Shown: positions 1 to 64,000 of the stretch, one piece after another
Layout: each line of letters starts with the position of its first letter
Numbering within the stretch: the stretch's first letter is position 1
Source: Ramlibacter sp.
GTDB lineage: Bacteria > Pseudomonadota > Gammaproteobacteria > Burkholderiales > Burkholderiaceae_C
Assembly (NCBI RefSeq): GCF_028291745.1
Contig: NZ_JAQGNQ010000058.1
Span: 1 to 64,000 of the forward strand
Length of the DNA: 64,000 nucleotides
Reading direction: 5' to 3'
Notes under the pieces: model-generated
What the model saw: the letters and a program-made list of their open reading frames with translations, nothing else
Databases searched by the model: none
Told to the model about the DNA's origin: nothing
Made by a program: the position numbers and the translations under genes

Positions 1-141
1 GGCGATGTCGGTAGGTCGCGCGGCGATGTGCCATTGCAGGTTTTTGCGCTCCACGCGGCTCTGCGCTCCGCGATAGCCGGAGTCACCCCAAACGTGTTCT
101 TCCTTGCCATGCAGCAGGTCGGCCACCAGCACCATCACTTT
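1..141 (-). pseudogene. IS5-type transposase fragment (partial at window edge)
   Basis: The minus-strand frame from 141 down to the window edge reads as 47 residues with the pattern VADLLHGKEEHVWGDSGYRG followed by RKNLQWHIAARP. This matches the middle of IS5-family DDE transposases, where the second catalytic Asp sits in a W-G-D-x-GY-x-G context. Upstream of position 141 the frame runs into unrelated residues with no recognisable transposase start, so the 5' part is missing. The 3' part would lie left of the window. Homology is by eye only. Confidence 0.65.
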
Positions 142-923
142 GGAAATGAGGCAGGGCCGGGCGATGCATGAAACGCCCAGCAAAACCCAGGTCTTTCATG
201 CCGTGGCGAAGTGGCGCTGGCTCCTGCTGCGCACGGGCTTGCCGGTTGGGCACACTGCCGATCGATAGCGCAACACATGGTCCGCAGGCAACGCACTGCA
301 TACCCATGAAGCGGGGTACGCCCCGTAAATGTCAGGCGACACGAGAAACAGAAGTGGCCGCGGAAATCTGGACAGCGGGCGATGCGCCTCGCGTACGGCG
401 TACTGCTCGCGAAAGTAAGCGGTCTACCGCCTGCGGCGCACAATGGAGGCAGCATTGTTCTGCGTGAGCCAAGCGGCTGTTGGGTAGGTGGCTAGGTTGT
501 GGGGTAGGAGAGCCAATCGGTCCCGCAGGGCGCGCCAGTGCTCAAGTTTCGCGGACGCCCTCTCCGCCAGCACGCACTCTGAAAACGCCCCCGCGAGGGG
601 CTTTTTCATTGGGAAAACAGTGACTTTCCCGTCCCGCACGCCGGCTGATGGAGGACTGGGCCGCTTTCCTGACAAAGCCGTTGGCCACCGAGGGAGACGC
701 GCCTCCCCCAAGCAAACGGACGGCGTGATAAGCCCTGTCTGCCAGATCTGGCACAGGCGTATAGCGGAGCGACGTGCGGCCAATGCGAAAAAACCTGCGG
801 CCATGTGAGGCGAAGAGGAGCAGCTCGAGGTTGCGCAGCAACTCGCTCGCCCAGCTCGGTCCTCACGTTACGGCGATTCGTCGCAAGGGCATGGAGTAGG
901 GCCCCAGCCCACCTCCTTGCGCT
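142..923. other. Gene-poor stretch at the left edge
   Basis: No reading frame here resembles a protein I recognise. Several short overlapping frames exist on both strands, but they look like chance frames in GC-rich DNA. One minus-strand frame (542..841, 99 codons) is open but has no recognisable domain. A hairpin CCCC-gcga-GGGG followed by ctttttc near 587-606 could be a weak plus-strand terminator. Next to a truncated transposase, this is plausibly decayed DNA at an island border. Confidence 0.4.
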
Positions 924-1979
924 TCAATGCCGGTGCGTGTGGTGAACGTCCGGCACGTGCGGATGGCTGTGGCGCGCAGGTTCATGGCGGTGAGCGTGGC
1001 TGTGCTCTCCTGCGCGTATCGGATCATGCACATGCTCGTGATGCCCGTCATCGTGCCGGTGGGCATGTTCGTGCTCCAGCGCTTCGTGCAGGTGTTCGTG
1101 CTCGTGCCGTTCGTACAGGTGCACGACGACCCCGGCCAGCATCAGCGCGCCTCCGCCCGCCATCCCCCAGCTCAGCCCGCGCTCCCCGAGCGCAATGGCC
1201 ACCGCCGCCCCGATGAAGGGCGCGAACGCAAAGACCGACCCGGTGCGGGCAGCACCGAACGCCCGCTGGGCGAGGAGGTACAGCCGCAGGCTGAGCCCGT
1301 AGCCGGTGGCACCGATCGCGAGCAGGGCCAGGACCTGTCCCCACCGCGGCCAGGATTCGCCCGAGCCGAGCGCCAGCAGCAGCGCCGCCGGCGCGCCGAG
1401 CGAAGCCTTCGCGAGCACCACCTGGGCCGGGTCGCGCTCCGCCACGCCGCGCGACAGGGTGTTGTCGATGCCCCAGGATGCCGTGGCCAGCAGTACCGCG
1501 AGGAGGCCGAGGAACTGTGCCTGGCCGGCGGCACTTCGGTCGAGGACCAGCAGCAAGCCGCCGGCGAGCAGCAGCAGCATCGCGATCCAGACGCGCCGGC
1601 CCATGGATTCGTGATACAGCAAACGGGCCAACAGGGCGGTGAACAGTGCCTCCAGTGCCAGCATCAGCGTCGCGCTCGTGCCGCTGGTGTGCTGCAAACC
1701 CCAGGCAAGCGCCACTGGCCCGATCACTGCTCCGAAAGCCGCCATCGCCACCAGCCGGGACAGGTCGCTGCGGCGGACCTTGGCCTCGCGTTCGGCGGGC
1801 CGGCGCAGCAAGGCGCCGAGCAAGGCAGCACCGGCATACAGCAGGGCCGCGGTGCTGAAGGCACCGACACCTTGCCCCGCCCGCTGCACAAGGGGCGTGC
1901 TGATGCCGAACAGAGCGGCGGCGAGCACGGCAAGAAAGCCGCCGCGCGATGCGGGCCAACGGGACGACGCGAACAACAT
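924..1979 (-). CDS. EamA/DMT-family transporter with His-rich C-terminal tail (copy 1)
   Basis: A 351-residue inner-membrane protein of the drug/metabolite transporter superfamily, with about ten hydrophobic segments forming two EamA halves. The substrate is unknown. I start it at the ATG at 1979, just before the first membrane segment (MLFASSRWPASRG), because the longer frame would run through the chrB promoter. The last ~60 residues are packed with His (HEHEH, HAHRH, HSHAHRH) and end in HHTHRH, which suggests metal chelation. It is divergent from chrB, and a close paralogue (26200..27264) sits in the same position beside the second chr operon. A role in metal or oxyanion handling is inferred from this conserved pairing. 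Confidence 0.8.
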   Translation of the reverse strand: MLFASSRWPASRGGFLAVLAAALFGISTPLVQRAGQGVGAFSTAALLYAGAALLGALLRRPAEREAKVRRSDLSRLVAMAAFGAVIGPVALAWGLQHTSGTSATLMLALEALFTALLARLLYHESMGRRVWIAMLLLLAGGLLLVLDRSAAGQAQFLGLLAVLLATASWGIDNTLSRGVAERDPAQVVLAKASLGAPAALLLALGSGESWPRWGQVLALLAIGATGYGLSLRLYLLAQRAFGAARTGSVFAFAPFIGAAVAIALGERGLSWGMAGGGALMLAGVVVHLYERHEHEHLHEALEHEHAHRHDDGHHEHVHDPIRAGEHSHAHRHEPARHSHPHVPDVHHTHRH

Positions 1980-2062
1980 GGTCTGTGACTGTAAAGCGGC
2001 GCCTCCGGGCGCGGCAGCCGCGGCCAGACCGACCGATGACAGCGTCCGCCGTCCAATCATGT

Positions 2063-2101
2063 TTGTAGCATACGCTACGCACGAGTTATAGTCGCGACAT
2101 G
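2063..2101 (+). promoter_or_regulatory. chrB promoter with inverted repeat; probably leaderless
   Basis: A -35-like TTGTAG (2063-2068) and a -10-like TATAGT (2087-2092) are 18 bases apart, and the chrB ATG starts at 2099. The mRNA would therefore begin at or next to the start codon, with no room for a ribosome binding site. A perfect inverted repeat GTAGC-atac-GCTAC (2065-2078) overlaps the -35 box and is a likely operator, perhaps for ChrB. The second chrB (26102) has the same TTGTAG box and the same leaderless spacing. Confidence 0.6.
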
Positions 2102-3067
2102 CTTTCAGACCCGGGCTGGCTGCTGCTGGTCGTCTCCCTCCCGACACCGAGTGCGACCGCGCGCATGCGGGTGTGGCGCGGGCTCAAGGCCCTTGGCTGC
2201 ATGGCGCTTCGCGACGGTGCCTACCTGCTGCCCGCCGACGGTGAGCGCGAGCAGGCCCTGCGCGAACTGGGCGACGAATGCGCCCGCGAAGGTGGCGTCG
2301 CGTGGCTCATGGACGTGCAGCCGCGCGCGACCGAGGAGACCCAGGCGTGGCGGCAGTTGTTCGACCGCAACGCGGAATACGCGGAACTGCGCAAGTCCTG
2401 GAAGGACGCAAACCCCAGCGTCGGCAGCCTCTCCACGAGTGAGCTCACGCGCCTGCAGCGCAAGCTGCAGCGCGAGTACGACGCCGTGCGCGCCATCGAC
2501 TTCTTTCCGGCGGATGCGTCGGCGGAGGCTCACGCCGCCTGGACCGACCTGAATCGCCGCATCGACCAGTTGCTCTCGCCGGAGGAGCCGCACGAGACGC
2601 AAGGCGGCATACCAAGGCTGAATGCGGCGGACTACCGCGGCCGCACCTGGGCGACGCGCCGCCGGCTTTGGGTGGACCGGGTCGCGAGCGCCTGGTTGAT
2701 CCGGCGCTTCATCGACCCGGACGCCCGCTTCAAGTGGCTGCAGCGGCCAGCGGATTGCCCGAAGTCGGCGCTCGGGTTCGACTTCGACGGCGCGGCGTTC
2801 ACGCACGTCGGCGACCGCGTCACCTTCGAGACCCTGTCGGCCAGCTTCGGCCTGGAGGCAGACCCTGCGCTGGCGCGGCTTGCAAGACTCGTGCATCACC
2901 TGGACGTGGGCGGGGAGCCGGTGCCCGAAGCGATCGGATTCGAGGCGGTGATCGCCGGCGCGCGCGAGCGCCTGGACGATGACGACGCCTTGCTGGCCGA
3001 AATGACAACCATGCTCGACTCGCTGTATGCCCATTTCACGCGTGCCGCCGCAGGCCCGAAGACCTGA
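2099..3067 (+). CDS. chrB: ChrB chromate-resistance regulator (copy 1)
   Basis: A 322-residue ChrB protein. The N-terminal ~150 residues are the winged-helix-like part (LLLVVSLPTPSATARMRVWR). The C-terminal half carries the ChrB domain core GRTWATRRRLWVDRVASAWL, a GFDFDGAAFTHVGDRVTFE block and LVHHLDVGG. In characterised chr operons ChrB acts as a chromate-responsive transcriptional regulator. The gene is followed by chrA after 10 bases, so they form one operon. The start at 2099 fits the family's N-terminus, and the promoter lies directly against it. ChrB2 at 25152..26102 is a diverged paralogue. Confidence 0.92.
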   Translation: MLSDPGWLLLVVSLPTPSATARMRVWRGLKALGCMALRDGAYLLPADGEREQALRELGDECAREGGVAWLMDVQPRATEETQAWRQLFDRNAEYAELRKSWKDANPSVGSLSTSELTRLQRKLQREYDAVRAIDFFPADASAEAHAAWTDLNRRIDQLLSPEEPHETQGGIPRLNAADYRGRTWATRRRLWVDRVASAWLIRRFIDPDARFKWLQRPADCPKSALGFDFDGAAFTHVGDRVTFETLSASFGLEADPALARLARLVHHLDVGGEPVPEAIGFEAVIAGARERLDDDDALLAEMTTMLDSLYAHFTRAAAGPKT

Positions 3068-3077
3068 GGAGAAACAG

Positions 3078-4265
3078 ATGAACGACATGGCCGCCACCGA
3101 AGCGATCGGGCAACCGGCAGCCGCCAACTACACGCTGTGGGAGTTGGTGCGCTACATGCTGGGCCTGGGCACCTGGGGCTTCGGAGGTCCGGTTGCCCTG
3201 GCCGGCTACATGTACCGCGACCTGGTGGAAAAACGCCACTGGATTTCCGAGAGCGATTACAAGGAAGGCCTGGCGCTCGCGCAGCTGATGCCCGGGCCAC
3301 TGGCCGCACAACTGGCGATCTATCTCGGCTACGTGCACTACCGGGTGCGCGGCGCGACACTGGTCGGCCTGGCCTTCGTGCTGCCCTCGTTCTTCATGGT
3401 GGTAGCGATTGGCGCCGCGTACGTGGCTTACGGCGGCATCGGCTGGATGCAGTCGGTGTTCTACGGGGTCGGTGCGGCGGTGATCGGAATCATCGCCATG
3501 AGTGCCTACAAGCTGACGACCAAGAACATCGGCCGCGACAAGCTGCTGTGGGCCATCTTTCTGGCCAGTGCGGCCGTCACGGTGATCACCAAATCGGAGA
3601 TCGTCTGGGTGTTCCTCGGCGGCGGCGTGCTGGTCTGGCTGTGGCGCACGCCGCCGAAATTCACCGGCCGCGTACACGCGGTCGCTGCGCCACTGGCCGC
3701 CTCGTTCGCCGCCGGTGCGGTCGATTGGCACAAGCTGGGCCAGATCGGCGCCTATTTCGCCTATGCGGGCAGCTTCGTGTTCGGCAGTGGCCTGGCGATC
3801 GTGCCCTTCCTCTATGGCGGCGTCGTCAAGGAGTACGCCTGGCTCACCGATCGCCAGTTTGTCGACGCCGTGGCGGTGGCGATGATCACTCCGGGACCGG
3901 TGGTGATCACCACCGGCTTCATCGGCTATCTGGTGGCGGGGTTCTGGGGCGCTGTGGTGGCCGCAGGCGCGACCTTCCTGCCCTGCTATCTGTTCACCAT
4001 CCTGCCGGCACCTTACTTCAAGAAGTACGGCAAGCGCCCGGCCATCGTTGCCTTCGTCGATGGCGTCACGGCCGCCGCGATTGGCGCCATCACCGGCGCG
4101 GTGATCGTGATCGGGCAGCGCTCGATCACGGACTGGGTCACCGCGGCGCTGGCGTTGATCACGGTGGCTGTCTTGTGGCGCTTCAAGAAGGTCCCCGAGC
4201 CAGCGATCGTGGTCGTCGCGGCGCTGATCGGCCTCGTGGTGCATCCGCTGTTGGTCCGTGGGTGA
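3078..4265 (+). CDS. chrA: ChrA chromate efflux transporter (copy 1)
   Basis: A 395-residue CHR-family inner-membrane transporter that exports chromate from the cytoplasm. It has two homologous halves. Each contains a G-x-GGP motif (LGTWGFGGPVALAGYM in the first, the VAMITPGPVVITTGFIGYL segment in the second), the DLVEKRHWISESDYKEGLALAQLMPGP signature region starts near residue 50, and about ten membrane segments follow. The ATG at 3078 is preceded by a GAGGAG ribosome binding site, and chrB ends 10 bases upstream. Hydrophobic segments and motifs look intact. ChrA2 (23102..24304) is clearly homologous along its length. Confidence 0.93.
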   Translation: MNDMAATEAIGQPAAANYTLWELVRYMLGLGTWGFGGPVALAGYMYRDLVEKRHWISESDYKEGLALAQLMPGPLAAQLAIYLGYVHYRVRGATLVGLAFVLPSFFMVVAIGAAYVAYGGIGWMQSVFYGVGAAVIGIIAMSAYKLTTKNIGRDKLLWAIFLASAAVTVITKSEIVWVFLGGGVLVWLWRTPPKFTGRVHAVAAPLAASFAAGAVDWHKLGQIGAYFAYAGSFVFGSGLAIVPFLYGGVVKEYAWLTDRQFVDAVAVAMITPGPVVITTGFIGYLVAGFWGAVVAAGATFLPCYLFTILPAPYFKKYGKRPAIVAFVDGVTAAAIGAITGAVIVIGQRSITDWVTAALALITVAVLWRFKKVPEPAIVVVAALIGLVVHPLLVRG

Positions 4266-4283
4266 GCGGGCAAGGAGTTCGCG

Positions 4284-4907
4284 ATGATCAGGATTCCGCT
4301 GGCCATGCTGGCCTCATTCGTGTCGACCAGTGCCCTGGCGCAAAGCGCCAACTTCGACACCGACCCGGTCGGCGCTCCGCCGATGGGCTGGATCTGCGGC
4401 GTCACCGGCAGCGGCAAGCCACATTGGGCGGTCGCGGCCGACCCCACTGCGCCGAGCAAATCCAAGGTATTGATGCAAAGCGGCAGCGGCACGTTTCCGT
4501 GGTGCGTCAAGAGCGGCACGGCGATCACCGACGGTTTCGTCGAGGTGAAATTCAAGCCGATCTCGGGCCGCGAGGACCAGGCCGGGGGCGTCGTCTGGCG
4601 CTGGAAGGATGGCGACAACTACTACGTCGCACGCGCCAATGCGCTGGAGAACAACGTATCGCTCTACTACACCGAGGGCGGCCGGCGCAAGACACTGAAG
4701 TACGTCGACGCGCCGGTGGCGGGCGGCGTCTGGCACACCCTTCGGGTCGAATTTGCCGGCACGCACATAGCTGTGGCTCTGGACGGCAAGCGCGCGATCG
4801 AGATCGAAGACAAGCACATCGGCGGACCGGGCGCGGTGGGCGTGTGGACCAAGGCCGACAGCGTGACCGCGTTCGATGAATTCGGGTACGGTGCCGCGCA
4901 CCCTTGA
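4284..4907 (+). CDS. Secreted lectin/glucanase-fold-like protein in chr operon
   Basis: A 207-residue protein with a signal peptide (IPLAMLASFVSTSALAQ) and a mature part resembling LamG-type or DUF1080-like beta-sandwich domains: alternating beta-rich segments, GGVVWRWKDGDNYYVARAN, WHTLRVEFAGTHIAVALDGK and a final GAVGVWTKADSV block. These folds usually bind or hydrolyse carbohydrate, but I see no catalytic pair I can name. It starts 18 bases after chrA with a plausible AAGGAG site (caaggagttcgcg), so it is probably cotranscribed with chrBA. Its role in chromate resistance is unknown. Confidence 0.75.
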   Translation: MIRIPLAMLASFVSTSALAQSANFDTDPVGAPPMGWICGVTGSGKPHWAVAADPTAPSKSKVLMQSGSGTFPWCVKSGTAITDGFVEVKFKPISGREDQAGGVVWRWKDGDNYYVARANALENNVSLYYTEGGRRKTLKYVDAPVAGGVWHTLRVEFAGTHIAVALDGKRAIEIEDKHIGGPGAVGVWTKADSVTAFDEFGYGAAHP

Positions 4908-4951
4908 CGCCACAGGCGCACGCTCGAGAGTGGGGCAATCTTTAGGGAGAC

Positions 4952-5122
4952 ATGACATGTCAGAGTGCCATCTTCAAGAACCGGTCCTGGCCTGCTCATT
5001 GGCCCTTGGCGATCAAGCAGCACAAACCTGTGGCCGTCCTGTTGGTGGCCGATGGTGGCAACGTCATCGAACTGACCTACGACCTCTTGGACCGCAAGCT
5101 GATGCAAATGCGCCATCCATAG
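4952..5122 (+). CDS. Small hypothetical protein (56 aa)
   Basis: A short frame starting at an ATG preceded by AGGGAG at 5-6 bases (4945-4950) and ending with TAG at 5120-5122. The C-terminal half reads as a plausible strand-helix unit (KPVAVLLVADGGNVIEL then TYDLLDRKLMQMRHP) with good codon usage. The N-terminal half is less convincing. It lies between the lectin-like gene and the DUF1259 gene on the same strand. It could be a real small protein or the tail of a decayed gene. I do not recognise a family. Confidence 0.4.
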   Translation: MTCQSAIFKNRSWPAHWPLAIKQHKPVAVLLVADGGNVIELTYDLLDRKLMQMRHP

Positions 5123-5200
5123 CTGCAGAGGGCGCTGAACATTGAGGATCAATAAAAAAGACAGGTGAGGAAATGAGGGGATTTCACAAGGAGAGTCCGA

Positions 5201-6091
5201 ATGTTTCGTTCCCTTTGTATTGCGCTGGCTCTGGCCGGCCCCTGCGTCCAGGCCGCCACCGCGCCGATGGACACTGCAGCCATTGAATCGATTACCGGCC
5301 TGAAAGGCAGCTACGACGCGGCCGAAAACGTATTCAAGGTGAGCAAGCCGCGCGACGACGTGAAGATCACCGTCGATGGCGCGCCGCTGACACCCTTCCA
5401 GGGCCTGACCTCCTATGCTGCCTTCACGCCGATGGGGCGTGCGACCATGGTCATGGGCGATACGGTGCTGCTGGAGGATGAAGTGAACCCGGCGATGAGC
5501 GCGGCACTCGACGCAGGACTCGAGGTCACTGCCCTGCACAACCACTTCTTCTTCGACCAGCCCAGGGTGTACTTCATGCACATCGGCGGCTCGGGAGACG
5601 CACGCAAGCTGGCTGCCGGCGTGAAGGCGGTGTACGACCGCGTGGCGCAGATTCGCGCCGCGCAGGCCGCCCCTGCGGGCCACTTCGCCGGCGAGTTTCC
5701 CACGACCAGCAGCCTGTCCGCGGCCCCCCTTGCGCAGATCCTCGGTGCCAAGCCGGACACCAAGGACGGCATGGTGAAGTTCACGCTGGGCCGCAGCACC
5801 CGCATGCACGGCATGACGGTGGGCAACCAGATGGGCGTGAACACCTGGGCCGCCTTCGCGGGGAGCGACGACAGCGCGGTGGTCGACGGCGACTTCGCGA
5901 TGCGCGAGGACGAGTTGCAGTCGGTGCTCAAGTCGATGCGCGCCAGCGGCATCAACATCGTCGCCATCCACCAGCACATGACCAACGAGAACCCGCGCGT
6001 CATGTTCCTGCATTACTGGGGCAAGGGCAGGGCAAGCGACCTGGCGACGGCGGTCAACAACGCCGTGCAGACGCAGAAATCCATGCACTGA
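5201..6091 (+). CDS. DUF1259 domain protein, exported, two repeats
   Basis: A 296-residue exported protein (signal peptide to about residue 19, CVQA-A) made of two DUF1259 (LppY/LpqO-like) units, residues ~25-145 and ~165-290. Both units have the same pattern: I-x-G-x-KG then a central segment, then ALHNHFFFDQPRVYFMHIGG in the first and AIHQHMTNENPRVMFLHYWG in the second. The conserved H-x-H and RVxFxH residues could be a metal or ligand site, but the family has no assigned reaction that I know of. An AAGGAG-type site (cacaaggagagtccga) precedes the ATG. It lies between chrA and the SOD-rhodanese gene and is probably in the same transcription unit. Confidence 0.82.
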   Translation: MFRSLCIALALAGPCVQAATAPMDTAAIESITGLKGSYDAAENVFKVSKPRDDVKITVDGAPLTPFQGLTSYAAFTPMGRATMVMGDTVLLEDEVNPAMSAALDAGLEVTALHNHFFFDQPRVYFMHIGGSGDARKLAAGVKAVYDRVAQIRAAQAAPAGHFAGEFPTTSSLSAAPLAQILGAKPDTKDGMVKFTLGRSTRMHGMTVGNQMGVNTWAAFAGSDDSAVVDGDFAMREDELQSVLKSMRASGINIVAIHQHMTNENPRVMFLHYWGKGRASDLATAVNNAVQTQKSMH

Positions 6092-6129
6092 TGTCGCCGA
6101 GCTTTTTCATTCTTCACTGAGGAGACCTC

Positions 6130-7035
6130 ATGGAACTGCAACCCATGCCGCTGCCCTTCGAGCCAGCGAGCCTTCGCGGCCTGTCGGAACGACTGATGGT
6201 CAGTCATCACGCCAACAACTACGGCGGCGCGGTCAAGCGCCTCAATGCGCTGCGCGCTCAGCTCGCAGGACTCGACCCTGCAACTGCGCCCGGGTTCTCG
6301 TGGAACGGCCTGAAGCGCGAAGAACTGATCGCGATGAATTCCATGCTGCTGCATGAACTCTATTTCGCCAGCCTCGGCGCTGGCGAGCAGCCGATGGATC
6401 CCGCCTGGGCCCTGGCGCTCGCCGCGAACTTCGGCAGCGTGGAGCGCTGGCAGGCCGAGTTCAGCGCTTGCGGCAAGGCGCTGGCAGGAGGCTCCGGCTG
6501 GGTGCTGCTGACGTTTCTGCCGCGCGAGGGCACACTCGTGAATCAGTGGGCGGCGGACCATACCCACGCAGTTGCCGGTGGGGTGCCCCTGCTGGCCCTC
6601 GACATGTACGAGCACGCGTACCACATCGACTACGGTGCTGCAGCGGCGGGGTACGTTGACGCGTTCATGGGCAACATCCGCTGGCAGGCGGTCTATCAGC
6701 GTTACCAGGCTGCCGTGCATGCGGCCAGCGAGCCATTTGCCTGTGAGCCGCAGCAGATCGACAACGACCTGGTCCTGGACGTCAGGCGTGACGGGCCGTT
6801 CGCGCAGTCGCAAGAGATGATTGACGGTGCCCAGCGGCGCGACCCGGCGGCGGTCGCCGAATGGTCCGGTGAGCTCGATCCGCGCCGTCCCGTGGTCGTG
6901 TACTGCGTCTACGGCCATGACGTGGGACGCGCCACGGCATTGCGGTTGCGGGCAGCGGGCTTCAAGGCGCGCTTCCTGCGCGGCGGCATGTCCGCCTGGC
7001 AACAGGCCGGCCGGCCGGTGCAGCCAAAGGTCTGA
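6130..7035 (+). CDS. chrC: Fe/Mn superoxide dismutase fused to rhodanese domain (ChrC-like, copy 1)
   Basis: A 301-residue two-domain protein. Residues ~1-195 are an Fe/Mn superoxide dismutase with all four metal ligands in place: His26 in SHHANNYGG, His75 in LLHELYF, and Asp158 and His162 in LALDMYEHAYHIDYG. Residues ~205-300 are a rhodanese-like domain with a Cys259-centred loop YCVYGHDVGRAT and the closing FLRGGMSAW motif. There is no signal peptide, so it should be cytoplasmic. ChrC of known chrBACF clusters is a superoxide dismutase thought to deal with radicals from chromate reduction. The rhodanese fusion is unusual. It follows a GAGGAG-type site (tgaggagacctc) and ends the chr gene run. 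Confidence 0.88.
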   Translation: MELQPMPLPFEPASLRGLSERLMVSHHANNYGGAVKRLNALRAQLAGLDPATAPGFSWNGLKREELIAMNSMLLHELYFASLGAGEQPMDPAWALALAANFGSVERWQAEFSACGKALAGGSGWVLLTFLPREGTLVNQWAADHTHAVAGGVPLLALDMYEHAYHIDYGAAAAGYVDAFMGNIRWQAVYQRYQAAVHAASEPFACEPQQIDNDLVLDVRRDGPFAQSQEMIDGAQRRDPAAVAEWSGELDPRRPVVVYCVYGHDVGRATALRLRAAGFKARFLRGGMSAWQQAGRPVQPKV

Positions 7036-7048
7036 GGACGAGACCTAC

Positions 7049-8458
7049 CTACGGGTTCACCTTGATGCGCAGAACTGTGTAGACGAGAAGCACCGCGTAG
7101 AGAACAAAGCCCAGTGAGACTGCCGCGAAGAATCCCGTAATTCCTGCGTCGAGCCAGTAAATTGCCGCAAGTGCTCCTGCCGCGCTCACGAACAACCGAG
7201 CGGCGTTTGCGCTCATTGCCGCAAAACCACGGCGATAACCTTGACTCACAAAAAACAGCCCGAGCCCCAGCCCGAAGCACACGTAAGAGGGACCAACGAT
7301 GCGCAGGTAAAGCGCTCCCAGCCGCGCCACTGTGGGGTCTGCGCTGAACAGGGTGAGCCACAGGTTCGGCTGGAGTGCTGCTACCCATCCAATGGTCCCG
7401 CAAACCGCTGCAATCGTCAGTGCGCCCGTCCAGGCGATGCTCTGCGCACGCTGATACTGTTTCGCGCCCCAGTTGGTCGCCACCATCGTGACGATGGCGG
7501 TGCCGAATCCGAACGCCACCGGCTGCATGATGTATTCGAGACGCGCTCCCATGGCGTAAGCGATTGCGGCTTGCGCCCCGAATTGCCCGGCAATCCCGGT
7601 GAGCAACACCACCGAGAGATTCGTGATCGCGGTATTCACCAAGCCGGGCACGCCCACCTTGAGAATGTCGGCGAACAGTTCCCAGCGTGGCGCGATGCCG
7701 TGGAAATCCAGTCGAATGCCGGCGGCGGAGGAACGCAGATAGCCGATGATCGCGAACGCTCCCAGCGCGAAGGGGATCACCAACCCCAAGCCGGCTCCCG
7801 CCGGACCCAGCGCCGGTATCGGGCCCCAGCCGGAGATCAGCAGCGGCGAGATCGCGATGTGCAGGATCACGCATGCTGCCAGCAGAACAGCCGGCAGGCC
7901 CATGTTGCCCGTTCCGCGTACCGCGTTCGCCAGGAGGTTCATCACGCAGATGCACACGGCACCGCCCAGCGCGACGTTCGAATAGGCGAGCGCGTCGCTG
8001 AGCATCTCCTCGCGGCCGCCCATCGCGCGGAAGATGTACGGTCCACCCAGCAGCATCGCCGTTGAGAAGACCGCCGAAAGCGCGATCGCCAGCAGAAAGG
8101 CATGGAACACGAGTTCGTCGGCGGTGTCCCTTCGGCCGGCGCCGAGAGCGCGTGCCACGGCGGACGACACGCCCGCGCCCATTCCGCTGTTCGTGGTCTG
8201 CAGCACAAGCATGACCCATGGAAATGCCAACGACGCGCCCGCAAGCGCGTTGGTGCTGATGCGCCCGAGAAAAAATCCATCAAAAGTAATCATGCCGACG
8301 AACGCCAGCAGATTCAGAACGTTGGGCGCCGAGAGCCGCAGCAATGTGGGGAAGATCGGCCCCTCGAGCAGAAGCTTGGATCGGGCCGCAGCTGAATGCG
8401 GCGGCGCAGGCTTTGCGGCCGGGGATGATGCAGAAGAAGCGGTGGCACGCTGCGTCAT
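7049..8458 (-). CDS. MATE-family multidrug/cation efflux transporter
   Basis: A 469-residue inner-membrane MATE transporter with about twelve hydrophobic segments in two MatE repeats. The first begins with LLEGPIFPTLLRLSAPNVLNLL and the second around GVPGLVNTAITNLSVVLL. Family members export cationic or drug-like compounds in exchange for Na+ or H+. The ATG at 8458 has an AGGAG site five bases upstream. Longer upstream frames would add an unlikely ~58 residues. Its 3' end faces chrC with only 13 bases between them. The substrate cannot be told from the sequence. Confidence 0.88.
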   Translation of the reverse strand: MTQRATASSASSPAAKPAPPHSAAARSKLLLEGPIFPTLLRLSAPNVLNLLAFVGMITFDGFFLGRISTNALAGASLAFPWVMLVLQTTNSGMGAGVSSAVARALGAGRRDTADELVFHAFLLAIALSAVFSTAMLLGGPYIFRAMGGREEMLSDALAYSNVALGGAVCICVMNLLANAVRGTGNMGLPAVLLAACVILHIAISPLLISGWGPIPALGPAGAGLGLVIPFALGAFAIIGYLRSSAAGIRLDFHGIAPRWELFADILKVGVPGLVNTAITNLSVVLLTGIAGQFGAQAAIAYAMGARLEYIMQPVAFGFGTAIVTMVATNWGAKQYQRAQSIAWTGALTIAAVCGTIGWVAALQPNLWLTLFSADPTVARLGALYLRIVGPSYVCFGLGLGLFFVSQGYRRGFAAMSANAARLFVSAAGALAAIYWLDAGITGFFAAVSLGFVLYAVLLVYTVLRIKVNP

Positions 8459-8728
8459 AAGCGCTCCTGACCCTTGTGGGGATCGGAGCAGCGCTTGGAC
8501 CGGGCTGGTCTTGGACGCCGGGCGGCTGCGTAAGGGCCCGATGGCCTCGGACTGACCGAAGCGAAGCGAATTATAGGCACGACCGCCGACCGGCGTGCAA
8601 CCGCCAGCCAAGGTGAGCGCTGCGAGCGCCACAAGCGCTTGGGCGCTGCTCGCGACTTGCCTGCATGCGTGCTTCTCGGCGACAGCTTGCTTGTGTTCGC
8701 CGGCCCGAGCCAGAAGCCGGTTCCCCGG

Positions 8729-10966
8729 TCAGTCGATGTTCACAGTCCGCAGACGCAGTGAATTGACGATGACGCTGACGGAGGACAGCGCCATGGCCGC
8801 CGCCGCTACAACGGGCGACAACAGCAGTCCGAAGGACGGGTAGAGGACGCCAGCGGCAAGTGCCAGACCTACCGTGTTAAACGCGAACGAGAACAGAAGA
8901 TTCAGCTTTATGTTCTTCATCGTTGCGCGAGAGAGCTTGCGCGCTCGCACAATGCCCATCAGGTCGCCGTGCAGCAACGTGACGCTCGCCGCTTCGATGG
9001 CGATGTCCGAGCCGCCCGAGACCGAAATGCTTGCCGGCGAGGCCTCGCTCAGGGAAACGGAATCGTTGACACCGTCACCGGCAAAAGCGGGTTTGTGCCC
9101 TTCAGCCTTCAGTTTGCGAATCACCTCCGCCTTCTGTTCAGGCCTGACTTCGGCGACGACCTCAGTGATGCCCAGTTGATGCGCGACCGCCGCGGCCGTT
9201 GTCTGGCTGTCACCGGTCAGCATCATGAGGCGAAGGCCTTCTCCCTGCAGCGCCTTGATGGCCGCTGCAGTCGTTGGCTTGACTGGGTCTGCGATGGCCA
9301 CAAACCCGGCGAGCTTGCCTCCAATGCCAACGTAGATGACCGTCGCGGCGTTCGCTCGCTGCGCTTCGGCCAGGACGTTCAGCGCTGAAGTGTCGATGCC
9401 GTGTTCTTCCAAGAACCTGGCGTTACCGGAGACGATGACAGCCCCCTGTACGCGACCCACTACTCCTCGGCCAACCGGAGAGTCGAAATCCTCGACCGGG
9501 GCCAGTTCCAGCTTGCGTTCCAACGCGGAGTTCATGATTGCGAGCGCCAGGGGATGCTCACTGGCGCGCTCCACACTCGCCAGCTTCTGCAGAACGTCCT
9601 CGGCGCTGAAGCCGGGTGCTGGCTTGATATCAACGACCTTGGGCTTGCCCTCGGTGAGGGTTCCGGTCTTGTCCAGAACGACGATGTCGACCTTCTCCAG
9701 AGCCTCCAGAGACTCAGCGTCGCGTATGAGGATGCCCCTCTGAGCTGCGCGCCCGACGCCCACCATGATGGACATCGGCGTCGCCAATCCCAGTGCACAA
9801 GGGCATGCAATGATCAGGACGGCCACGGCTGCCGTGAGCGCATAGGAGAACCTCGGGCTCGGTCCCCAGAACATCCACGTTGCAAAGGTGAGCACAGCGA
9901 TAAGGACAACGGCCGGAACGAACCAGCCAGCGACCTGGTCCGCCAGGCGCTGGATGGGCGCGCGGCTACGCTGGGCCGCGGCCACCATATGCACGATTTG
10001 CGAGAGCAGCGTATCCGCGCCAACCTTCTCGGCACGCATGACGAAGCTGCCGGTTTGGTTGACGGTGCCGGCCGTCACCTTGGAGCCAGGTGCTTTGGCG
10101 ACGGGAATGGGCTCGCCGGTGACCAACGACTCGTCGACGTTGGCCTTGCCTTCCATGACGAGACCGTCAACAGCAATCTTCTCCCCAGGCCGCACGCGCA
10201 GCATGTCACCAGTTTGGATAGCATCCACCTGCACGGTGTCGTCGGCCCCATCCGGGTTCACACGGACCGCTGTCTTGGGTGCCAGCTCCATGAGTCCCTT
10301 GATGGCGCCCGAAGTCTTTTCACGAGCTCGGAGCTCGAGGACCTGGCCAAGGAGCACCAGCACGGTGATAACGGCGGCCGCCTCGAAGTACGCTGGAACC
10401 GCGCCGTCTGCGGTACGAAGTTCGGCCGGGAACATTCCCGGCAGCAGGGTGGCCACGATGCTGTAGCCCCAGGCCGCTCCCGTGCCGAGCGCGATGAGGG
10501 TGAACATGTTCAGGTTCCGCGTCTTCAGAGACACGGCGGCGCGAACGAAGAACGGCCACCCGGCCCAGAGAACCACTGGTGTGGTCAGCAGCAACTGGAC
10601 CCAATTCGAGGTCTGTGCATCCAGGACGTGCATGTTGAAGAAGTGGCTGCCCATCTCCAGCACGAACACCGGCAGCGTAAGTACCAGGCCAATCGAAAAG
10701 CGCCGGCTCATCTCCCGTAGTTCGGGACTGTCACCGGGGTCTGTGGTCGCAATCACCGGCTCCAGGGCCATGCCGCAGATAGGACAGTTGCCTGGCTCCA
10801 TCTGACGGACCTGCGGATGCATGGGGCAGGTGTATTCGACGTCCTTGTTGCCCTTGACCAGAGCGGCCGGAGGCGTGGCGGGACCAACATGAGGGTGGTG
10901 ATGCCGCGCGTGGCCGTCATCATGATGTTCGTCATGGTGGTCGTGAACTGGGGTAGGTTGAGCCAT
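8729..10966 (-). CDS. copA: Cu(I)-translocating P1B-type ATPase with N-terminal heavy-metal-binding domain
   Basis: A 745-residue copper-exporting P-type ATPase. It starts with a His-rich stretch (residues 8-26), then a heavy-metal-binding domain with YTCPMHP and CPICGM (residues 45-66) in place of the usual CxxC HMA domain. Next come the TGEP actuator motif (~283), the CPC membrane site (388-390), DKTGT with phosphorylated Asp432, the SEHPLA motif and GDGVND. The last membrane segment has [15 protein letters not shown], the Cu(I)-type signature; segment 7 has FN where YN is usual. The hinge after GDGVND ([18 protein letters not shown]) departs from the common APAL and GTGTD. A CueR-type promoter lies directly upstream. 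Confidence 0.95.
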
Positions 10967-11001
10967 GTTGTCTCCTAGGGCGGGTCGGCACGCAGAACAT
11001 C

Positions 11002-11029
11002 TTCAACCCTCCCATGATGGGAGGGTCAA
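11002..11029 (-). promoter_or_regulatory. CueR/MerR-type promoter of the Cu(I) ATPase gene
   Basis: On the minus strand a -35 TTGACC (11029-11024) is followed by a 19-base spacer containing the near-perfect palindrome CCTCCCATNATGGGAGG, then a weak -10 GAAGAT. A long 19-base spacer with a centred dyad is the hallmark of MerR-family activated promoters, and this dyad resembles CueR boxes. The P-type ATPase ATG is about 36 bases downstream. No merR or cueR gene lies in the window, so the regulator must be encoded elsewhere. Confidence 0.75.
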
Positions 11030-11075
11030 CCGCCCTGGGCCCAATCCCCCGTTTCAGCAAGGTTGCAGCCGCAAC

Positions 11076-11106
11076 TTGACCTTCCCATGGGGGGAAGCCT
11101 CAACAT
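11076..11106 (+). promoter_or_regulatory. CueR/MerR-type promoter of the copper operon
   Basis: On the plus strand a -35 TTGACC (11076-11081) is followed by a 19-base spacer that holds the dyad CTTCCC-atggg-GGGAAG (11081-11097) and a -10-like CAACAT (11101-11106). It is arranged back-to-back with the ATPase promoter, 47 bases away, and points into the plus-strand copper genes. Spacing and dyad match copper-responsive CueR promoters. About 150 bases of leader separate it from the first start codon at 11261. Confidence 0.75.
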
Positions 11107-11260
11107 GCAGGATGCGTGTTCAAAAATCAGTGGTGGCGGACAAAGGTGGTGGCTACAGGGAACTGTTGGTGGCGAGGCAAGTCTCTCGACCGGCTGCATG
11201 CGTTCTCGGCTGTGATATGGCTGGGGTTGCGGCCAACACCCCCGTGCTAGCATTGAATCA

Positions 11261-11698
11261 GTGAAAACCCTTCGCGTCTGGCTTGTCATCCTGCTGGTTT
11301 TGCTGCTTCCGGTCCGGGGCGCAGTCGCCGCAGGCATGCTGTGCGAGTTGGATGCGCATTTAGGCGGTTCTGGCTTGGCGACTGCCCATGAACACGTCCA
11401 CGTGCACGACCATGCTGGACATCACGCCGCTGGTCGGCATGAACACACAGTTCACGCTCACGATAGCTCGTCAGACCAGCTGGCCAGCGCGGAGACCACT
11501 GCTGACCACAGCAACGCTAGTTCTGGAGCGGACTCGTGCGGCCTGTGCACGGGGTGCTGTTCGGCCACTGCAATCGTCAGCAGTGTGCCGGTCGTGGTGC
11601 CTCCCAAGGCGCTGAATTCCGTCTCCTTTCCTCCCTTTGCCGCCGCCGCCCCGAGCTTCATCTCGGGCGGACCCGAGCGGCCTCCACGAACCGTCTGA
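11261..11698 (+). CDS. His/Cys-rich exported protein, CopL/DUF2946-like
   Basis: A 145-residue exported protein: signal peptide in the first ~24 residues, then a His-rich segment (HEHVHVHDHAGHH, RHEHTVHAH), then a Cys cluster CGLCTGCCSA, and a Pro-rich C-terminus ending SGGPERPPRT. This layout matches small DUF2946/CopL-like proteins found at the head of copper operons. Binding of copper is inferred from the His and Cys clusters. The start is a GTG with no clear ribosome binding site. It lies downstream of the CueR-type promoter. Confidence 0.7.
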   Translation: MKTLRVWLVILLVLLLPVRGAVAAGMLCELDAHLGGSGLATAHEHVHVHDHAGHHAAGRHEHTVHAHDSSSDQLASAETTADHSNASSGADSCGLCTGCCSATAIVSSVPVVVPPKALNSVSFPPFAAAAPSFISGGPERPPRTV

Positions 11699-11796
11699 CC
11701 CATTGAGGCCTCCGCGCGAGGCCTGATGGCGCTCGTGCGTCCACACGCGCGGGCATCCGTCGACCGAGGGGTCGACAGCTCAGATGACTTCGAGAA

Positions 11797-12144
11797 ATGA
11801 AACAGAACACCCTTTGGGTGGCAGCGGCCTTGGCGCTGTGCCTTCCCATACTGGCGCAGGCGCAAAGCGACCCTGCAGACAGCAAATCGCCTGCAGTTGC
11901 ACCTCGGTTCGAGTCCGCCTTCGCGGATTACAAGCCGTGGAAGGACGTCTCCGCGGGTGACTGGCGAGCGGCCAACGAGGCAGTTGGCCCGGGCGCGACC
12001 GCTGCGGCTCAAGGCGGTCACGGCCCCCCGGCTGCAGTTGCTGCACCCGCCGCAGCCCAAAAAACGGCTCCTGCGGCCGCGGCGTCCAGCCATGAAGGGC
12101 ACGACATGCACGACATGGACCACATGCAAGGCGGCCAGAAATGA
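11797..12144 (+). CDS. Small exported protein with Met/His-rich tail, copper operon
   Basis: A 115-residue protein with a signal peptide (LWVAAALALCLPILAQAQ), a short conserved-looking core (FADYKPWKDVSAGDWRAANE), an Ala/Pro linker and a tail HEGHDMHDMDHMQ that could bind Cu(I). Its stop overlaps the start of the TolC-type gene by four bases (ATGA), so the two are translationally coupled. Proteins like this often precede CusC-type channels in Burkholderiales copper loci. No enzymatic function is apparent. Confidence 0.75.
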   Translation: MKQNTLWVAAALALCLPILAQAQSDPADSKSPAVAPRFESAFADYKPWKDVSAGDWRAANEAVGPGATAAAQGGHGPPAAVAAPAAAQKTAPAAAASSHEGHDMHDMDHMQGGQK

Positions 12145-13541
12145 TGCGCCTCATTGCTGTCGTCGCGTCCGTTGTGGTCCTTGCCGGCTGCGCCTCGTTC
12201 TCTCCTGATGGCGGGATGGACAAAGTCTCTGAGCTCACGAAGGAGCGCACCGGCCAATCCGTCGCTGTGCGGCGGTCGCAGTCCGATGCCGAGGGCGCGC
12301 GTGCCCACGTGACCGAACTGCTGAACGGGCCGCTCACGGCGGACTCCGCCGTCGAAGTTGCTCTCTTGAACAGCCGTGGCCTGCAGGCACAACTGGGCGA
12401 GCTGGGTGTCGCCGAGTCCGAGCTGGTGCGCGCCGGCCGTCTTCGCAATCCCTCCTTCAGCTTCGGTCGCCTGGCGGGCTCCGCGGTGGTGGAAATCGAC
12501 CGCGCGGTCATGTTTGACGTATTGGGCCTGCTGACGATGCCCGTGACCAGGCAGGTGGAGCAGCGCCGGTTTGAGCAGGCTCAGTACCAAGCGGCCTCTG
12601 ACACTGTGGGCTTGGCGGCCGACGTTCGTCGGGCGTTTTTCGAGGCGGTCGCATCGCAGCAACTGGTGACCTACTTCAAGCAGGTCAAAGACACCGCTGA
12701 TGCGTCCAATGAGCTGGCACGCCGCATGGTCCAGGCGGGCAACTTCCCCAAGCTGACGCAGATGCGTGAACAGGCGTTCTACGCCGACTCCACTGCGCAA
12801 CTCGCGCGCGGGCAACACCAGGCGACCGCCGCCCGGGAGCGACTCACGCGGCTGCTCGGCCTCTTCGGGGACCAAGTGCAGTTCCAGCTACCGGGCCGCC
12901 TGCCGGACCTGCCGAAGCAGCCTGCGGAGCCGCAGAACGCCGAACAGACGGCCATGGAAAAGCGCCTGGACGTGTTGATGGCCAAGCGTTCCACTGAGGC
13001 GACCGCGCGCGCACTGGGGCTGACCAAGGCGACGCGCCTGGTGAACGTCCTGCAGCTTGGGTACCAGGACAAGAGCCAGACCGGCACCCCGAGGGAGAAC
13101 GGGTACGGAATCGAGATCGAGCTGCCACTGTTCGACTTCGGCTCGAGCCGCGCGGCGCGCGCGGAAGCCATCTACATGCAGGCAGTCAATCGCACCGCGC
13201 AAGTGGCGGTGAACGCGCGCTCCGAGGTGCGCGAGTCGTACTCCGCTTACCGCACCGCATTCGACTTGGCCAGGCACTACCGCGACGAGGTCGTTCCCCT
13301 GCGCAAGCGAATCTCGGACGAGAACCTGCTTCGCTTCAACGGAATGCTCATCGGGCCGTTCGAGCTGCTTGCTGACTCGCGCGAGCAGGTGACCAGCGTC
13401 ACCGGCTACGTCGAGGCACTCCGCGACTACTGGGTAGCGGAAACGAACCTGCAGACGGCGATTTTCGGCCGCTCGCCTGGTCCCGGCGGGAGTCCAACAC
13501 CTTCATCCTTCAGCGCGACGGCGGCAGCTGAGAGTCACTGA
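12141..13541 (+). CDS. TolC/CusC-family outer-membrane efflux lipoprotein
   Basis: A 466-residue outer-membrane channel of the TolC superfamily. It has a lipoprotein signal with LAGCAS lipobox (Cys17) and two outer-membrane-efflux repeats (about 60-260 and 275-440), including long amphipathic helices and the strand motif YGIEIELPLFDFGSSRAARAEA. It should form the periplasm-spanning exit duct of an RND-type or similar pump. No membrane-fusion or RND partner is encoded next to it in this window, so it may work with the periplasmic copper proteins or with a pump elsewhere. It starts within the stop of the upstream gene and is followed by the multicopper oxidase after 11 bases. Confidence 0.88.
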   Translation: MMRLIAVVASVVVLAGCASFSPDGGMDKVSELTKERTGQSVAVRRSQSDAEGARAHVTELLNGPLTADSAVEVALLNSRGLQAQLGELGVAESELVRAGRLRNPSFSFGRLAGSAVVEIDRAVMFDVLGLLTMPVTRQVEQRRFEQAQYQAASDTVGLAADVRRAFFEAVASQQLVTYFKQVKDTADASNELARRMVQAGNFPKLTQMREQAFYADSTAQLARGQHQATAARERLTRLLGLFGDQVQFQLPGRLPDLPKQPAEPQNAEQTAMEKRLDVLMAKRSTEATARALGLTKATRLVNVLQLGYQDKSQTGTPRENGYGIEIELPLFDFGSSRAARAEAIYMQAVNRTAQVAVNARSEVRESYSAYRTAFDLARHYRDEVVPLRKRISDENLLRFNGMLIGPFELLADSREQVTSVTGYVEALRDYWVAETNLQTAIFGRSPGPGGSPTPSSFSATAAAESH

Positions 13542-13552
13542 AAACGGAACCA

Positions 13553-14935
13553 ATGAACAACAACCGCAGAAGCTTTATGCGAACTGCCGGCGCCACTGTG
13601 CTCGGCGCAGCTGCCGTCAGTCGGGTCGCAGCAGCCTCGCTTCCTGAGGCGGTCATCCAGACCTCGCCCCAGATGCAGCCGCCCGTCGCACCGACGACAG
13701 GCCGGCCCTACAACCCCGTCGTCACCCTGAACGGATGGTCCTTGCCCTGGCGCATGAACGATGGCGTCAAGGAGTTCCACATCGTCGCCGAGCCGGTGGT
13801 GCGCGAAATCGCACCTGGAATGAAGGCGAACCTGTGGGGCTATAACGGCTCCAGCCCCGGGCCGACCATCGAAGCGGTGGAGGGCGACCGAGTCCGCCTG
13901 TTCGTGACCAACAAGCTGCCGGAGGAAACCAGCATCCACTGGCACGGAATCCTGTTGCCGTCCGGCATGGACGGGGTCACAGGTCTTTCGCAACCGCCAA
14001 TCAAGCCGGGGAAGACCTTCGTCTACGAGTTCGTCCTGCAGCGGTCCGGGACCTTCATGTACCACCCGCACGCCGACGAAATGACGCAGATGGCGATGGG
14101 GATGATGGGCATGTTCATCGTGCACCCGAAGGACCCGCGCCAGTACAAGGTCGACCGCGACTTCGTATTCCTCTTGAACGCGTACGACATCGACCCAGGC
14201 AGCTTCACCCCGAAGGTGAACACCATGCTCGATTTCAATCTGTGGACCATCAACAGCCGCGCCTTTCCTGGCGTGGACCCGCTGGTCGCAAGAACGGGCG
14301 ACCGAGTGCGCATCCGCATCGGCAATCTGACCATGACGAATCACCCCATCCACATGCACGGGCCGCACTTCGAGGTGGTGGGAACCGACGGCGGCTGGGT
14401 TCCGAAGGGCGCACGCTGGCCTGAGGTGACCACCGATGTGGCCGTGGGGCAGATGCGCGCTATCGAATTCGACGCCCTTGCCGGCGACTGGGCGCTGCAC
14501 TGCCACAAGTCGCACCACACCATGAATGCCATGGGCCATCAGGTGCCGACTTTCATCGGCGTGGACCAGCGTGGGATTGCCGACAAGGTGAGAGCGCTCA
14601 TCCCGGACTACATGGTGATGGGCGAAAAGGGCATGGCCGAGATGGGAGAGATGGAGATGCCCATTCCGGACAACACGCTGCCGATGATGACGGGCACCGG
14701 CCCCTTCGGCGCCATTGGCATGGGCGGCATGTTTACCGTAGTAAAAGTGCGCGACGACGTTCAGCCAGGTGTCTACAAGGACCCGGGTTGGTACAAGCAC
14801 CCCGCCCAGACCGTCGCGTACGAATACACCGGCGAACTCGCCGCACCGGCGCGTGTCTCCGCTCCGAAGGCCGACAGCCAGACGCTACAGGTCCGCAAGC
14901 CTGGCGCCACTTCTTCCGGCCACGAAGGCCACTGA
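13553..14935 (+). CDS. Multicopper oxidase (CopA/CueO-like), Tat-exported
   Basis: A 460-residue periplasmic multicopper oxidase that oxidises Cu(I) to Cu(II). A Tat signal (NRRSFMRTAGA) starts the protein. Copper-ligand motifs are HWHG (129-132), HPHADE (171-176), the C-terminal HPIHMHG and the HCHKSHHTMNAMGH block, giving the usual type 1 and trinuclear sites. Met-rich stretches near the C-terminus (MAEMGEMEMPIPDN, GMGGMF) could bind extra Cu(I). It lies between the TolC-type channel and the CusF-like gene. This gene is often called copA too, a name I keep here for the ATPase. Confidence 0.92.
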   Translation: MNNNRRSFMRTAGATVLGAAAVSRVAAASLPEAVIQTSPQMQPPVAPTTGRPYNPVVTLNGWSLPWRMNDGVKEFHIVAEPVVREIAPGMKANLWGYNGSSPGPTIEAVEGDRVRLFVTNKLPEETSIHWHGILLPSGMDGVTGLSQPPIKPGKTFVYEFVLQRSGTFMYHPHADEMTQMAMGMMGMFIVHPKDPRQYKVDRDFVFLLNAYDIDPGSFTPKVNTMLDFNLWTINSRAFPGVDPLVARTGDRVRIRIGNLTMTNHPIHMHGPHFEVVGTDGGWVPKGARWPEVTTDVAVGQMRAIEFDALAGDWALHCHKSHHTMNAMGHQVPTFIGVDQRGIADKVRALIPDYMVMGEKGMAEMGEMEMPIPDNTLPMMTGTGPFGAIGMGGMFTVVKVRDDVQPGVYKDPGWYKHPAQTVAYEYTGELAAPARVSAPKADSQTLQVRKPGATSSGHEGH

Positions 14936-14976
14936 TTCACCATTCCAGCATCCCAAGTAGTTCAAAGGAATTCCAC

Positions 14977-15306
14977 ATGAAACCGAACCACATCTTTGCC
15001 GCGGCGCTCATCGCATTCTCGGCCGGCGCCTTCGCTCAGAGCACCGCCGCACAGCCTTCGCACGCAGCAGGAGCCGCCGCATCCGCGATGACGTCGGGCG
15101 AGGTCCGCAAGGTCGACAATGCCGCCGGAAAAATCACCATTCGGCACGAGGAGCTCAAGAATCTCCATATGCCGGCGATGACCATGGCCTTCCGCGCGGC
15201 CGACCCGAAGTTCCTTGACCAGGTCAAGGAAGGCGACAAGGTGAACTTTGTCGCAGAGCGAGTGAATGGCGAACTCACTGTCACCAAAATCGAAGCGGCC
15301 AACTGA
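14977..15306 (+). CDS. CusF-like periplasmic copper-binding protein
   Basis: A 109-residue exported protein with a CusF_Ec domain (residues ~38-108). The signal peptide ends near AFAQ. The metal-site loop reads NLHMPAMTMAF, with Met68 and Met70 matching CusF Met47 and Met49. The position of the CusF Cu(I)-stacking Trp is Met65 here, preceded by His64. The start at 14977 has AAAGGA upstream (ttcaaaggaattccac). It follows the oxidase by 41 bases and should shuttle periplasmic Cu(I). Confidence 0.85.
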   Translation: MKPNHIFAAALIAFSAGAFAQSTAAQPSHAAGAAASAMTSGEVRKVDNAAGKITIRHEELKNLHMPAMTMAFRAADPKFLDQVKEGDKVNFVAERVNGELTVTKIEAAN

Positions 15307-15380
15307 GGCCCCTGCCGTCCTCCAACCGTGGGACAAGGGCCTCGAGTTACCAACATTCAGCAATTTTTCCGTCAACGCCC

Positions 15381-15737
15381 ATGATGTACATCGTTCGACT
15401 TTCCTTATTTGTTCTTGCGTTCGGCGCGGCCTCGAGCGTCTTTGCGCATGCCAGGTTGCAGACCTCCGACCCTCAGAACGGGGCCAACGTTGCCGCGCCA
15501 TCTTCCATCACGTTGCACTACAACGAACCCGTCGAGGCTGCAATGAGCAACGTCAAACTGTTCGGGCCGGACAATGCGGCGGTCGAGACTGGAAGTCCGG
15601 CGACGCGTGAAAGCGACGACACGACGCTTGTGACAACCCTTCCCAAGCTCTCGGCTGGCGCGTATCGGCTGGAGTGGTCAACGATGGGGCATGACGGCCA
15701 CCACACGAAGGGCGAACTGCGCTTCACGGTGAAGTGA
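15381..15737 (+). CDS. copC: CopC periplasmic copper-binding protein
   Basis: A 118-residue CopC-domain protein. After the signal peptide (cleavage VFA-HARLQ) the mature N-terminus would be His, the classic Cu(II) ligand of CopC, followed by the S-DP-NG segment. The C-terminal MGHDGHHTKGELRFTV motif supplies the other ligands (Asp and His). No Met-rich Cu(I) loop is visible, so it is probably a Cu(II)-only type. An alternative ATG lies one codon later. Its stop overlaps the copD start (TGATG), so copC and copD are coupled. Confidence 0.9.
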   Translation: MMYIVRLSLFVLAFGAASSVFAHARLQTSDPQNGANVAAPSSITLHYNEPVEAAMSNVKLFGPDNAAVETGSPATRESDDTTLVTTLPKLSAGAYRLEWSTMGHDGHHTKGELRFTVK

Positions 15738-16672
15738 TGCTTCAAGGCGCGCTCAGCTACGTTCAGCGGCTCGACGTCGCGCTTATTTACGTGGGGTTTG
15801 CGCTCGTGCTCGGGTCCCTTGCATCCGCCAAGTGGCTATCGGGTGCGACGTCGATGTGGAGCGACTTGGTCGCGAGCCAGTCGCTGCAATTCCGTCGGCT
15901 CGGGCTCGCCTTGAGCGTCGCCGCCCTCGGGTTCTCCGTTTGGCTTGAGGCCGCCGTGATGGCGGAAGTGCCCCTTACGCAAGCCGGGCCCACCGTGCTG
16001 AAGCTGGCACGCAATACGCAGTTCGGCCACGTGGCAGCTACGGGGTTTGCAGCGTGGGTGCTTGCCCTGGCATTCGGCTGGGCACCTGCGCGTCTTACTG
16101 CAGCCCGTTCAGTGATGTTGGTCCTGGCCGTTGCCACTGCATTCTGGAGCCGAAGCGCCAACTCTCATGCAGGGGCGAAGAACGGACTCTGGAGCCTGGC
16201 TGCGTGTGTGGACTGGATTCACCTTGTAGCTGCGTGTTTGTGGGTCGGGATGGTCTTGTTGGCAGCCCGTCTCAAGCTTCCCTCGGAAGCCGCCACGGCT
16301 CAAGAGCGCGCAGAGGCCACCCTGTGGGTCGGCTCGCTGAGTTCGCTGGCGACCGTCTCGTTGGCCGCGGTGGTGCTGGCCGGCGTCTTCAACGTGTGGC
16401 ATGCCGTTGGAGATTGGAACTTGTTGCTCGGGTCCGTGTACGGCAAAGCGCTGCTAGTCAAGCTGCTGTTGGTTGCAGTTGCGGCCGCGCTCGGTGGTTA
16501 CAACAGGTTCCGAGTACTTCCGGGCGTCTTTGAACTCCTGCGCCAGCCTGGAACGAACTCGCGGGATTGGAAGCGCACGCTGGTTCGGGTGCTCCGCATC
16601 GAGGCGGTGGTGCTACTGCTTGTGTTGGTTGCGGCAAGCATTCTTGGTGGCAGTGAACCGCTTGACGCATAG
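15737..16672 (+). CDS. copD: CopD copper-resistance membrane protein
   Basis: A 311-residue inner-membrane protein with about eight hydrophobic segments and a CopD domain in the C-terminal half (GVFNVWHAVGDW, then YGKALLVKLLLVAVAAALGGYNRFRVLP). His residues lie in or near membrane segments (NSHAGAK, DWIHLVAA). CopD partners CopC in moving copper across the inner membrane. The ATG at 15737 overlaps the copC stop. It is the last gene of the plus-strand copper operon; a minus-strand gene ends 102 bases downstream. Confidence 0.9.
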   Translation: MLQGALSYVQRLDVALIYVGFALVLGSLASAKWLSGATSMWSDLVASQSLQFRRLGLALSVAALGFSVWLEAAVMAEVPLTQAGPTVLKLARNTQFGHVAATGFAAWVLALAFGWAPARLTAARSVMLVLAVATAFWSRSANSHAGAKNGLWSLAACVDWIHLVAACLWVGMVLLAARLKLPSEAATAQERAEATLWVGSLSSLATVSLAAVVLAGVFNVWHAVGDWNLLLGSVYGKALLVKLLLVAVAAALGGYNRFRVLPGVFELLRQPGTNSRDWKRTLVRVLRIEAVVLLLVLVAASILGGSEPLDA

Positions 16673-16773
16673 GCGCGCCCAGTTGCTCCTGCAGGCGTAG
16701 CGCGGGTGAACATCCGGGAGGGCCCGCTCATGTTCGCAGCGATAACTGCCACTGCCGAAAGTCTTGCGCCTGC

Positions 16774-17292
16774 TTACGGCTTGACCATCGCGCCGTGCTT
16801 CGAGTGCTCGTGGCCGGCCATCGCGTCGGAGCCGTGGTCAGTCAGCTGAGCGTCAAACCATCTGTGCAGCGCTGAAACCAGCTTGGGGTCAGGTGTCCGG
16901 AACGTCAATTCGGCCCCGCCAGCCACTTCCTGATAGCCAATGGAAATCTCGCCGGGCTTGCTTGCCTTGAGGTCTGCCAGTCCGGGCATCTCGTTGCCAT
17001 GAATATGCGACGGACCTGAAAAATCACCGCGCAGAAACTCGGCCCGGATATTGTGAAGATGCTCGCGCACCATTCGCACTTGCGCGGCGTCTGAAGCAAC
17101 CTTGGCCACCACACGTTGGGTTCCGCCCGCCTTGGTCTTCGTAAAGACGTGCGTGGTGGCCTTGAGGCTGAACGGCATCACATCTGCGCCCCGTTTGGAG
17201 ACCTCCGCCTGACGAGAGACGTCGTCAGCGTGCGAAGCTATCGGCCAGGCGAGCAGGGTGAGAAGCGTCAGTTGGACCAGGTACTTAGTCAT
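16774..17292 (-). CDS. Exported hypothetical protein with His-rich C-terminus
   Basis: A 172-residue exported protein (signal peptide MTKYLVQLTLLTLLAWPIASHA). The mature part has conserved-looking blocks VMPFSLKATTHVFTKT, VREHLHNIRAEFLRGDFS and GPSHIHGNEMPGL, and ends in AGHEHSKHGAMVKP, which may bind metal. I do not recognise a named domain. The ATG at 17292 is preferred because the longer frame would enter the FNR-like palindrome upstream. It is the downstream neighbour of the Crp/Fnr gene on the same strand but has its own promoter region. Confidence 0.65.
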   Translation of the reverse strand: MTKYLVQLTLLTLLAWPIASHADDVSRQAEVSKRGADVMPFSLKATTHVFTKTKAGGTQRVVAKVASDAAQVRMVREHLHNIRAEFLRGDFSGPSHIHGNEMPGLADLKASKPGEISIGYQEVAGGAELTFRTPDPKLVSALHRWFDAQLTDHGSDAMAGHEHSKHGAMVKP

Positions 17293-17343
17293 ATGAGCAT
17301 GTCGTTGGGGAGGCCGCATCCTCAACGGAACGCGCCACATTGC

Positions 17344-17361
17344 ATATGATTTGAATCATAT
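17344..17361. promoter_or_regulatory. FNR/Anr-like palindromic operator
   Basis: A perfect 18-base palindrome ATATGATTTGAATCATAT whose core TGAT-n4-ATCA matches the FNR/Anr/Dnr recognition pattern. It is centred about 60 bases upstream of the 17292 start codon, so a class II promoter with a start site about 41 bases from the centre would fit. A Crp/Fnr-family regulator gene ends 12 bases away, making it a candidate for binding here. Binding itself is inference. Confidence 0.6.
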
Positions 17362-17372
17362 CGACGTCCCCG

Positions 17373-17993
17373 TCACTCGTTCAGACGCAGAACGCCTTGG
17401 CCCCGCTCAATTGCGCCTTCCCTCTCCATCGCCGCAAGGGTTCTGTAGAGTACTTCGTGCGTAAGCCCAAGATTGCGGGCAAGGTCCTTCAAGGTCCCGG
17501 GCAGCACCAGTTCGAAGCTTGGTCCCCGCCCTTCCGAAACAAGCAGGTGGCGGACGCGCTCGGTTGCGCTCTTGAGGGAGAGTCTTTCCACGCGAAACCT
17601 GGCGGCGCGCAGTCGCCCCGCCAACAGTGCGACCCACTGGCGCGCAAACTCGGGGTCACTTTCCAGCATGTTCCGGACCACGGTCCCTGGCACCTGCAGC
17701 AACACGCTGGGACCGCTGGTGACGGCATGGCAGTGGTAACGCGGGCTGTCAAATGAGGCTTCAGCGAAGAACTCCCCTTCAGTTGCCGCGTGAAGCATGA
17801 CCTCCTCGCCAGCCCGTCCGAAACGCACCAGGCGAACTGCTCCTGACTCGACGTAGAAAACAGAATGCGCCGGACCACCGGTGCGAAAGATGGTCGTGCC
17901 GGTTGCATGCGTCGCCCGAGTGGTGTGCGCCCGCAGGGCAACTGGAAAATCGGGTGATGTGCTCGCCTTCATCTTGAAGTTGGCTTCTCGCAT
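17373..17993 (-). CDS. Crp/Fnr-family transcriptional regulator
   Basis: A regulator of about 206 residues. It has a cyclic-nucleotide-binding-like beta-roll (FYVESGAVRLVRFGRAGEEVMLHAATEGEFFAEASF), a long dimerisation helix and a C-terminal winged helix (LKDLARNLGLTHEVLYRTLAAMEREGAIER). It has only one Cys, so it is not an Fe-S FNR; the effector is unknown. The start is uncertain: ATGs at 17993 and 17972 are both possible, and I took the first after the most N-terminal plausible site. An FNR-type box lies just downstream of its stop. Confidence 0.82.
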   Translation of the reverse strand: MREANFKMKASTSPDFPVALRAHTTRATHATGTTIFRTGGPAHSVFYVESGAVRLVRFGRAGEEVMLHAATEGEFFAEASFDSPRYHCHAVTSGPSVLLQVPGTVVRNMLESDPEFARQWVALLAGRLRAARFRVERLSLKSATERVRHLLVSEGRGPSFELVLPGTLKDLARNLGLTHEVLYRTLAAMEREGAIERGQGVLRLNE

Positions 17994-18193
17994 GGTCACA
18001 AGCCCCAACGGCTCGCATGCCGCGACTCTACTCGGGCGCGCAGCCTCCTGTTCGAACCGGTCCCGCATGCGCTCACCGCCAGAGCGCACGACCGTCGATA
18101 TTCCCTCGCACGTGGTCAACCGCGCATCTTCCACGATAAAGGTTCGCCAGTGTCTGCGATGCCAGTAGACTGCCCCCTGGAGCTCTGGGGAAC

Positions 18194-19015
18194 ATGGTCT
18201 TGGACACGCCCACCGTGAAGCGGTATCGAGGCGACTTCGTCGCCTGGACGGGCGGGTGCGGCTTCATCGGAGAGGGCGGAGGCGGGCCGATTTCGCCACA
18301 TTCGCATTACGCAATACAGCTTGTGATTGGCGCACCCACGGGATTGCGCGTCCAGTTCGGCCGCCGCGGAGAGTGGCAATCCTGCCCCGCCGCCTTGATT
18401 CCCTCTCGGGCGACCCATAGCATCGACGTCAACGAGTGCGACATCAGCGCGGTCCTGTTCATCGAACCGGAAACAGCTGCGGGTAGAGCGCTCTCCGCCA
18501 GACTACAGGGCGAGCTTGAGGTCCTCGGCACCAAGCAGGTGGCCGAGGGCGCCAAGCGCCTGGAACGGGCGTGGCGTACCGAGAAGAGCTACGAGGCAGT
18601 CAGCGCGGTGTGCCACCAGCTGGTCCAGGAGATTTCTCGTACCGCCTTCCGGGAGCCTTCCGACCCGCGGGTCTTGGCAGCCATTGAATACCTGCGCCAA
18701 CGGGTCGACGAAACTGTGACGCTCTCCGCGGTGGCCAAGGCTGCGAATCTGTCCCCTGGTCGGTTCCGGCACCTCTTCGTGGAAGAGACCGGGATGCCCT
18801 TGCGAACCTACGTTCTGTGGCGCCGACTGCTGCACGTCTGGACGCTCCTGATGCAAGGCGAGACGCTCTCCGGTGCCGCCCATGCTGCCGGCTTCGCGGA
18901 CTCGGCGCACCTCTCCAGGACGGCGCGGACCATGTTCGGCCTGGCGCCATCTGCCTTGCAGATGACCGGCCCCCTCAGCGCTCGCATTCGCAGCCTGGAA
19001 CATCACTTGGGTTGA
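18194..19015 (+). CDS. AraC-family transcriptional regulator
   Basis: A 273-residue regulator: an N-terminal cupin-like sensing part (PHSHYAIQLVIGAPTGLRVQF, VNECDISAVLFIEP) and a C-terminal pair of helix-turn-helix motifs (VTLSAVAKAANLSPGRFRHLFVEETGMPLRTYVLWRR region from about residue 180). The inducer is unknown. It is divergent from the Crp/Fnr gene, and its 3' end overlaps the convergent peroxidase gene by 13 bases. Part of that shared 3' end is repeated at 21257-21321. Confidence 0.86.
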   Translation: MVLDTPTVKRYRGDFVAWTGGCGFIGEGGGGPISPHSHYAIQLVIGAPTGLRVQFGRRGEWQSCPAALIPSRATHSIDVNECDISAVLFIEPETAAGRALSARLQGELEVLGTKQVAEGAKRLERAWRTEKSYEAVSAVCHQLVQEISRTAFREPSDPRVLAAIEYLRQRVDETVTLSAVAKAANLSPGRFRHLFVEETGMPLRTYVLWRRLLHVWTLLMQGETLSGAAHAAGFADSAHLSRTARTMFGLAPSALQMTGPLSARIRSLEHHLG

Positions 19016-19057
19016 AGCACGGGTCCCGTGAGGGTGCCGAGGAACGCGGCCAGGTCC
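18993..19057. repeat. 65-bp direct repeat, copy 1 (araC/peroxidase 3' ends)
   Basis: These 65 bases recur at 21257-21321 in the same orientation with two mismatches. This copy covers the last codons of the AraC-type gene on the plus strand and the last codons of the di-haem peroxidase gene (FLGTLTGPVLQPK) on the minus strand. The distant copy no longer sits next to either full gene. Confidence 0.85.
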
Positions 19058-20277
19058 TGGATGTCGGCGGCGGAGAGCTGGATGGTCTGACGGTCGGCGT
19101 GCTTCTCCCCGGGCCCGGCCAATTCGCTGTGGCCAATCGCCGCTTTCGGGGACGCGGCGTAGTGCTGCAGCACCTGGTCGAGGCTTGCGAACTGGCCGGC
19201 GTGCATGTACGGAGCCCTGGCTGCCACATTGCGCAGGCTGGGCGTGCGGAACGCTCCGAGCTGGCCGGCTTCGTCGACGGACAAGAACTGCAGCTCGCCG
19301 CACTCTTGCGGCTTCGCGTCGCTGTAGGGCCCCAGGCAGTTGAATTCATCCTTGAGCAGCTTCTTGAGGCCCTCAGCCCGCCCATGGTCAGGGTTCTTCG
19401 AGTCCACCGACGGCACACCCGTGTTGTGGAAGGCATGGTCCGTCAGAAGAGGCCCGTTGTGGCAGGTGACGCATTGGCCCTTGGTGAGGAAAGCGCGCAG
19501 CCCTCGCATCTCTTGAAGCGAGAGAGCCTCCTGGCCGCGGCCATCGCCATGAACAGTCGCCTCCGCGTACTGGTCGAAGCGCGAACCCGCGTAGGAGACG
19601 TTCCGCTCGTAGGCGGCGATGGCTTTGCCCATGTTCGCGAACACCCGATTGACCGCATCCCGCGTCGCCGGCGAAAGAGCGGCCCACGCCGCCCGCTCGG
19701 GCTCTGTTCCGTTTGGGGATGCGTCCTCCGGCAGCGTCCCGAGTTCAGGTGCGGAGCCGAACACCGCCTGGTACTGCGCCTCGTACTGGGCCAGCACCAG
19801 CCTGACGAAGCGCACGCGGTTGCCGCCGTGTTCTGCCGGGTCCTCCATGGGCCCAAGGGCCTGCGACCAGGCGCTGTCCTTGCGTCCGTCCCAGAACAGG
19901 AATGGCGAGTGCGCTGCGCCCATGACCGGCATGGTGCGACGCTTGCCAGTTGCTATGCCTTGGCCGAACTGCCGCCCGTCTTCGAATTGGCCCGTCGCCG
20001 AGTGGCAGCTGGCGCAGGCGACCTGGCCGTTCTTGCTGAAGCGGGTGTCATTGAACAGCGCGCGCCCGAACACGGCCGCTTCGGCGTGCTGCTCGTGCGC
20101 GTTGGAGACGTCAGCCGGGCGCTCGCCAGCTTCTTTCAGGCGCATCGAGCCAATCGCGGCAAGCTCTTGGGCCGACCACTTGTCCCGGGGCGGTGCTTGC
20201 TTGAAGTCCTGCGCGGCGAAGACAGTAAACGCGAGGGCGGCCGCCGTAGCCGCAACGCCGATGGAGCGCATGTTCAT
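19003..20277 (-). CDS. Di-haem cytochrome c peroxidase / MauG-family protein
   Basis: A 424-residue exported protein with two c-type haem sites, CASCH near residue 89 and CVTCH near residue 269, in the layout of bacterial di-haem peroxidases and MauG. A signal peptide lies at the N-terminus (IGVAATAAALAFTVFAAQ). The segment FLFWDGRKDSAWSQALGPMEDPAEHGG is typical of the family, as is FRTPSLRNVAARAPYMHAGQF. It may reduce periplasmic peroxide or oxidise another protein. The lipoprotein gene ends 12 bases upstream, suggesting cotranscription. Confidence 0.9.
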   Translation of the reverse strand: MNMRSIGVAATAAALAFTVFAAQDFKQAPPRDKWSAQELAAIGSMRLKEAGERPADVSNAHEQHAEAAVFGRALFNDTRFSKNGQVACASCHSATGQFEDGRQFGQGIATGKRRTMPVMGAAHSPFLFWDGRKDSAWSQALGPMEDPAEHGGNRVRFVRLVLAQYEAQYQAVFGSAPELGTLPEDASPNGTEPERAAWAALSPATRDAVNRVFANMGKAIAAYERNVSYAGSRFDQYAEATVHGDGRGQEALSLQEMRGLRAFLTKGQCVTCHNGPLLTDHAFHNTGVPSVDSKNPDHGRAEGLKKLLKDEFNCLGPYSDAKPQECGELQFLSVDEAGQLGAFRTPSLRNVAARAPYMHAGQFASLDQVLQHYAASPKAAIGHSELAGPGEKHADRQTIQLSAADIQDLAAFLGTLTGPVLQPK

Positions 20278-20289
20278 GGAAAGGCTCGC

Positions 20290-20727
20290 TTACCGGATGG
20301 CCGGATTGGCGACGACCGTGTTGAAGGTGACCTTGTCGGCGCCTTGAGGCCCGTCGATGGCGAGCTTCACCTCCCACCAGCCCGTCATGCTGAATTTCAT
20401 CCCGTCAAGCGCATATGTGCCATCGCCCATTTCGCGTGTGACGCGCGGCTGCGTGGGCAAGCCGTGGCCGTGCTGGGGCATGCCGCCGTCGACGACGAAC
20501 TTTGCGCCGTGCACCGGGAGACCGTCGGCCGTAGCGAGCTTCACCTTCCAGCTGTGCATCTGGTTGATGGCCGGCGCCTGCGCGGGGGGCACCAAAGCTA
20601 CCCGGTAGACGCCGGCGGCGGAGCTCTTGGCGAGGGAAAGGTCCAGGTCCTTGGGCGGCGTCATGCAGCCGGTAAGAAGTGCGGCCAACGTGGTGACCGC
20701 GGTCAATGCAGTGAGATTGCGAAGCAT
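20290..20727 (-). CDS. FixH/YtkA-like lipoprotein
   Basis: A 145-residue lipoprotein (lipobox LLTGCM, Cys21) with a YtkA-like beta-sandwich in the rest: MHSWKVKLATADGLPVHGAKF, then GGMPQHGHGLPTQPRVT and a closing MTGWWEVKLAIDG strand. His residues in the PQHGHG loop could bind copper, as suggested for related folds. An upstream GGAG site (cactggagaaatc) precedes the ATG. It lies just before the di-haem peroxidase gene on the same strand. Confidence 0.78.
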   Translation of the reverse strand: MLRNLTALTAVTTLAALLTGCMTPPKDLDLSLAKSSAAGVYRVALVPPAQAPAINQMHSWKVKLATADGLPVHGAKFVVDGGMPQHGHGLPTQPRVTREMGDGTYALDGMKFSMTGWWEVKLAIDGPQGADKVTFNTVVANPAIR

Positions 20728-20751
20728 GATTTCTCCAGTGAAGAGTGAGAC

Positions 20752-21111
20752 TCAGGCCCGAGCAGCGTCGAGCGCTTGCTTCAGGTCTTTCGGAACAGGA
20801 AGACGCCGCAACCCACTGACGTCCGTGCCGCCGGTGTTGCCTTCGGGCACAAGCCCGGGCGCCGTGAAGAGGGAGGCGGCCACAAGGCGCCAAACCTGGC
20901 CGGCGGCTTGCCTGTGCAAGCGGTTGCGCAGTGCAAACCGGAACATGCGCCAGTGGATGCGGACATGCTCCACGGTGCTGGACTGGCCGAGCACGTGTGC
21001 CCGCTCAAGGCGCTGGAAGGCGGTGTAGAACTCCCCGCGCGCTTCGGCCACGTCCGCGGCCGCCAGTTCTGTTTGCACCTTGGGTTTGATGCGAGTTGCG
21101 AAGGTGTTCAT
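20752..21111 (-). CDS. DUF3703 family protein (copy 1)
   Basis: A 119-residue protein with the DUF3703 pattern: a helix-turn-helix repeat-like core GEFYTAFQRLERAHVLGQ followed by STVEHVRIHWRMFRFALR and a Trp/Val-rich helix. The family has no assigned reaction. It resembles a single tetratricopeptide-like unit and often occurs near metal genes. The ATG has GGAG ten bases upstream. The gene at 21916..22566 is a paralogue, and the upstream DNA of both genes is duplicated too. Confidence 0.8.
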   Translation of the reverse strand: MNTFATRIKPKVQTELAAADVAEARGEFYTAFQRLERAHVLGQSSTVEHVRIHWRMFRFALRNRLHRQAAGQVWRLVAASLFTAPGLVPEGNTGGTDVSGLRRLPVPKDLKQALDAARA

Positions 21112-21140
21112 GAGGTGCTCCGGAGGTGGTTGCGATGCAC

Positions 21141-21253
21141 TGAATTCTTCGCTTGCGAAGCTGTTTGGACTTGAACGGAGAGGCTGATTTCGCAGCCCTT
21201 TTGTTCAAGTCGAACCTTCCTGCAACTTCCGGTGGCGGCACCCAGGTTCGTGT
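21141..21253. repeat. Duplicated segment upstream of DUF3703 copy 1
   Basis: About 110 bases upstream of this gene closely match 22596-22707 upstream of the second DUF3703 gene, with several substitutions and small gaps. Shared blocks include GAATTCTTCGC, CTTGAACGGA, TTCGCAGCCCTTT and GTTCAAGTCGAAC. The similarity shows the two DUF3703 genes arose by duplication with their 5' flanks, and the block may hold a common promoter. Confidence 0.7.
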
Positions 21254-21256
21254 CAG

Positions 21257-21321
21257 GCCTGAAACATCACTTGGGTTGAAGCACGGGTCCCGTGAGGGTG
21301 CCGAGGAACGCGGCCGGGTCC
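21257..21321. repeat. 65-bp direct repeat, copy 2
   Basis: This stretch matches 18993-19057 at 63 of 65 positions. Read on the minus strand it would still encode AAFLGTLTGPVLQPK and a stop, the tail of the di-haem peroxidase, but here it has no peroxidase gene in front. It lies just beyond the 3' end of the DUF2938 gene. Confidence 0.85.
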
Positions 21322-21334
21322 CCGCTCCCAAGTG

Positions 21335-21823
21335 TCAGATGTATGCGATGGCCAACGCGGCGACGTACAAGCCGAGGCCAAACATGCCGTGGTTTGCAAG
21401 ACTGCGCAGACAGGTCTTCAAGGGAGTCGCGGTCTTCAACGCGGCAAAACCGGACCCCATGGCTGGCTGCATCACAAACAGCGGCGCCGCCACCGTGACC
21501 AGCCCGAACACCAATGCGGGCAGGAAGGTCGGTTGCCTTGCCCACCCAGTCCCCACGAACGTGATCAGCGCCGCCGCATAGCCGATGCCGATGGCGTAGT
21601 GCGTTATCCAGCCGACGGCGAGCTCGCCTCGAACCGCCGGCGTATTGGCCATCGACGCATGGGCGAAACGGCCCTTGGGCATGTGCCCGACCCATCTACC
21701 AACCAGCCCCCAATTGGTGGTGGGCACTCCGAGTCGCGCCAGGATGAGCAGCCACACGTCCATGACGGCCGTGGCTCCGACGCCCATAAAGATGACGACT
21801 CCGATGTCCTGGACTGAGAGCAT
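21335..21823 (-). CDS. DUF2938 family membrane protein
   Basis: A 162-residue inner-membrane protein with four to five hydrophobic segments, matching DUF2938: VVIFMGVGATAVMDVWLLIL, NWGLVGRWVGHMPKGRF, GWITHYAIGIGYAAALI and a final NHGMFGLGLYVAALAIAYI. Function unknown. The ATG at 21823 is chosen because AGGA lies seven bases upstream; an ATG five codons earlier lacks this. It lies between the two DUF3703 genes. Confidence 0.82.
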   Translation of the reverse strand: MLSVQDIGVVIFMGVGATAVMDVWLLILARLGVPTTNWGLVGRWVGHMPKGRFAHASMANTPAVRGELAVGWITHYAIGIGYAAALITFVGTGWARQPTFLPALVFGLVTVAAPLFVMQPAMGSGFAALKTATPLKTCLRSLANHGMFGLGLYVAALAIAYI

Positions 21824-21915
21824 GTGAGGTCCTTTCATTCGTGATATGCGGCGGTGCGGAACAGGCCTGCGCTGAGACGCAGACTCGTGCGGAGTGCCTG
21901 TCTTTCCAGAGGTGT

Positions 21916-22566
21916 TTAGGCGCAGCTGCAGTTAGCGCAATCGCAATGAGGGACAGGCGCCTCGACGCGGGTCGCGCCGGCCGCAATCCATGAACGTTCT
22001 TCGCCGCGTGCACGGTCCTGGCCCGAAGGAAGAGCGCAGTGGCACGGAGAAGAGCTGATGTCGGTGTGGGCTGAAGGCCGCTGGTTCCGTGCAGTGCAGG
22101 TGCAAGTGTCGGCGCAGCTGCAGTCACCAGCGCAGCTGCAAGTGCCGGCACAGGTGCAGTTGCCGGTACAGGTGCCGGTGCAGATGCAGTTCGCCGCGGA
22201 GCGACGCTGGTCACTTCGAGAGGCGTCGATGATGGCCTGGACGTCCTCGGGAATGGCCATGCGGCGGATGCCGCTGATGTCCGCACCACCGGTGGTTCCC
22301 GTTGGCGCCAGGCCCACAGGGGTGAAGACGGTCGCCGCCAGGCGCCACGCCTGCCCGTACGCTTCACCGGGTTGCAGGTTGTGCAGCGTGTGCCTGAACA
22401 TGCGCCAGTGCACGCGCACGTGCTCCACGGTTGAGGGCTGGCCGATGACGTGTGCGCGCTCCAGATGCTGGAAGGCGGTGTAGCGGCGGCCCTGTGTTTC
22501 GGCGGACCCTGCTGCGTCGAGCTCTGCTTGCACGCTGGGTCGGATGCTGGTCGGGAAGGATGTCAT
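21916..22566 (-). CDS. DUF3703 protein with metallothionein-like Cys-rich tail
   Basis: A 216-residue protein. Residues 1-118 are a DUF3703 domain closely related to the gene at 20752..21111. After that comes a tail with 11 Cys between residues 127 and 157, mostly as C-x-C separated by two or three residues (units such as CTCAGT, CSCAGD, CSCADT). Six more Cys follow at 175, 177, 208, 210, 213 and 215 (CHC, HCDCANCSC). This density and spacing resemble metallothioneins, and no signal peptide is seen, so a cytoplasmic metal-thiolate cluster is a reasonable guess. The shorter paralogue lacks the tail. The coding DNA for the first cluster is an 18-base tandem repeat. Confidence 0.8.
   Translation of the reverse strand: MTSFPTSIRPSVQAELDAAGSAETQGRRYTAFQHLERAHVIGQPSTVEHVRVHWRMFRHTLHNLQPGEAYGQAWRLAATVFTPVGLAPTGTTGGADISGIRRMAIPEDVQAIIDASRSDQRRSAANCICTGTCTGNCTCAGTCSCAGDCSCADTCTCTARNQRPSAHTDISSSPCHCALPSGQDRARGEERSWIAAGATRVEAPVPHCDCANCSCA
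22098..22190. repeat. Degenerate 18-bp tandem repeat coding for Cys-x-Cys units
   Basis: About five imperfect copies of an 18-base unit lie head to tail (on the plus strand, for example gcagtcaccagcgcagct and gcaagtgccggcacaggt). Read on the minus strand each unit gives six residues, C-x-C-A-(G/D)-x. The repeat lies inside the DUF3703-metallothionein-like gene and explains how its Cys tail could have grown by slippage or unequal exchange. Confidence 0.75.
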
Positions 22567-22595
22567 TCGAGGGCTCCAAGGGGTTGGTGAGGCTC

Positions 22596-22707
22596 GAATT
22601 CTTCGCGCTCACAGGAATCTGGGCTTGAACGGAAAGGCCGGATTCGCAGCCCTTTCGTTCAAGTCGAACCCTGCTGCGACTACCGATGGCGGCACCCAGG
22701 TCCGTGC
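22596..22707. repeat. Duplicated segment upstream of DUF3703 copy 2
   Basis: This matches 21141-21253 upstream of the other DUF3703 gene. Conserved blocks include GAATTCTTCGC, CTTGAACGGA, TTCGCAGCCCTTT, GTTCAAGTCGAAC and GGCGGCACCCAGGT. It supports duplication of the whole gene plus leader. Confidence 0.7.
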
Positions 22708-22773
22708 CGGGGGGGTGCGGTCAACGGGATGACTCTCCGGTGGGTTCCTGCCTCGCGCGGGCCGAAACCGCGG

Positions 22774-23043
22774 TCAGCTGCTGCCTTGGTACTCGCGCAC
22801 GGCCTGCAAGAGCTGTTCACCAGCGCGCGCCACGCCCGTCAGGTCGACACGCGTATCCGCCAGCTGCCCAAGCAATTCGACGTGTGGTTCGATTTGGCTC
22901 GCCGTCACCGCTGTGGCGCTGCGCGTAAACGCCTCCCAGATGGCCGCGACTGCCGGCTCCGCGTCAGGCGGCAAGACGCCAGCGTGGACAGCTTGATTGA
23001 ACGCATCGAGCTTGTCGTAAACGGCTTGTTGAAAGCTGGTCAT
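22774..23043 (-). CDS. Small hypothetical protein downstream of chrA2
   Basis: An 89-residue, probably all-helical soluble protein (FQQAVYDKLDAFNQAVHAG, VAAIWEAFTRSATAVTA, GVARAGEQLLQAVREYQ). No known domain is recognised. It starts 59 bases after the chrA2 stop on the same strand and is probably the last gene of the second chr operon. Codon usage matches its neighbours. Confidence 0.6.
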   Translation of the reverse strand: MTSFQQAVYDKLDAFNQAVHAGVLPPDAEPAVAAIWEAFTRSATAVTASQIEPHVELLGQLADTRVDLTGVARAGEQLLQAVREYQGSS

Positions 23044-23101
23044 CCTTGCGGTGTCTCGAAAGCAGTCTGAGCAATGGTGGTCGGGACACCAGGCGCGAGC
23101 G

Positions 23102-24304
23102 TCAATGGTGCATCAGGGGGTAAACCAGCAATCCGAACGCTGCGGCTGCGACGATGACATACGGCTCCTGCAGCTTCTTGAATTTCCACAGGACCGCCAG
23201 TGTGAGCAGCGCTAGCAACGCCGTCGGTACATCCACGATGGACCTCCTTGCAATCACGATGACGGCGCCCGTGATGGCCCCAATGGCCCCGGCGGTGATG
23301 CCGTCCACGAACGCCTTGACGGCGGGGAGCCTGCCGTACTTCTTGAAGTAGGGCGCCGGAATCACGGTGAACAGGTAGCAAGGCAAGAACGTGGCAAAGG
23401 CCGCCACGCAGGCGCCCCAGAACCCTGCAATCAGGTAGCCGATGAAGCCCACGGTGATGACGACCGGCCCGGGGGTAATCATCGCGACCGCCACCGCATC
23501 CACGAACTGCTTGTCGTTCAACCACTGGTGCTCGGTGACCACCCCTCCGTAGAGGAACGGAACGATGGCCAGCCCCGAGCCGAACACGAAGGCGCCCGCC
23601 TTGGCGAAGAAGATGCCAATCTGGGTCAGCAAAGGCCAGTGGACCGCGCCTAGCAGCGCCGGCGCGAGCGGCGCCGCAAGTGCTCCGACGGACCCGCTAC
23701 GAATCCACTTCGGCGGGGCGCGAACGACCATGACCAGTACGCCGGCCGCGATGAAAAGCCAGGCAATCTCGGACTCCGTCACCACGGTCACCCCTGCCAG
23801 GACCAGGTAGACGGCCCACAGCAGGCGGTCCTTGCCGACGCTCTTGGTGGTCAACTTGTACGCGCTCATGGCGATGATGCCGATGACCGCCGCGCCCACC
23901 CCGTAGAAGACCGACTGCATCCAGGTGAGCCCGCCATATCGCACGTAGGCCCACCCGAGCGCCACCACCATCAGAAACGAGGGAATCACGAATGCGATGC
24001 CAACCAAGGTCGCGCCGACGATTCGGTAGTGCACGTATCCCAGGTAGATGGCGAGCTGCGCGGCCATCGGGCCGGGCGCAAGCTGCGCAAGCGCGATGCC
24101 CTCCTTGTAGTCGTCCTCGCTAATCCACCCGCGGGCTTCGACCAGGTCACGATGCATGTACCCGGCCAGGGCAACAGGCCCGCCGAAGCCCAGGGCTCCG
24201 AGGCGCAGCATGTACAGCACGAGCTGCCACACCGTGTAGGCCGGCGCAGTAGCTGGCGCACCGGGAGTTGCAGTCTCTTGGCGCACAGGTCTTGGTGATT
24301 TCAT
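23102..24304 (-). CDS. chrA: ChrA chromate efflux transporter (copy 2)
   Basis: A 400-residue CHR-family transporter homologous to ChrA1 throughout. Shared signatures are LGALGFGGPVALAGYM, SEDDYKEGIALAQLAPGP and VAMITPGPVVITVGFIGYL, with about ten membrane segments. It differs from ChrA1 by a Pro/Ala-rich N-terminus (KSPRPVRQETATPGAP). I use the ATG at 24304; an upstream in-frame start would add 19 unlike residues. It follows chrC2 after 99 bases. Confidence 0.92.
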   Translation of the reverse strand: MKSPRPVRQETATPGAPATAPAYTVWQLVLYMLRLGALGFGGPVALAGYMHRDLVEARGWISEDDYKEGIALAQLAPGPMAAQLAIYLGYVHYRIVGATLVGIAFVIPSFLMVVALGWAYVRYGGLTWMQSVFYGVGAAVIGIIAMSAYKLTTKSVGKDRLLWAVYLVLAGVTVVTESEIAWLFIAAGVLVMVVRAPPKWIRSGSVGALAAPLAPALLGAVHWPLLTQIGIFFAKAGAFVFGSGLAIVPFLYGGVVTEHQWLNDKQFVDAVAVAMITPGPVVITVGFIGYLIAGFWGACVAAFATFLPCYLFTVIPAPYFKKYGRLPAVKAFVDGITAGAIGAITGAVIVIARRSIVDVPTALLALLTLAVLWKFKKLQEPYVIVAAAAFGLLVYPLMHH

Positions 24305-24403
24305 TTGCCGGCTTGAACGTCCAGGTCCCGGAGCTGCACAACGCTGTCCGCCTTCGACCACAGGCCGATACGGGCCGCGGCGGGTTGCTGGAGGGACGCC
24401 TTG

Positions 24404-25123
24404 CTACGTGCGCGCCGCGTCCAGGCGCTCAGCGACGTTGTCCCAGTTAACGATGTTGAACAGGGCGTTGACGTATTCGCCGCGCCGGTTCTGGTACTTC
24501 AGGTAGTACGCGTGCTCGAAGACATCAAGCACGAGAAGCGGAGTGACGCCCCAGGCGGTCAGCTTCTGGTGGTTCTCGCACTGCAGGACCATCAACTTCC
24601 TGGTCACGGGGTGGTAGCCCAGGATGCCCCAGCCCGAGGCTTCAACAGCCGTGGTTGCGGCCGCGAGTTGCGCCTTGAGCTTGGCGAAAGAGCCGAACTC
24701 GGAGCCTAGTGCACTGGCCAGGTCTCCCTTCGGCTCTCCGCCCTTGCCGCCGAGGTTTGTCCAGTAGATGCTGTGGAGGAGGTGACTCGAGAGCTGGAAG
24801 GAGAGCTCTTTCTGGTAGTGCTTGACCAAGGCGAAGTCGTTGCCGTCTCGTGCCTTGGCCAGCGCCGCCTCCGCGTTGTTCGCCGCCGTCGCTGCGGGCT
24901 TGTGATGAAAGTTGTAGTGCAACTCCACCGTCTTCGCGTCGATGACGGGTTCGAGCGCGTCAGACGGGAAGGGCAGGGGGGCCACGGCGTACCTTCCGGC
25001 CTCATCGGTCAGCCTGTCGGCATAGCGCTTCTTCGGCATCGGTTGCGCGGTTGCCGCGGCTGCAGCGAGGGCGGCGCCCGCGACCAGCGCGCCGCCCTGA
25101 ACGAAATCTCTTCTATTCTTCAT
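24404..25123 (-). CDS. chrC: Fe/Mn superoxide dismutase with Tat signal (ChrC, copy 2)
   Basis: A 239-residue Fe/Mn superoxide dismutase. The N-terminus MKNRRDFVQGGALVAGAAL is a twin-arginine signal, so unlike copy 1 it should act in the periplasm. Metal ligands are present: His in YNFHHKPAATAANN, His in SSHLLHSIYW, Asp and His in LVLDVFEHAYYLKYQ. The ATG at 25123 has GGAG about eight bases upstream. The order chrB-chrC-chrA differs from the first locus (chrB-chrA...chrC), and there is no rhodanese domain. Confidence 0.9.
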   Translation of the reverse strand: MKNRRDFVQGGALVAGAALAAAAATAQPMPKKRYADRLTDEAGRYAVAPLPFPSDALEPVIDAKTVELHYNFHHKPAATAANNAEAALAKARDGNDFALVKHYQKELSFQLSSHLLHSIYWTNLGGKGGEPKGDLASALGSEFGSFAKLKAQLAAATTAVEASGWGILGYHPVTRKLMVLQCENHQKLTAWGVTPLLVLDVFEHAYYLKYQNRRGEYVNALFNIVNWDNVAERLDAART

Positions 25124-25151
25124 CTGAGTGCTCCGTTGTTCGCCGCGGCTT

Positions 25152-26102
25152 TCAGTGACGGTTCGGTGCCTGCAGCGCGGCGTGCAGGGCGTCAAAAAAT
25201 GAAATGCCAGCCTTGAGCAGCGCGTCGTCGTCCGCGTGCTGCGCTTGCAATCCCCGCACGAGCATCTCGAGACCTGGGGCTTCGTCGCGGGGGATGCCGC
25301 CAACGTCGATGTAGTGCACGAGTTCGCCGATGCGGCGCACTGCGGGCGCTTCGTCCAGGCCGAATGTCCGGGCCACGACTTCGAAGGTCACCAAGTTGCC
25401 GACGTGGGTGAACGTCGCGCCGTCGAAGTCATAGCCAATGGCATCCTTCGGACACTTCTTTGCGTCGGCCAGCCAGAGGAACTTCGCCTTCTTGTCGATG
25501 AAGCGTTCGACCAACCATGCCGTGGCAAGCCTGTCCATCCAGGGACGCTTGCGGGTGGCCCAAGTGCGCCCTTGAAAGTCTTCGATGCGGCGCGGCTCGA
25601 TGACGGCTTGTTCCGCGGCCGGCTCGTCCGGCGAGAGGTGCAGCTGAATTTCTCGTCTCAGGCCAGCCACTGCCTCCGCTGCCGCTGCTTGGTCCTTCCC
25701 GGGGAAGAAGTCGCTTGCCTGGAGTTGCTGCAGTTGCTGCTCCAGGGCGCGCAGCGTCTTGTGGAGCTCAGCCTCACTCGCTCGTTTGATGGTCCTGCGG
25801 GCATCCTTCACGGCCTGCAGCAACTCCGCGTACAAGTCGGCGCGGTCGAACAGGGCCCGGAAGGCGTTCTCCTGGGCGTCGTCCCTGGCGTCCACCTCAA
25901 GGAGGTGAGCATCGGCGCCCGCCTCGACGATGGCTCGGTCAATGTCTCGCAGCGCCTGGGCTGTTGGCGCCGTGCAAGGCAGGACGTACACGCCCTCGCG
26001 AAGGGTGCCAGCACCGGTAGCCTTGAGCGCGCGCCACACCCGCACCCGCAAGCCGCTCGGGTTCGTGGGAAGCGTCGCTGTCAGGATGAGCCAATCAGCC
26101 AT
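25152..26102 (-). CDS. chrB: ChrB chromate-resistance regulator (copy 2)
   Basis: A 316-residue ChrB protein with N-terminal winged-helix-like region (LILTATLPTNPSGLRVRVWR) and C-terminal ChrB domain (FQGRTWATRKRPWMDRLATAWL, IGYDFDGATFTHVGNLVTFE, LVHYIDVGG). It is homologous to ChrB1 over its length. The ATG at 26102 sits about seven bases from the -10 box, so the transcript is probably leaderless, as for copy 1. It heads the operon chrB-chrC-chrA-hypothetical. Confidence 0.92.
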   Translation of the reverse strand: MADWLILTATLPTNPSGLRVRVWRALKATGAGTLREGVYVLPCTAPTAQALRDIDRAIVEAGADAHLLEVDARDDAQENAFRALFDRADLYAELLQAVKDARRTIKRASEAELHKTLRALEQQLQQLQASDFFPGKDQAAAAEAVAGLRREIQLHLSPDEPAAEQAVIEPRRIEDFQGRTWATRKRPWMDRLATAWLVERFIDKKAKFLWLADAKKCPKDAIGYDFDGATFTHVGNLVTFEVVARTFGLDEAPAVRRIGELVHYIDVGGIPRDEAPGLEMLVRGLQAQHADDDALLKAGISFFDALHAALQAPNRH

Positions 26103-26137
26103 GTAGCAAATATCGCACGGCGTGAGGACTGCTACAA
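26102..26137 (-). promoter_or_regulatory. chrB2 promoter, probably leaderless
   Basis: On the minus strand TTGTAG (26137-26132) and GATATT (26114-26109) are 17 bases apart and the ATG begins at 26102. The TTGTAG box is identical to that of chrB1. Half sites GTAGCA (26103-26108) and TGCTAC (26130-26135) form an inverted pair around the promoter, echoing the GTAGC/GCTAC dyad at the first locus. Confidence 0.55.
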
Positions 26138-26199
26138 GTAGGGGCTGCGAGCGCGTGTCGCACACCACTGTTTCCGCCCGACGTGGTCAACTGCGGGCC

Positions 26200-27264
26200 A
26201 TGTCCATCCACCCCGCGTCGCCGGCTCTGGCGGCCGCATTGCTTTTTGGGGCCAGCACGCCCTTGGCCAAGCTTCTTGTGGGCACCACGCACCCACTGCT
26301 CCTGGCCGGTTTGCTCTACCTCGGCAGCAGTGTCGGGCTCGCACTCCTGTTAGCCGTCCGCGTGCTGCGCTCCAGGCCTGGCCCGGCGGACGGCGCCACG
26401 ATGCGCATCCCGGCCCGCGATATCCCCTGGCTGGCTGGCGCCATCCTGTTTGGCGGCGTGCTCGGACCGGCGCTCCTGATGGTGGGTCTCACGCGCACAA
26501 GCGGCGCGTCGGCCTCCCTTCTTCTGAACGTGGAGGGGGTGTTGACAGCGGTTCTGGCATGGGTTGTCTTCGGAGAGAACGCCGACAGGCGAGTGGTGCT
26601 CGGAATGGTCGCCATCGTGGCGGGCGGCGCGCTGCTTGCCTGGGAGCCGGGAGGCGCAGCGTTTTCGGGTGGCGCATTGCTCGTCGTCGCTGCGTGCCTG
26701 TGTTGGGCCATCGACAACAACCTGACTCGAAAGGTCTCGGCCAACGACGCCATGCTCCTGGCGTGCCTGAAAGGAGCGCTTGCTGGCGCGGGCAACACGG
26801 CCCTGGCAGTTGCGGCCGGCGCCCACCTGCCGACGTGGCCGGCGGTCGCTTCCAGTCTGCTCGTAGGGTTCTTCGGCTACGGACTCAGCCTCATGCTGTT
26901 CGTCGTCGGACTACGCACTCTGGGCACTGCACGAACCGGGGCGTACTTCTCAGTCGCGCCGCTGTTCGGCGTCCTGATTTCCCTGGCCGTCTGGCCTGAG
27001 GCACCCGGACCACTTTTCTGGGTGGCCGCTGCACTGATGGCGGTCGGCGTCTGGCTGCACGTGCGGGAGCGGCACGAACATGAGCACACGCACGAACCAC
27101 TGGAGCACTCCCACCGACATCGGCATGACGAGCACCATCGGCACTTCCACGACTTTCCCTGGCGTGGCGAGGAGCCCCATGCGCACCTGCATCGGCACGA
27201 GGTACTGACGCACAAGCATCCTCATTACCCGGACATCCACCACCGCCACCGCCACCGGCACTAG
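26200..27264 (+). CDS. EamA/DMT-family transporter with His-rich C-terminal tail (copy 2)
   Basis: A 354-residue inner-membrane transporter of the drug/metabolite family, about ten membrane segments in two EamA halves (LFGASTPLAKLLVG in the first, CWAIDNNLTRKVS starting the second). The last ~60 residues are extremely His-rich (HEHEHTHEPLEHSHRHRH, ending HHRHRHRH). It is a paralogue of 924..1979 and again divergent from chrB, with about 97 bases between. The preserved pairing points to a function linked with the chr operon. The ATG at 26200 lies just before the first membrane segment. Confidence 0.85.
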   Translation: MSIHPASPALAAALLFGASTPLAKLLVGTTHPLLLAGLLYLGSSVGLALLLAVRVLRSRPGPADGATMRIPARDIPWLAGAILFGGVLGPALLMVGLTRTSGASASLLLNVEGVLTAVLAWVVFGENADRRVVLGMVAIVAGGALLAWEPGGAAFSGGALLVVAACLCWAIDNNLTRKVSANDAMLLACLKGALAGAGNTALAVAAGAHLPTWPAVASSLLVGFFGYGLSLMLFVVGLRTLGTARTGAYFSVAPLFGVLISLAVWPEAPGPLFWVAAALMAVGVWLHVRERHEHEHTHEPLEHSHRHRHDEHHRHFHDFPWRGEEPHAHLHRHEVLTHKHPHYPDIHHRHRHRH

Positions 27265-27503
27265 CCTCATGTGGCCTGCCAGCTGGCTTGTAGGTGGAGC
27301 GCATGTTGCATCAGTCTTGGAAACGCGCTGAAGCGGTCCCTGAGTTAACGCCCTCTGGTGCGTGCGACTGCACAAGGGTCCCTGGGTGCACCCCGGAGCA
27401 GGTCAGCTCCAACGGCGCTGTCGTCAGAGCGATGACTACGAAATGACACTTCGGCGCCGCACGCCCGGGTATGCTCGTTTTCCTTTTTACACCGGGAGAC
27501 CGA

Positions 27504-28080
27504 CATCGAGTCCGAATACGAAGTGCCCAGTCCGCACGAGCGTGAGGTCGAGGCAGCGACCGAAAAGGAGGGCCGGGGACTGAGCCAGAGGATTGCCCTC
27601 ATGACGGCCGTGCTCGCGACGGTAGGAGCCCTCATCAGCTACCAGAGCGGGAGCGCACAGAACGAAGCGATGTTCCTGAAGAATCAAAGCATCCTCAAGC
27701 AAGCTGAAGCCAGCGACCAATGGGCGTTTTACCAGGCGAGGTCTGTCAAAAGCCACGTGGACGACGCGACCGCTGCACTCTCCAGCGACCCTACGGTCAA
27801 GGCTCACTTTCTCGCTGAAAAGACAAAGGAAGATGCGGGCAAGGCGGAGGTCCAAATGGAAGCTCAAAAGCTCCAGGCGGAGTCCCGCAAACTTGGTGAG
27901 GAGTCAGAAGCAAAGCTCAGGCCGCATGAGCGCCTCGCACTGGCCCTGACCTTCGTCCAAATCGCAATCGCATTGGCCGCCATCACCGTTCTGACCCGAC
28001 GCAAATGGTTGCTGTGGGCCTCAGTCGCCTCGGCGGCAGGCGGAATCGGCATCGCTGTTTCTGCCTTCGCCTTGCACTGA
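27504..28080 (+). CDS. DUF4337 family membrane protein, start codon uncertain
   Basis: A protein of about 185-191 residues with DUF4337 features: an acidic N-terminus, one membrane segment (IALMTAVLATVGALISYQSG), a coiled-coil-like helical middle (KNQSILKQAEASDQWAFYQ), and two C-terminal membrane segments. The first standard start is GTG at 27523 but it has a poor ribosome binding site. A good GGGAGA (27493-27498) precedes an ATC at 27504 that would give the N-terminus (M)ESEYEVPSPHE, closer to what I recall of the family. An ATC start or a mutated ATG is possible. Function unknown. Confidence 0.75.
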
Positions 28081-28452
28081 AGCCAGGAAAGAGACGTGCT
28101 GCGCGACGTCACCAGCATGCTTGCTGGCAGGCAGCCTCGGCGCGAAAGTGAATCCCTGCGGCCGCGGCGCTCGCCTGGTCCTGAGCGAATCAAACGCCGT
28201 GAGGGGCCAAGTGGACGACCTCGCCTGCTACCGGCGGCCGTGCTCCATGACACAGGGGAGAAGCTCCTCGGACGCGATTGGACAGGCGTTCGGCGCTTTG
28301 TCTGACTCCGCAGTTTCCGGTCAACGATGAACATGGTTCTGCGCAGCCCGTTTGCCCTGCTGCGTGTCTGCTCGCAGTTTGCTGCCCGTTTTCTCCAGAT
28401 GGCTGAAGGCCAGTGCCCCAAGGGGATAGAGGCACCGCCCACGGGAGCGTGA
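28081..28452. other. Intergenic stretch upstream of sensor kinase
   Basis: About 370 bases with no convincing gene. A 69-codon frame at 28096 starts with GTG after AGGAAAGAGAC, but its product is Arg/Pro-rich and unlike any protein I know. Promoters for the downstream kinase probably lie here, but I cannot place them. Confidence 0.35.
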
Positions 28453-30705
28453 ATGCGCAAAACCGAAGACTCTCAGCCGAAGGACAGCAACGCCGGCCCC
28501 CCTGATGTACGTGAGCCGGCGAGCTCCGGCCTTTCCGGGCGCCGCCACCATGCGCGCTCCGCGTCGCCGGCAGCGCCGTCGCGCGGCGGGACGGCGGCTG
28601 TATCTTCCTTTCTGCAGGGAGGCGGCGTTGTCGGGGCCAGGATGCGTTCGCATGACTGGTCAAAAACGTCGTTGGGTGAGCCCTCCCGCTGGCCAAGGGC
28701 CCTTCAGAATACTGTCGGCCTTGTGCTGGATTCGCAATTTCCGATGTTCCTCGCGTGGGGCCCGGAACTCACGTTTCTGTACAACGACGCGTACTCACGA
28801 ATCCTGGAAGACAAGCACCCGTCCGCCCTCGGTCGGCCGTTCTGTCAGGTCTGGGAAGACCTCTGGCCTCAAGTTGAACCCATCGTGCGGCGCGCCCTGG
28901 AGGGCCAGTCAGAGTATTACGCCGACGTGCCGTTTACCTTGAGGCGGAAAGGGCTGCCAGAACAAGCGTGGTTCACCTTCTCCTACTCTCCCTTGCGAGA
29001 TGACGCAGGCGAGGTTGCAGGCGTCTACTGCGCATGCACTGAGACAACAGGGCTGGTCCTCTCCCAGCGTCACCAACGAGCGGAATACTTGCGACTCAGG
29101 GACCTTTTCCAGCAAGCTCCGGGGCTCATCGCAATCGTGCGCGAGCCTAACCATGTGTTTGACTTTGCCAACGACGCCTACCTGCGCCTCGTGGGGCAAC
29201 GCGAGTTAATCGGCAAATCCGTGCTTGATGCGTTACCAGAGGTCGCCGGCCAAGGTTTTGTCGAGCTCCTGGACAACGTGTACAGGTCTGGCGAACCCTA
29301 CATCGGCACTGGTGTGGCTGTCAGCCTGCAGCGGGCTACCGCGTCGCCGATGGAAGAGCGGTTTGTGGACTTCATCTACCAACCAATACGCAACGAGCAT
29401 GGACAAACGACCGGCATCTTCGTCGAAGGCAGCGATGTCACCGAGCGTGTTCTGGCAAACAAGGCCCTGCTCGAAGGGGAGCGCCGAAAAGACGAATTCC
29501 TGGCGATGCTTGCCCACGAGCTGAGAAATCCACTGGCCCCTATACGCACCGCGGCAGAGATTTTGAAACGCCCCGGCGTATCCGCAGACATCGTCCGCCG
29601 GGCGAGCGACATCCTTTCGCGCCAAGCTGCCCACATGACGGAGTTGGTCAACGACTTGCTCGACGTGTCCCGAGTAAACCGTGGCCTGGTCACACTCCGT
29701 GATGAACCTGTGGACCTCCCCAGCGTCCTTGATGAAGCCGTCGAACAAACGCAGTCATGGTTCGGCCAGCGGGATTTGCACTTCTCGGCTGACTTGGCTC
29801 CCGGCCCGCTGTTCGTGAGCGGTGACAGAACGCGGCTCGTGCAGGTGTTTTCCAACATCCTGCAAAACGCAGCGAAGTACACGCCCGCGGGCGGTCACGT
29901 ATCTCTGACGCTGAGAGCCGAGCGGGCGCAGCTTCGGGTTGCAGTTGCCGACGACGGAGTCGGAATCCACCCCGACCTGCTGCCCCACCTTTTTGAGCTC
30001 TTTACCCAAGGGCAAAGAACGCCTGACCGCTCGCAAGGCGGTCTCGGCCTGGGCTTGTCGCTCGTCAAAAGCCTCGTGGCGCTTCATCAGGGCACCGTGT
30101 GCGCGCGCAGCGAGGGCGTCGGAAAGGGCAGTGAATTTGTTGTTCTCCTCCCTCGTGCTGAGGTAGCGGAGGATGACCGCGAGCGGCGCAACGTGGACGC
30201 GCAAGGCGGGGCGCCGGGCAGCGCCTTGAATTTACTGGTCGTCGACGACAACGTCGACGCAGCTGAGACACTCAGGTTGCTGCTTGAAATGATGGGGCAC
30301 GCTGTGTCGGTAGCGCACACAGGGACCGCGGCGCTGGAGCTTGCGCGCAAGTGCGCTCCCCAGGTTCTGTTCCTGGATATCGGGCTGCCCGACATGGAGG
30401 GCTATGAACTCGTACGTCGCATGCGACTGTTACCCGAAACCGCTGCCTCGACGATGGTCGCTTTGACGGGGTATGGTCAACGAGAAGATAGAGAGAAGGC
30501 GCTGCGGGCCGGTTTTGACCGACATCTCGTCAAGCCGCTGTCGATTGACGAATTGACCAAAGTAGTCAGTGTGCCGCACATCAGACCGCGCGCCGGTGCG
30601 CAGGCACTTGGGCGCGGGCAACCAGACGTGTCTCTGCGCGATGAAGCGGAAAACTGCGCTGTTCCAGCTTATGTGCGTCCCCGAAAAGTGAGGCTCGGTG
30701 ATTAA
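28453..30705 (+). CDS. Hybrid sensor histidine kinase/response regulator with PAS domains
   Basis: A 750-residue soluble hybrid kinase. Two PAS-type sensing domains (about 75-200 and 210-335) are followed by a HisKA domain with phospho-acceptor His355 in LAHELRNPLAP, an ATPase domain with N-box QNAAKYT (Asn472), G1 ADDGVGI and G2 GGLGLGL, and a receiver domain (about 593-710) with Asp642 in FLDIGLPDMEG. The first ~50 residues are Ser/Arg-rich and disordered. No membrane segment is seen, so it should sense a cytoplasmic signal. A ribosome binding site GGGAG lies upstream. No partner regulator is adjacent. Confidence 0.92.
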   Translation: MRKTEDSQPKDSNAGPPDVREPASSGLSGRRHHARSASPAAPSRGGTAAVSSFLQGGGVVGARMRSHDWSKTSLGEPSRWPRALQNTVGLVLDSQFPMFLAWGPELTFLYNDAYSRILEDKHPSALGRPFCQVWEDLWPQVEPIVRRALEGQSEYYADVPFTLRRKGLPEQAWFTFSYSPLRDDAGEVAGVYCACTETTGLVLSQRHQRAEYLRLRDLFQQAPGLIAIVREPNHVFDFANDAYLRLVGQRELIGKSVLDALPEVAGQGFVELLDNVYRSGEPYIGTGVAVSLQRATASPMEERFVDFIYQPIRNEHGQTTGIFVEGSDVTERVLANKALLEGERRKDEFLAMLAHELRNPLAPIRTAAEILKRPGVSADIVRRASDILSRQAAHMTELVNDLLDVSRVNRGLVTLRDEPVDLPSVLDEAVEQTQSWFGQRDLHFSADLAPGPLFVSGDRTRLVQVFSNILQNAAKYTPAGGHVSLTLRAERAQLRVAVADDGVGIHPDLLPHLFELFTQGQRTPDRSQGGLGLGLSLVKSLVALHQGTVCARSEGVGKGSEFVVLLPRAEVAEDDRERRNVDAQGGAPGSALNLLVVDDNVDAAETLRLLLEMMGHAVSVAHTGTAALELARKCAPQVLFLDIGLPDMEGYELVRRMRLLPETAASTMVALTGYGQREDREKALRAGFDRHLVKPLSIDELTKVVSVPHIRPRAGAQALGRGQPDVSLRDEAENCAVPAYVRPRKVRLGD

Positions 30706-30795
30706 CCCAGCCCGTTCAAGCTCTCCCCGTGTGAGGTCGCACTAGCTATCGCGAGCTGGGCTTGCGGTTCGACCTCTCTGGCAACAGGAGCAAGC

Positions 30796-31209
30796 ATGAA
30801 GGCCCAAACGGATTCAACTTTCGGCGCAGTGTTCATCACTCCCCGGAGCGAGACACAAAGGCATAGCACATCCGGCTACGTGCTGGTCGTGCTGTTCGCA
30901 GTCGTGGCCCTCGCCAGTTCCAAAAGCGGCGCATACCTCGGCTCAGCGCTCTGCGCGCTCGGCGCTCTCCTGTCCGCAGCGCTGGTGCGCGAGAGGCTCT
31001 GCGACAGCGCTGAGCAGGCGGCACTTGGGTACAACGTGATGACCGTGGGCCTTGTGGGCCTGCTGGTCGTGGGCTTGGACGTCGTGGGCGGGCATGGACA
31101 GAACGGAGCGCCCGTTGCGTCCGTGCCGGTGGCCGCCGCCCAGGCGGAGCCCCTGAACCAAGTTGCAGTGCTTGGTGCGAACGCGAGGGTACGTTCGGAA
31201 GCTTGCTGA
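30796..31209 (+). CDS. Small hypothetical membrane protein
   Basis: A 137-residue protein with two to three hydrophobic segments (YVLVVLFAVVALASS, AYLGSALCALGALLSAALV, NVMTVGLVGLLVVGLDVV) and a polar Ala/Val-rich tail. CAGGAG precedes the ATG at a good distance. No domain is recognised. It stands alone after the sensor kinase on the same strand. Confidence 0.6.
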   Translation: MKAQTDSTFGAVFITPRSETQRHSTSGYVLVVLFAVVALASSKSGAYLGSALCALGALLSAALVRERLCDSAEQAALGYNVMTVGLVGLLVVGLDVVGGHGQNGAPVASVPVAAAQAEPLNQVAVLGANARVRSEAC

Positions 31210-31369
31210 GAAGCGCGGCTCCGCCGCCAGGGCTATGTGGAAGGATTTTCGGCGGCCGTTCTTGCGTCTGCATCTGGTGCGGCTCATGCGACCGGGAACA
31301 AGGTGCCGCGGCTCGCTGCTGGTGAACGGACTCACCTTCCGGGAGTCGCTGTTTTTCACGCCGTCCGTC

Positions 31370-31804
31370 CTATGTGCACGTCAGCCGCAGAGATTGCACA
31401 CGCTTGCGCGCAAGCCTTCCCTCGACGTCCGTTGTGTGAGTGTCCGGTGGAACGTCGAAGGATTTGCCACGTAGGGAGCGGTCTGCAAACACCGTGAGTT
31501 TCGCCTTCGGTCCGGTGAGAAGGCTTCCGACGTTGCGCTGGAGGCGGTGGATGGTGCCTTCGTCCAAGGCTTGTATTTCCGCTGGCCCGACAACCGCGAA
31601 CGATTGCCCATCAAAGCGCGTGCCGCTCCACAGCTGAACCCAGCACCCCGCGTCCATCGTGGGATTCGGGACCTCCAAGGGCACGAGCATCAGGGTTGCG
31701 TCGCCGCCTTGGCGCAAGCCCGGTGGACGCTGTTCGTTGCGGGCCTGTGCAGCTGTTGCACAAAGCAGGAGCGCCACCATCGGGTACACGAAGGCAGTCT
31801 TGGT
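31370..31804 (-). CDS. Exported beta/gamma-crystallin-like protein
   Basis: A 144-residue exported protein (signal peptide ending ATAAQA). The mature part has one beta/gamma-crystallin-like unit: CWVQLWSGTRFDGQSFAVVGP followed by NVGSLLTGPKAKLTVFAD and RGKSFDVPP, the pattern of Greek-key motifs with F/Y-x-G-x-S-F. Such proteins may bind Ca2+. Start at the ATG 31804, since the upstream alternative is TTG. It follows the CDF remnant on the same strand after eight bases and may be part of the manganese operon. Confidence 0.65.
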   Translation of the reverse strand, partial: TKTAFVYPMVALLLCATAAQARNEQRPPGLRQGGDATLMLVPLEVPNPTMDAGCWVQLWSGTRFDGQSFAVVGPAEIQALDEGTIHRLQRNVGSLLTGPKAKLTVFADRSLRGKSFDVPPDTHTTDVEGRLARKRVQSLRLTCT

Positions 31805-31812
31805 CATTTCTT

Positions 31813-32466
31813 TCAACCCTTGTCCGGTTCGAAGAACGAGTATTTCAACTGCGGCGACGTGAATCGCCGCTGCATGCGTTCTTCAATTTCGTTGATGGCT
31901 TCGACGAGAGCGACGTCCGACGCTGTCCGCTTCATCTTCACCTTCAATGCGACCATGATGTAGTCGCCATATTGCTGGGTGAGCATGTTCACCACGCGCT
32001 CTACCTCGGGCTGGGCCTCGACGAACGCTTGGATTTCCGAACGGAGCTTGGGCGACGCCGATTCACCCGTGATGAGGCTCTTCACCGGGAACAGCACGAC
32101 GCCGGCGACGACGACAAGGAGCGCGCCCACGCCGATGGTTCCCAAGGCATCGAACAGAGGATTGCCCGTGAGGGCCGTGAGAACGAGGGCCAACAGGGCG
32201 ATTGCCAGACCTCCGAGGGCGACGTCTTCACCCACTACGACCATCAGCTCGGACTGGCGCGTCGCGCGAAACCACGCCCACAGCGAGCGGGTGCCACGCT
32301 CGGCACTGACCGTCTGCAAGGCTCCTCGCAGCGCGTACCCCTCGAGCGCAACGGATGCCGTCAAGACAAGAATGGATGGCGCAAGGGCCGCTAGCACGGC
32401 CTTGAGCGAACCCGGTTTCTCGGCCTTGACATGAGCGGGAGAAGCAGCGGCGTGGTGCGCGTTCAT
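31813..32466 (-). CDS. CDF-type cation exporter lacking the first three membrane segments
   Basis: A 217-residue protein. It begins with a His-containing leader (MNAHHAAASPAHVKAEKPGS) and LKAVLAALA, which is how full CDF exporters begin. It then jumps straight to what is normally the fourth membrane segment (SILVLTASVALEGYALRGA), continues through segments five and six (VVVGEDVALGGLAIALLALVL, LGTIGVGALLVVVAGVV) and keeps the cytoplasmic metal-binding domain (residues ~135-210). About 100 residues holding segments 1-3 and the first H/D metal ligands appear to be missing in frame. Its ATG overlaps the UPF0016 stop. Function as a complete pump is doubtful. Confidence 0.7.
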   Translation of the reverse strand: MNAHHAAASPAHVKAEKPGSLKAVLAALAPSILVLTASVALEGYALRGALQTVSAERGTRSLWAWFRATRQSELMVVVGEDVALGGLAIALLALVLTALTGNPLFDALGTIGVGALLVVVAGVVLFPVKSLITGESASPKLRSEIQAFVEAQPEVERVVNMLTQQYGDYIMVALKVKMKRTASDVALVEAINEIEERMQRRFTSPQLKYSFFEPDKG

Positions 32467-33041
32467 TGCGTGCCCAGGCCGAAGGGCACCTTCAGCAAGA
32501 TGAGGATGCCAAAGACTGCGAACAGCGCGGCCGCCACGAAGCGCATCTTCGACAGCGGGACGTACTTGGCTAGGCGCTCACCAAGCAGTACGGCTGGCAC
32601 ATTCGCGGCCATCATGCCAAGCGTCGTGCCCGTCACCACCATCGTGAGGCTTGCGTACTTGGCTCCCAGCGCAATCGTTGCGAACTGAGTCTTGTCGCCC
32701 ATCTCCGCGAGGAAGAACGCGACCAAGGTGGTGAGGAAGGGGCCGAATCGACTGGGCTTGTCAGCGTCCTCGAGCTTGTCCGGGATGAGCGCCCAAGCAG
32801 CAAAGCCAAGAAAGGCTACGCCGAGAATCCAGCGCATCACGTCCGGGCTGACGTTCGCGGCGACCCAGTCCCCCAGGAACGCTGCGACGAAGTGGTTCGC
32901 AATGGTGGCGACGAAGATGCCGCCAATCAGAGCCCAGTGACGACCCTTGAACTTGGTCGCGAGGAGGAACGAGAGGAGCTGGGTCTTGTCGCCCATCTCT
33001 GCGATGGCGACCATACCGAACGATGCGAGGAATGCTTCCAC
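32463..33041 (-). CDS. UPF0016/Gdt1-family manganese exporter
   Basis: A 192-residue inner-membrane protein of the TMEM165/Gdt1 (UPF0016) family, which moves Mn2+ or Ca2+ out of the cytoplasm. It has six membrane segments and the two hallmark motifs E-x-G-D-K-T, once in MVAIAEMGDKTQLL and once in FFLAEMGDKTQFA. I start it at the GTG at 33041 (VEAFLASFGM), because the longer frame would begin inside the leader hairpin. A manganese-type riboswitch lies directly upstream. The gene is coupled to the CDF-type gene by a four-base overlap. Confidence 0.88.
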   Translation of the reverse strand: MEAFLASFGMVAIAEMGDKTQLLSFLLATKFKGRHWALIGGIFVATIANHFVAAFLGDWVAANVSPDVMRWILGVAFLGFAAWALIPDKLEDADKPSRFGPFLTTLVAFFLAEMGDKTQFATIALGAKYASLTMVVTGTTLGMMAANVPAVLLGERLAKYVPLSKMRFVAAALFAVFGILILLKVPFGLGTQ

Positions 33042-33065
33042 TAAAGAGTAGTCCAAGGCCAGAAA

Positions 33066-33112
33066 ACCAAGACTGCACACCTTCCCCGGCCAGTCCAGGA
33101 AGGTGCGCAGTC
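33066..33112 (-). terminator. Hairpin expression platform of the manganese riboswitch
   Basis: On the minus strand a 15-base stem pairs GACTGCGCACCTTCC (33112-33098) with GGAAGGTGTGCAGTC (33085-33071), with one G-T pair, followed by ttggttttct. It starts at the 3' edge of the riboswitch aptamer and lies just before the UPF0016 start codon. It could be an intrinsic terminator or an alternative structure that the Mn2+-bound aptamer prevents. Confidence 0.6.
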
Positions 33113-33208
33113 AAAGGTCTTGCCAGGCTCGAGGCTGCTTGCGCCATGGCGTGAGGGCCAAGTGTGTTGACGCAAGCCTCTGCAGGGCGCAGAGCGGCTA
33201 CTCCCCAA
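33106..33208 (-). ncRNA. yybP-ykoY manganese riboswitch
   Basis: On the minus strand, about 100 bases of leader carry the conserved blocks of yybP-ykoY aptamers in order: GGGGAGTAGCC at the 5' side (33206-33196), GTCAACACACTTGG in the middle, then CATGGCGCAAGCAGCC, and GGCAAGACCTTTGAC at the 3' side. These riboswitches bind Mn2+ and switch on manganese exporters. The downstream UPF0016-family gene is a standard target. A perfect -10 TATAAT lies at 33230-33225. Recognition is by eye. Confidence 0.88.
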
Positions 33209-33224
33209 TGACGAGTGCATGTCG

Positions 33225-33230
33225 ATTATA
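33225..33230 (-). promoter_or_regulatory. -10 box of the riboswitch transcript
   Basis: A perfect TATAAT on the minus strand, about 17 bases before the conserved GGGGAGTAGC of the aptamer, so transcription would start just ahead of the riboswitch. I do not see a good -35 at the expected spacing. Confidence 0.5.
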
Positions 33231-33859
33231 TCGAGAGTGGTTTGTCGGGGGGCCGGTGCCTCTGCTCCCGTCGCATATTCAGTGCCGGCAGGCTCCAGCT
33301 CCAAAGCGGGCCGCTGCAGCCTCCGACGCCGATGTCGGTGACCAGCCCGGCTTCGTCTAAACGACGTGCGCAGGAGCAAGCGCGCATGCCGCGCCGTTCG
33401 ACAATTCGATTTGGAGCGTCACGTGGTGGACGGAGAACCTGTGCTGGACCCCATCCGCCACTGTGTTCTGGTCATCTGCTGCATTCCACGGTCAAAAAGA
33501 AAGGCCCGGCGGGTGCGCGGGCCTTGAAGACATGGCGTGCTTTCAACCTGAGGAGCATCTGCTACGTGTATCCATGCGGTGCTGAAGCGTATCTCCGAAT
33601 CAGGCGAATGCATTGCAGGCTGCGCAATTCCTTACAAGGACCACCCCGAAGTGGCGCCTGAGGCGGCACTTCCCGTCCGACCTGAACGAAGGAGGTGCTG
33701 CAAACGACGAACCAAGGGAGCTACCTGCGCGGAGGCGAGTCAATTCTGCAGTTGCGGGTAGTACATTGGGACTAAGGGGAGTGGTTGGTGAAATCAAACG
33801 CGCCGCGGTCCGACGCCAGCCAGCAGCGCCGCTTTTCCATAGGCAGGCCCCAATCCGTC
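33231..33859. other. Stretch with little coding signal between manganese and arsenic loci
   Basis: No gene I can support. Small frames on both strands give low-complexity or Arg-rich products. The only clear element is a hairpin at 33503-33523. The stretch may hold decayed genes between two resistance operons. Confidence 0.4.
33494..33523 (-). terminator. Rho-independent-type terminator (minus strand)
   Basis: On the minus strand GGCCCG-(9 bases)-CGGGCC is followed by tttctttttg. The stem is six GC pairs and the T-rich tail is good. It lies about 600 bases downstream of arsH and could end the ars transcript or a decayed gene. Confidence 0.5.
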
Positions 33860-34222
33860 ATGAACCAAATCGCTGCGGTTGCGACAGCGACAGCATCATC
33901 CGTGGAGATGGTCACTCACCTCGTGCCCCTATTTATCTGTGTCTTGGCCTGCATACCTGCGGCCGCGTTTGCATGCACTGCGTTGAGCCGCGCGACGGCT
34001 GCCCCCGAATCGACGCCCCTGTTGGCGCTTCTCCTCAATCTCTTCGCTACTGTCCTGTGCTGCGGGCTAGCCGCCCAGAACAGCGTGGGGCTGGCGAGTT
34101 CCTTCGTGCTGCCTCCTAAATGGCCTTCTGGTTCACCCGCCGCGCGAGTTCGTCCGCGCTTTCCTTGCGCTCGCTGTAGCGGTCAACAAGGTACGGGCCG
34201 ACGTCGCGCGTCAGGAGCGTGA
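33860..34222 (+). CDS. Doubtful small membrane protein frame
   Basis: A 120-codon frame whose first ~80 residues look like two membrane helices ([25 protein letters not shown] and [21 protein letters not shown] regions). The last ~35 residues run antisense into the end of arsH and look spurious. There is no strong ribosome binding site. It could be a real short protein whose original stop was lost, or chance. No family is recognised. Confidence 0.25.
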
Positions 34223-34838
34223 ACTTGAAGAGTTCCTCCACGACATCGACGACGCGGTCGTAGTAGGCGGAAGGCTTCATCCGGCCGTTCTCAGTAAACT
34301 CGTTGAAAGCCTTCGCTACGCTCGACTGATTCGGGATGGTCAGCATGCGCATCCAGCGTCCCAGCACGCGCATCTGGTTGACTGCGTTGAACGATTGCGA
34401 CCCACCAGAAACCTCCATCACGGCAAGAGTCTTTCCCTGCGTTGGCCGCACGGCTCCGAGCGACAACGGAATCCAGTCAATCTGGGTCTTCATGACTCCG
34501 GTCATGGCGCCGTGCCGTTCCGGCGAGGTCCACACCATACCCTCGGACCACTCAGCGAGCTTGCGCAGCTCCTGCACCTTGGGGTGGGTGTCCGGGGCAC
34601 CGTCCGCCAGCGGCAAACCAGTGGGGTCAAAGATCTTGACCTCGCCGCCCATGGCTTCCAGCAGCCGGGCCGCCTCGAAGGTAAGGAGCCGGCTGTACGA
34701 GCGCTCGCGCAATGAGCCGTAGAGCATCAGGAACCGGGGCCGGTGTTGGGCCGGCGCCGGCGTCGTCAGCCGGTCCCACGTCGGCACGTCGAACAGCTCC
34801 CCCTTCAACGCCGGGAAGGTGTGTTCCTCTTCAAGCAC
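34116..34838 (-). CDS. arsH: ArsH NADPH-dependent organoarsenical oxidase/FMN reductase
   Basis: A 240-residue flavoprotein of the ArsH family, which oxidises trivalent organoarsenicals using NADPH and FMN. The flavodoxin-like core has the FMN phosphate loop [14 protein letters not shown], then [22 protein letters not shown] and [24 protein letters not shown], all hallmarks of the family. It starts with GTG inside the end of arsC (overlap of eight bases), so the two are translationally coupled. It is the last gene of arsR-acr3-arsC-arsH. Confidence 0.92.
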
Positions 34839-35253
34839 GGCGTACTCCGTCGTCGACGACCATCTCGCCGTCTTCCTTCCTGAATGGCTCCAGCTTGCCG
34901 ACCGGCAGCAGCTCCAGGACAGCTTCGGACGGCCGACACAGCTTGACGCCGAGCGCGGTCCGAACGACGGGCCGGTTCATCAAGATGGGGTGTTGCTGAA
35001 TGAAGTCGAGCAGCTGTTCATCGGACCACTTCGGGTCAGCCAGGCCGAGCGCGCCATAGCGCGTGCCCTTCTCGCGCAGCAACTGGCGCACAGGCATTTT
35101 CATCTCGGCCAGTAGCTGGCGAAGCTGCGCTTTGGAAGGCGGCGTCTTCAGGTACTCGATGACCTGGGGCTCGATGCCCGCATGCCGAATCAGCGCCAGC
35201 GTGTTCCGGCTCGTGCCGCAGTCTGGATTGTGGAAGATCGTCACTTCGGACAT
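34831..35253 (-). CDS. arsC: ArsC arsenate reductase, glutaredoxin-coupled type
   Basis: A 140-residue ArsC reductase that converts arsenate to arsenite. The catalytic Cys12 is in [11 protein letters not shown] near the N-terminus, and the family motif [23 protein letters not shown] and the PILMNRPVV segment follow. These match the E. coli plasmid-type ArsC that uses glutathione and glutaredoxin. GAGGAG lies eight bases before the ATG at 35253. It begins four bases after the acr3 stop. Confidence 0.94.
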
Positions 35254-35257
35254 GAGT

Positions 35258-36346
35258 TCAGCTCCTCTGCTTGGCCAGTCCGGCCTCATACCAGCCCTGC
35301 GAGCGATTCACGACTGCAACCACCGCGAGCATCACGGGCACCTCGATGAGGACCCCTACGACCGTCGCAAGCGCGGCGCCGGACTTGAAGCCGAACAGAC
35401 TGATTGCGGTGGCCACGGCTAGCTCGAAGAAGTTGCTGGCGCCGATGAGTGCCGATGGGCCCGCCACGCAGTGCTGTACGCCCATGCGGCGATTGAGCCA
35501 GTACGCGAGACCGGAGTTCAGGACCACTTGGATGAGGATGGGGACCGCGAGGAGTGCAATGACCAGAGGCTGGTCAATGATGGCCTCTCCCTGGAAGGCG
35601 AAGAGAAGCACCAGCGTGAGCAGCAGGGCCGAGATGGACAGCGGGCCCAACTTGGCGACTACGGCCTCGAAGTGTTGGACGCCCTTGGCGAGGAGTGCCT
35701 TGCGCCAGACCTGCGAGATGATGACTGGTACGACGATGTAGAGTGCCACCGAGGTCAGGAGCGTGTCCCAAGGCACCGTGATGGACGACAGGCCCAGTAG
35801 CAGTGCCACGATTGGGGCAAACGCCACCACCATGATGGAGTCGTTCAGAGCCACCTGCGACAAGGTGAAATACGGGTCACCTTTGCACAGCTGGCTCCAG
35901 ACGAACACCATGGCCGTGCACGGCGCCGCCGCTAGCAGGATGAGGCCGGCGATGTAGCTGTCAATCTGCTCTGTCGGTAGATACGGTGCGAAGACGTGCC
36001 GGATGAAAATCCAGCCCAGGAGCGCCATCGAGAACGGCTTGACCGCCCAATTGATGAAGAGCGTCACGCCGATGCCGCGCACGTGTGACTTGACCTGACC
36101 GAGCGCCCCGAAATCAATCTTCAGGAGCATCGGAATAATCATCACCCAGATGAGCATGCCCACCGGGATGTTCACCTTCGCTACTTCCATGGACGCTACC
36201 GCATGGGACAAGCCGGGGAACAGCTGGCCAATGCCGACGCCGGCGACGATGCAAAGCGCAACCCAGATGGTCAGGTAGCGTTCGAACAAACCGATGCCGG
36301 CACTGGCGGATGCGGCTGCGGGGGCGGAGATGTCGGTTGCACTCAT
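35258..36346 (-). CDS. acr3: Acr3-family arsenite efflux transporter
   Basis: A 362-residue arsenite exporter of the ACR3 family (also called ArsB in many annotations), with ten membrane segments. The conserved Cys in LAAAPCTAMVFVWS and the SNFFELAVATAISLFG region are both present. It pumps As(III) produced by ArsC out of the cell. Its ATG lies one base after the stop of a 17-codon frame that follows arsR. It is followed closely by arsC. Confidence 0.94.
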   Translation of the reverse strand: MSATDISAPAAASASAGIGLFERYLTIWVALCIVAGVGIGQLFPGLSHAVASMEVAKVNIPVGMLIWVMIIPMLLKIDFGALGQVKSHVRGIGVTLFINWAVKPFSMALLGWIFIRHVFAPYLPTEQIDSYIAGLILLAAAPCTAMVFVWSQLCKGDPYFTLSQVALNDSIMVVAFAPIVALLLGLSSITVPWDTLLTSVALYIVVPVIISQVWRKALLAKGVQHFEAVVAKLGPLSISALLLTLVLLFAFQGEAIIDQPLVIALLAVPILIQVVLNSGLAYWLNRRMGVQHCVAGPSALIGASNFFELAVATAISLFGFKSGAALATVVGVLIEVPVMLAVVAVVNRSQGWYEAGLAKQRS

Positions 36347-36347
36347 T

Positions 36348-36401
36348 TCAGGACTTCGAGAGGTCGGTGAGGGCCGCTTGGGTGTGGACGTGGAATGGCA
36401 T
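36348..36401 (-). CDS. Possible 17-residue leader peptide between arsR and acr3
   Basis: A short frame MPFHVHTQAALTDLSKS with AAGGAAG six to seven bases ahead of its ATG. Its TGA stop ends one base before the acr3 ATG (TGAaATG). This geometry would couple acr3 translation to the short frame. It may be a real micro-protein with His-x-His, a coupling device, or a remnant of a deleted gene such as a second regulator. Nothing proves translation. Confidence 0.4.
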   Translation of the reverse strand: MPFHVHTQAALTDLSKS

Positions 36402-36424
36402 GGTCAGCTTCCTTGGAAGTGATG

Positions 36425-36757
36425 TCAGCAACGGCAATCCGCGGCTGCGGATTCGGGTTCGACGGCGCACTCGGCGCCTTGGCAGCAGTTGGCCGTGAGG
36501 TAGCCGAGGAGAGAGTTCATCTCCTCGTAGGCGGCCCGGTAGATGTAGTTGCGCGCCACGCGCTGCACCGTGATCAGGCCGGAGGTGGTCAGCTCTTTCA
36601 AGTGAAAGGACAACGTCGCTGGCGGGACGCCCACGCCCTCTTGAATTGTTCCGGCAGTCATCCCGGGCGCGCCGACCACCACCAAGGCACGAAAGATTTT
36701 GAGGCGAAGCGGGTGAGCCAGCGCGCCGAGCGCCTGGACGGCTTGTTCGTCGTTCAT
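36425..36757 (-). CDS. arsR: ArsR arsenic-responsive repressor, C-terminal Cys type
   Basis: A 110-residue ArsR/SmtB repressor with a winged helix (LAHPLRLKIFRALVV, GVPPATLSFHLKELTTSGLI). It lacks the usual Cys in the DNA-binding helix. Instead, Cys91, Cys92 and Cys97 (NCCQGAEC) near the C-terminus, plus Cys108 and Cys110, could bind As(III). This resembles the site in the Acidithiobacillus-type ArsR. The start is ATG 36757 rather than the upstream TTG. It heads the ars operon. Confidence 0.9.
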   Translation of the reverse strand: MNDEQAVQALGALAHPLRLKIFRALVVVGAPGMTAGTIQEGVGVPPATLSFHLKELTTSGLITVQRVARNYIYRAAYEEMNSLLGYLTANCCQGAECAVEPESAAADCRC

Positions 36758-36883
36758 TCCCAATTCTACTTTGATGGAACTGGGCCTGCCGCGTATCAGG
36801 TCTTTTCGGATCCTCCGGCCGCCGCAGGACCGGCTCGTCGGGGTTGGCGCGCGTGCGCTGCATCAGGGCGAGGACCCGCAACG

Positions 36884-37504
36884 ATGCAACAATGCGCAAC
36901 TCCACCAAGCCTGGACATGCCTCTCGCGCGTTCGCCCGCTCCCGTTACGCTCCGGTGCCGTTCCGCACGGAGCTTCGAAACGTGGCTGCGGAAGAACCAT
37001 TCCGCCTCGGAAGGTGTGTGGTTGGACATCGCCAAGTCCGGCGCGCCCGAAATAACGATCGGCTACGACGAGGCGGTGGAAATTGCGCTTTGCTACGGAT
37101 GGATCGACGGCCAGAAGAAGGGCCAAGATGCGATGTACTGGCTGCAGCGGTTCACGCCGCGGCGGCCGCGCAGCATGTGGTCCAAGGCGAATCGCGCCAG
37201 GGCGGAGGCCTTGATCGCCGCGGGCCGCATGCAGGCAAGCGGTCAGGCAGAGATCGACCGCGCGAAGGCGGACGGGCGGTGGGATGCGGCGTACGACAGC
37301 GCGCGAACTGCCGTCATCCCGGCAGATTTGCAAGCTGCGCTCGATGCGCAGCCGCAGGCGCGAGCGTTCTTCTCCACGCTGAACGCTGCGAACCGCTACG
37401 CCGTGTTGTGGCGAGTGCAGACAGCGAAGAAGCCAGAAACGCGCGCCAGGCGCATCGAGACGCTCGTGGCGATGCTCGCGCGCGGCGACAAGATCCACCC
37501 GTGA
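36884..37504 (+). CDS. YdeI/OmpD-associated-family protein
   Basis: A 206-residue soluble protein of the YdeI/bacteriocin-protection-like family: SARSFETWLRKNHSASEGVWLDIAK, then YDEAVEIALCYGWIDGQ, and RFTPRRPRSMWSKANRARAEALIAAG, a well-known block. The molecular role is not established. AGGA precedes the ATG at 36884 by about nine bases; an ATG at 36917 is an alternative. It is divergent from arsR and transcribed alone. Confidence 0.85.
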   Translation: MQQCATPPSLDMPLARSPAPVTLRCRSARSFETWLRKNHSASEGVWLDIAKSGAPEITIGYDEAVEIALCYGWIDGQKKGQDAMYWLQRFTPRRPRSMWSKANRARAEALIAAGRMQASGQAEIDRAKADGRWDAAYDSARTAVIPADLQAALDAQPQARAFFSTLNAANRYAVLWRVQTAKKPETRARRIETLVAMLARGDKIHP

Positions 37505-37831
37505 TCACCGATCGGCGCGGGCCTGCCCGCGCAACCGCGGCTTTGGGTTCAAGTCTGCTTTCGGGCCATAAGCGGCGTTCCTGCTGCCAAAGGCTGGACG
37601 TCGACCGTCCGGTGCCGGTGAGGTGCCGCTGGCGGACTTGGTCGGGCACACGCAGGCTGGCGCGACGTGCTCCAGGCGTACAAGCGGCGCGTGCCCAGGA
37701 TCGAGGCGATGCGCCGGGCGGCATCATGGTGTCGGCCGAGATCAACGACCTCCTCACCGATGTCCTGCCGGAACGCATGGTCGCCTGCGCCGACATGAGC
37801 AGGATGCTGCGTATCGCGCCGCCGTTCTCGG
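37505..37831. other. Degenerate stretch upstream of transketolase remnant
   Basis: No intact gene. Short segments look protein-like in different frames (for example [20 protein letters not shown] and [15 protein letters not shown]), suggesting decayed genes with frameshifts. I cannot name them. Confidence 0.35.
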
Positions 37832-38018
37832 CAGCAATCCGGTGCGCGTGGCGGTCGAAGCAGCCGTGCGTTTCGGCTGGGACCGGTATCTCGGCGAGGC
37901 AGGCGGCTTCGTCGGCATGCGCGGGTTCGGCGCGTCGGGGCCGGCCGAGGCGCTCTATGAGCGCTTCGGGATCACCGCGGAGAGAGTGGCGGCCGAGGCC
38001 AGGCGGCTGCTGGCCTGA
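37832..38018 (+). pseudogene. tkt: Transketolase C-terminal remnant
   Basis: About 62 codons ending in TGA at 38018 read [17 protein letters not shown], then [27 protein letters not shown]. This is the last part of transketolase, where full proteins have V-x-VEAA-x-x-GW and F-G-x-S-x-P-x-x-x-LY-x-x-FG-I-T. The preceding ~600 residues are absent, so this is a 3' remnant. Confidence 0.75.
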
Positions 38019-38166
38019 GGCGGACACCTGTTCACGTCGTCCCGGAGAGCCGTCACGAGCCTCTCGCGAAATCGATCCGTCAGGGCACGGAATCCGCATT
38101 GCTTGGCTTGTTCGCGAGCCGGCGGGTCCCAAGCACCAATCTGTCGTGGTTTGTTTTCAAGTGCTG

Positions 38167-39147
38167 CTACTGCCTCTTGTAGCCGATTGCCGCGACGAGT
38201 CGCGCCCAACCCGCGTCCGCTTCGCGGATCGTTTCGGCGAACTCCGTCGAACCCGCCCACCGCGGCTCCACGCCGCCGGCGCGGAATTCGCTCTGCACCT
38301 GTGGCATCGCCATGACCGTGCGTGCTGCTTGCGCGATCCGCAACACCACGGGCCGGGGCATCTGCGCCGGCCCCAGCAGTCCCAACGATGTGTCCAGGTC
38401 CATGCCCTGGATGCCGAGCTCCGACATGGTCTTGAGTTCCGGGAAGAGGGCACTGCGCCGCGGCGCAACGATGCCGAGAAGTCGCACCTCGCCGGACCGC
38501 GCGAGCGCCTCGGCAGCCGACGACGAGGCGAACTGCAGGTGCACGCGACCGGCAACGAAGTCCTTGGCCACCTCGCTGGCACCCTTGTAGGGCACATGGA
38601 CGATGTCGATGCCGGCCTGGCGCGCGAGCATCTGGCCGAACACGTGCGCCGAAGTCCCGATGCCCTGGGAAGCGTAATTCAGTTGGCCCGGATTCTTCTT
38701 CGCATAAGCGATCATCTCGGCGAGGCTGGTCGCCGGAATGGACTTCTGCAGCACCAGCACACTCGGCCCGAGGGCGCACTGGGCGACCGGTGTGAAGTCG
38801 CGCAAGGGCTCGTACTTCACGGCCAGCATGGTGTGCGGCAGTTGGGCGATCGTCGACGCCGGCGTGTACATCAGGGTGCGGCCGTCGGGCGCTGAGCGGG
38901 CCAGTTCGTTGGCCGCGATCATGGTGCCGGCACCAGCGCGGTTCTCGACGACAACGGGCACCCCGAGCAGGGGCGCCATGTGCTGCCCGAGCAGGCGGGC
39001 CTGCAGGTCGGTGCCTCCGCCGGCGGGATACCCAACCAACAGCCTCACCGGCGTGCCGGCCAGGGGGAAAGCGAGTGCGGGCCACGGCAGCGACCAGGCC
39101 GAGGCGGCAATGAAATGCCTGCGGTTCAGTGCGTGACTATCCACCAT
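38167..39147 (-). CDS. Bug-family periplasmic solute-binding protein (1)
   Basis: A 326-residue substrate-binding protein of the tripartite tricarboxylate transporter (Bug) family. It has an export signal (LNRRHFIAASAWSLPWPALAFP), then RLLVGYPAGGGTDLQARLLG and VVVENRAGAGTMIAANELARSAPDGRTLMY, the typical ligand-binding loops. These proteins bind carboxylates or other small molecules and often lack a dedicated membrane partner nearby, as here. It is the last gene of the five-gene minus-strand operon starting at 43668, eight bases after the UGSC-type gene. Confidence 0.92.
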   Translation of the reverse strand: MVDSHALNRRHFIAASAWSLPWPALAFPLAGTPVRLLVGYPAGGGTDLQARLLGQHMAPLLGVPVVVENRAGAGTMIAANELARSAPDGRTLMYTPASTIAQLPHTMLAVKYEPLRDFTPVAQCALGPSVLVLQKSIPATSLAEMIAYAKKNPGQLNYASQGIGTSAHVFGQMLARQAGIDIVHVPYKGASEVAKDFVAGRVHLQFASSSAAEALARSGEVRLLGIVAPRRSALFPELKTMSELGIQGMDLDTSLGLLGPAQMPRPVVLRIAQAARTVMAMPQVQSEFRAGGVEPRWAGSTEFAETIREADAGWARLVAAIGYKRQ

Positions 39148-39154
39148 CGGGCAC

Positions 39155-40918
39155 CTAGCGCCAATCGTCGATCCGCACGGTCGTCATGTACTGGAAGTCG
39201 GTGGTGTACCAGTAGGCGTTTTTCTCACCGCCGACGACCAGCGTGCTGATGGCCTTGGGATCGGCGAAACGGGGAACGCGGGAATCAGGCGATTGCGCCA
39301 GGTACGAAGCGAACGGCTGCGTGCCCTTGCGCGCAAGCGGCTCGATGTAGTTGACCACCAGCTGGTAATCCCAGTACGTTTCGTAGGGCAGCGTCGAGTT
39401 CTCGTGGAACCAGTGGGCGAGCTGGTCCTTCGATTTGAAGCCTTCACGTTCCGCCAGCGCGCGCGCCGCCAGCGGCTCCACCAGCAACGTGAGGCCGGTG
39501 GATGGAACCGGCGTGTAGCCGCCCACCATGTTGAGCAGTTGCTCCTTCCAGGTCTTGGCGCGGATCTCCAGCATGTGGTTGAAGGTGCGGCCACGGAAGA
39601 TGCTGACGGTGCTTTCTTCCGGCCTGAAGCCCTTCTGCACGTGGAACGGCTCCCACGGGCTGCGCTCCTGGTTCTCGGCAAAGCAGATGCCGGCGTAATT
39701 GAGCGGGTTGCCCTGCGAGCCGAGGTAGGTGATGCCCGGCACCGCGCCGCCGCCAAGGTTGCGTGAGAGCAGGTGGTAGGCACGGGCGATCGCCGCGTTG
39801 GCGTGGTTGAACGGCCCGAGGGCGCCCAGCCCGGAATTCATTCGGATCTGGTGGCGGATCGGCCCGTTGACCACCACCATGGTGGCAAACCCGCTGGTGG
39901 AACTGTGAAGCGCCGTGACCTGGCTGGCCGCCAGCGCCAGGACCACTGGAAAGTGTTCCGGCTGCGCGCCCGCCATCACGGCGTTCACGGCCACCTGCTC
40001 CACGGTGTAGGTCCAGTCTTCCTGGGTCTGCGTCGGCCGCATGCGGCCGACCACTTCGTCCGGGGCGTGCCGGGTGGCGCCCAACATGGCCGCCACGCGT
40101 TCGGGTGTCGGCAGCACCACCGGCAGGCCATCGCTCCACCATGCATCGCGGAACATGGTGTGCAGTTCGTCTTCGGTGTGCGCCCCCAGCATGGGGGGCA
40201 CCGGCCGCTGCAGTTCACCGGTGGCGGACTCTTCGACCGTCAGAGCTGCGGTCAGCGCCTGCACGATGCCGTCGATCACTGGCGTGCCCGCCACCGGATC
40301 GGCACCGCGCACATAGTCGCGCAACTGCCCGGGGGTCTTGCCGCTGACCGGGTGCGGAACGAAAGTGAAGCGCAGGCGCGGCACGCCGGCCTTGTGGCTG
40401 ACCGCACGCACGAGATCGGTGAACGCCGATGTGACGAGCGGCGCCGTCGGGATGCCGCGCTCCTCCAGGTTCATGCAATGCATGGCCACGGCGGGGGCGC
40501 AGGTGCTGCAGTGGCCGATGGCCATGATCACCAGGGCCGCATTCGCCTCGATCTCCTGCCAGAGTTCCGGGTCGTCTTCGGTGTAGCCACCGCGCTTCTG
40601 GCGCACCACGGTCTTGACGTCGGGAAAACGTTCGGCGAACACGCCCTGGATCTCCTCCAGGAACGATTTGCCGTTCATGAACCGCACGTCCACCAGGTAC
40701 ACGGTGCGGCCTGCGAGGCCGCCGCGGCGGGGCGCCATCGGACGCAGGCGGATGGCCGGCGCCGTGCCGCGCGGGTTCAACACGCGGAAGCGCTTGTTCT
40801 CAGGATCGAAATCGCCGCGCGCGATGCGGCGCTCCATCACCTCGCCGGGATAGGCTTCGAGTTCACAGGCATTGATCAGCGGATCGAGCTCGGCGGCTGG
40901 ATTTTCGACGCTCAGCAT
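39155..40918 (-). CDS. UGSC-type (selenoprotein-like) family protein
   Basis: A 587-residue cytoplasmic protein. The N-terminal part (about 70-185) resembles UGSC domains: TVYLVDVRFMNGKSFLEEI, then LVIMAIGHCSTCAPAVAMHCMNLEERGIP. In selenoprotein members the redox motif is Sec-Gly-Ser-Cys; here it reads Cys-Ser-Thr-Cys, so it uses Cys. The ~350-residue C-terminal part (ALAASQVTALHSSTSGFATMVVVNGPIRHQI, NPLNYAGICFAENQERSPWEPFHV) is conserved-looking but without known activity. It overlaps the dienelactone hydrolase stop by seven bases. Confidence 0.75.
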   Translation of the reverse strand: MLSVENPAAELDPLINACELEAYPGEVMERRIARGDFDPENKRFRVLNPRGTAPAIRLRPMAPRRGGLAGRTVYLVDVRFMNGKSFLEEIQGVFAERFPDVKTVVRQKRGGYTEDDPELWQEIEANAALVIMAIGHCSTCAPAVAMHCMNLEERGIPTAPLVTSAFTDLVRAVSHKAGVPRLRFTFVPHPVSGKTPGQLRDYVRGADPVAGTPVIDGIVQALTAALTVEESATGELQRPVPPMLGAHTEDELHTMFRDAWWSDGLPVVLPTPERVAAMLGATRHAPDEVVGRMRPTQTQEDWTYTVEQVAVNAVMAGAQPEHFPVVLALAASQVTALHSSTSGFATMVVVNGPIRHQIRMNSGLGALGPFNHANAAIARAYHLLSRNLGGGAVPGITYLGSQGNPLNYAGICFAENQERSPWEPFHVQKGFRPEESTVSIFRGRTFNHMLEIRAKTWKEQLLNMVGGYTPVPSTGLTLLVEPLAARALAEREGFKSKDQLAHWFHENSTLPYETYWDYQLVVNYIEPLARKGTQPFASYLAQSPDSRVPRFADPKAISTLVVGGEKNAYWYTTDFQYMTTVRIDDWR

Positions 40919-41577
40919 AGGTGGCTTTCAAGGAAGTGCTGGGTGCGCTCACCGGCCAGTGCGGCACTGGGCGCGTGGAAGGCGGCGCGCTGGTCGCAGT
41001 TGAAGCCGTGGCCGGCGTCGTAGCGGTAAATGGGCAGTTCGCGGTGGGCAGCGGCGATCTCGCGCACGTGCTCCGGCGGAATGTGCGCGTCCTGGTCGCC
41101 GAAGTGCAGCAGCATCGGCGCGCGCGGCCGCTCGTGTTGGTGCGCGTGAATGGCGGTGCCGTAATACGCGATGCCGCACGCAACGCCGGACAGTCGCGCG
41201 GCGGCCAGCCAGGCCAGCGTGCCGCCCCAGCAGAAGCCGATCACGGCGACCTTGCCGGCCGCGGCAGCATGAGAGATCGCGGCCTGTACGTCGCGCAGGG
41301 CAGCCTCTTCGCCGACCTGTTCCTTGCCGGCGCGGCCGGCGGCCATGCCGGCCTGGTCGTAACCCAGCTCGCATCCGCGCGAGAAGCGGTCGAACAAGGC
41401 CGGTGCCACGGCCAGCCAGCCCTGCGCCGCGAGCCGATCGCACACGGCGCGGACGTGGCTGTTGACGCCGAAGATCTCCTGCAGCACGACGACTGCGCCG
41501 CGCGGCGCGCCGGTGGGCCGTGCTTCCCAGGCTTGCAAGGTGTGGCCGTCCGCGGCCTTCAGTTCGATCCACGCCAT
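40912..41577 (-). CDS. Dienelactone hydrolase family protein
   Basis: A 221-residue alpha/beta-hydrolase of the dienelactone hydrolase family. The nucleophile is Cys in GFCWGGTLAW, with Asp in FGDQDAHIPPEH and His in AGHGFNCD completing the triad. The family opens lactone rings in aromatic or organic acid catabolism. The ATG at 41577 follows the aldo/keto reductase stop by one base, and its own stop overlaps the UGSC-type gene, so all are in one operon. Confidence 0.9.
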   Translation of the reverse strand: MAWIELKAADGHTLQAWEARPTGAPRGAVVVLQEIFGVNSHVRAVCDRLAAQGWLAVAPALFDRFSRGCELGYDQAGMAAGRAGKEQVGEEAALRDVQAAISHAAAAGKVAVIGFCWGGTLAWLAAARLSGVACGIAYYGTAIHAHQHERPRAPMLLHFGDQDAHIPPEHVREIAAAHRELPIYRYDAGHGFNCDQRAAFHAPSAALAGERTQHFLESHLC

Positions 41578-41578
41578 G

Positions 41579-42685
41579 TCAGTGGGCCGCCTTGCTGGGT
41601 GCGCCGGCGCGGGCGCGTTGCATGGGCTCGAATTCGTGCACCTTCTCCGGCCGCAGGGTGCGGTAGGGCGGCGCGACGCTGCGGTCTTCGTCGACCAGCG
41701 TGATGCGGTCGATCTCCACCAGGTCTTCGGGCGTGAAGCGCACCTGCAGCGCCTTGACGTTTTCCTGCAGGTGCTCGGGCCGGTCGGCGCCGGCAATCAC
41801 GGTGAAGGTGGCGGGCCGCTGCAGCAGCCACGCGATCGACATCTGCGGCAGCGTCCAGCCGCGCTCGCGGGCGAAGGCCAGCAGTTTCTCCTGCACGTCC
41901 CAGTTGCGCTCGGACTGCCAGGCCGCGGTATTGGGATTGTTCGCCTGGCGCGTGCCGGGCGTGATGGCGCCGCGCTGGTAGGCGCCGGACAGCATGCCGC
42001 CGGCCAGCGGGAAGTAGTGCGTCATGCCGACGCCGTACTTCACGCAGAAGGGCTCGAAGCGCTTCTCGATGTCCCGATACAGCAGGTTGTAGTGGTCCTG
42101 CGCCGAGATGAACTTGCCCACGCCCAGCTTTTCCGCCGTGAAGTGCGCCTCGGCGATCTCCCAGGCGAACAGGTTGGAGCAGCCGACGTAACGCACCTTG
42201 CCGGCGCGCACCAGGTCATCGAGCGCGCGCAGCGTCTCCTCGATCGGCGTCTCGTGGTCCGGCCAGTGCAGCTGGTACAGGTCGATGTAGTCGGTCTTCA
42301 GCCGATTCAGGCTCGCCTCGCAGGCGCGGACGATGGCCATCCGCGAGGCGCCGATGTCGTTGGGGCCGTCGCCCGTGCGGTTGCCGAACTTGGTCGCGAT
42401 CAGGGCGCGATCGCGCTTGCCTTCGAGCGCGACGCCCAGCGCCGACTCCGACTTGCCGATGCCGTAGCTGTTGGCGGTGTCGAAGTAGTTGATGCCCAGG
42501 TCCAGCGCCTGGTCCACCACGCGGCAGCTGTCCGGCACGCTGGCGAAGCCGCCGAAGGGGAAGCAGCCGACGCCGATGGCCGAGGCGATCAGGCCCGAGC
42601 GGCCCACGTGGCGATAGGCCATGCCGGTGCGGTTCTCGTGCGTCAGGCCGATGGCGGTGACGCGCTTTTGCAGGTCGTCGCTCAT
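41579..42685 (-). CDS. Aldo/keto reductase
   Basis: A 368-residue NADPH-dependent aldo/keto reductase. Catalytic residues are seen as Asp and Tyr in NYFDTANSYGIGKSE, Lys in ALIATKFGNR and His in DLYQLHWPDH. The C-terminal SIAWLLQRPATFTVIAGADRPEHL binds the cofactor. The ATG at 42685 overlaps the Bug gene stop (TGATG). A 21-residue N-terminal extension before MAYRHVGRSG is atypical; an internal ATG there is a less likely start. It should reduce or oxidise a carbonyl in the pathway of this operon. Confidence 0.9.
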   Translation of the reverse strand: MSDDLQKRVTAIGLTHENRTGMAYRHVGRSGLIASAIGVGCFPFGGFASVPDSCRVVDQALDLGINYFDTANSYGIGKSESALGVALEGKRDRALIATKFGNRTGDGPNDIGASRMAIVRACEASLNRLKTDYIDLYQLHWPDHETPIEETLRALDDLVRAGKVRYVGCSNLFAWEIAEAHFTAEKLGVGKFISAQDHYNLLYRDIEKRFEPFCVKYGVGMTHYFPLAGGMLSGAYQRGAITPGTRQANNPNTAAWQSERNWDVQEKLLAFARERGWTLPQMSIAWLLQRPATFTVIAGADRPEHLQENVKALQVRFTPEDLVEIDRITLVDEDRSVAPPYRTLRPEKVHEFEPMQRARAGAPSKAAH

Positions 42686-43668
42686 CACGCGTCCATCCTG
42701 ATGCCGGAGGCCTTGATGATCGGCGCCCAGCGCTCGCGGTCGGCCAGCACCTTGCGGTGGAATTCCGCCGGCGTGCCGCCCACCGGCACCAGGCCCATCT
42801 TGTGCAGCACGTCGGTGATCTGCGGGGTGGCCAGCGCCTCGGTCACGATCGAGGCATATTCCGTCGCAAGGCTGGCCGGCAGGCCCGCCTTGCCGTAGAG
42901 GCCGAACGACGTGACTGCGACGTACCCGGGATAGCCCGCCTCCGTCATCGTCGGGATCTCCGGTGCCAGCACCGATCGCTTTTCGCTTGCGATCGCCAGC
43001 ACCTTGAGCTTGCCGGCACGGTGGAACTCCAGGTAGTCCGGCAGGATCGAGCCGCTGGCCGGGATCTGGTTGCCCAGCAGGTCGTTCAGCAGCGGCGCGC
43101 CGCCGCGGTACGCGACCGCCTGCAGCGGCAGGTTCAGCTGCTTGCCCAATTGGTAGATCACCAGCGCGCCCATGCTGGCGGGGCTGGGCACGCCGATCGA
43201 CGCCAGCTTCGGGTTCTTGCGCACGCTGTCGAAGTAGTCGGCCATCGTGTTCACGTGGGCCGAGGGGTTGACCGTGAAAGCCATGGGCGCCGACGCGCAC
43301 TCGACCACCGACACCAGGTCCTTCTCGTAGTCGAAGGTCGGCTTGCTGGAAAAGAGCGGCAGCAGCGCCACCGAGGAATTGGGCGCCATCATCAGCCAGG
43401 AGCCGTCGGCCTCCTGGTTGCGCAGGGCCTGCACGGCCACCAGCCCGCCGGCGCCGGACCGGGAATCCACCAGCACGGTGCGGTTCAGCTTCGCCCTGAG
43501 GCGTTCCCCCAGCAGGCGCGCCAGGGTGTCCGACGAGGTGCCGGGCGGCACGGTGAGGAAGATGGTGAGCGGCCGGTTCTGGGCGCGCACGATGGCCGGG
43601 AAAGCCAGCGGCAGCGAGGATGCGGCGGCGCAGGCCACGAACTGGCGGCGCGTGAGCTTGGAATGCAT
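42685..43668 (-). CDS. Bug-family periplasmic solute-binding protein (2)
   Basis: A 327-residue exported binding protein (signal MHSKLTRRQFVACAAASS, Tat-like). Family blocks are TIFLTVPPGTSSDTLARLLG, LVDSRSGAGGLVAVQALRNQ and AVAYRGGAPLLNDLLGNQIP. It heads the operon Bug-aldo/keto reductase-dienelactone hydrolase-UGSC-Bug and is divergent from a LysR regulator (43807) with 138 bases between, so that regulator probably controls it. Confidence 0.92.
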   Translation of the reverse strand: MHSKLTRRQFVACAAASSLPLAFPAIVRAQNRPLTIFLTVPPGTSSDTLARLLGERLRAKLNRTVLVDSRSGAGGLVAVQALRNQEADGSWLMMAPNSSVALLPLFSSKPTFDYEKDLVSVVECASAPMAFTVNPSAHVNTMADYFDSVRKNPKLASIGVPSPASMGALVIYQLGKQLNLPLQAVAYRGGAPLLNDLLGNQIPASGSILPDYLEFHRAGKLKVLAIASEKRSVLAPEIPTMTEAGYPGYVAVTSFGLYGKAGLPASLATEYASIVTEALATPQITDVLHKMGLVPVGGTPAEFHRKVLADRERWAPIIKASGIRMDA

Positions 43669-43806
43669 GGGGGATGTCTCCTGGTGCGCCCCTCGTTCGC
43701 GTACGGGGCTGCTGGCCCATTCTGGGCCGGTGGCCGCCGCCCGCCAATTGAAAAGAATGGGCCCACCGTTAAACTGCGGTTAACACCTGGGGACTGTGGA
43801 AGAGCG

Positions 43807-44727
43807 ATGAATCTGCGGCAGATGGAAGTGTTTCGCGCGGTGATGCTGGCCGGCGGAGTGAACAGCGCGGCGGAACTGCTGCATGTCTCGCCGCCCGCCA
43901 TCAGCAAGGTGCTGGCGCAGGCCGCGCGTGCCAGTGGCCTGACCTTGTTCGAACGGGTCAAGGGCCGCCTCATCCCCACCCCCGAGGCGCACGCGCTGCA
44001 TGCCGAGATCGACCAGCTGTGGCGCGGCGTCGAGAAGGTGCGCGACGTCTCGCGCGCGCTCGCCCAGCCGACGCAGGCCACCCTGCGGATCGTGTGTTCG
44101 GCGAGCCTGGCGCCCTACCTGGTCTCGCGCTCCGTGGCGCGCCTGTACGAGCAGGTGCCGCGGCTGCAATGCCGCGTGCAGGTGTTCGCCCCCGACATCC
44201 TCAACCAGTTCCTGCTGGATCGCTCCACCCACCTGGGCGTGGCGCTGCTGCCGCACGACCATCCGAACCTGGCCACCGTCAAGGCCTACCAGTGCGGGCT
44301 GGCCTGCGTGATGCGCAAGGAGCATCCGCTGGCGCGGCGCAAGCTGATCCGCCCGCAGGACCTGGCCGGCGAGCGCGTGATCTCCTCGCCCGAATCGACG
44401 CCCTTCGGCCAGACGCTGCGGCGCGCCTTCGGAGCGGCCGCCGAGAAGATGCATCGCGACTTCGAGGCCACCAGTTCCACCACCGCCTGCTGGTTCGCGC
44501 AGGCTGGCGTCGGCATTGCCGTGGTGGACCAGGTCTCCATCGCCGGCGGTCTGCTGGAGGGACTGGAGGTGCGGCCCTTCCAGTCGGCCGAGAAGCTGTC
44601 GGTGCGGATCGTGCGCAATCGCTACCGGCCGATGTCGGTCACCGAGCAGGCTTTCGTCGAAGCCTTCGATGCGGTGTGGCACGCCATGCGCGCTGGCGCG
44701 AGCCGCGGGACGCAGGCGATCGGGTAG
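43807..44727 (+). CDS. LysR-family regulator (1)
   Basis: A 306-residue LysR-type regulator. The N-terminal winged helix reads LRQMEVFRAVMLAGGVNSAAELLHVSPPAISKVL and the C-terminal part is the two-lobed effector domain. It is divergent from the Bug-headed operon, the usual place for a LysR activator of catabolic genes. The inducer is unknown, probably an organic acid. The ATG at 43807 follows a GGAAGAG site. Confidence 0.9.
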   Translation: MNLRQMEVFRAVMLAGGVNSAAELLHVSPPAISKVLAQAARASGLTLFERVKGRLIPTPEAHALHAEIDQLWRGVEKVRDVSRALAQPTQATLRIVCSASLAPYLVSRSVARLYEQVPRLQCRVQVFAPDILNQFLLDRSTHLGVALLPHDHPNLATVKAYQCGLACVMRKEHPLARRKLIRPQDLAGERVISSPESTPFGQTLRRAFGAAAEKMHRDFEATSSTTACWFAQAGVGIAVVDQVSIAGGLLEGLEVRPFQSAEKLSVRIVRNRYRPMSVTEQAFVEAFDAVWHAMRAGASRGTQAIG

Positions 44728-44739
44728 GGCGTGATGGCC

Positions 44740-45501
44740 CTACTGTTGCCTCGACAGCGTGGTCGTCATCGAATACAGATTCTCCGGGTACAGCGTCTTC
44801 GTGACCACCACCAGCGCACCCGCGCGATCGCGGTAATGCCGCAGCACGTGCAGCGCAGGGGTGCCCTTCGCCACTCCGAGCGGCTGCGCCATGTCCTCGC
44901 CGATCGCGCACACCGACACCGTCTGTTCCACGCTTTCGACGCGCCGGCCGAAGGCCGCCTCGATCAGGTCGACCAGCAAAGCTGCCGGCTGCTGCTGCGC
45001 AAGTTCACGCACCTGCCGATAGTGCGGATCCACATAGGCATCGGTCCACCCCAGGGGACGTGCCTTGCCCGCTTCCCGGCGCACCAGGACCAGGTGGTGC
45101 CAGCGTGAGCCGGGCTGGCAGTGCAATACCTTGGCCGTCGCGACGTCCAGAACCATGTCTTCGCTCGCCAGGATCTCGCGTTGCGCGGTGCTGGCGAGAG
45201 TCACCAGGCCTTCGAGCGAGGCCAACGACTGGGTGAAGCTGCCCCCGCCCCCGGGCAGCGCCTCCACCATCGTTCCCCGATTGCGCCGCCGCGAGATCAG
45301 GCCGCGTGCCTGCAATTGCTGCAGGGCCATGCGAACGGTGTTGCGGCTGGCCTGGTACGCCGCCATCAAGGCCATTTCGGTGGGCAGGAGGCTGCCCACG
45401 GGCAGGGCACCGGAGCTGATCTTGCGCAGCAGGTCCTCCGAAATCTTCTGGTACAGCGCAACGGCCAAGGCTCCCCTCCGATATGTGCCCGATATGTTCA
45501 T
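44740..45501 (-). CDS. GntR/HutC-family regulator with UTRA domain
   Basis: A 253-residue regulator. The GntR winged helix lies at residues ~12-80 (YQKISEDLLRKISSGALPVGSLLPTE, SRNTVRMALQQLQARGLI) and a UTRA effector domain fills the C-terminal part. It is divergent from the Bug gene at 45588, with ATATGT-type operator repeats in the 86 bases between. It probably represses itself and the Bug-enolase operon until the substrate is present. Confidence 0.9.
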   Translation of the reverse strand: MNISGTYRRGALAVALYQKISEDLLRKISSGALPVGSLLPTEMALMAAYQASRNTVRMALQQLQARGLISRRRNRGTMVEALPGGGGSFTQSLASLEGLVTLASTAQREILASEDMVLDVATAKVLHCQPGSRWHHLVLVRREAGKARPLGWTDAYVDPHYRQVRELAQQQPAALLVDLIEAAFGRRVESVEQTVSVCAIGEDMAQPLGVAKGTPALHVLRHYRDRAGALVVVTKTLYPENLYSMTTTLSRQQ

Positions 45502-45520
45502 CGTATATGTCCCTACATAT
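45481..45520. promoter_or_regulatory. Repeated ATATGT operator between gntR and Bug genes
   Basis: A perfect dyad ATATGT-ccct-ACATAT lies at 45505-45520, and two more ATATGT half-sites lie at 45481-45486 and 45492-45497, the latter pair inside the start of the gntR gene. Several copies of one half-site between divergent genes is typical for a local regulator, here most likely the GntR protein. Confidence 0.6.
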
Positions 45521-45587
45521 CGGCGGTCGGCACAAATCTACGATCGCCACTCCGCGCCCGGTCGGTCGCAGCGAAGGAATCTCCCGA

Positions 45588-46574
45588 ATGCATCGCAGAA
45601 GCCTGCTTCCCTGCCTGGCCGCCGTGGCGGTCAGCGCCCTGGCGCCGCGCCTTGCCAAGGCGCAGGCGCGCGCCGCCGGCTACCCCGGCAAGCCCGTGAC
45701 GATCGTCGTCCCGTTCACGGCCGGACAGAGCGGCGACGTGCTGGCACGCGTGCTGGCCGAACCCTTGGGGAAGCTCTGGGGGCAGAGCCTGCTGGTGGAC
45801 AACAAGGGAGGCGCCGGCGGCACGCTGGGCAGCCGCGCGGCGGCCGCAGCGGCCGCGGATGGCTACACGCTGCTGCTCGGTTCGAGCGGACCGCTGGCCG
45901 CCGCACCCCACCTGTACGCGAACGCCGGCTACAACCCGCGCGAGCTCACGCCGATCATGAACGTCGCCGGCGTGGCGCAGGCGTTGGCCGTGCCAGCCAG
46001 CTCGCCGTACCAGACCCTGGCCGATCTCCTGGCCGCGGCGAAGAAGAATCCGGGCAAGCTGAGCTACGGCTCCGGTGGGGTCGGCTCGTTCCAGCATCTC
46101 ACCTTCGAGCTGTTGAAGCAGCGTACCGGCACGCACATCACCCACATCCCGTACCGAGGCAGCGCACCCGCGTACACGGACCTGATCTCGGGTCAGCTGC
46201 AGGCGATGTTCGATTCGCTGCCGGCCGTCCTGCCGCACGTGAAGGCCGGCAAGGTGCGTGTGCTCGCCGTCTCGACCATCCAGCGCGCGCCGCAACTGCC
46301 GGACGTGCCGACCGTCGCCGAGAGCGGCGTGGCCGGCTTCGACGCGCTGGGTTGGCTGGGCATCGTTGCCCCCAAGGGGCTGGATCCAGCGATCCGCGAC
46401 CGCCTGAACGCGGACCTCAAGACCGTGCTGGCGGACGATGCGGTGAAGGCCCGCCTGACCAACCTGGGAATGATCGTGATCGGCAGCTCCGCGCCGGAGT
46501 TCGGCAGATTCATTGCCAGCGAGCTCACCAAGTGGGGCTCCGTGATCAAGGCCGCCGGCATCACCGCCGAGTGA
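45588..46574 (+). CDS. Bug-family periplasmic solute-binding protein (3)
   Basis: A 328-residue exported binding protein (signal peptide RSLLPCLAAVAVSALAPRLAKA). Family loops are TIVVPFTAGQSGDVLARVLA, LVDNKGGAGGTLGSRAAA and HIPYRGSAPAYTDLISGQLQ. The ATG at 45588 has AAGGAA upstream. It precedes the tartrate-dehydratase-like gene by 19 bases and is controlled, by position, by the divergent GntR protein. Confidence 0.92.
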   Translation: MHRRSLLPCLAAVAVSALAPRLAKAQARAAGYPGKPVTIVVPFTAGQSGDVLARVLAEPLGKLWGQSLLVDNKGGAGGTLGSRAAAAAAADGYTLLLGSSGPLAAAPHLYANAGYNPRELTPIMNVAGVAQALAVPASSPYQTLADLLAAAKKNPGKLSYGSGGVGSFQHLTFELLKQRTGTHITHIPYRGSAPAYTDLISGQLQAMFDSLPAVLPHVKAGKVRVLAVSTIQRAPQLPDVPTVAESGVAGFDALGWLGIVAPKGLDPAIRDRLNADLKTVLADDAVKARLTNLGMIVIGSSAPEFGRFIASELTKWGSVIKAAGITAE

Positions 46575-46593
46575 AACCGAAGACCGCAACACC

Positions 46594-47760
46594 ATGCGCA
46601 TCACCGAAATCCGCGAGCTCGCCGTCCCGCTCCAGGGCGCCGTCGCCAACGCCGTCGTCAACTTCTCCGAACACACCGTTTCCCTGGTCGCCGTGATGAC
46701 CGATGTGGTCCGCGGCGGCAAGCCCGTGGTGGGCCTCGGCTTCAACTCCATCGGCCGCTTTGCCCAGAGCGGGATCATCCGCGACCGCATGATCCCGCGC
46801 TTGCTGGGCGCCGGGACTGCATCGCTGCTGGCCGCGGACGGGCAGGGCTTCGATCCCGCCAAGGTGCTGGCCACGATCCTGCGCAACGAAAAACCCGGCG
46901 GCCACGGCGATCGCGCCGGCGCCGCCGCAGCCATCGAACACGCGATCTGGGACCTCAACGCCAAGCTCGCCGACGAACCCGCCTGTGCGACCATCGCCCG
47001 CGCCTTTGGCCGCCAGCCGGTGGCCACGCCGGTGGAGGTCTACACGGGCGGCGGCTACTACTACGCGCCCGGCACCGGCCGCACGCTGCGCGACGAGTTC
47101 CTCGCCTATCGCGAGATGGGCTTCGAGAGCTTCAAGATGAAGATCGGCGGCGCGCCGCTGGCCGAGGACATGAAGCGTGTGGAAGAAGCGCTGAAGGTCG
47201 CAGGTGGCGGCGCGCACCTGATGGTGGATGCCAACGGGCGTTTCGACCTGCCCACCGCCCTCGCTTATGCCAGCGAGTTGCGGCCCCTGGATCTGCGCTG
47301 GTTCGAGGAGATCGGCGACCCGCTCGACTACCAGCTCAATCGCGAGGTGATCGAAGCGTACGGCGGCGCAGTCGCCACCGGCGAGAACCTGTTCTCCACG
47401 ATCGACACACTGAACCTGGTGCGCTTTGGCGGCATGCGCCCGCAGCGCGATGTCTTCCAGATGGACAGCGGCCTGAGTTACGGCATCACCGAATATGCGC
47501 GGATGCTGCAGGTGCTGGAAGCGCACGGCTTCGACCGGCGGCAAGCGGTTCCCCATGGCGGTCATCTGATCAACCTGCACGTCGTGGTGGGTCTCGGCCT
47601 GGGCGCCTGCGAAGCGTACCCCGGCGTGTTCCAGCCCTTCGGCGGTTACTCGAAGGAGTGCGAGATCCGCAATGCGCGCGTGCGGCCGAGCGACGCACCC
47701 GGGTTCGGGCTGGAGCAGAAGACGGAGCTCGTCCCTTTCATCCGGCAGCTCACCGCTTGA
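46594..47760 (+). CDS. Enolase-superfamily dehydratase, D-tartrate-dehydratase-like
   Basis: A 388-residue member of the mandelate racemase/enolase superfamily. A K-x-K motif (FKMKIGG) and Mg2+ ligands in MVDANGRFD, WFEEIGDP and ATGENLF are in place, with a His in AVPHGGHLINLH. The C-terminal block HGGHLINLHVVVGLGLGACEAYP and FQPFGGYSKE resembles D-tartrate dehydratase. It likely dehydrates a sugar acid or hydroxy diacid. The partner Bug gene upstream may import the substrate. The exact substrate cannot be told. Confidence 0.85.
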   Translation: MRITEIRELAVPLQGAVANAVVNFSEHTVSLVAVMTDVVRGGKPVVGLGFNSIGRFAQSGIIRDRMIPRLLGAGTASLLAADGQGFDPAKVLATILRNEKPGGHGDRAGAAAAIEHAIWDLNAKLADEPACATIARAFGRQPVATPVEVYTGGGYYYAPGTGRTLRDEFLAYREMGFESFKMKIGGAPLAEDMKRVEEALKVAGGGAHLMVDANGRFDLPTALAYASELRPLDLRWFEEIGDPLDYQLNREVIEAYGGAVATGENLFSTIDTLNLVRFGGMRPQRDVFQMDSGLSYGITEYARMLQVLEAHGFDRRQAVPHGGHLINLHVVVGLGLGACEAYPGVFQPFGGYSKECEIRNARVRPSDAPGFGLEQKTELVPFIRQLTA

Positions 47761-47776
47761 CGCGCAAGCACCCGGC

Positions 47777-48709
47777 ATGAACCTGTCCGTGCGGCACATG
47801 CGTGCCTTCATGGCGCTGGCGACGCTGCGCAACTTCACGCGCGCGGCGGAGAGTTGCAGCCTCACGCAGAGCGCGTTCAGCGCGCTGATCTCCAACCTGG
47901 AGAGCGACCTCGACGTGAAGCTGTTCGCGCGCAGCACCCGCAACGTGGACCTCACGGCGGAGGGCCGGGCCTTTCTGGCCATCGTCTCGCACCTGCTGCC
48001 CGAGACAGAGCGCGCACTCGAGCAGATGCAGGACTACGTGCGCTGCCAGCGGGGACGGGTCGCCGTTGCCGCCTTGCCCTCCGTCGCGTCCGGCATCCTC
48101 CCGGGCCTCATCGCCAGCTTCGCGCGGGACCACCCGGGCGTGGAGGTGGTGGTGCACGACGCGGCCAGCACGGTGTGCGTGGACCTGGTGCGCAACCGCC
48201 AGGTGGACCTCGCCTTGTGCGCCGCGGTCTCACCCCGGCCGGACCTGCTCGTCGAGACGCTCGCCACCGACAGCTTCTACTTCATCTGCCTCGCAAGTCA
48301 TCGGCTCGCCGGCCGCGAGCGACTGGCCGTCGATGAAGTCATCGACGAGCCGGTGATCGTGTTCGAGCCGAACAGCAGTGTGCGGCAGCACCTGGACGCC
48401 GCGATTTATCCGAGGCAGTGGGTGCGCTCCCGCCAGCTGAACGCACTGAGCACCGCCGCAGGTTTCGTGGCGGCCGGCCTCGGCGTCACGATGGTGCCTA
48501 CCCTGGGACTGCCAGCTTTCGCGCAGCTCGGCCTGCGCGCGATCCCGCTCACGCTGCCTCTCAACGAGCGGGACATCTGCCTCGTGCGGCGTTCCGGCGA
48601 AGACTCTTCGATTGCCGCCGCGGCCTTCATCGAAGCGCTGCGTGCGCGTGTGCAGGATGCCATGAGGGCGCTGGCCCCCGAGGCAAGGATTCATCGAGAA
48701 GCTCGATGA
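47777..48709 (+). CDS. LysR-family regulator (2)
   Basis: A 310-residue LysR-type regulator with winged helix MRAFMALATLRNFTRAAESCSLTQSAFSALI and a C-terminal effector domain (VAVAALPSVASGILPGLIASF). It starts 16 bases after the upstream dehydratase gene and is on the same strand as the operon that follows, an arrangement less common than divergent LysR genes. It may act on either flanking operon. Confidence 0.9.
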   Translation: MNLSVRHMRAFMALATLRNFTRAAESCSLTQSAFSALISNLESDLDVKLFARSTRNVDLTAEGRAFLAIVSHLLPETERALEQMQDYVRCQRGRVAVAALPSVASGILPGLIASFARDHPGVEVVVHDAASTVCVDLVRNRQVDLALCAAVSPRPDLLVETLATDSFYFICLASHRLAGRERLAVDEVIDEPVIVFEPNSSVRQHLDAAIYPRQWVRSRQLNALSTAAGFVAAGLGVTMVPTLGLPAFAQLGLRAIPLTLPLNERDICLVRRSGEDSSIAAAAFIEALRARVQDAMRALAPEARIHREAR

Positions 48710-48794
48710 CGCGATCCAAACAATTCGTTGGCGCGCGGCACCGTCGCTTCCTAGCATTGGCTTCCTTTCCAGAACAATCCCAGGAGACATTCCC

Positions 48795-49760
48795 ATGAAC
48801 CGATCCCTTGGCAGCGCCTGGCGCGCCCTGGTGGCAGTGCTCTGTGTCGCCGCGTCCGCAGCCGGTGCGCAGGACTATCCGAAGAGGCCCGTGCGCCTCA
48901 TCGTGGGCATGGCGCCCGGCGGCTCCAACGACACCGTGGCACGCATGGTCGGCATCGAATTGTCCAAGGCGATGCCGCAGCCGGTGATCGTGGACAACAA
49001 GCCAGGCGCCAACAGCACCATCGCGACCAGCGAGTTGAAGCGCGCCGCCCCCGACGGCTACACGCTGATGCTGGTGATTTCCTCGCATGTCACCAACACC
49101 TTCCTCTACCCGAACCTGAACTACGGGCTGGCTGACTTCGCGCCCGTATCCCTGATCGCCGATACGCCGTTCGTGCTGGTGGCCAATCCGAAATTCGCGC
49201 CCAACACCGTGCGTGAACTGATCGCGGCGGCCAAGCGTGAAAGGATCGCCTTCGGCACGCCGGGTGCCGGCTCCACGCAGCACATCTCGATGGAGCTCAT
49301 GGACCAGATGGCCGGCATCGCGATGACCCCGATCCCGTACAAGGGCGGCGCCCCCGCGCAGCAGGACCTGCTGGCGGGACAGATCCCGCTGATCTTCGCC
49401 ACGCCCACGCAGAGCCTTCCCTACATCAAGGAGCACAAGCTCAAGGCCCTGGCCGTGACATCCAGCAAGCGTCTGGACCTGCTGCCCGATGTGCCGACGC
49501 TGGCCGAAGCCGGCATTCCCGGCTATGAGGCGAACGTGTGGTTCGGGATCATCGCGCCCGCGGGCACGCCGCCGCAGGTGGTGAGTTATCTCAATGCCGA
49601 AATCTCGCGGGTGATCAGGAAGCCGGAGTTCCAGAAGCACCTGGCCGAACTCGGCCTGTCGCCCATCGACGGATCGCCGGCGCAATTCCAGCGCGTCATC
49701 GACCAGGAAAAGGTCAAGTGGGCCGACGTGATCAAGAAAAGCAACATGAAGCTCGATTGA
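48795..49760 (+). CDS. Bug-family periplasmic solute-binding protein (4)
   Basis: A 321-residue exported binding protein (signal peptide ending AAGAQ). Family blocks are RLIVGMAPGGSNDTVARMVG, VDNKPGANSTIATSELKRAAPDG and PIPYKGGAPAQQDLLAGQIP. CAGGAG precedes the ATG. It begins an operon with the second enolase-superfamily enzyme and a D-2-hydroxyacid dehydrogenase. Confidence 0.92.
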   Translation: MNRSLGSAWRALVAVLCVAASAAGAQDYPKRPVRLIVGMAPGGSNDTVARMVGIELSKAMPQPVIVDNKPGANSTIATSELKRAAPDGYTLMLVISSHVTNTFLYPNLNYGLADFAPVSLIADTPFVLVANPKFAPNTVRELIAAAKRERIAFGTPGAGSTQHISMELMDQMAGIAMTPIPYKGGAPAQQDLLAGQIPLIFATPTQSLPYIKEHKLKALAVTSSKRLDLLPDVPTLAEAGIPGYEANVWFGIIAPAGTPPQVVSYLNAEISRVIRKPEFQKHLAELGLSPIDGSPAQFQRVIDQEKVKWADVIKKSNMKLD

Positions 49761-49795
49761 ACCGCAACCCTTTCCCTCCAGCACCCGACCTCCAT

Positions 49796-50944
49796 ATGCC
49801 CACCATCGAATCCGTTTCCGTCTGCATTGCCCGCGTTCCGCTGGCCAAGCCCGTCACCTTCGCCACGCGCGAGGTGAAGGCGCGTGAATACTGCCTCGTG
49901 CGCGTGCGCTCCACCGACGGCCAGGAGGGCCTTGGCTATTGCTACGCCGTCAACAGCGCCGGGCGCCTGCTCTCGGTGGCCGTGACCGACTTGCTCGGGC
50001 CCAAACTCGTCGGCCAGGAGTCGCTGCGCATCGAAGGCCTCTGGTCCGAGATGTACCAGGAGGCCTTGCTGATGGGCCGCGCGGGTGGCGTCATGCGCGC
50101 GCTGTCGGCGCTCGACATCGCGCTGTGGGACCTGAACGCCCGCTCGGCCAACCTGCCGCTCAACCAGTACCTTGGCGCCAAGACTCTGGAGCGCGTGCCC
50201 GCGTATGCGAGCGGCGGCTACTACTTGCCTGGCAAGACGCCTGACAAGCTGGCCCGGGAGATGGCGCAGCACGTGAGCGAGGGCTTCCGTGCGGTCAAGA
50301 TGAAAGTCGGCCTGGAGAGCGTGGCGGGCGAGCGCAAGCGCATCGCCGCCGTCCGCGAGGCCATCGGTCCCGACGTGCGGCTGATGCTCGATGCCAACAA
50401 CGCGTGGCGCGACCTGCCCACGGCGCTGGAGTACATGCGCTGCTTCGAGCCGTACAACCCGTTCTGGATCGAGGAGCCGTTCTCCCCCGACGACCTGGAC
50501 AACCATGCCCGCCTGGCCCGCGCCACGCCGGTGACCGTGGCCACGGGCGAGATCGAGGCCGGCCGCTGGCGCTTCAAGGACCTGATCACGCAGGGAGCGA
50601 CCACGCTGCTGCAGACGGATGCGACGGTGTGCGGCGGCATCACCGAGTTCCGGCGCATAGCCGCCATGGCGGATTGCCACGGCCTGACGGTCGCGCCGCA
50701 CGCGTGGCACGACGTGCACGTGCACCTGGTCGCTTCGACACCCAACGCCACCTACGTGGAGTGGATGCCCGACGACCACATCGTCAACTTCCGCCGCGTG
50801 ATCGATCGCCAGATCGAAGCGGACAAGGGCGACCTGCTGTTGCCCAAGCGACCCGGGCTCGGCTTCCGTTTCGACGAGGCGGCACTGCACGAGTACGGTG
50901 TCGTCTACCCCGGCGCCAAGGACCGCTGGCAGACCGTGCAATGA
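49796..50944 (+). CDS. Mandelate racemase/muconate-lactonising-family enzyme
   Basis: A 382-residue enolase-superfamily enzyme. K-x-K is FRAVKMKVG and the Mg2+ ligands are in LMLDANNAWRD, FWIEEPFSPDD and ATGEIEAG; a His-containing APHAWHDVHVH gives the second catalytic base. It differs clearly from the enzyme at 46594, so a different hydroxy-acid substrate is likely. Its stop overlaps the next gene (ATGA). Confidence 0.88.
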   Translation: MPTIESVSVCIARVPLAKPVTFATREVKAREYCLVRVRSTDGQEGLGYCYAVNSAGRLLSVAVTDLLGPKLVGQESLRIEGLWSEMYQEALLMGRAGGVMRALSALDIALWDLNARSANLPLNQYLGAKTLERVPAYASGGYYLPGKTPDKLAREMAQHVSEGFRAVKMKVGLESVAGERKRIAAVREAIGPDVRLMLDANNAWRDLPTALEYMRCFEPYNPFWIEEPFSPDDLDNHARLARATPVTVATGEIEAGRWRFKDLITQGATTLLQTDATVCGGITEFRRIAAMADCHGLTVAPHAWHDVHVHLVASTPNATYVEWMPDDHIVNFRRVIDRQIEADKGDLLLPKRPGLGFRFDEAALHEYGVVYPGAKDRWQTVQ

Positions 50945-51927
50945 CGATGCGGCCGCGCCGCACGTTGGGCCTGCTGTTGTCCGATGCGGTCGACCGCGCG
51001 CACGGCGCGCGCCTGGACCAGGTGGCGGCTGCGCGCGGCGTGGCGCTGCAACGGTTCCCGCTGTCGCGCGCGGCGGCTGCGCTGGCGCAGATCGACGTGG
51101 CCTTCTTCTCCCGCGAGCTGTACGAAGGCAGTTCGCTGCGCACGCCGGGGCCGCTGTCGGACGCGTTCTTCCGGGTCGCGGATGCCGCACCGCGGCTGCG
51201 CTGGCTGCACGTGTGTTCGACCGGGCTCGATCTGCCGCAGTACGCGAGCGCGCTGGCCCGCGGCGTGCGCGTCACCGCTTCCGCCGGCGTCACCGCCATT
51301 TCGATCGCGCAGAGCGCGGTCGCTGCCATCCTCGCCCAGGCACGCGGCTTCGACCACTGGCTCGCGGCGCAGGCGCGGCGCGAGTGGGCGCCGCTCACGG
51401 GCGCGGACAAGCCCAGGGAATTGCACGACCTGCGGGTGGCCGTGATCGGGGCTGGTGCCATTGGCTGCGAGATCGGGCGCCTGCTCAAGGCCTTGGGCAT
51501 GCAAGTGGTGGCAGTGCGGCGCAGCAGCGAGCCGACGCCGCCCTTCGACGACACGTTCGCACTCTCTCAGCTCGACGATGTCCTGCCGGACTGCGACTGG
51601 CTGGTGCTGGCCTTGCCTCTCACGCCAGCGACGCGGGGCCTGATCGATGCGCGTCGTCTGGCGTTGTTGCGCCCCGGGGCGCGCATCGTCAACGTTGCCC
51701 GCGGGGAACTGGTGGACGAAGCAGCGCTGTGCGACGCCCTGGTGCAGGGGCGCATTCGTGGCGCTTACCTGGACACGTTCGTGCAGGAGCCGCTGCCGCA
51801 GGCCTCGCCATTGTGGGACTTGCCGCAGGTGTGGATCAGCCCGCACAACAGTGCCGCGTCGCAAGGGCATGAGGAACGGGTCGTCGACAGCTTCGTGCGG
51901 AATCTGGAGCGCTGCCTGGATGCATAG
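50941..51927 (+). CDS. D-2-hydroxyacid dehydrogenase
   Basis: A 328-residue NAD(P)-dependent dehydrogenase of the D-isomer 2-hydroxyacid family. The nucleotide loop is VAVIGAGAIGCEIGRLL (about residue 164 on). Catalytic Arg is in NVARGELVDEAAL, Glu in LDTFVQEPLP and His in VWISPHNSAASQ. It is translationally coupled to the upstream enzyme. It would interconvert a 2-keto acid and D-2-hydroxy acid, consistent with processing a dehydratase product. Confidence 0.9.
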   Translation: MTMRPRRTLGLLLSDAVDRAHGARLDQVAAARGVALQRFPLSRAAAALAQIDVAFFSRELYEGSSLRTPGPLSDAFFRVADAAPRLRWLHVCSTGLDLPQYASALARGVRVTASAGVTAISIAQSAVAAILAQARGFDHWLAAQARREWAPLTGADKPRELHDLRVAVIGAGAIGCEIGRLLKALGMQVVAVRRSSEPTPPFDDTFALSQLDDVLPDCDWLVLALPLTPATRGLIDARRLALLRPGARIVNVARGELVDEAALCDALVQGRIRGAYLDTFVQEPLPQASPLWDLPQVWISPHNSAASQGHEERVVDSFVRNLERCLDA

Positions 51928-52095
51928 TTCGGTTGCCGATGCGGTCGCCGGGCCGTCTTCGACCGTCCCTGTTCCCGATCCGTGCGACGGCCTCTTCGGG
52001 CCGCGGCCGCCCCATAAAAACAGCACCAAAGTACCTGTCGACGCCCCCGCGGCACTGCCAGAATTCCGAGGCATCGTTCAACGGGGCATTCCGTC

Positions 52096-52548
52096 TTGCA
52101 CATCCTTGCACCTCAATTCGCCAGCTCGCTCTGGTGGCTGCCATGGGCGACCTTCGGGGCTCTCGGGGCGGCGCGTGCCCGGCGCTGGCTGTTGCAGCGG
52201 CGCGAGCGCAGCGAGGCATCGCGGCAGGTCCTGTGCATCGCCTGGGAGGTCAAGAGGATCGCCGGGGTCGTCGACACCGAGCTGACCCGGGTCGCCGGCG
52301 ATCTCCGATGGCGTGCTTACCGTGCGCGCTGCTGCCGCCTGCGCCAGCGCGCCGATGCCGCGCTGGCCCACGAGGACTGCGTCAGGCACCTGTCGCTGAT
52401 CCGGCTGCGCCGTGCACTGAACCGGTTCCAGCGCGACGCGATCGAGCTGCGGCGCTTCCGGCTGGAACTGCGCACCGAGATCGCACGATGGGGTTACAGC
52501 CGGGGCAACCCGCAAGCGCGCAGTTCTGGCTTGCCGGTGCGGCTCTGA
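52096..52548 (+). CDS. Hypothetical Arg-rich protein, uncertain
   Basis: A 150-codon frame starting with TTG. It begins with a possible membrane segment (FASSLWWLPWATFGALGAA) and continues as a long Arg/Leu/Ala-rich helical region (RLRRALNRFQRDAIELRRFRLEL). No domain is known. The alternative plus-strand frame 51933..52613 overlaps it, and I cannot be sure either is translated. The region lies between the dehydrogenase and a LysR gene. Confidence 0.35.
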   Translation: MHILAPQFASSLWWLPWATFGALGAARARRWLLQRRERSEASRQVLCIAWEVKRIAGVVDTELTRVAGDLRWRAYRARCCRLRQRADAALAHEDCVRHLSLIRLRRALNRFQRDAIELRRFRLELRTEIARWGYSRGNPQARSSGLPVRL

Positions 52549-52637
52549 CCGGCAGAACGAACCGGGCGCCTGCGCGCGTGAGCGGCCTTCGAGGCCGCAA
52601 AAGGACGGCCTGAAGGCCACTCCATTAGCATTCGCTC

Positions 52638-53573
52638 ATGGAGCCCGATCTCAAGACCATTCCCTGGGCCCGCCGCCTGAAGCTGCGCCACCTCGAAACC
52701 TTCCTCGTGCTGGAGAGCGCCGGGAGCATCACGGCGGCGGCAGAGCGGATGCACATGACGCAGCCGGCAGTGTCCCATTGGCTTTCCGACATCGAGGACG
52801 TGATCGGTTCTCCCCTGTTCGCGCGCGGCCGAAAGCTCAAGCTGACGGCCGCTGGCGATATCCTGCGCCGCCACGCAGAACGGATGCTCGGGGACGTGCG
52901 GCGCGTGGACGAGGAATTGAAGGCCGTGCGATCGGGGCTGGTCGGGCGGATGCAGGTCGGTTGCATCCATTCCGCGGCGCTGTCCATGGTGCCGCGCGCG
53001 ATCGCCGCCTTGCAGGAGAAGCATCCCAACACCGTCATCCATGTCCAGGAGGGGACGATGGTCGATCTGCTCGCCCGCCTCGGCAAGCGTGAGTTCGACC
53101 TGGTGGTGGGCACCATCGATCCGCGGGCCCGCCAGTATGGATTTGCCACCGAGATCCTGATGGAAGATGTCGTGCGGATCGTCTGCCGGGCGGATCACCC
53201 GCTGGCAGGCAAGCGCAAGCCGACCTGGCAGGACGCAGTTACCTATCCCTGGGTGCTTCCGCCCGCCAACAGCCTGAGCCGAGTGCGGATGGAAGAGGCT
53301 TTCTCCGAGCAAGGGATGGCACTGCCACAACCACGCGTGGAGACCGTGTCGGTGGCGGCGATCCAGGCGCACCTGCGGGCGACAGATTGCCTGGCACCCC
53401 TCTCGGGGCAGGTTGCCGACTTCTATACGTCCCTCGGATTGCTGTCGCGGGTCGCGCTGACGCCGGTCACCCGTTTCGCGGATCTGGGCACGATCTGGCC
53501 GGAGGGCAGCTCGAACCCGCTCCTCTCCGAATTCACGGCCTCTCTCAAGAAGCAGACGAAGAGCGCCAAGTGA
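52638..53573 (+). CDS. LysR-family regulator (3)
   Basis: A 311-residue LysR-type regulator: winged helix LRHLETFLVLESAGSITAAAERMHMTQPAVSHWL and two-lobed effector domain (GRMQVGCIHSAALSMVPRAIA). It faces the minus-strand Bug gene at 53890 across the non-coding element at 53623-53893. It may regulate that Bug gene or the genes further right. Confidence 0.9.
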   Translation: MEPDLKTIPWARRLKLRHLETFLVLESAGSITAAAERMHMTQPAVSHWLSDIEDVIGSPLFARGRKLKLTAAGDILRRHAERMLGDVRRVDEELKAVRSGLVGRMQVGCIHSAALSMVPRAIAALQEKHPNTVIHVQEGTMVDLLARLGKREFDLVVGTIDPRARQYGFATEILMEDVVRIVCRADHPLAGKRKPTWQDAVTYPWVLPPANSLSRVRMEEAFSEQGMALPQPRVETVSVAAIQAHLRATDCLAPLSGQVADFYTSLGLLSRVALTPVTRFADLGTIWPEGSSNPLLSEFTASLKKQTKSAK

Positions 53574-53622
53574 CTTGCTGCCAGGACCTTGCGACAAGCT
53601 TACGGACAGCGGCTGGAATCGG

Positions 53623-53893
53623 CTAGGGCCTGTTCACGCTATTTCGAGGGGCGCGAAGGGGTCGCATCGGGCGCCAATCAAGGCGCACGGGGCAGCCCGC
53701 ACTCGCGTGCGGGCAAGCCGGGCAACGCGGAGTGGCGCCCGATGCGACCCCTTCCCTCCGGGTTGCGATTCCAAGGGGCCATCCGCTGCGTTACGAGGCC
53801 TTGCTGGGGGTGACCCCAGCAGCGGCCTCGCGCCTTGCGCCTGGCCCCTTGGAATCGCAACGCGCCCCTGGAAATAGCGTGAACAGGCCCTAG
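53623..53893. repeat. 271-bp cloverleaf-like element with nested perfect inverted repeats
   Basis: Outer arms 53623-53645 and 53871-53893 are a perfect 23-base inverted repeat beginning CTAGGGCCTGTTCACGC. Inside are two hairpin arms: 53655-53675 pairs perfectly with 53734-53754 (21 bases) and 53763-53781 pairs perfectly with 53842-53860 (19 bases). Each arm holds a further 7-base stem (53695-53701 with 53708-53714; 53803-53809 with 53814-53820), and the second also has GAGGCC/GGCCTC. No long protein-like frame is present. CTAG at both outer ends could be a target-site duplication. The right CTA supplies the stop codon of the Bug gene. Confidence 0.9.
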
Positions 53894-54867
53894 TTCGGCG
53901 TCAGGTCGATTTCCCTGGCGATGGCGCCGAAGCGCACGAGGTCGGCGCGCGCCCGTGCGTCGGACTCGGCCGGCGAACTGGCCACGGGGAGCCAGCCAGC
54001 CTGGACCAGCTTCTTGCGCGTGTCCGCCCGGGAGAAGGCCTTGACGATGATGGAGTTCAGTCGCTGGACGATCGCCTGCGGCGTGCCCCTGGGCGCGGCC
54101 AGGCCGAACCAGCCGGAGGTCACGAACCCGGGCAGGCCGGCCTCTTCGGCGGTGGGCACGTCCGGCAGGGATGCACTGCGGGTTCGTGTGGTCACGAACA
54201 GGGACCGGACCTTCCTGGCCTGCACGTTGCCCACTTGCGCCGCAGCGTTGTCGATCATCGCGTCGACATGCCCGCCCATGAGATCGGCCATCGCCGGTGT
54301 GCCGCCCTTGTAGAAGACCACGTTCGCCTCGATGCCCGCCGCCTTCATGAACATCACTTGCGTCAGATGCGCCTGCGTGCCCATGCCGGCGTTGGCAAAA
54401 GAGAGCTTCCCCGGATTCGCCCTGGCATAGGCGATGAATTCCTCGAGGGTCGTTGCCGGAAAGCCCCGTCTCGTCACCACGATGAACGGGACGTCCACCA
54501 GGGTGGTGATAGCCACCAGGTCGTCCACGGGCTGGTACTTCAGGCGGTAGATATGCGGGTTCACGGACATCGTCCCGCTGGCGGTGAAAGCCAGCGTGTA
54601 CCCGTCCGGCGCGGAGCGCACGACGCGTTCGAGTCCCATGGAGCCGCCCGCCCCGGGCCTGGACTCCACGACGACGGGCTGCCCCAGCGCCTTGGCGATG
54701 ATCGCTCCGATCTCGCGGGCCAGCACGTCGGAGGCGCTGCCTGCCGCGTAGGGATAGATGATCGTGATGGGCTTGTCCGGATACGACTCCGGCCTCGCCG
54801 CGAATGGCACCACTCCTGTTGCGGCAAGAACCACCGTGGCAGACAGGGCGCGTCGAGAAATGTTCAT
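53890..54867 (-). CDS. Bug-family periplasmic solute-binding protein (5)
   Basis: A 325-residue exported binding protein (signal NISRRALSATVVLAATGVVPFAA). Family blocks are TIIYPYAAGSASDVLAREIG, VVESRPGAGGSMGLERVVR and VVFYKGGTPAMADLMGGHV. Its TAG stop lies inside the outer arm of the inverted-repeat element, so insertion of that element may have set the gene's end. It is divergent from the M24-family gene at 55065. Confidence 0.9.
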   Translation of the reverse strand: MNISRRALSATVVLAATGVVPFAARPESYPDKPITIIYPYAAGSASDVLAREIGAIIAKALGQPVVVESRPGAGGSMGLERVVRSAPDGYTLAFTASGTMSVNPHIYRLKYQPVDDLVAITTLVDVPFIVVTRRGFPATTLEEFIAYARANPGKLSFANAGMGTQAHLTQVMFMKAAGIEANVVFYKGGTPAMADLMGGHVDAMIDNAAAQVGNVQARKVRSLFVTTRTRSASLPDVPTAEEAGLPGFVTSGWFGLAAPRGTPQAIVQRLNSIIVKAFSRADTRKKLVQAGWLPVASSPAESDARARADLVRFGAIAREIDLTPN

Positions 54868-55064
54868 GGCAGCGGATCGAAAAGCTTGACTTCGGTGTAC
54901 CACCCGAGCTCGCGAAGCAGCTCAGGGAGCCTGGTTCTTCGCGAAGTCACATGAGAGATTGCTAATGCCATCCTCCACTTAATTCATTTGCCGGTCATGC
55001 GGCCTCCTTCGACAATCCAGCTCATCCGGACGCCTCGGCATCTGCAACGATTGAAGTATCCCGT

Positions 55065-56255
55065 ATGCCGAAGCTTACCCAGACGACCTTTGACTATCGC
55101 CACAAGAAGATCTCGGCGCTGATGGACACGCTGCAGGTCGATGCGCTGATCTTCACTTCGGCGGACTTCTTCCAGTTCGCCACGAATTTCGCCACGGATG
55201 TGCAACCGTGGGAGCGGCCGATCCTTGCGGTGATCCCCCGCGAGGGCCCGCCGTTCCTCATCATGAACGAGCTGTCGACCAACCACGTCCGCTTCTCGAT
55301 CGAGAACGGAAAACTGTGGATCACCGACATCAGCTTCTACGCCGAGCATCCGAAAGTGGCCAACCGGCTCCCGCTCATTGGCCAGCTTCATGAGCTCGTC
55401 GCCGATCGGCTGCAGGGCGCCGGGCTGGCACGCTCCCTCATTGGCGTGGAGGGAGGCAGCCCCGTCCTGACCGCGGCCGGGCGGCTGCTGCCCGGGATCC
55501 ATTTTCGCCCGAGCACGCCCGAGTGCCGCGCGCTGCGCTGGCAGAAGAACGAGGAGGAACTGCGGGTCATGGAGGCAGCGGCCAAGCTGTCGGACTGGGT
55601 GCAGGACCGATACCGCGAGAGCATCCGTCCGGGGCGCCTCGTGCAGGAACTGGATTGCGCCATGGCCTCGCTTTTCGTGCAGGAAGCCGCGGAGCGATTT
55701 GCCGGCGAACACTTCGAGGTGATCCGGACTTCGACCCTGAGCGGGCAGGCCTCCGCGTCGCCCCATGGCGACGGAGCTTCCTGCGGCCAGCGAATCAAGG
55801 AGGGCGACGTGCTGGTCAACAGCATCATTCCGCGCCTCAACGGCCTGGCGGTCGAGAACGAGCGTACCTGGTTCTGCGGCAAGCCGACCGCGCAGCAGGC
55901 GGCTCTTTGGACTGTCGCCAAGGACGCCAACGAAGCTGCCGTCGCGGCCACGCGGACCGGCAACCCGGTGAGTGCCAGCGACGCGGCCGCGCAGGCGGTG
56001 ATCGAGAAGGCGGGCTTCGGCGAGTCCATCAAGCATCGCACCGGACACGCCATCGGCGTCCTGCATCACGAGTATCCCGAGGACATGGCTTTCTCTTTCC
56101 GTCGCCTGCTGAAGAACGAGGTGTATTCCGCGCAGCCGGGTCTCTACGTCCATGGCATCGGCGGATTCCGCCTCGGCGACACGCTGGTCGTGGGTCGGGA
56201 ACCGCGGGCCTTGACGCACACCCCCCATACCCTTGAATACGCCACCGTCGCTTGA
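55065..56255 (+). CDS. M24-family (creatinase/prolidase-like) protein with degraded metal site
   Basis: A 396-residue protein with a creatinase/prolidase N-terminal domain (about 1-165) and an M24 pita-bread domain. Only the His in KHRTGHAIGV is where the usual dimetal ligands would be. The expected Asp pair in the LVNSIIPRLNGLAVENERTW region is Asn and Glu, and the expected C-terminal Glu residues are Gln in YSAQPGLYV and Gly in FRLGDTLVV. It may act metal-free, as creatinase does, or be non-enzymatic. It is divergent from the Bug gene. Confidence 0.8.
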   Translation: MPKLTQTTFDYRHKKISALMDTLQVDALIFTSADFFQFATNFATDVQPWERPILAVIPREGPPFLIMNELSTNHVRFSIENGKLWITDISFYAEHPKVANRLPLIGQLHELVADRLQGAGLARSLIGVEGGSPVLTAAGRLLPGIHFRPSTPECRALRWQKNEEELRVMEAAAKLSDWVQDRYRESIRPGRLVQELDCAMASLFVQEAAERFAGEHFEVIRTSTLSGQASASPHGDGASCGQRIKEGDVLVNSIIPRLNGLAVENERTWFCGKPTAQQAALWTVAKDANEAAVAATRTGNPVSASDAAAQAVIEKAGFGESIKHRTGHAIGVLHHEYPEDMAFSFRRLLKNEVYSAQPGLYVHGIGGFRLGDTLVVGREPRALTHTPHTLEYATVA

Positions 56256-56265
56256 CAGCACCCCC

Positions 56266-56547
56266 ATGAACATGAACACGCTCTCTCATCACCCCATGCA
56301 GGCTACCCGGACAGGGATGGACAGGTTCGATACCCGGATGCGCAAGGCCGACGCCACCCGCTGCGGCGACGACGAGATCGATGCGCAGGATGTGCTGCAG
56401 CACTACCTGGCAGCGCAGGCTGCCATCAATGCCCGCAACCTCAAGAAGGCGCAGCGCATGGAATGGGCAGCGGCGGCGGTCGGCATCGTCTGGTTGACGC
56501 TTTCGCTCGCCGCGCTGGTGGCCAACGCTGCGTACTTCTGGCCCTGA
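56266..56547 (+). CDS. Small hypothetical membrane protein
   Basis: A 93-residue protein with a polar N-terminus (RFDTRMRKADATRCGDDEIDA), a helical middle (QDVLQHYLAAQAAINARNLKKAQ) and one C-terminal membrane segment (WAAAAVGIVWLTLSLAALVANAAYFW). It follows the M24 gene after ten bases. Function unknown; an ATG two codons later is also possible. Confidence 0.55.
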   Translation: MNMNTLSHHPMQATRTGMDRFDTRMRKADATRCGDDEIDAQDVLQHYLAAQAAINARNLKKAQRMEWAAAAVGIVWLTLSLAALVANAAYFWP

Positions 56548-56640
56548 CCGGGTCCGCCTTTGCATGGTCTGCGGGCGCCTTGGCAGCTCGATGACGAATC
56601 CCATCGCTGGAATCTGGATGGTCCAAGTATAAATGCCGGA

Positions 56641-56706
56641 TCCGTACGGCAGCGGACAGACGCGGTAGCACGGTGCGCCTAATCTGCGGGCTGAAAGAGG
56701 TCCCCG
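56641..56706. repeat. Duplicated cassette leader, copy 1 (complete cassette)
   Basis: This promoter/leader segment (tccgtacgg to gaggtcccc) matches 61436-61500, roughly three quarters identical by eye. It marks the left end of a cassette of crystallin-type gene plus BON gene (56641-57893) that is repeated in shortened form at 61436-61909. Confidence 0.75.
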
Positions 56707-57525
56707 ATGAAAACAACTGTCTCCCGCGCGCTGTTTGCCGCCTCCGCGCTGGCCTTCGCTGGCCACGCTTGCGCGCAAGTCACCTTCTACGAGAACGAAG
56801 GCTTCCAGGGCCGCAGCTTCACCACGCAGCAACGGGTCGCCAGCATGGATCGCTCGGGCCTGAACGATCGCGCCTCTTCGGTGGTGGTGGTCGGCCAGCG
56901 CTGGGAGGCTTGCGAGGACACCCGCTTTGCCGGCCGCTGCACTGTGCTGCGTCCCGGCCAGTACCCCTCGCTGCAGGCGATGGGCCTGAACGACCGCATC
57001 TCCTCGGTGCGGCCGCTGGCCGGCAACGAGCGCGTGAGCGACAGCGACTATGCGCCCATGCCGGTCGTCACGCAGGACTTCCGCCGCCGCCGGAACGAGC
57101 GCCTCTATGACGCCGACGTCACTTCGGCCCACGCGGTGGTCGGCACGCCGGCGCAGCGTTGCTGGGTGGAGCGCGAGCAGGTCGCGCAGCAATCCGGGCA
57201 GCAAGGGAACATCAACCTGCCGGGCGCAGCCATCGGCGCCGTGCTTGGCGGCATCCTGGGTCACCAGGTGGGCGGCGGCACGGGGCGGCAACTCGCCACG
57301 GTAGGTGGCGCCGTGGGCGGTGCCGCGCTCGGCGCGCAGTACGGCCGCGGGAACACGGCCCCGGCTGCACACGATGTGCGCCGCTGCGACAGCAACCCGG
57401 TCGCGGCCACCCCCAGCTACTGGGACGTGAGCTACGAATTCCGCGGCAAGCAGCACCAGGTCCAGATGGCCACCTCCCCGGGCCGCACCGTCATCGTCAA
57501 CGGCGCCGGCGAGCCTCGCGTCTGA
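56707..57525 (+). CDS. Secreted beta/gamma-crystallin plus glycine-zipper protein
   Basis: A 272-residue exported protein (signal to AHACA). Residues ~24-105 form a beta/gamma-crystallin pair: VTFYENEGFQGRSFTTQ, then RWEACEDTRFAGRCTVL and MGLNDRISSVRPL. Residues ~170-215 are a glycine-zipper (AAIGAVLGGILGHQVGGGTG, VGGAVGGAALGAQYG) of the 17-kDa surface antigen type, which inserts into or associates with the outer membrane. AGAGGT precedes the ATG. A BON-domain lipoprotein follows. A crystallin-lacking copy of the cassette lies at 61436-61909. Confidence 0.85.
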   Translation: MKTTVSRALFAASALAFAGHACAQVTFYENEGFQGRSFTTQQRVASMDRSGLNDRASSVVVVGQRWEACEDTRFAGRCTVLRPGQYPSLQAMGLNDRISSVRPLAGNERVSDSDYAPMPVVTQDFRRRRNERLYDADVTSAHAVVGTPAQRCWVEREQVAQQSGQQGNINLPGAAIGAVLGGILGHQVGGGTGRQLATVGGAVGGAALGAQYGRGNTAPAAHDVRRCDSNPVAATPSYWDVSYEFRGKQHQVQMATSPGRTVIVNGAGEPRV

Positions 57526-57581
57526 TGCCGCCCACCGGCAGCGACGAACCCCGAACCCATCCCCTTGCCATTGGAAACCTC

Positions 57582-57893
57582 ATGAACACTCGTACCCTCT
57601 TTGCTTTCGCGCTTGCCGCTTCCCTGATCGCCCTGGGCGGCTGCGCCGTGACGCGCGGCCAGGAAACCGTTGGCGGCTATGTCGACGACACCGCCATCAC
57701 CACCAGCGTGAAGGCCCGCTTCGTCGAGAACCGGCAGGTCGATGCAGCGAGCATCAAGGTGGAGACCCTCAACGGCACCGTGCTCCTTTCCGGCTTTGCC
57801 AAGAACAACACCGAACGCACCACCGCTGAATCGATCGCGCGCGAGGTCGGCGGCGTGCGCACGGTGCGCAACGAGATCAGCGTCAGGCCGTGA
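57582..57893 (+). CDS. BON-domain lipoprotein (copy 1)
   Basis: A 103-residue lipoprotein (lipobox ALGGCAV, Cys21) with one BON domain (YVDDTAITTSVKARFVENRQVD, ETLNGTVLLSGFAKN, TVRNEISVRP), as in osmotic-stress proteins of the OsmY type that bind membranes. It is nearly identical to 61598..61909 (about 90% by eye), differing mainly near the signal peptide and in a few surface residues. It follows the crystallin-type gene after 56 bases. Confidence 0.9.
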   Translation: MNTRTLFAFALAASLIALGGCAVTRGQETVGGYVDDTAITTSVKARFVENRQVDAASIKVETLNGTVLLSGFAKNNTERTTAESIAREVGGVRTVRNEISVRP

Positions 57894-58013
57894 TCCGCGA
57901 GAGCGGGAGAGCGTCGTGCACCGCATCGCATTGCACTGCGCCGTGCCATTGGCGCTCGCGGTAAGCGTCCCTTCCTGCCGTGCCGTTCCGGTGGCCCGCT
58001 GCGGCCGCAGCTG

Positions 58014-59315
58014 CTAGCGCAGGTGGCGGTCGCGCCGCCGCCATTGCGTGTAGCGAACCATCAGCGGCTGCGCGGTGAGGCCGTGCACCGTGATCGATGC
58101 CGCCACCGTCCAGAGCGTCAGGGAGACCAGCATGTCGGCGATCGGCGCCGGCAGCCCGTGGCGCAGCGCGAACAAGAGATAGAAGACCGAGCCGATGCCC
58201 CGAATGCCGAACCAGCCAATCATCGTTTGCTGCGGACGGCTCAGGTTTTCGCCAGGCAGTGCGGCCAGCACCGAGAGCGGTCGCAGCACGAACAGCAGCA
58301 GCGGCACGAACCACCACACGGCCGGCACCAAGCGAGCGTAGGCCAGCATCGCCCCCACCATCAGCACCAACGCCAGCTCCGCCACTTTCTCGAGCTGCTC
58401 GTTGAACGCCTGCACCGCATCCTGCATGTCGCCGGCATGGTGCGTTCGCAGCGATCCGTCCTGCGCCGGCGCAGTGGCAGCAGCAGGCGTTTGCTGCGCG
58501 AGCCGCGGCCCTTCGCGCACGCGCTGCAAGGCCAGGCCGGCAGCAAAGACCGCCAGGAAACCGGAGGCGACGCTGATCTGGGCCAGCCCGTATGCCATGC
58601 CGATCAGGCCCAGCCCCAGGAACTCGTCGAGGCCGACGGCCTGGCCATGGCGGCTGCGCAGATACACCACGAGGCGGCCCGCGGCGGATCCCAGCACCGC
58701 TCCGATCGCGATGCCGCCCAGCGTTGCCCACAGCAGGTGGATGCCCCACCACCTGGCAAAGCCGGGACCGAGTTCCTCGAGACCCAGCAAACCGAGTCCC
58801 AGCATCACGAAGGGGAAGGCCGTGCCGTCGTTCAGTCCCCCTTCGCCGGCAAGGCTGAACCCCAGGCGGTCCGGCTTGGCGCCGGGCTCGGAATGCACCC
58901 CGGACGCAAGCACGGGATCGGTCGGCGCAAGGATGGCGCCCAGCAGGATCCCGGCCCCCAGCGGCAGGTCCAGCAGCCACACTCCGATCGCGGCGACCAG
59001 CGCCACCATCGCGATCATGGAGACGACGGCAAGCCGCGCGGGCAAGCGCCAGCGGCGATCGCGCAGCGGGACACCGAGCTGCATGCCCACCGCGAACAGC
59101 GAGATCAGCAGGGCGACTTCGGCCAGCCGCTCCAGCGCACCCGAATGCACGAAAGGGTCGGGTCGCAGCACGTTCATGGCATCGGGTCCCAGCATCCAGC
59201 CCACTGCCAGGTACACCATCGCACTACTCAGCGGAAGCCGCCCGAGCAGGGTGCCGGCCACGACCATCGTGACCATCAACGCGCCCACGAACAAGGCCCA
59301 TACCGCTACCGACAT
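58014..59315 (-). CDS. Cation:proton antiporter (CPA1/NhaP-type)
   Basis: A 433-residue inner-membrane antiporter with about twelve segments. Hallmark residues are in ILLGAILAPTDPVLASGV and LAGEGGLNDGTAFPFVML, as in Na+/H+ exchangers of the NhaP type. It should exchange H+ for Na+ or K+ to control pH or salt. The ATG at 59315 is chosen as the first start with a membrane segment directly behind. It ends 120 bases after the BON gene, convergent. Confidence 0.87.
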   Translation of the reverse strand: MSVAVWALFVGALMVTMVVAGTLLGRLPLSSAMVYLAVGWMLGPDAMNVLRPDPFVHSGALERLAEVALLISLFAVGMQLGVPLRDRRWRLPARLAVVSMIAMVALVAAIGVWLLDLPLGAGILLGAILAPTDPVLASGVHSEPGAKPDRLGFSLAGEGGLNDGTAFPFVMLGLGLLGLEELGPGFARWWGIHLLWATLGGIAIGAVLGSAAGRLVVYLRSRHGQAVGLDEFLGLGLIGMAYGLAQISVASGFLAVFAAGLALQRVREGPRLAQQTPAAATAPAQDGSLRTHHAGDMQDAVQAFNEQLEKVAELALVLMVGAMLAYARLVPAVWWFVPLLLFVLRPLSVLAALPGENLSRPQQTMIGWFGIRGIGSVFYLLFALRHGLPAPIADMLVSLTLWTVAASITVHGLTAQPLMVRYTQWRRRDRHLR

Positions 59316-59434
59316 CGGACGATGATAGCGGCGTGTTCTACGGCTCCCTGGAGTGGCGGCCGCGAAGGCGGCGATGGCCGCGCCCGCGCCCGGGCCCGAC
59401 ACAAGACTGAACACCAGGGATGTTCGCGGGACGC

Positions 59435-59456
59435 AAAAAAGGGAGCCGAAGCTCCC
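59435..59456 (-). terminator. Rho-independent terminator after the lmo0937-type gene
   Basis: On the minus strand GGGAGC-ttcg-GCTCCC (59456-59441) is followed by six Ts (59440-59435). Stable stem with UUCG tetraloop and clean T tract. It ends the small membrane protein gene at 59488..59637. Confidence 0.9.
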
Positions 59457-59487
59457 TTGTCCTGGCGCGAGGGCTCGGGCCTCGCAG

Positions 59488-59637
59488 TCAGAGGACCTTG
59501 CGGCCGCTCACCAGCCGGAAGATCACGAGAATGATCGCGATCACCAGCAGGGCGTGCACGAAGCCGCCCATGGTGACGGAGGTGACCAGGCCGAGGGCCC
59601 ACAGGATCAACAGGATGAGGGCGATGGTGTAAAGCAT
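59488..59637 (-). CDS. lmo0937-family small membrane protein
   Basis: A 49-residue protein made of two membrane helices (LYTIALILLILWALGLVTSVTMGG and a second FVHALLVIAIILVIFRLVSG). It matches the lmo0937/YqaE-size stress-linked small membrane proteins. AAGGAA precedes the ATG at 59637. A strong terminator follows 30 bases downstream. Confidence 0.8.
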   Translation of the reverse strand: MLYTIALILLILWALGLVTSVTMGGFVHALLVIAIILVIFRLVSGRKVL

Positions 59638-59860
59638 GGGAGTTCCTTGCGAGTCATGCGGCTTGGCATGGCCGCGAACATGATCGAAAGTGCTCCACGC
59701 TCGGCATCGCTGCCGGGGCCGTCGGCCTGTCAACAGCTGGAAGTTAACGCGGGCCACCTAGCTCGTGTGTAGGAGGCGCGATGGATCGCGCGTAGGTGCC
59801 TCAGCTGTACACTGCAAGCCGCCCTGCCGAGTCGGGGCATCGGGGAAGGACTGGAACAGC

Positions 59861-60028
59861 ATGCGCCGGCCGTGGGAGAAGCACCTGAGAATGGCGATCG
59901 TCCTGTCGGCGATTGCCTTTGCGGTTGCTGAAGTCTGGAACCTCATGGCCGGATCCGCGATCGCCGCCGTCGCGGTGTTCGTGGCACTGCGACCTCTTTT
60001 TCGCAAGGAGCCTGACGCGGACAAGTAG
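59861..60028 (+). CDS. Small hypothetical membrane protein (55 aa)
   Basis: A 55-residue frame with two hydrophobic helices (MAIVLSAIAFAVAEVWNL and AGSAIAAVAVFVALRPLF) and a charged tail. GGAAGG lies upstream of the ATG at a usable distance. It lies just before the sensor kinase gene on the same strand. No family recognised. Confidence 0.45.
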   Translation: MRRPWEKHLRMAIVLSAIAFAVAEVWNLMAGSAIAAVAVFVALRPLFRKEPDADK

Positions 60029-60127
60029 CGCGCTTGGGCTCCAGCGGCCGAATGCGCACGGTCAGAATCACCGCTCTCGCTGCCGCGAGGTTCGCCGGAG
60101 ACGAACGCAGGTCCCAAGGGGTAGGTC

Positions 60128-61306
60128 ATGAACATCTGCGGATTGATCGAGCAACAGGTCGCTGGAATCCTCGAGGAGTGGGTGGAATTCGCCCAGACGA
60201 GGCTGCCTCCGTCGGACGACTCCACACGCAAGGAGCTTGCCGACCACGCGAGAGTTCTCTTGCTGGCGATTGCGGCCGACATCGGGCAGGCGCAAGGCGT
60301 GCAGGCGACCCACGACAAGTCCCAGGGCAACAAGCCGGATAACGCGCCCGACATCACGCGCATTGCACGGGAACACGCCGTGCAGCGGTTCGACCAGGGG
60401 TTCTCGCTCGACGACCTGGTGTCGGAGTTCCGGGCCTTGCGCGCCTCCGTCATCCGGCGGTGGGCCACGCAGGTCCAGCAAGCAAACCGCGAAGACCTGG
60501 ATGAACTGACGCGCTTTGGCGAGGCCATGGACCAGGCCCTCTCCGAGTCGGCTTCGCTGTACACGAAGAAAGTGGATGACTCGCGCAACCTGCTGCTCGG
60601 TGTGCTTGGGCACGACCTGCGGACCCCCCTCGGAGTCGTTCACATGAGCGCTCACTACCTGCTGCGCGCGGACACCCTTACGGGAGGTCAGACCAAAGCT
60701 GTGGCGCGCATCGTGACGGCAGCGGAGCGGATGAAAGGGATGGTCAATGACATTCTGGATTTCACGCAAACGGCCTTCGGTGTAGCGCTGCCCATCACGC
60801 CCGCACCGGCTGATCTCGCCGAGGTAGCGCAGAACATCGTCAGCGAGGTCTCCACACTGCACCCGGAAAGCAGGATAGAGCTGTCTTTGACCGGTGACCT
60901 GACCGGCCGCTGGGATGCGGCGCGCGTTGCACAGATGCTGGCAAACCTTGTTGCCAATGCCGTCCAGCACGGGGCGCAAGGGCAGCCGGTCCTGGTGGTG
61001 GCAAGTGGAGAAGACGACGCTGTCAGTGTGCAGGTCCAGAACGAGGGTCGACCCATTCCTGCGGACGTCCAGCAGAACTTGTTCTCGCCGCTGCGCCAGA
61101 TCCCCACGACGGATGCCGAGAGGCGAGCCGGCTCCTCGGGTCTGGGCCTGGGGCTGTACATCACCAGGGAAATAGCCGTGGCGCATGGCGGCTCGGTTGC
61201 AGTCAGCTCCGGCGTCGAGGGCACGACTTTTTCTGTTCGCTTGCCCCGTACACCGCCCGTGGCCGCGGACAGAAGGCGAGAACCGCCAAACCTGCCGAGC
61301 GCCTGA
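60128..61306 (+). CDS. Sensor histidine kinase with RsbR-like N-terminal region
   Basis: A 392-residue soluble kinase. The N-terminal ~150 residues form a helical domain resembling RsbRD_N-type regions (NICGLIEQQVAGILEEWVEF, HAVQRFDQGFSLDDLVSEFRALR). HisKA follows with His162 in LGHDLRTPLGV, then an ATPase domain with N-box NLVANAVQHG and G2 SSGLGLGLYI; G1 is Asn-Glu-Gly rather than Asp-x-Gly. Membrane segments are absent. No cognate regulator is adjacent. Confidence 0.88.
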   Translation: MNICGLIEQQVAGILEEWVEFAQTRLPPSDDSTRKELADHARVLLLAIAADIGQAQGVQATHDKSQGNKPDNAPDITRIAREHAVQRFDQGFSLDDLVSEFRALRASVIRRWATQVQQANREDLDELTRFGEAMDQALSESASLYTKKVDDSRNLLLGVLGHDLRTPLGVVHMSAHYLLRADTLTGGQTKAVARIVTAAERMKGMVNDILDFTQTAFGVALPITPAPADLAEVAQNIVSEVSTLHPESRIELSLTGDLTGRWDAARVAQMLANLVANAVQHGAQGQPVLVVASGEDDAVSVQVQNEGRPIPADVQQNLFSPLRQIPTTDAERRAGSSGLGLGLYITREIAVAHGGSVAVSSGVEGTTFSVRLPRTPPVAADRRREPPNLPSA

Positions 61307-61435
61307 GCCCCGCGTAGGGGGCTATCGGTCCATCGTGGCGAAGGACCGCAAGCAGCCACTTGCGCTGGCCGCCGGGAGACACGGCGCTCCATTTTCGATG
61401 GCGATCCGCGAGTGCAGGGCCCGTACTGCGGGGCG

Positions 61436-61544
61436 TCCGTACGGTGGCGGACAGACAGCGGCGAACACACTGCTTACTCTGCGGGCTGAACGAGGTCCCC
61501 GGCGCGCCGTCACCGTGAACCTCGTCGGCGAGCGTCGCGCCTGA
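61436..61544 (+). pseudogene. Deleted crystallin-type gene in duplicated cassette
   Basis: 61436-61500 matches the leader of the 56707 gene (including gaggtcccc), then the sequence jumps directly to 61501-61544, which matches its last ~14 codons (VIVNGAGEPRV at the first copy, VTVNLVGERRA here) and stop. About 770 bases, including the start codon and both domains, are missing. It is followed by the BON gene at 61598. Confidence 0.8.
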
Positions 61545-61597
61545 CGCGCGGCCTCCGTCCCGAATCACCGGTCCCCTTTTTTCGAATCGGAAATCCA

Positions 61598-61909
61598 ATG
61601 AACACCCGTACTCTCCTCGCTGCCGCACTGGCCGCTTTCCTGATCGGCCTTGGCGGCTGCGCCGTGACGCGCGGCCAGGAAACCGTCGGCGGCTATGTGG
61701 ACGACACCGCCATCACCACCAGCGTCAAGGCCCGCTTCGTCGACAACCGCGACGTCGACGCATCGAGCATCAAGGTCGAGACGCTCAATGGCATGGTGCT
61801 GCTTTCCGGCTTTGCCAAGAACAACACCGAGCGCACCACGGCCGAATCGATCGCGCGCAATGTCGCCGGCGTGCGCACGGTGCGCAACGACATCAGCGTC
61901 AGGCCGTGA
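61598..61909 (+). CDS. BON-domain lipoprotein (copy 2)
   Basis: A 103-residue lipoprotein (lipobox GLGGCAV) with one BON domain, close to identical with 57582..57893. It likely arose when the crystallin-BON cassette was duplicated. A GTG start of the TpsB gene overlaps its stop (GTGA), so it may be cotranscribed with the two-partner secretion genes. Confidence 0.9.
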   Translation: MNTRTLLAAALAAFLIGLGGCAVTRGQETVGGYVDDTAITTSVKARFVDNRDVDASSIKVETLNGMVLLSGFAKNNTERTTAESIARNVAGVRTVRNDISVRP

Positions 61910-63615
61910 GCGCCGGCCCGCAAGTGACACCCATCCGCACCGCCGCATCCCCCTTGAATCGTTGCCTGCTCTCCCTGGCCTTGCTTGCCCTGTGCCAGGG
62001 GGTGTCGGCCCAGCAGCCCCCGACCGCGGGGGCCATCCAGGTCCCGCAACCGCCGCCGGCGCCGCGGCCTGAACCCGAGATCCGCATCGAGCAGCGCGCC
62101 GCCCCGGCAACGGGGCCCGCCGATGCCGTGCGGATTGTGGTGAACACGCTGCGGCTGGAAGGCGCCGTGCGCTTCCCGGAGGCAGACCTGATCGCCCTGA
62201 CCGGCTTTCGCCCGGGCGCCGAGCTGTCCTTGGCGGACCTGCAGCGCATGGCCGCCAGCATCTCCGAGTACTACCGGCGCAACGGGTACTTCGTCGCGCA
62301 GGCTTACCTGCCGGCGCAGGACATCCGCGACGGCACGGTGACCATCGCCGTGAGCGAGGGGCGGCTTGGCCGCGTGCAGTTGCGCGACCAGACGAACCTG
62401 TCCGAACGGGTCGGCCAGAGCGCAGTGGCCGGCCTCGTACCCGGCGACGTGCTGGCCACCGCACCCGTGGAGCGCAGTCTGCTGCTGCTGTCCGACGTGC
62501 CCGGGGTGAACGTCCGGTCCACGCTGGTGCCCGGCGCCTCGGTCGGTACTTCGGACCTGATGGTCGACGTCACGCCGGGCGAGCGGGTGACCGGCAGCGT
62601 CGATGCCGACAACGGTGGCAACCGTTTCACCGGCCAATACCGGGTGGGTGCCACGGTCAACGTGAACGAGCCCTTCGGGCTGGGCGACGTCGCCAGCCTG
62701 CGCGTGCTCACCTCCGGCGAGGGCCTGAAGTACGCCCGCCTCTCCTACCAGATGCAGGTCGGCGTCGCGCAGGTGGGCGTCGCGTACAGCCACCTGGACT
62801 ATCGGCTCGGCAGGGAATTCGAGAGCCTGGGTGCGCACGGCACGGCGCAGATCGCCAGCATCTACGGCCGCTACCCGATCGTGCGCAGCCGCAACAGCAA
62901 CCTGTACGCGCAGCTCGCGTTCGACGCCAAGCAGTTCGACGACCGGGTGGATGCCGTCCCCTCGGACACCGAGCGCAACTCGCGCGTGCTCATGGCCAGC
63001 TTGCTCGGCGACCACCGCGACGGGTTCGGGGGCGGCGGAGCCGACTCGTACTTCCTCACCTGGGCGACCGGTGAACTGGAGATCGAGACGCCGGCGGCCC
63101 TGGCACTGGATGCGGCGACTGCGCGCACCAACGGCCACTTCGACAAGCTGTCCTTCGGCGCGACGCGCCTGCAGCGCCTGGGCGGCGGACCGTTCTCGCT
63201 GTACGCAGGCATCAACGGCCAGCTCGCCTCCAGGAACCTCGACGTCTCGGAAAAGATGGAGCTCGGCGGGATGAACGGCGTGCGCGCCTATCCGGAAGGC
63301 GAAGCGTATGCCGACGAGGGTTACCTCGTGACGCTGGAGGGTCGCATGGACCTGCCGCCGCTGCCCGCTGCGATTCCCGGCCGCATGCAACTCGTCGCCT
63401 TCGTCGACAGCGGCCACGTCCGACTGAACCGCGATCCCTGGCTGGCGGGCGACAACCAGCGCACCCTGAGCGGTGCCGGCGTAGGCATCAACTGGGGCGA
63501 CCCCGGCAACTTCCTGGTGCGGGCGTACTACGCCCACCAGCTTGGCAGCGAGCCGGCCCTCTCGGCCCCCGATCGTTCGGGTCGCTTCTGGATCCAGCTC
63601 GTCAAATATCTCTAG
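61906..63615 (+). CDS. TpsB-type outer-membrane transporter (ShlB/FhaC/HecB family)
   Basis: A 569-residue outer-membrane protein that exports the TpsA partner. A signal peptide ([19 protein letters not shown]) is followed by a Pro-rich linker, POTRA domains (about 85-245: [37 protein letters not shown]) and a 16-strand barrel ending in WIQLVKYL. The conserved [15 protein letters not shown] block corresponds to the VRGY lid motif. The GTG start at 61906 overlaps the BON stop, and an AGGAAAG site precedes the partner gene 13 bases on. Confidence 0.9.
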
Positions 63616-63628
63616 GAAAGCCAGCATC

Positions 63629-64000
63629 ATGAATCAAGGTCAATCCCGGGCATCGGCGCCGCCTTATGCGCTCGCAGTGCTGGCACTGGCCATGCTGGTG
63701 TCCTTCCAGGCGCAGGGCGCGCCAGTGGGCGGCGTGGTCGCCGGCGGCGCCGCGAGCATCGCGAGCACCGGCGTCCACACCACGATCACGCAGACCACGC
63801 CCGGCGCCATCATCAACTGGCAGGGCTTCGGCATCGCCGCCGGGGAGTCGGTGCAGTTCGTGCAGCCTGGCAGCAGTTCGGTGACCCTGAACCGCGTGAC
63901 CGGACCCGATCCCTCCGCCATCTTCGGCAGCCTCTCGGCCAACGGGCGCGTCTTCCTGGTCAACCCGGGCGGCGTGCTGTTCGGCCCCGGTGCGTCCGTC
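63629..64000 (+). CDS. TpsA-type filamentous haemagglutinin-like exoprotein (partial)
   Basis: The first 124 residues of a large secreted protein that runs off the window. After an export signal ([18 protein letters not shown]) comes the TPS secretion domain: [43 protein letters not shown], and [13 protein letters not shown] (matching the NPNGI/L motif). AGGAAAG precedes the ATG at 63629. It is the partner of the TpsB gene 13 bases upstream. Length and adhesin repeats lie outside the window. Confidence 0.92.

Follow-up and report, generated by a model that had tools for sequence, protein, structure and literature searches.

A cysteine-rich tail, encoded in part by an 18-bp repeat, on a DUF3703 protein of a Ramlibacter metal-resistance island

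Can a simple DNA repeat provide a bacterial protein with a metal-binding tail? The question is raised by a gene of Ramlibacter sp. located in a window of 64,000 nucleotides, the whole stretch of DNA analysed here, in which a DUF3703 domain is followed by a C-terminal extension crowded with cysteines. According to the original prediction, made from the letters and their reading frames, the extension is a metallothionein-like tail that appears to have grown by repeat expansion within a chromate/copper island, and it may hint at the role of DUF3703.

The tailed gene and its surroundings

The gene (P0001, 21916-22566, minus strand) encodes 216 residues, on the strand and at the positions first proposed. 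It starts with an ATG, and a GGAG is seen in the sequence 7 bases upstream; no sigma-70-like promoter was found when one was sought at 20600-23200. The PF12487 profile matches residues 7-113 (22228-22548, minus strand) with an E-value of 9e-30 and 103.2 bits, compared with a gathering cut-off of 22.3, i.e. the protein is a full DUF3703 member. In an alignment of 74 members, P0001 itself included, it keeps the invariant residues A38, H39, Q43, H49, H53, R75, P88, G90 and G93. M56 is kept as well; the near-invariant N91 is replaced by threonine and one residue is missing near position 76. Purifying selection acts on the domain. As predicted, the tail is joined to it in frame, and its 98 residues contain 17 cysteines and eight CxC pairs.

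The gene stands between two groups of genes. Upstream, and on the same minus strand, are ChrA (23102-24361), a Fe/Mn-SOD (24404-25303) and ChrB (25152-26168). On the other side is a cassette formed by a DUF3703 paralogue (P0002, 20752-21111, minus strand), a YtkA-like protein with a lipoprotein-type start (20290-20727, minus strand), a MauG-type di-haem cytochrome c peroxidase (19003-20277, minus strand) and, at the convergent end, an AraC-type regulator (18194-19015, plus strand). A multicopper oxidase, CusF, CopC and CopD are found further along, and the description of the region as a chromate/copper island holds. Three more genes of the island deserve mention. An EamA-type permease next to ChrB (26122-27264, plus strand) has a long His-rich C-terminal tail, a second metal-type tail in the island. 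Between ChrA and the tailed gene there is an 89-residue ORF without a Pfam match (22774-23043, minus strand). A protein of 217 residues (31813-32466, minus strand) matches only a zinc-transporter dimerisation domain, with 24.2 bits, below the cut-off of 26.7, and may be a CDF-like variant.

The paralogue is located 0.8 kb away and has the domain only, ending at residue 119, as was originally noted. A DUF2938 protein (21335-21838, minus strand) is encoded between the two DUF3703 genes. Both genes have a common upstream stretch of 116 bp with 80% identity, and upstream of each there is a 40-bp near-palindrome, CTTGAACGAAAGGGCTGCG...CAGCC...CGTTCAAG (22624-22663 for P0001 and 21170-21209 for P0002, both minus strand). 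Its left arm has no further occurrence in the window at up to three mismatches. Many relatives also have it ahead of DUF3703, with a perfect copy in L016, and it is a candidate operator or leader hairpin. A 65-bp copy (97%) of the 3' end of MauG also lies between the two genes, abutting the upstream stretch of P0002 (21257-21321, minus strand; a direct repeat of 18993-19057), and is a rearrangement scar.

A recent duplication of P0002 was considered as the origin of P0001. This is not shown. P0001 is not clearly sister to P0002; a tree that holds them together is worse by 20 log units, but its p-AU is 0.11. The nearest rows by path are L006, L003, L057 and L008, all with a YtkA extension, at weak support.

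The cysteine tail and the repeat beneath it

The tail cysteines are residues 127, 129, 133, 137, 139, 143, 145, 149, 151, 155, 157, 175, 177, 208, 210, 213 and 215. As originally counted, eleven fall within residues 127-157, which correspond to the repeat array (22096-22188, minus strand; consensus unit C-T-C-A-G-T). The number of remaining cysteines, six, was also right, but not all are near the end: two form a mid-tail C-H-C (residues 175-177; 22036-22044, minus strand) and four belong to the terminal C-D-C-A-N-C-S-C (residues 208-215; 21922-21945, minus strand). With 11 Cys in 31 residues and CxC pairs, the make-up is metallothionein-like in a broad sense. Phe, Trp, Tyr and His are absent from residues 127-160.

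At the DNA level the array is a degenerate tandem repeat, with a period of 18, 3.9 copies and 74% matches (84% for a period of 36), in agreement with the predicted growth by expansion. The Cys richness of the tail stems from this repeat. When the DNA of the tail was dinucleotide-shuffled 20,000 times, neither 17 Cys nor eight CxC was ever reached (mean 5.6 Cys, maximum 14). An open frame of the length of the tail was kept in 20% of the shuffles and is therefore unremarkable.

Is the Cys frame under selection? All 11 Cys codons of the array are intact, and the only two changes in Cys columns are both TGC to TGT. If changes are placed randomly, the chance of losing no Cys is 0.02-0.03 for the 11 distinct changes or 0.004-0.007 for the 16 in total, with the repeat register set by hand and the changes treated as independent. 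A second CxC cluster at the C-terminus is found at a frequency of 5.5e-4 in the shuffles; however, 19 nucleotides at 21914-21932 are 89% like 22106-22124 within the array, so the terminal cluster may stem from a repeat unit that was displaced. Across residues 161-206 the codon-position GC is flat, without a coding signature, and by codon score the array's own frame is the fifth of six. By inspection, every one of the 11 array cysteines faces a Gln in an antisense frame, and the intact TGY codons alone can thus not single out the Cys frame, which is instead singled out by its continuity with the DUF3703 domain. Together, the Cys-codon, shuffle and frame data give moderate, not strong, support for selection on the Cys frame.

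In the 329 stop-to-stop frames of at least 100 residues in the window, no other stretch of 34 residues is as rich in Cys as that of the array. Two other frames reach 10 Cys in 34 residues, the antisense of the His-rich permease tail and 1544-1645 (minus strand), so a Cys-rich reading alone is no proof. Array-type DNA is common in the genus, with matches at E≤0.001 in 29 of 59 genomes (own included). All these matches are in or touch the array part, except for one 22-base match outside it in G004. Nine genus loci with such arrays were read by frame length: in six the longest forward frame is a Pro-Ala frame (L118, L119, L120, L122, L124, L125), L121 and L123 are ambiguous with a longer Cys/Thr frame, and L126 is cut by the contig end. 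Where similar DNA encodes Pro-Ala linkers, another frame yields CTCTGS-type readings. The sole apparent homologue of the tail among 399 family genomes (G443:C153, E 2.8e-9) was rejected as an out-of-frame reading of this type, located inside a longer open frame.

No relative with the tail was found elsewhere. Against the 59 genus genomes the tail protein gave only noise besides the gene itself (best other E 0.00165), and against plasmids no match at E≤1; plasmid DNA matches to the tailed gene are confined to the array or the domain. A match on a Pseudomonas plasmid (H47) falls within a TraG-type gene and was discounted as simple-repeat DNA. The tblastn alignments of L003 and L005 stretched to query residues 151 and 141, and neither end is Cys-rich. 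In 84,980 species genomes, a set of six exact peptide patterns, half of them drawn from the tail, matched 32 times and led to three relatives, none of which has the tail. Among 109 distinct DUF3703 C-termini, taken from the matches whose loci were read (duplicates and rows with a profile match ending before position 100 were dropped), only that of P0001 is Cys-rich; none of the remaining 108 has more than one Cys beyond the domain. The original prediction named the lack of a Cys-tailed homologue in related genomes as a finding that would refute it, and this is what the relatives read here show; a function for a tail that none of them shares is probable rather than demonstrated.

The term metallothionein describes a likeness at most. 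Three pieces of the tail match no Pfam family at E≤10, PF02069 is absent from all 59 genus genomes (own included), and the tail does not match this known prokaryotic family. Among solved structures the tail matches rat metallothionein-2 with an E-value of 1.6 only, which is not significant. Mammalian metallothionein offers a likeness for the CTCAG-like unit. Prokaryotic metallothioneins of the SmtA/Pseudomonas type (PF02069) are Cys-rich, as is the tail, from which similar soft-ion thiolate clusters would be expected, and the SmtA-like Pseudomonas protein is described as holding four Cd in such clusters (PMC7387436). These proteins are small and free-standing, with a His ligand described for the Pseudomonas cluster, whereas the repeat tail is attached to DUF3703 and has no His in residues 127-160. 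The metallothioneins of Oikopleura and Tetrahymena, as their descriptions go, share CxC units and growth by repetition with the tail, but they are eukaryotic and free-standing and lack a significant sequence match to it. In the texts returned by a literature search for fused or repeat metallothioneins, no bacterial fused metallothionein was recognised.

The DUF3703 family and its neighbours

DUF3703 is present in 28 of 60 genus genomes, in 43 of 399 family and 16 of 399 order genomes by protein search, and in 11 of 369 class and 24 of 398 phylum genomes; the own genome is in each sample, the samples overlap and the thresholds differ. Its plasmid hosts span several phyla. A literature search on the name "DUF3703" found no paper. 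Across the aligned members three histidines, H39, H49 and H53, are invariant. In a fold comparison with VIA-align 2, TPR proteins make up most of the entries listed; metal-binding folds are absent from that list, an absence that excludes nothing.

The genomic context was studied in 14 loci of 3.5-17 kb each, picked by hand among near relatives. In 11 of these, YtkA and MauG come after DUF3703, which heads the cassette. The convergent AraC regulator is also present in ten of the 11 (in L178 it is partial), and the palindrome is found upstream of DUF3703 in ten, the eleventh, L144, lying outside that comparison. The chromate and copper proteins of the window occur in none of the 14.

In seven of the 109 C-termini, DUF3703 runs in frame through a hydrophobic, lipobox-like segment into YtkA (L144 at 6001-6837, L003, L006, L008, L014, L015 and L057). 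Pfam confirms this reading for three of the seven, and in plasmid pPNAP03 of Polaromonas naphthalenivorans it is a single CDS. Such a frame may be one two-domain protein tethered to the membrane, or a pair of genes that overlap in frame, an internal start being possible. In Bacillus subtilis, the YtkA domain has reportedly been linked to the delivery of copper to CuA (PMC13344008). Like the tailed protein, the fusions carry an in-frame, metal-linked C-terminal extension, which consists of the hydrophobic segment and YtkA rather than a CxC tail. Four other members (L104, L105, L143, L159) carry one hydrophobic stretch, probably a membrane segment, beyond the domain or as the end of the protein, and this suggests that the DUF3703 C-terminus is a general anchor or fusion point.

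On plasmids, seven regions were opened out of 46 records with DUF3703. The neighbours found there are cadR with cation transporters (CDF), P-type ATPases accompanied by metal-type regulators, or RND efflux. The Polaromonas region has the cassette only, and in one of the seven, from Chroococcidiopsis, there is no metal gene near DUF3703. Judged by the sequence, with its invariant histidines, in-frame YtkA and plasmid metal neighbours, DUF3703 is probably a metal (probably copper) handling protein. The hint that the original prediction saw in the tail is borne out to this extent, and this conclusion is firmer and more general than the reading of the tail.

Origin and function of the tail

The reading that we prefer, and which we hold to be evenly poised between right and wrong, is that of a young, lineage-specific metal-thiolate (metallothionein-like) tail on a possibly TPR-like, His-bearing metal-handling DUF3703 domain. 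P0001 would then be a cytoplasmic metal-handling protein that gained its tail recently. An extra copy of the cassette may have lost YtkA-MauG, and P0001 would have lost, or never had, the YtkA part that is fused in frame in its nearest relatives. Its frame would then have run into a tract of TGCACC-type hexamers, which expanded in the Cys frame; the order of these events is inferred. The DUF3703 core may fold as two helical hairpins in the manner of a TPR, with a site of H39, H49 and H53 (and M56) between helices 2 and 3 at which a metal or a partner protein would be held or docked. Through its thiolates the flexible tail would gather a number of soft ions (Cu(I), Zn, Cd) into clusters and so buffer them, most likely when the adjacent chromate and copper genes are on.

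The more specific claim that a metallothionein domain was born de novo, i.e. that a hexamer tract, of a type that often encodes Pro-Ala linkers elsewhere in the genus, was caught in the Cys frame behind an extra DUF3703 copy, expanded in 18-bp (CTCAGT) units and was kept by selection for metal binding, is a tentative one. The main competitor of the preferred reading, which we find possible but doubtful, is that the tail is an unselected read-through extension at a rearrangement junction, where YtkA-MauG was lost and DUF2938 gained. The ORF would have lost its former end there and would now continue through non-coding DNA up to the next stop, the cysteines being a by-product of a (TGCACC)n-type repeat in that DNA. 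The MauG scar, the flat codon-position GC of residues 161-206, the shuffled tails that stay open and the lack of any relative read that keeps the tail agree with such an extension, as do the out-of-frame CTCTGS-type readings elsewhere and the antisense frame with 10 Cys in 34 residues. It accounts less well for the 11 array Cys codons, all intact with synonymous changes only, for the constraint on the DUF3703 domain itself, and for the second CxC cluster, a point that the 19-nucleotide likeness to the array weakens.

It is improbable that the thiols serve redox or chromate chemistry, reducing or scavenging Cr(VI) or ROS or trapping Cr(III) in concert with ChrB-SOD-ChrA, rather than storage of Cu, Zn or Cd. 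CxC spacing is typical of soft-ion thiolate clusters and CxxC of redox pairs, and the tail has the former; DUF3703 is near the window's chromate proteins in none of the 14 relative loci, and the gene's own upstream palindrome argues for separate control. What speaks for such chemistry is that the gene lies downstream of ChrB-SOD-ChrA and shares their strand, and that a chr operon is described as carrying SODs against chromate-made ROS (PMC4779226). We give hardly any credence to an origin of the tail by recombination, with a segment taken from a known metallothionein or from another Cys-rich gene. The junction position, the Cys make-up and the insignificant match to rat metallothionein-2 would suit this origin, but neither Pfam, nor PF02069 in the genus, nor the plasmid proteins offer a donor, the genus protein matches are at noise level, and the DNA matches stay within the array part (or, on plasmids, the domain), bar the short one in G004.

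If the tail binds metal, it would show how, within one lineage, a simple DNA repeat can give rise to a bacterial metallothionein, and would offer a direct handle on the DUF3703 family. Leaving the tail aside, the claim that DUF3703 handles metal (probably copper) is made testable by the YtkA extensions, the invariant histidines and the metal-gene neighbours, and this claim is the more solid gain.
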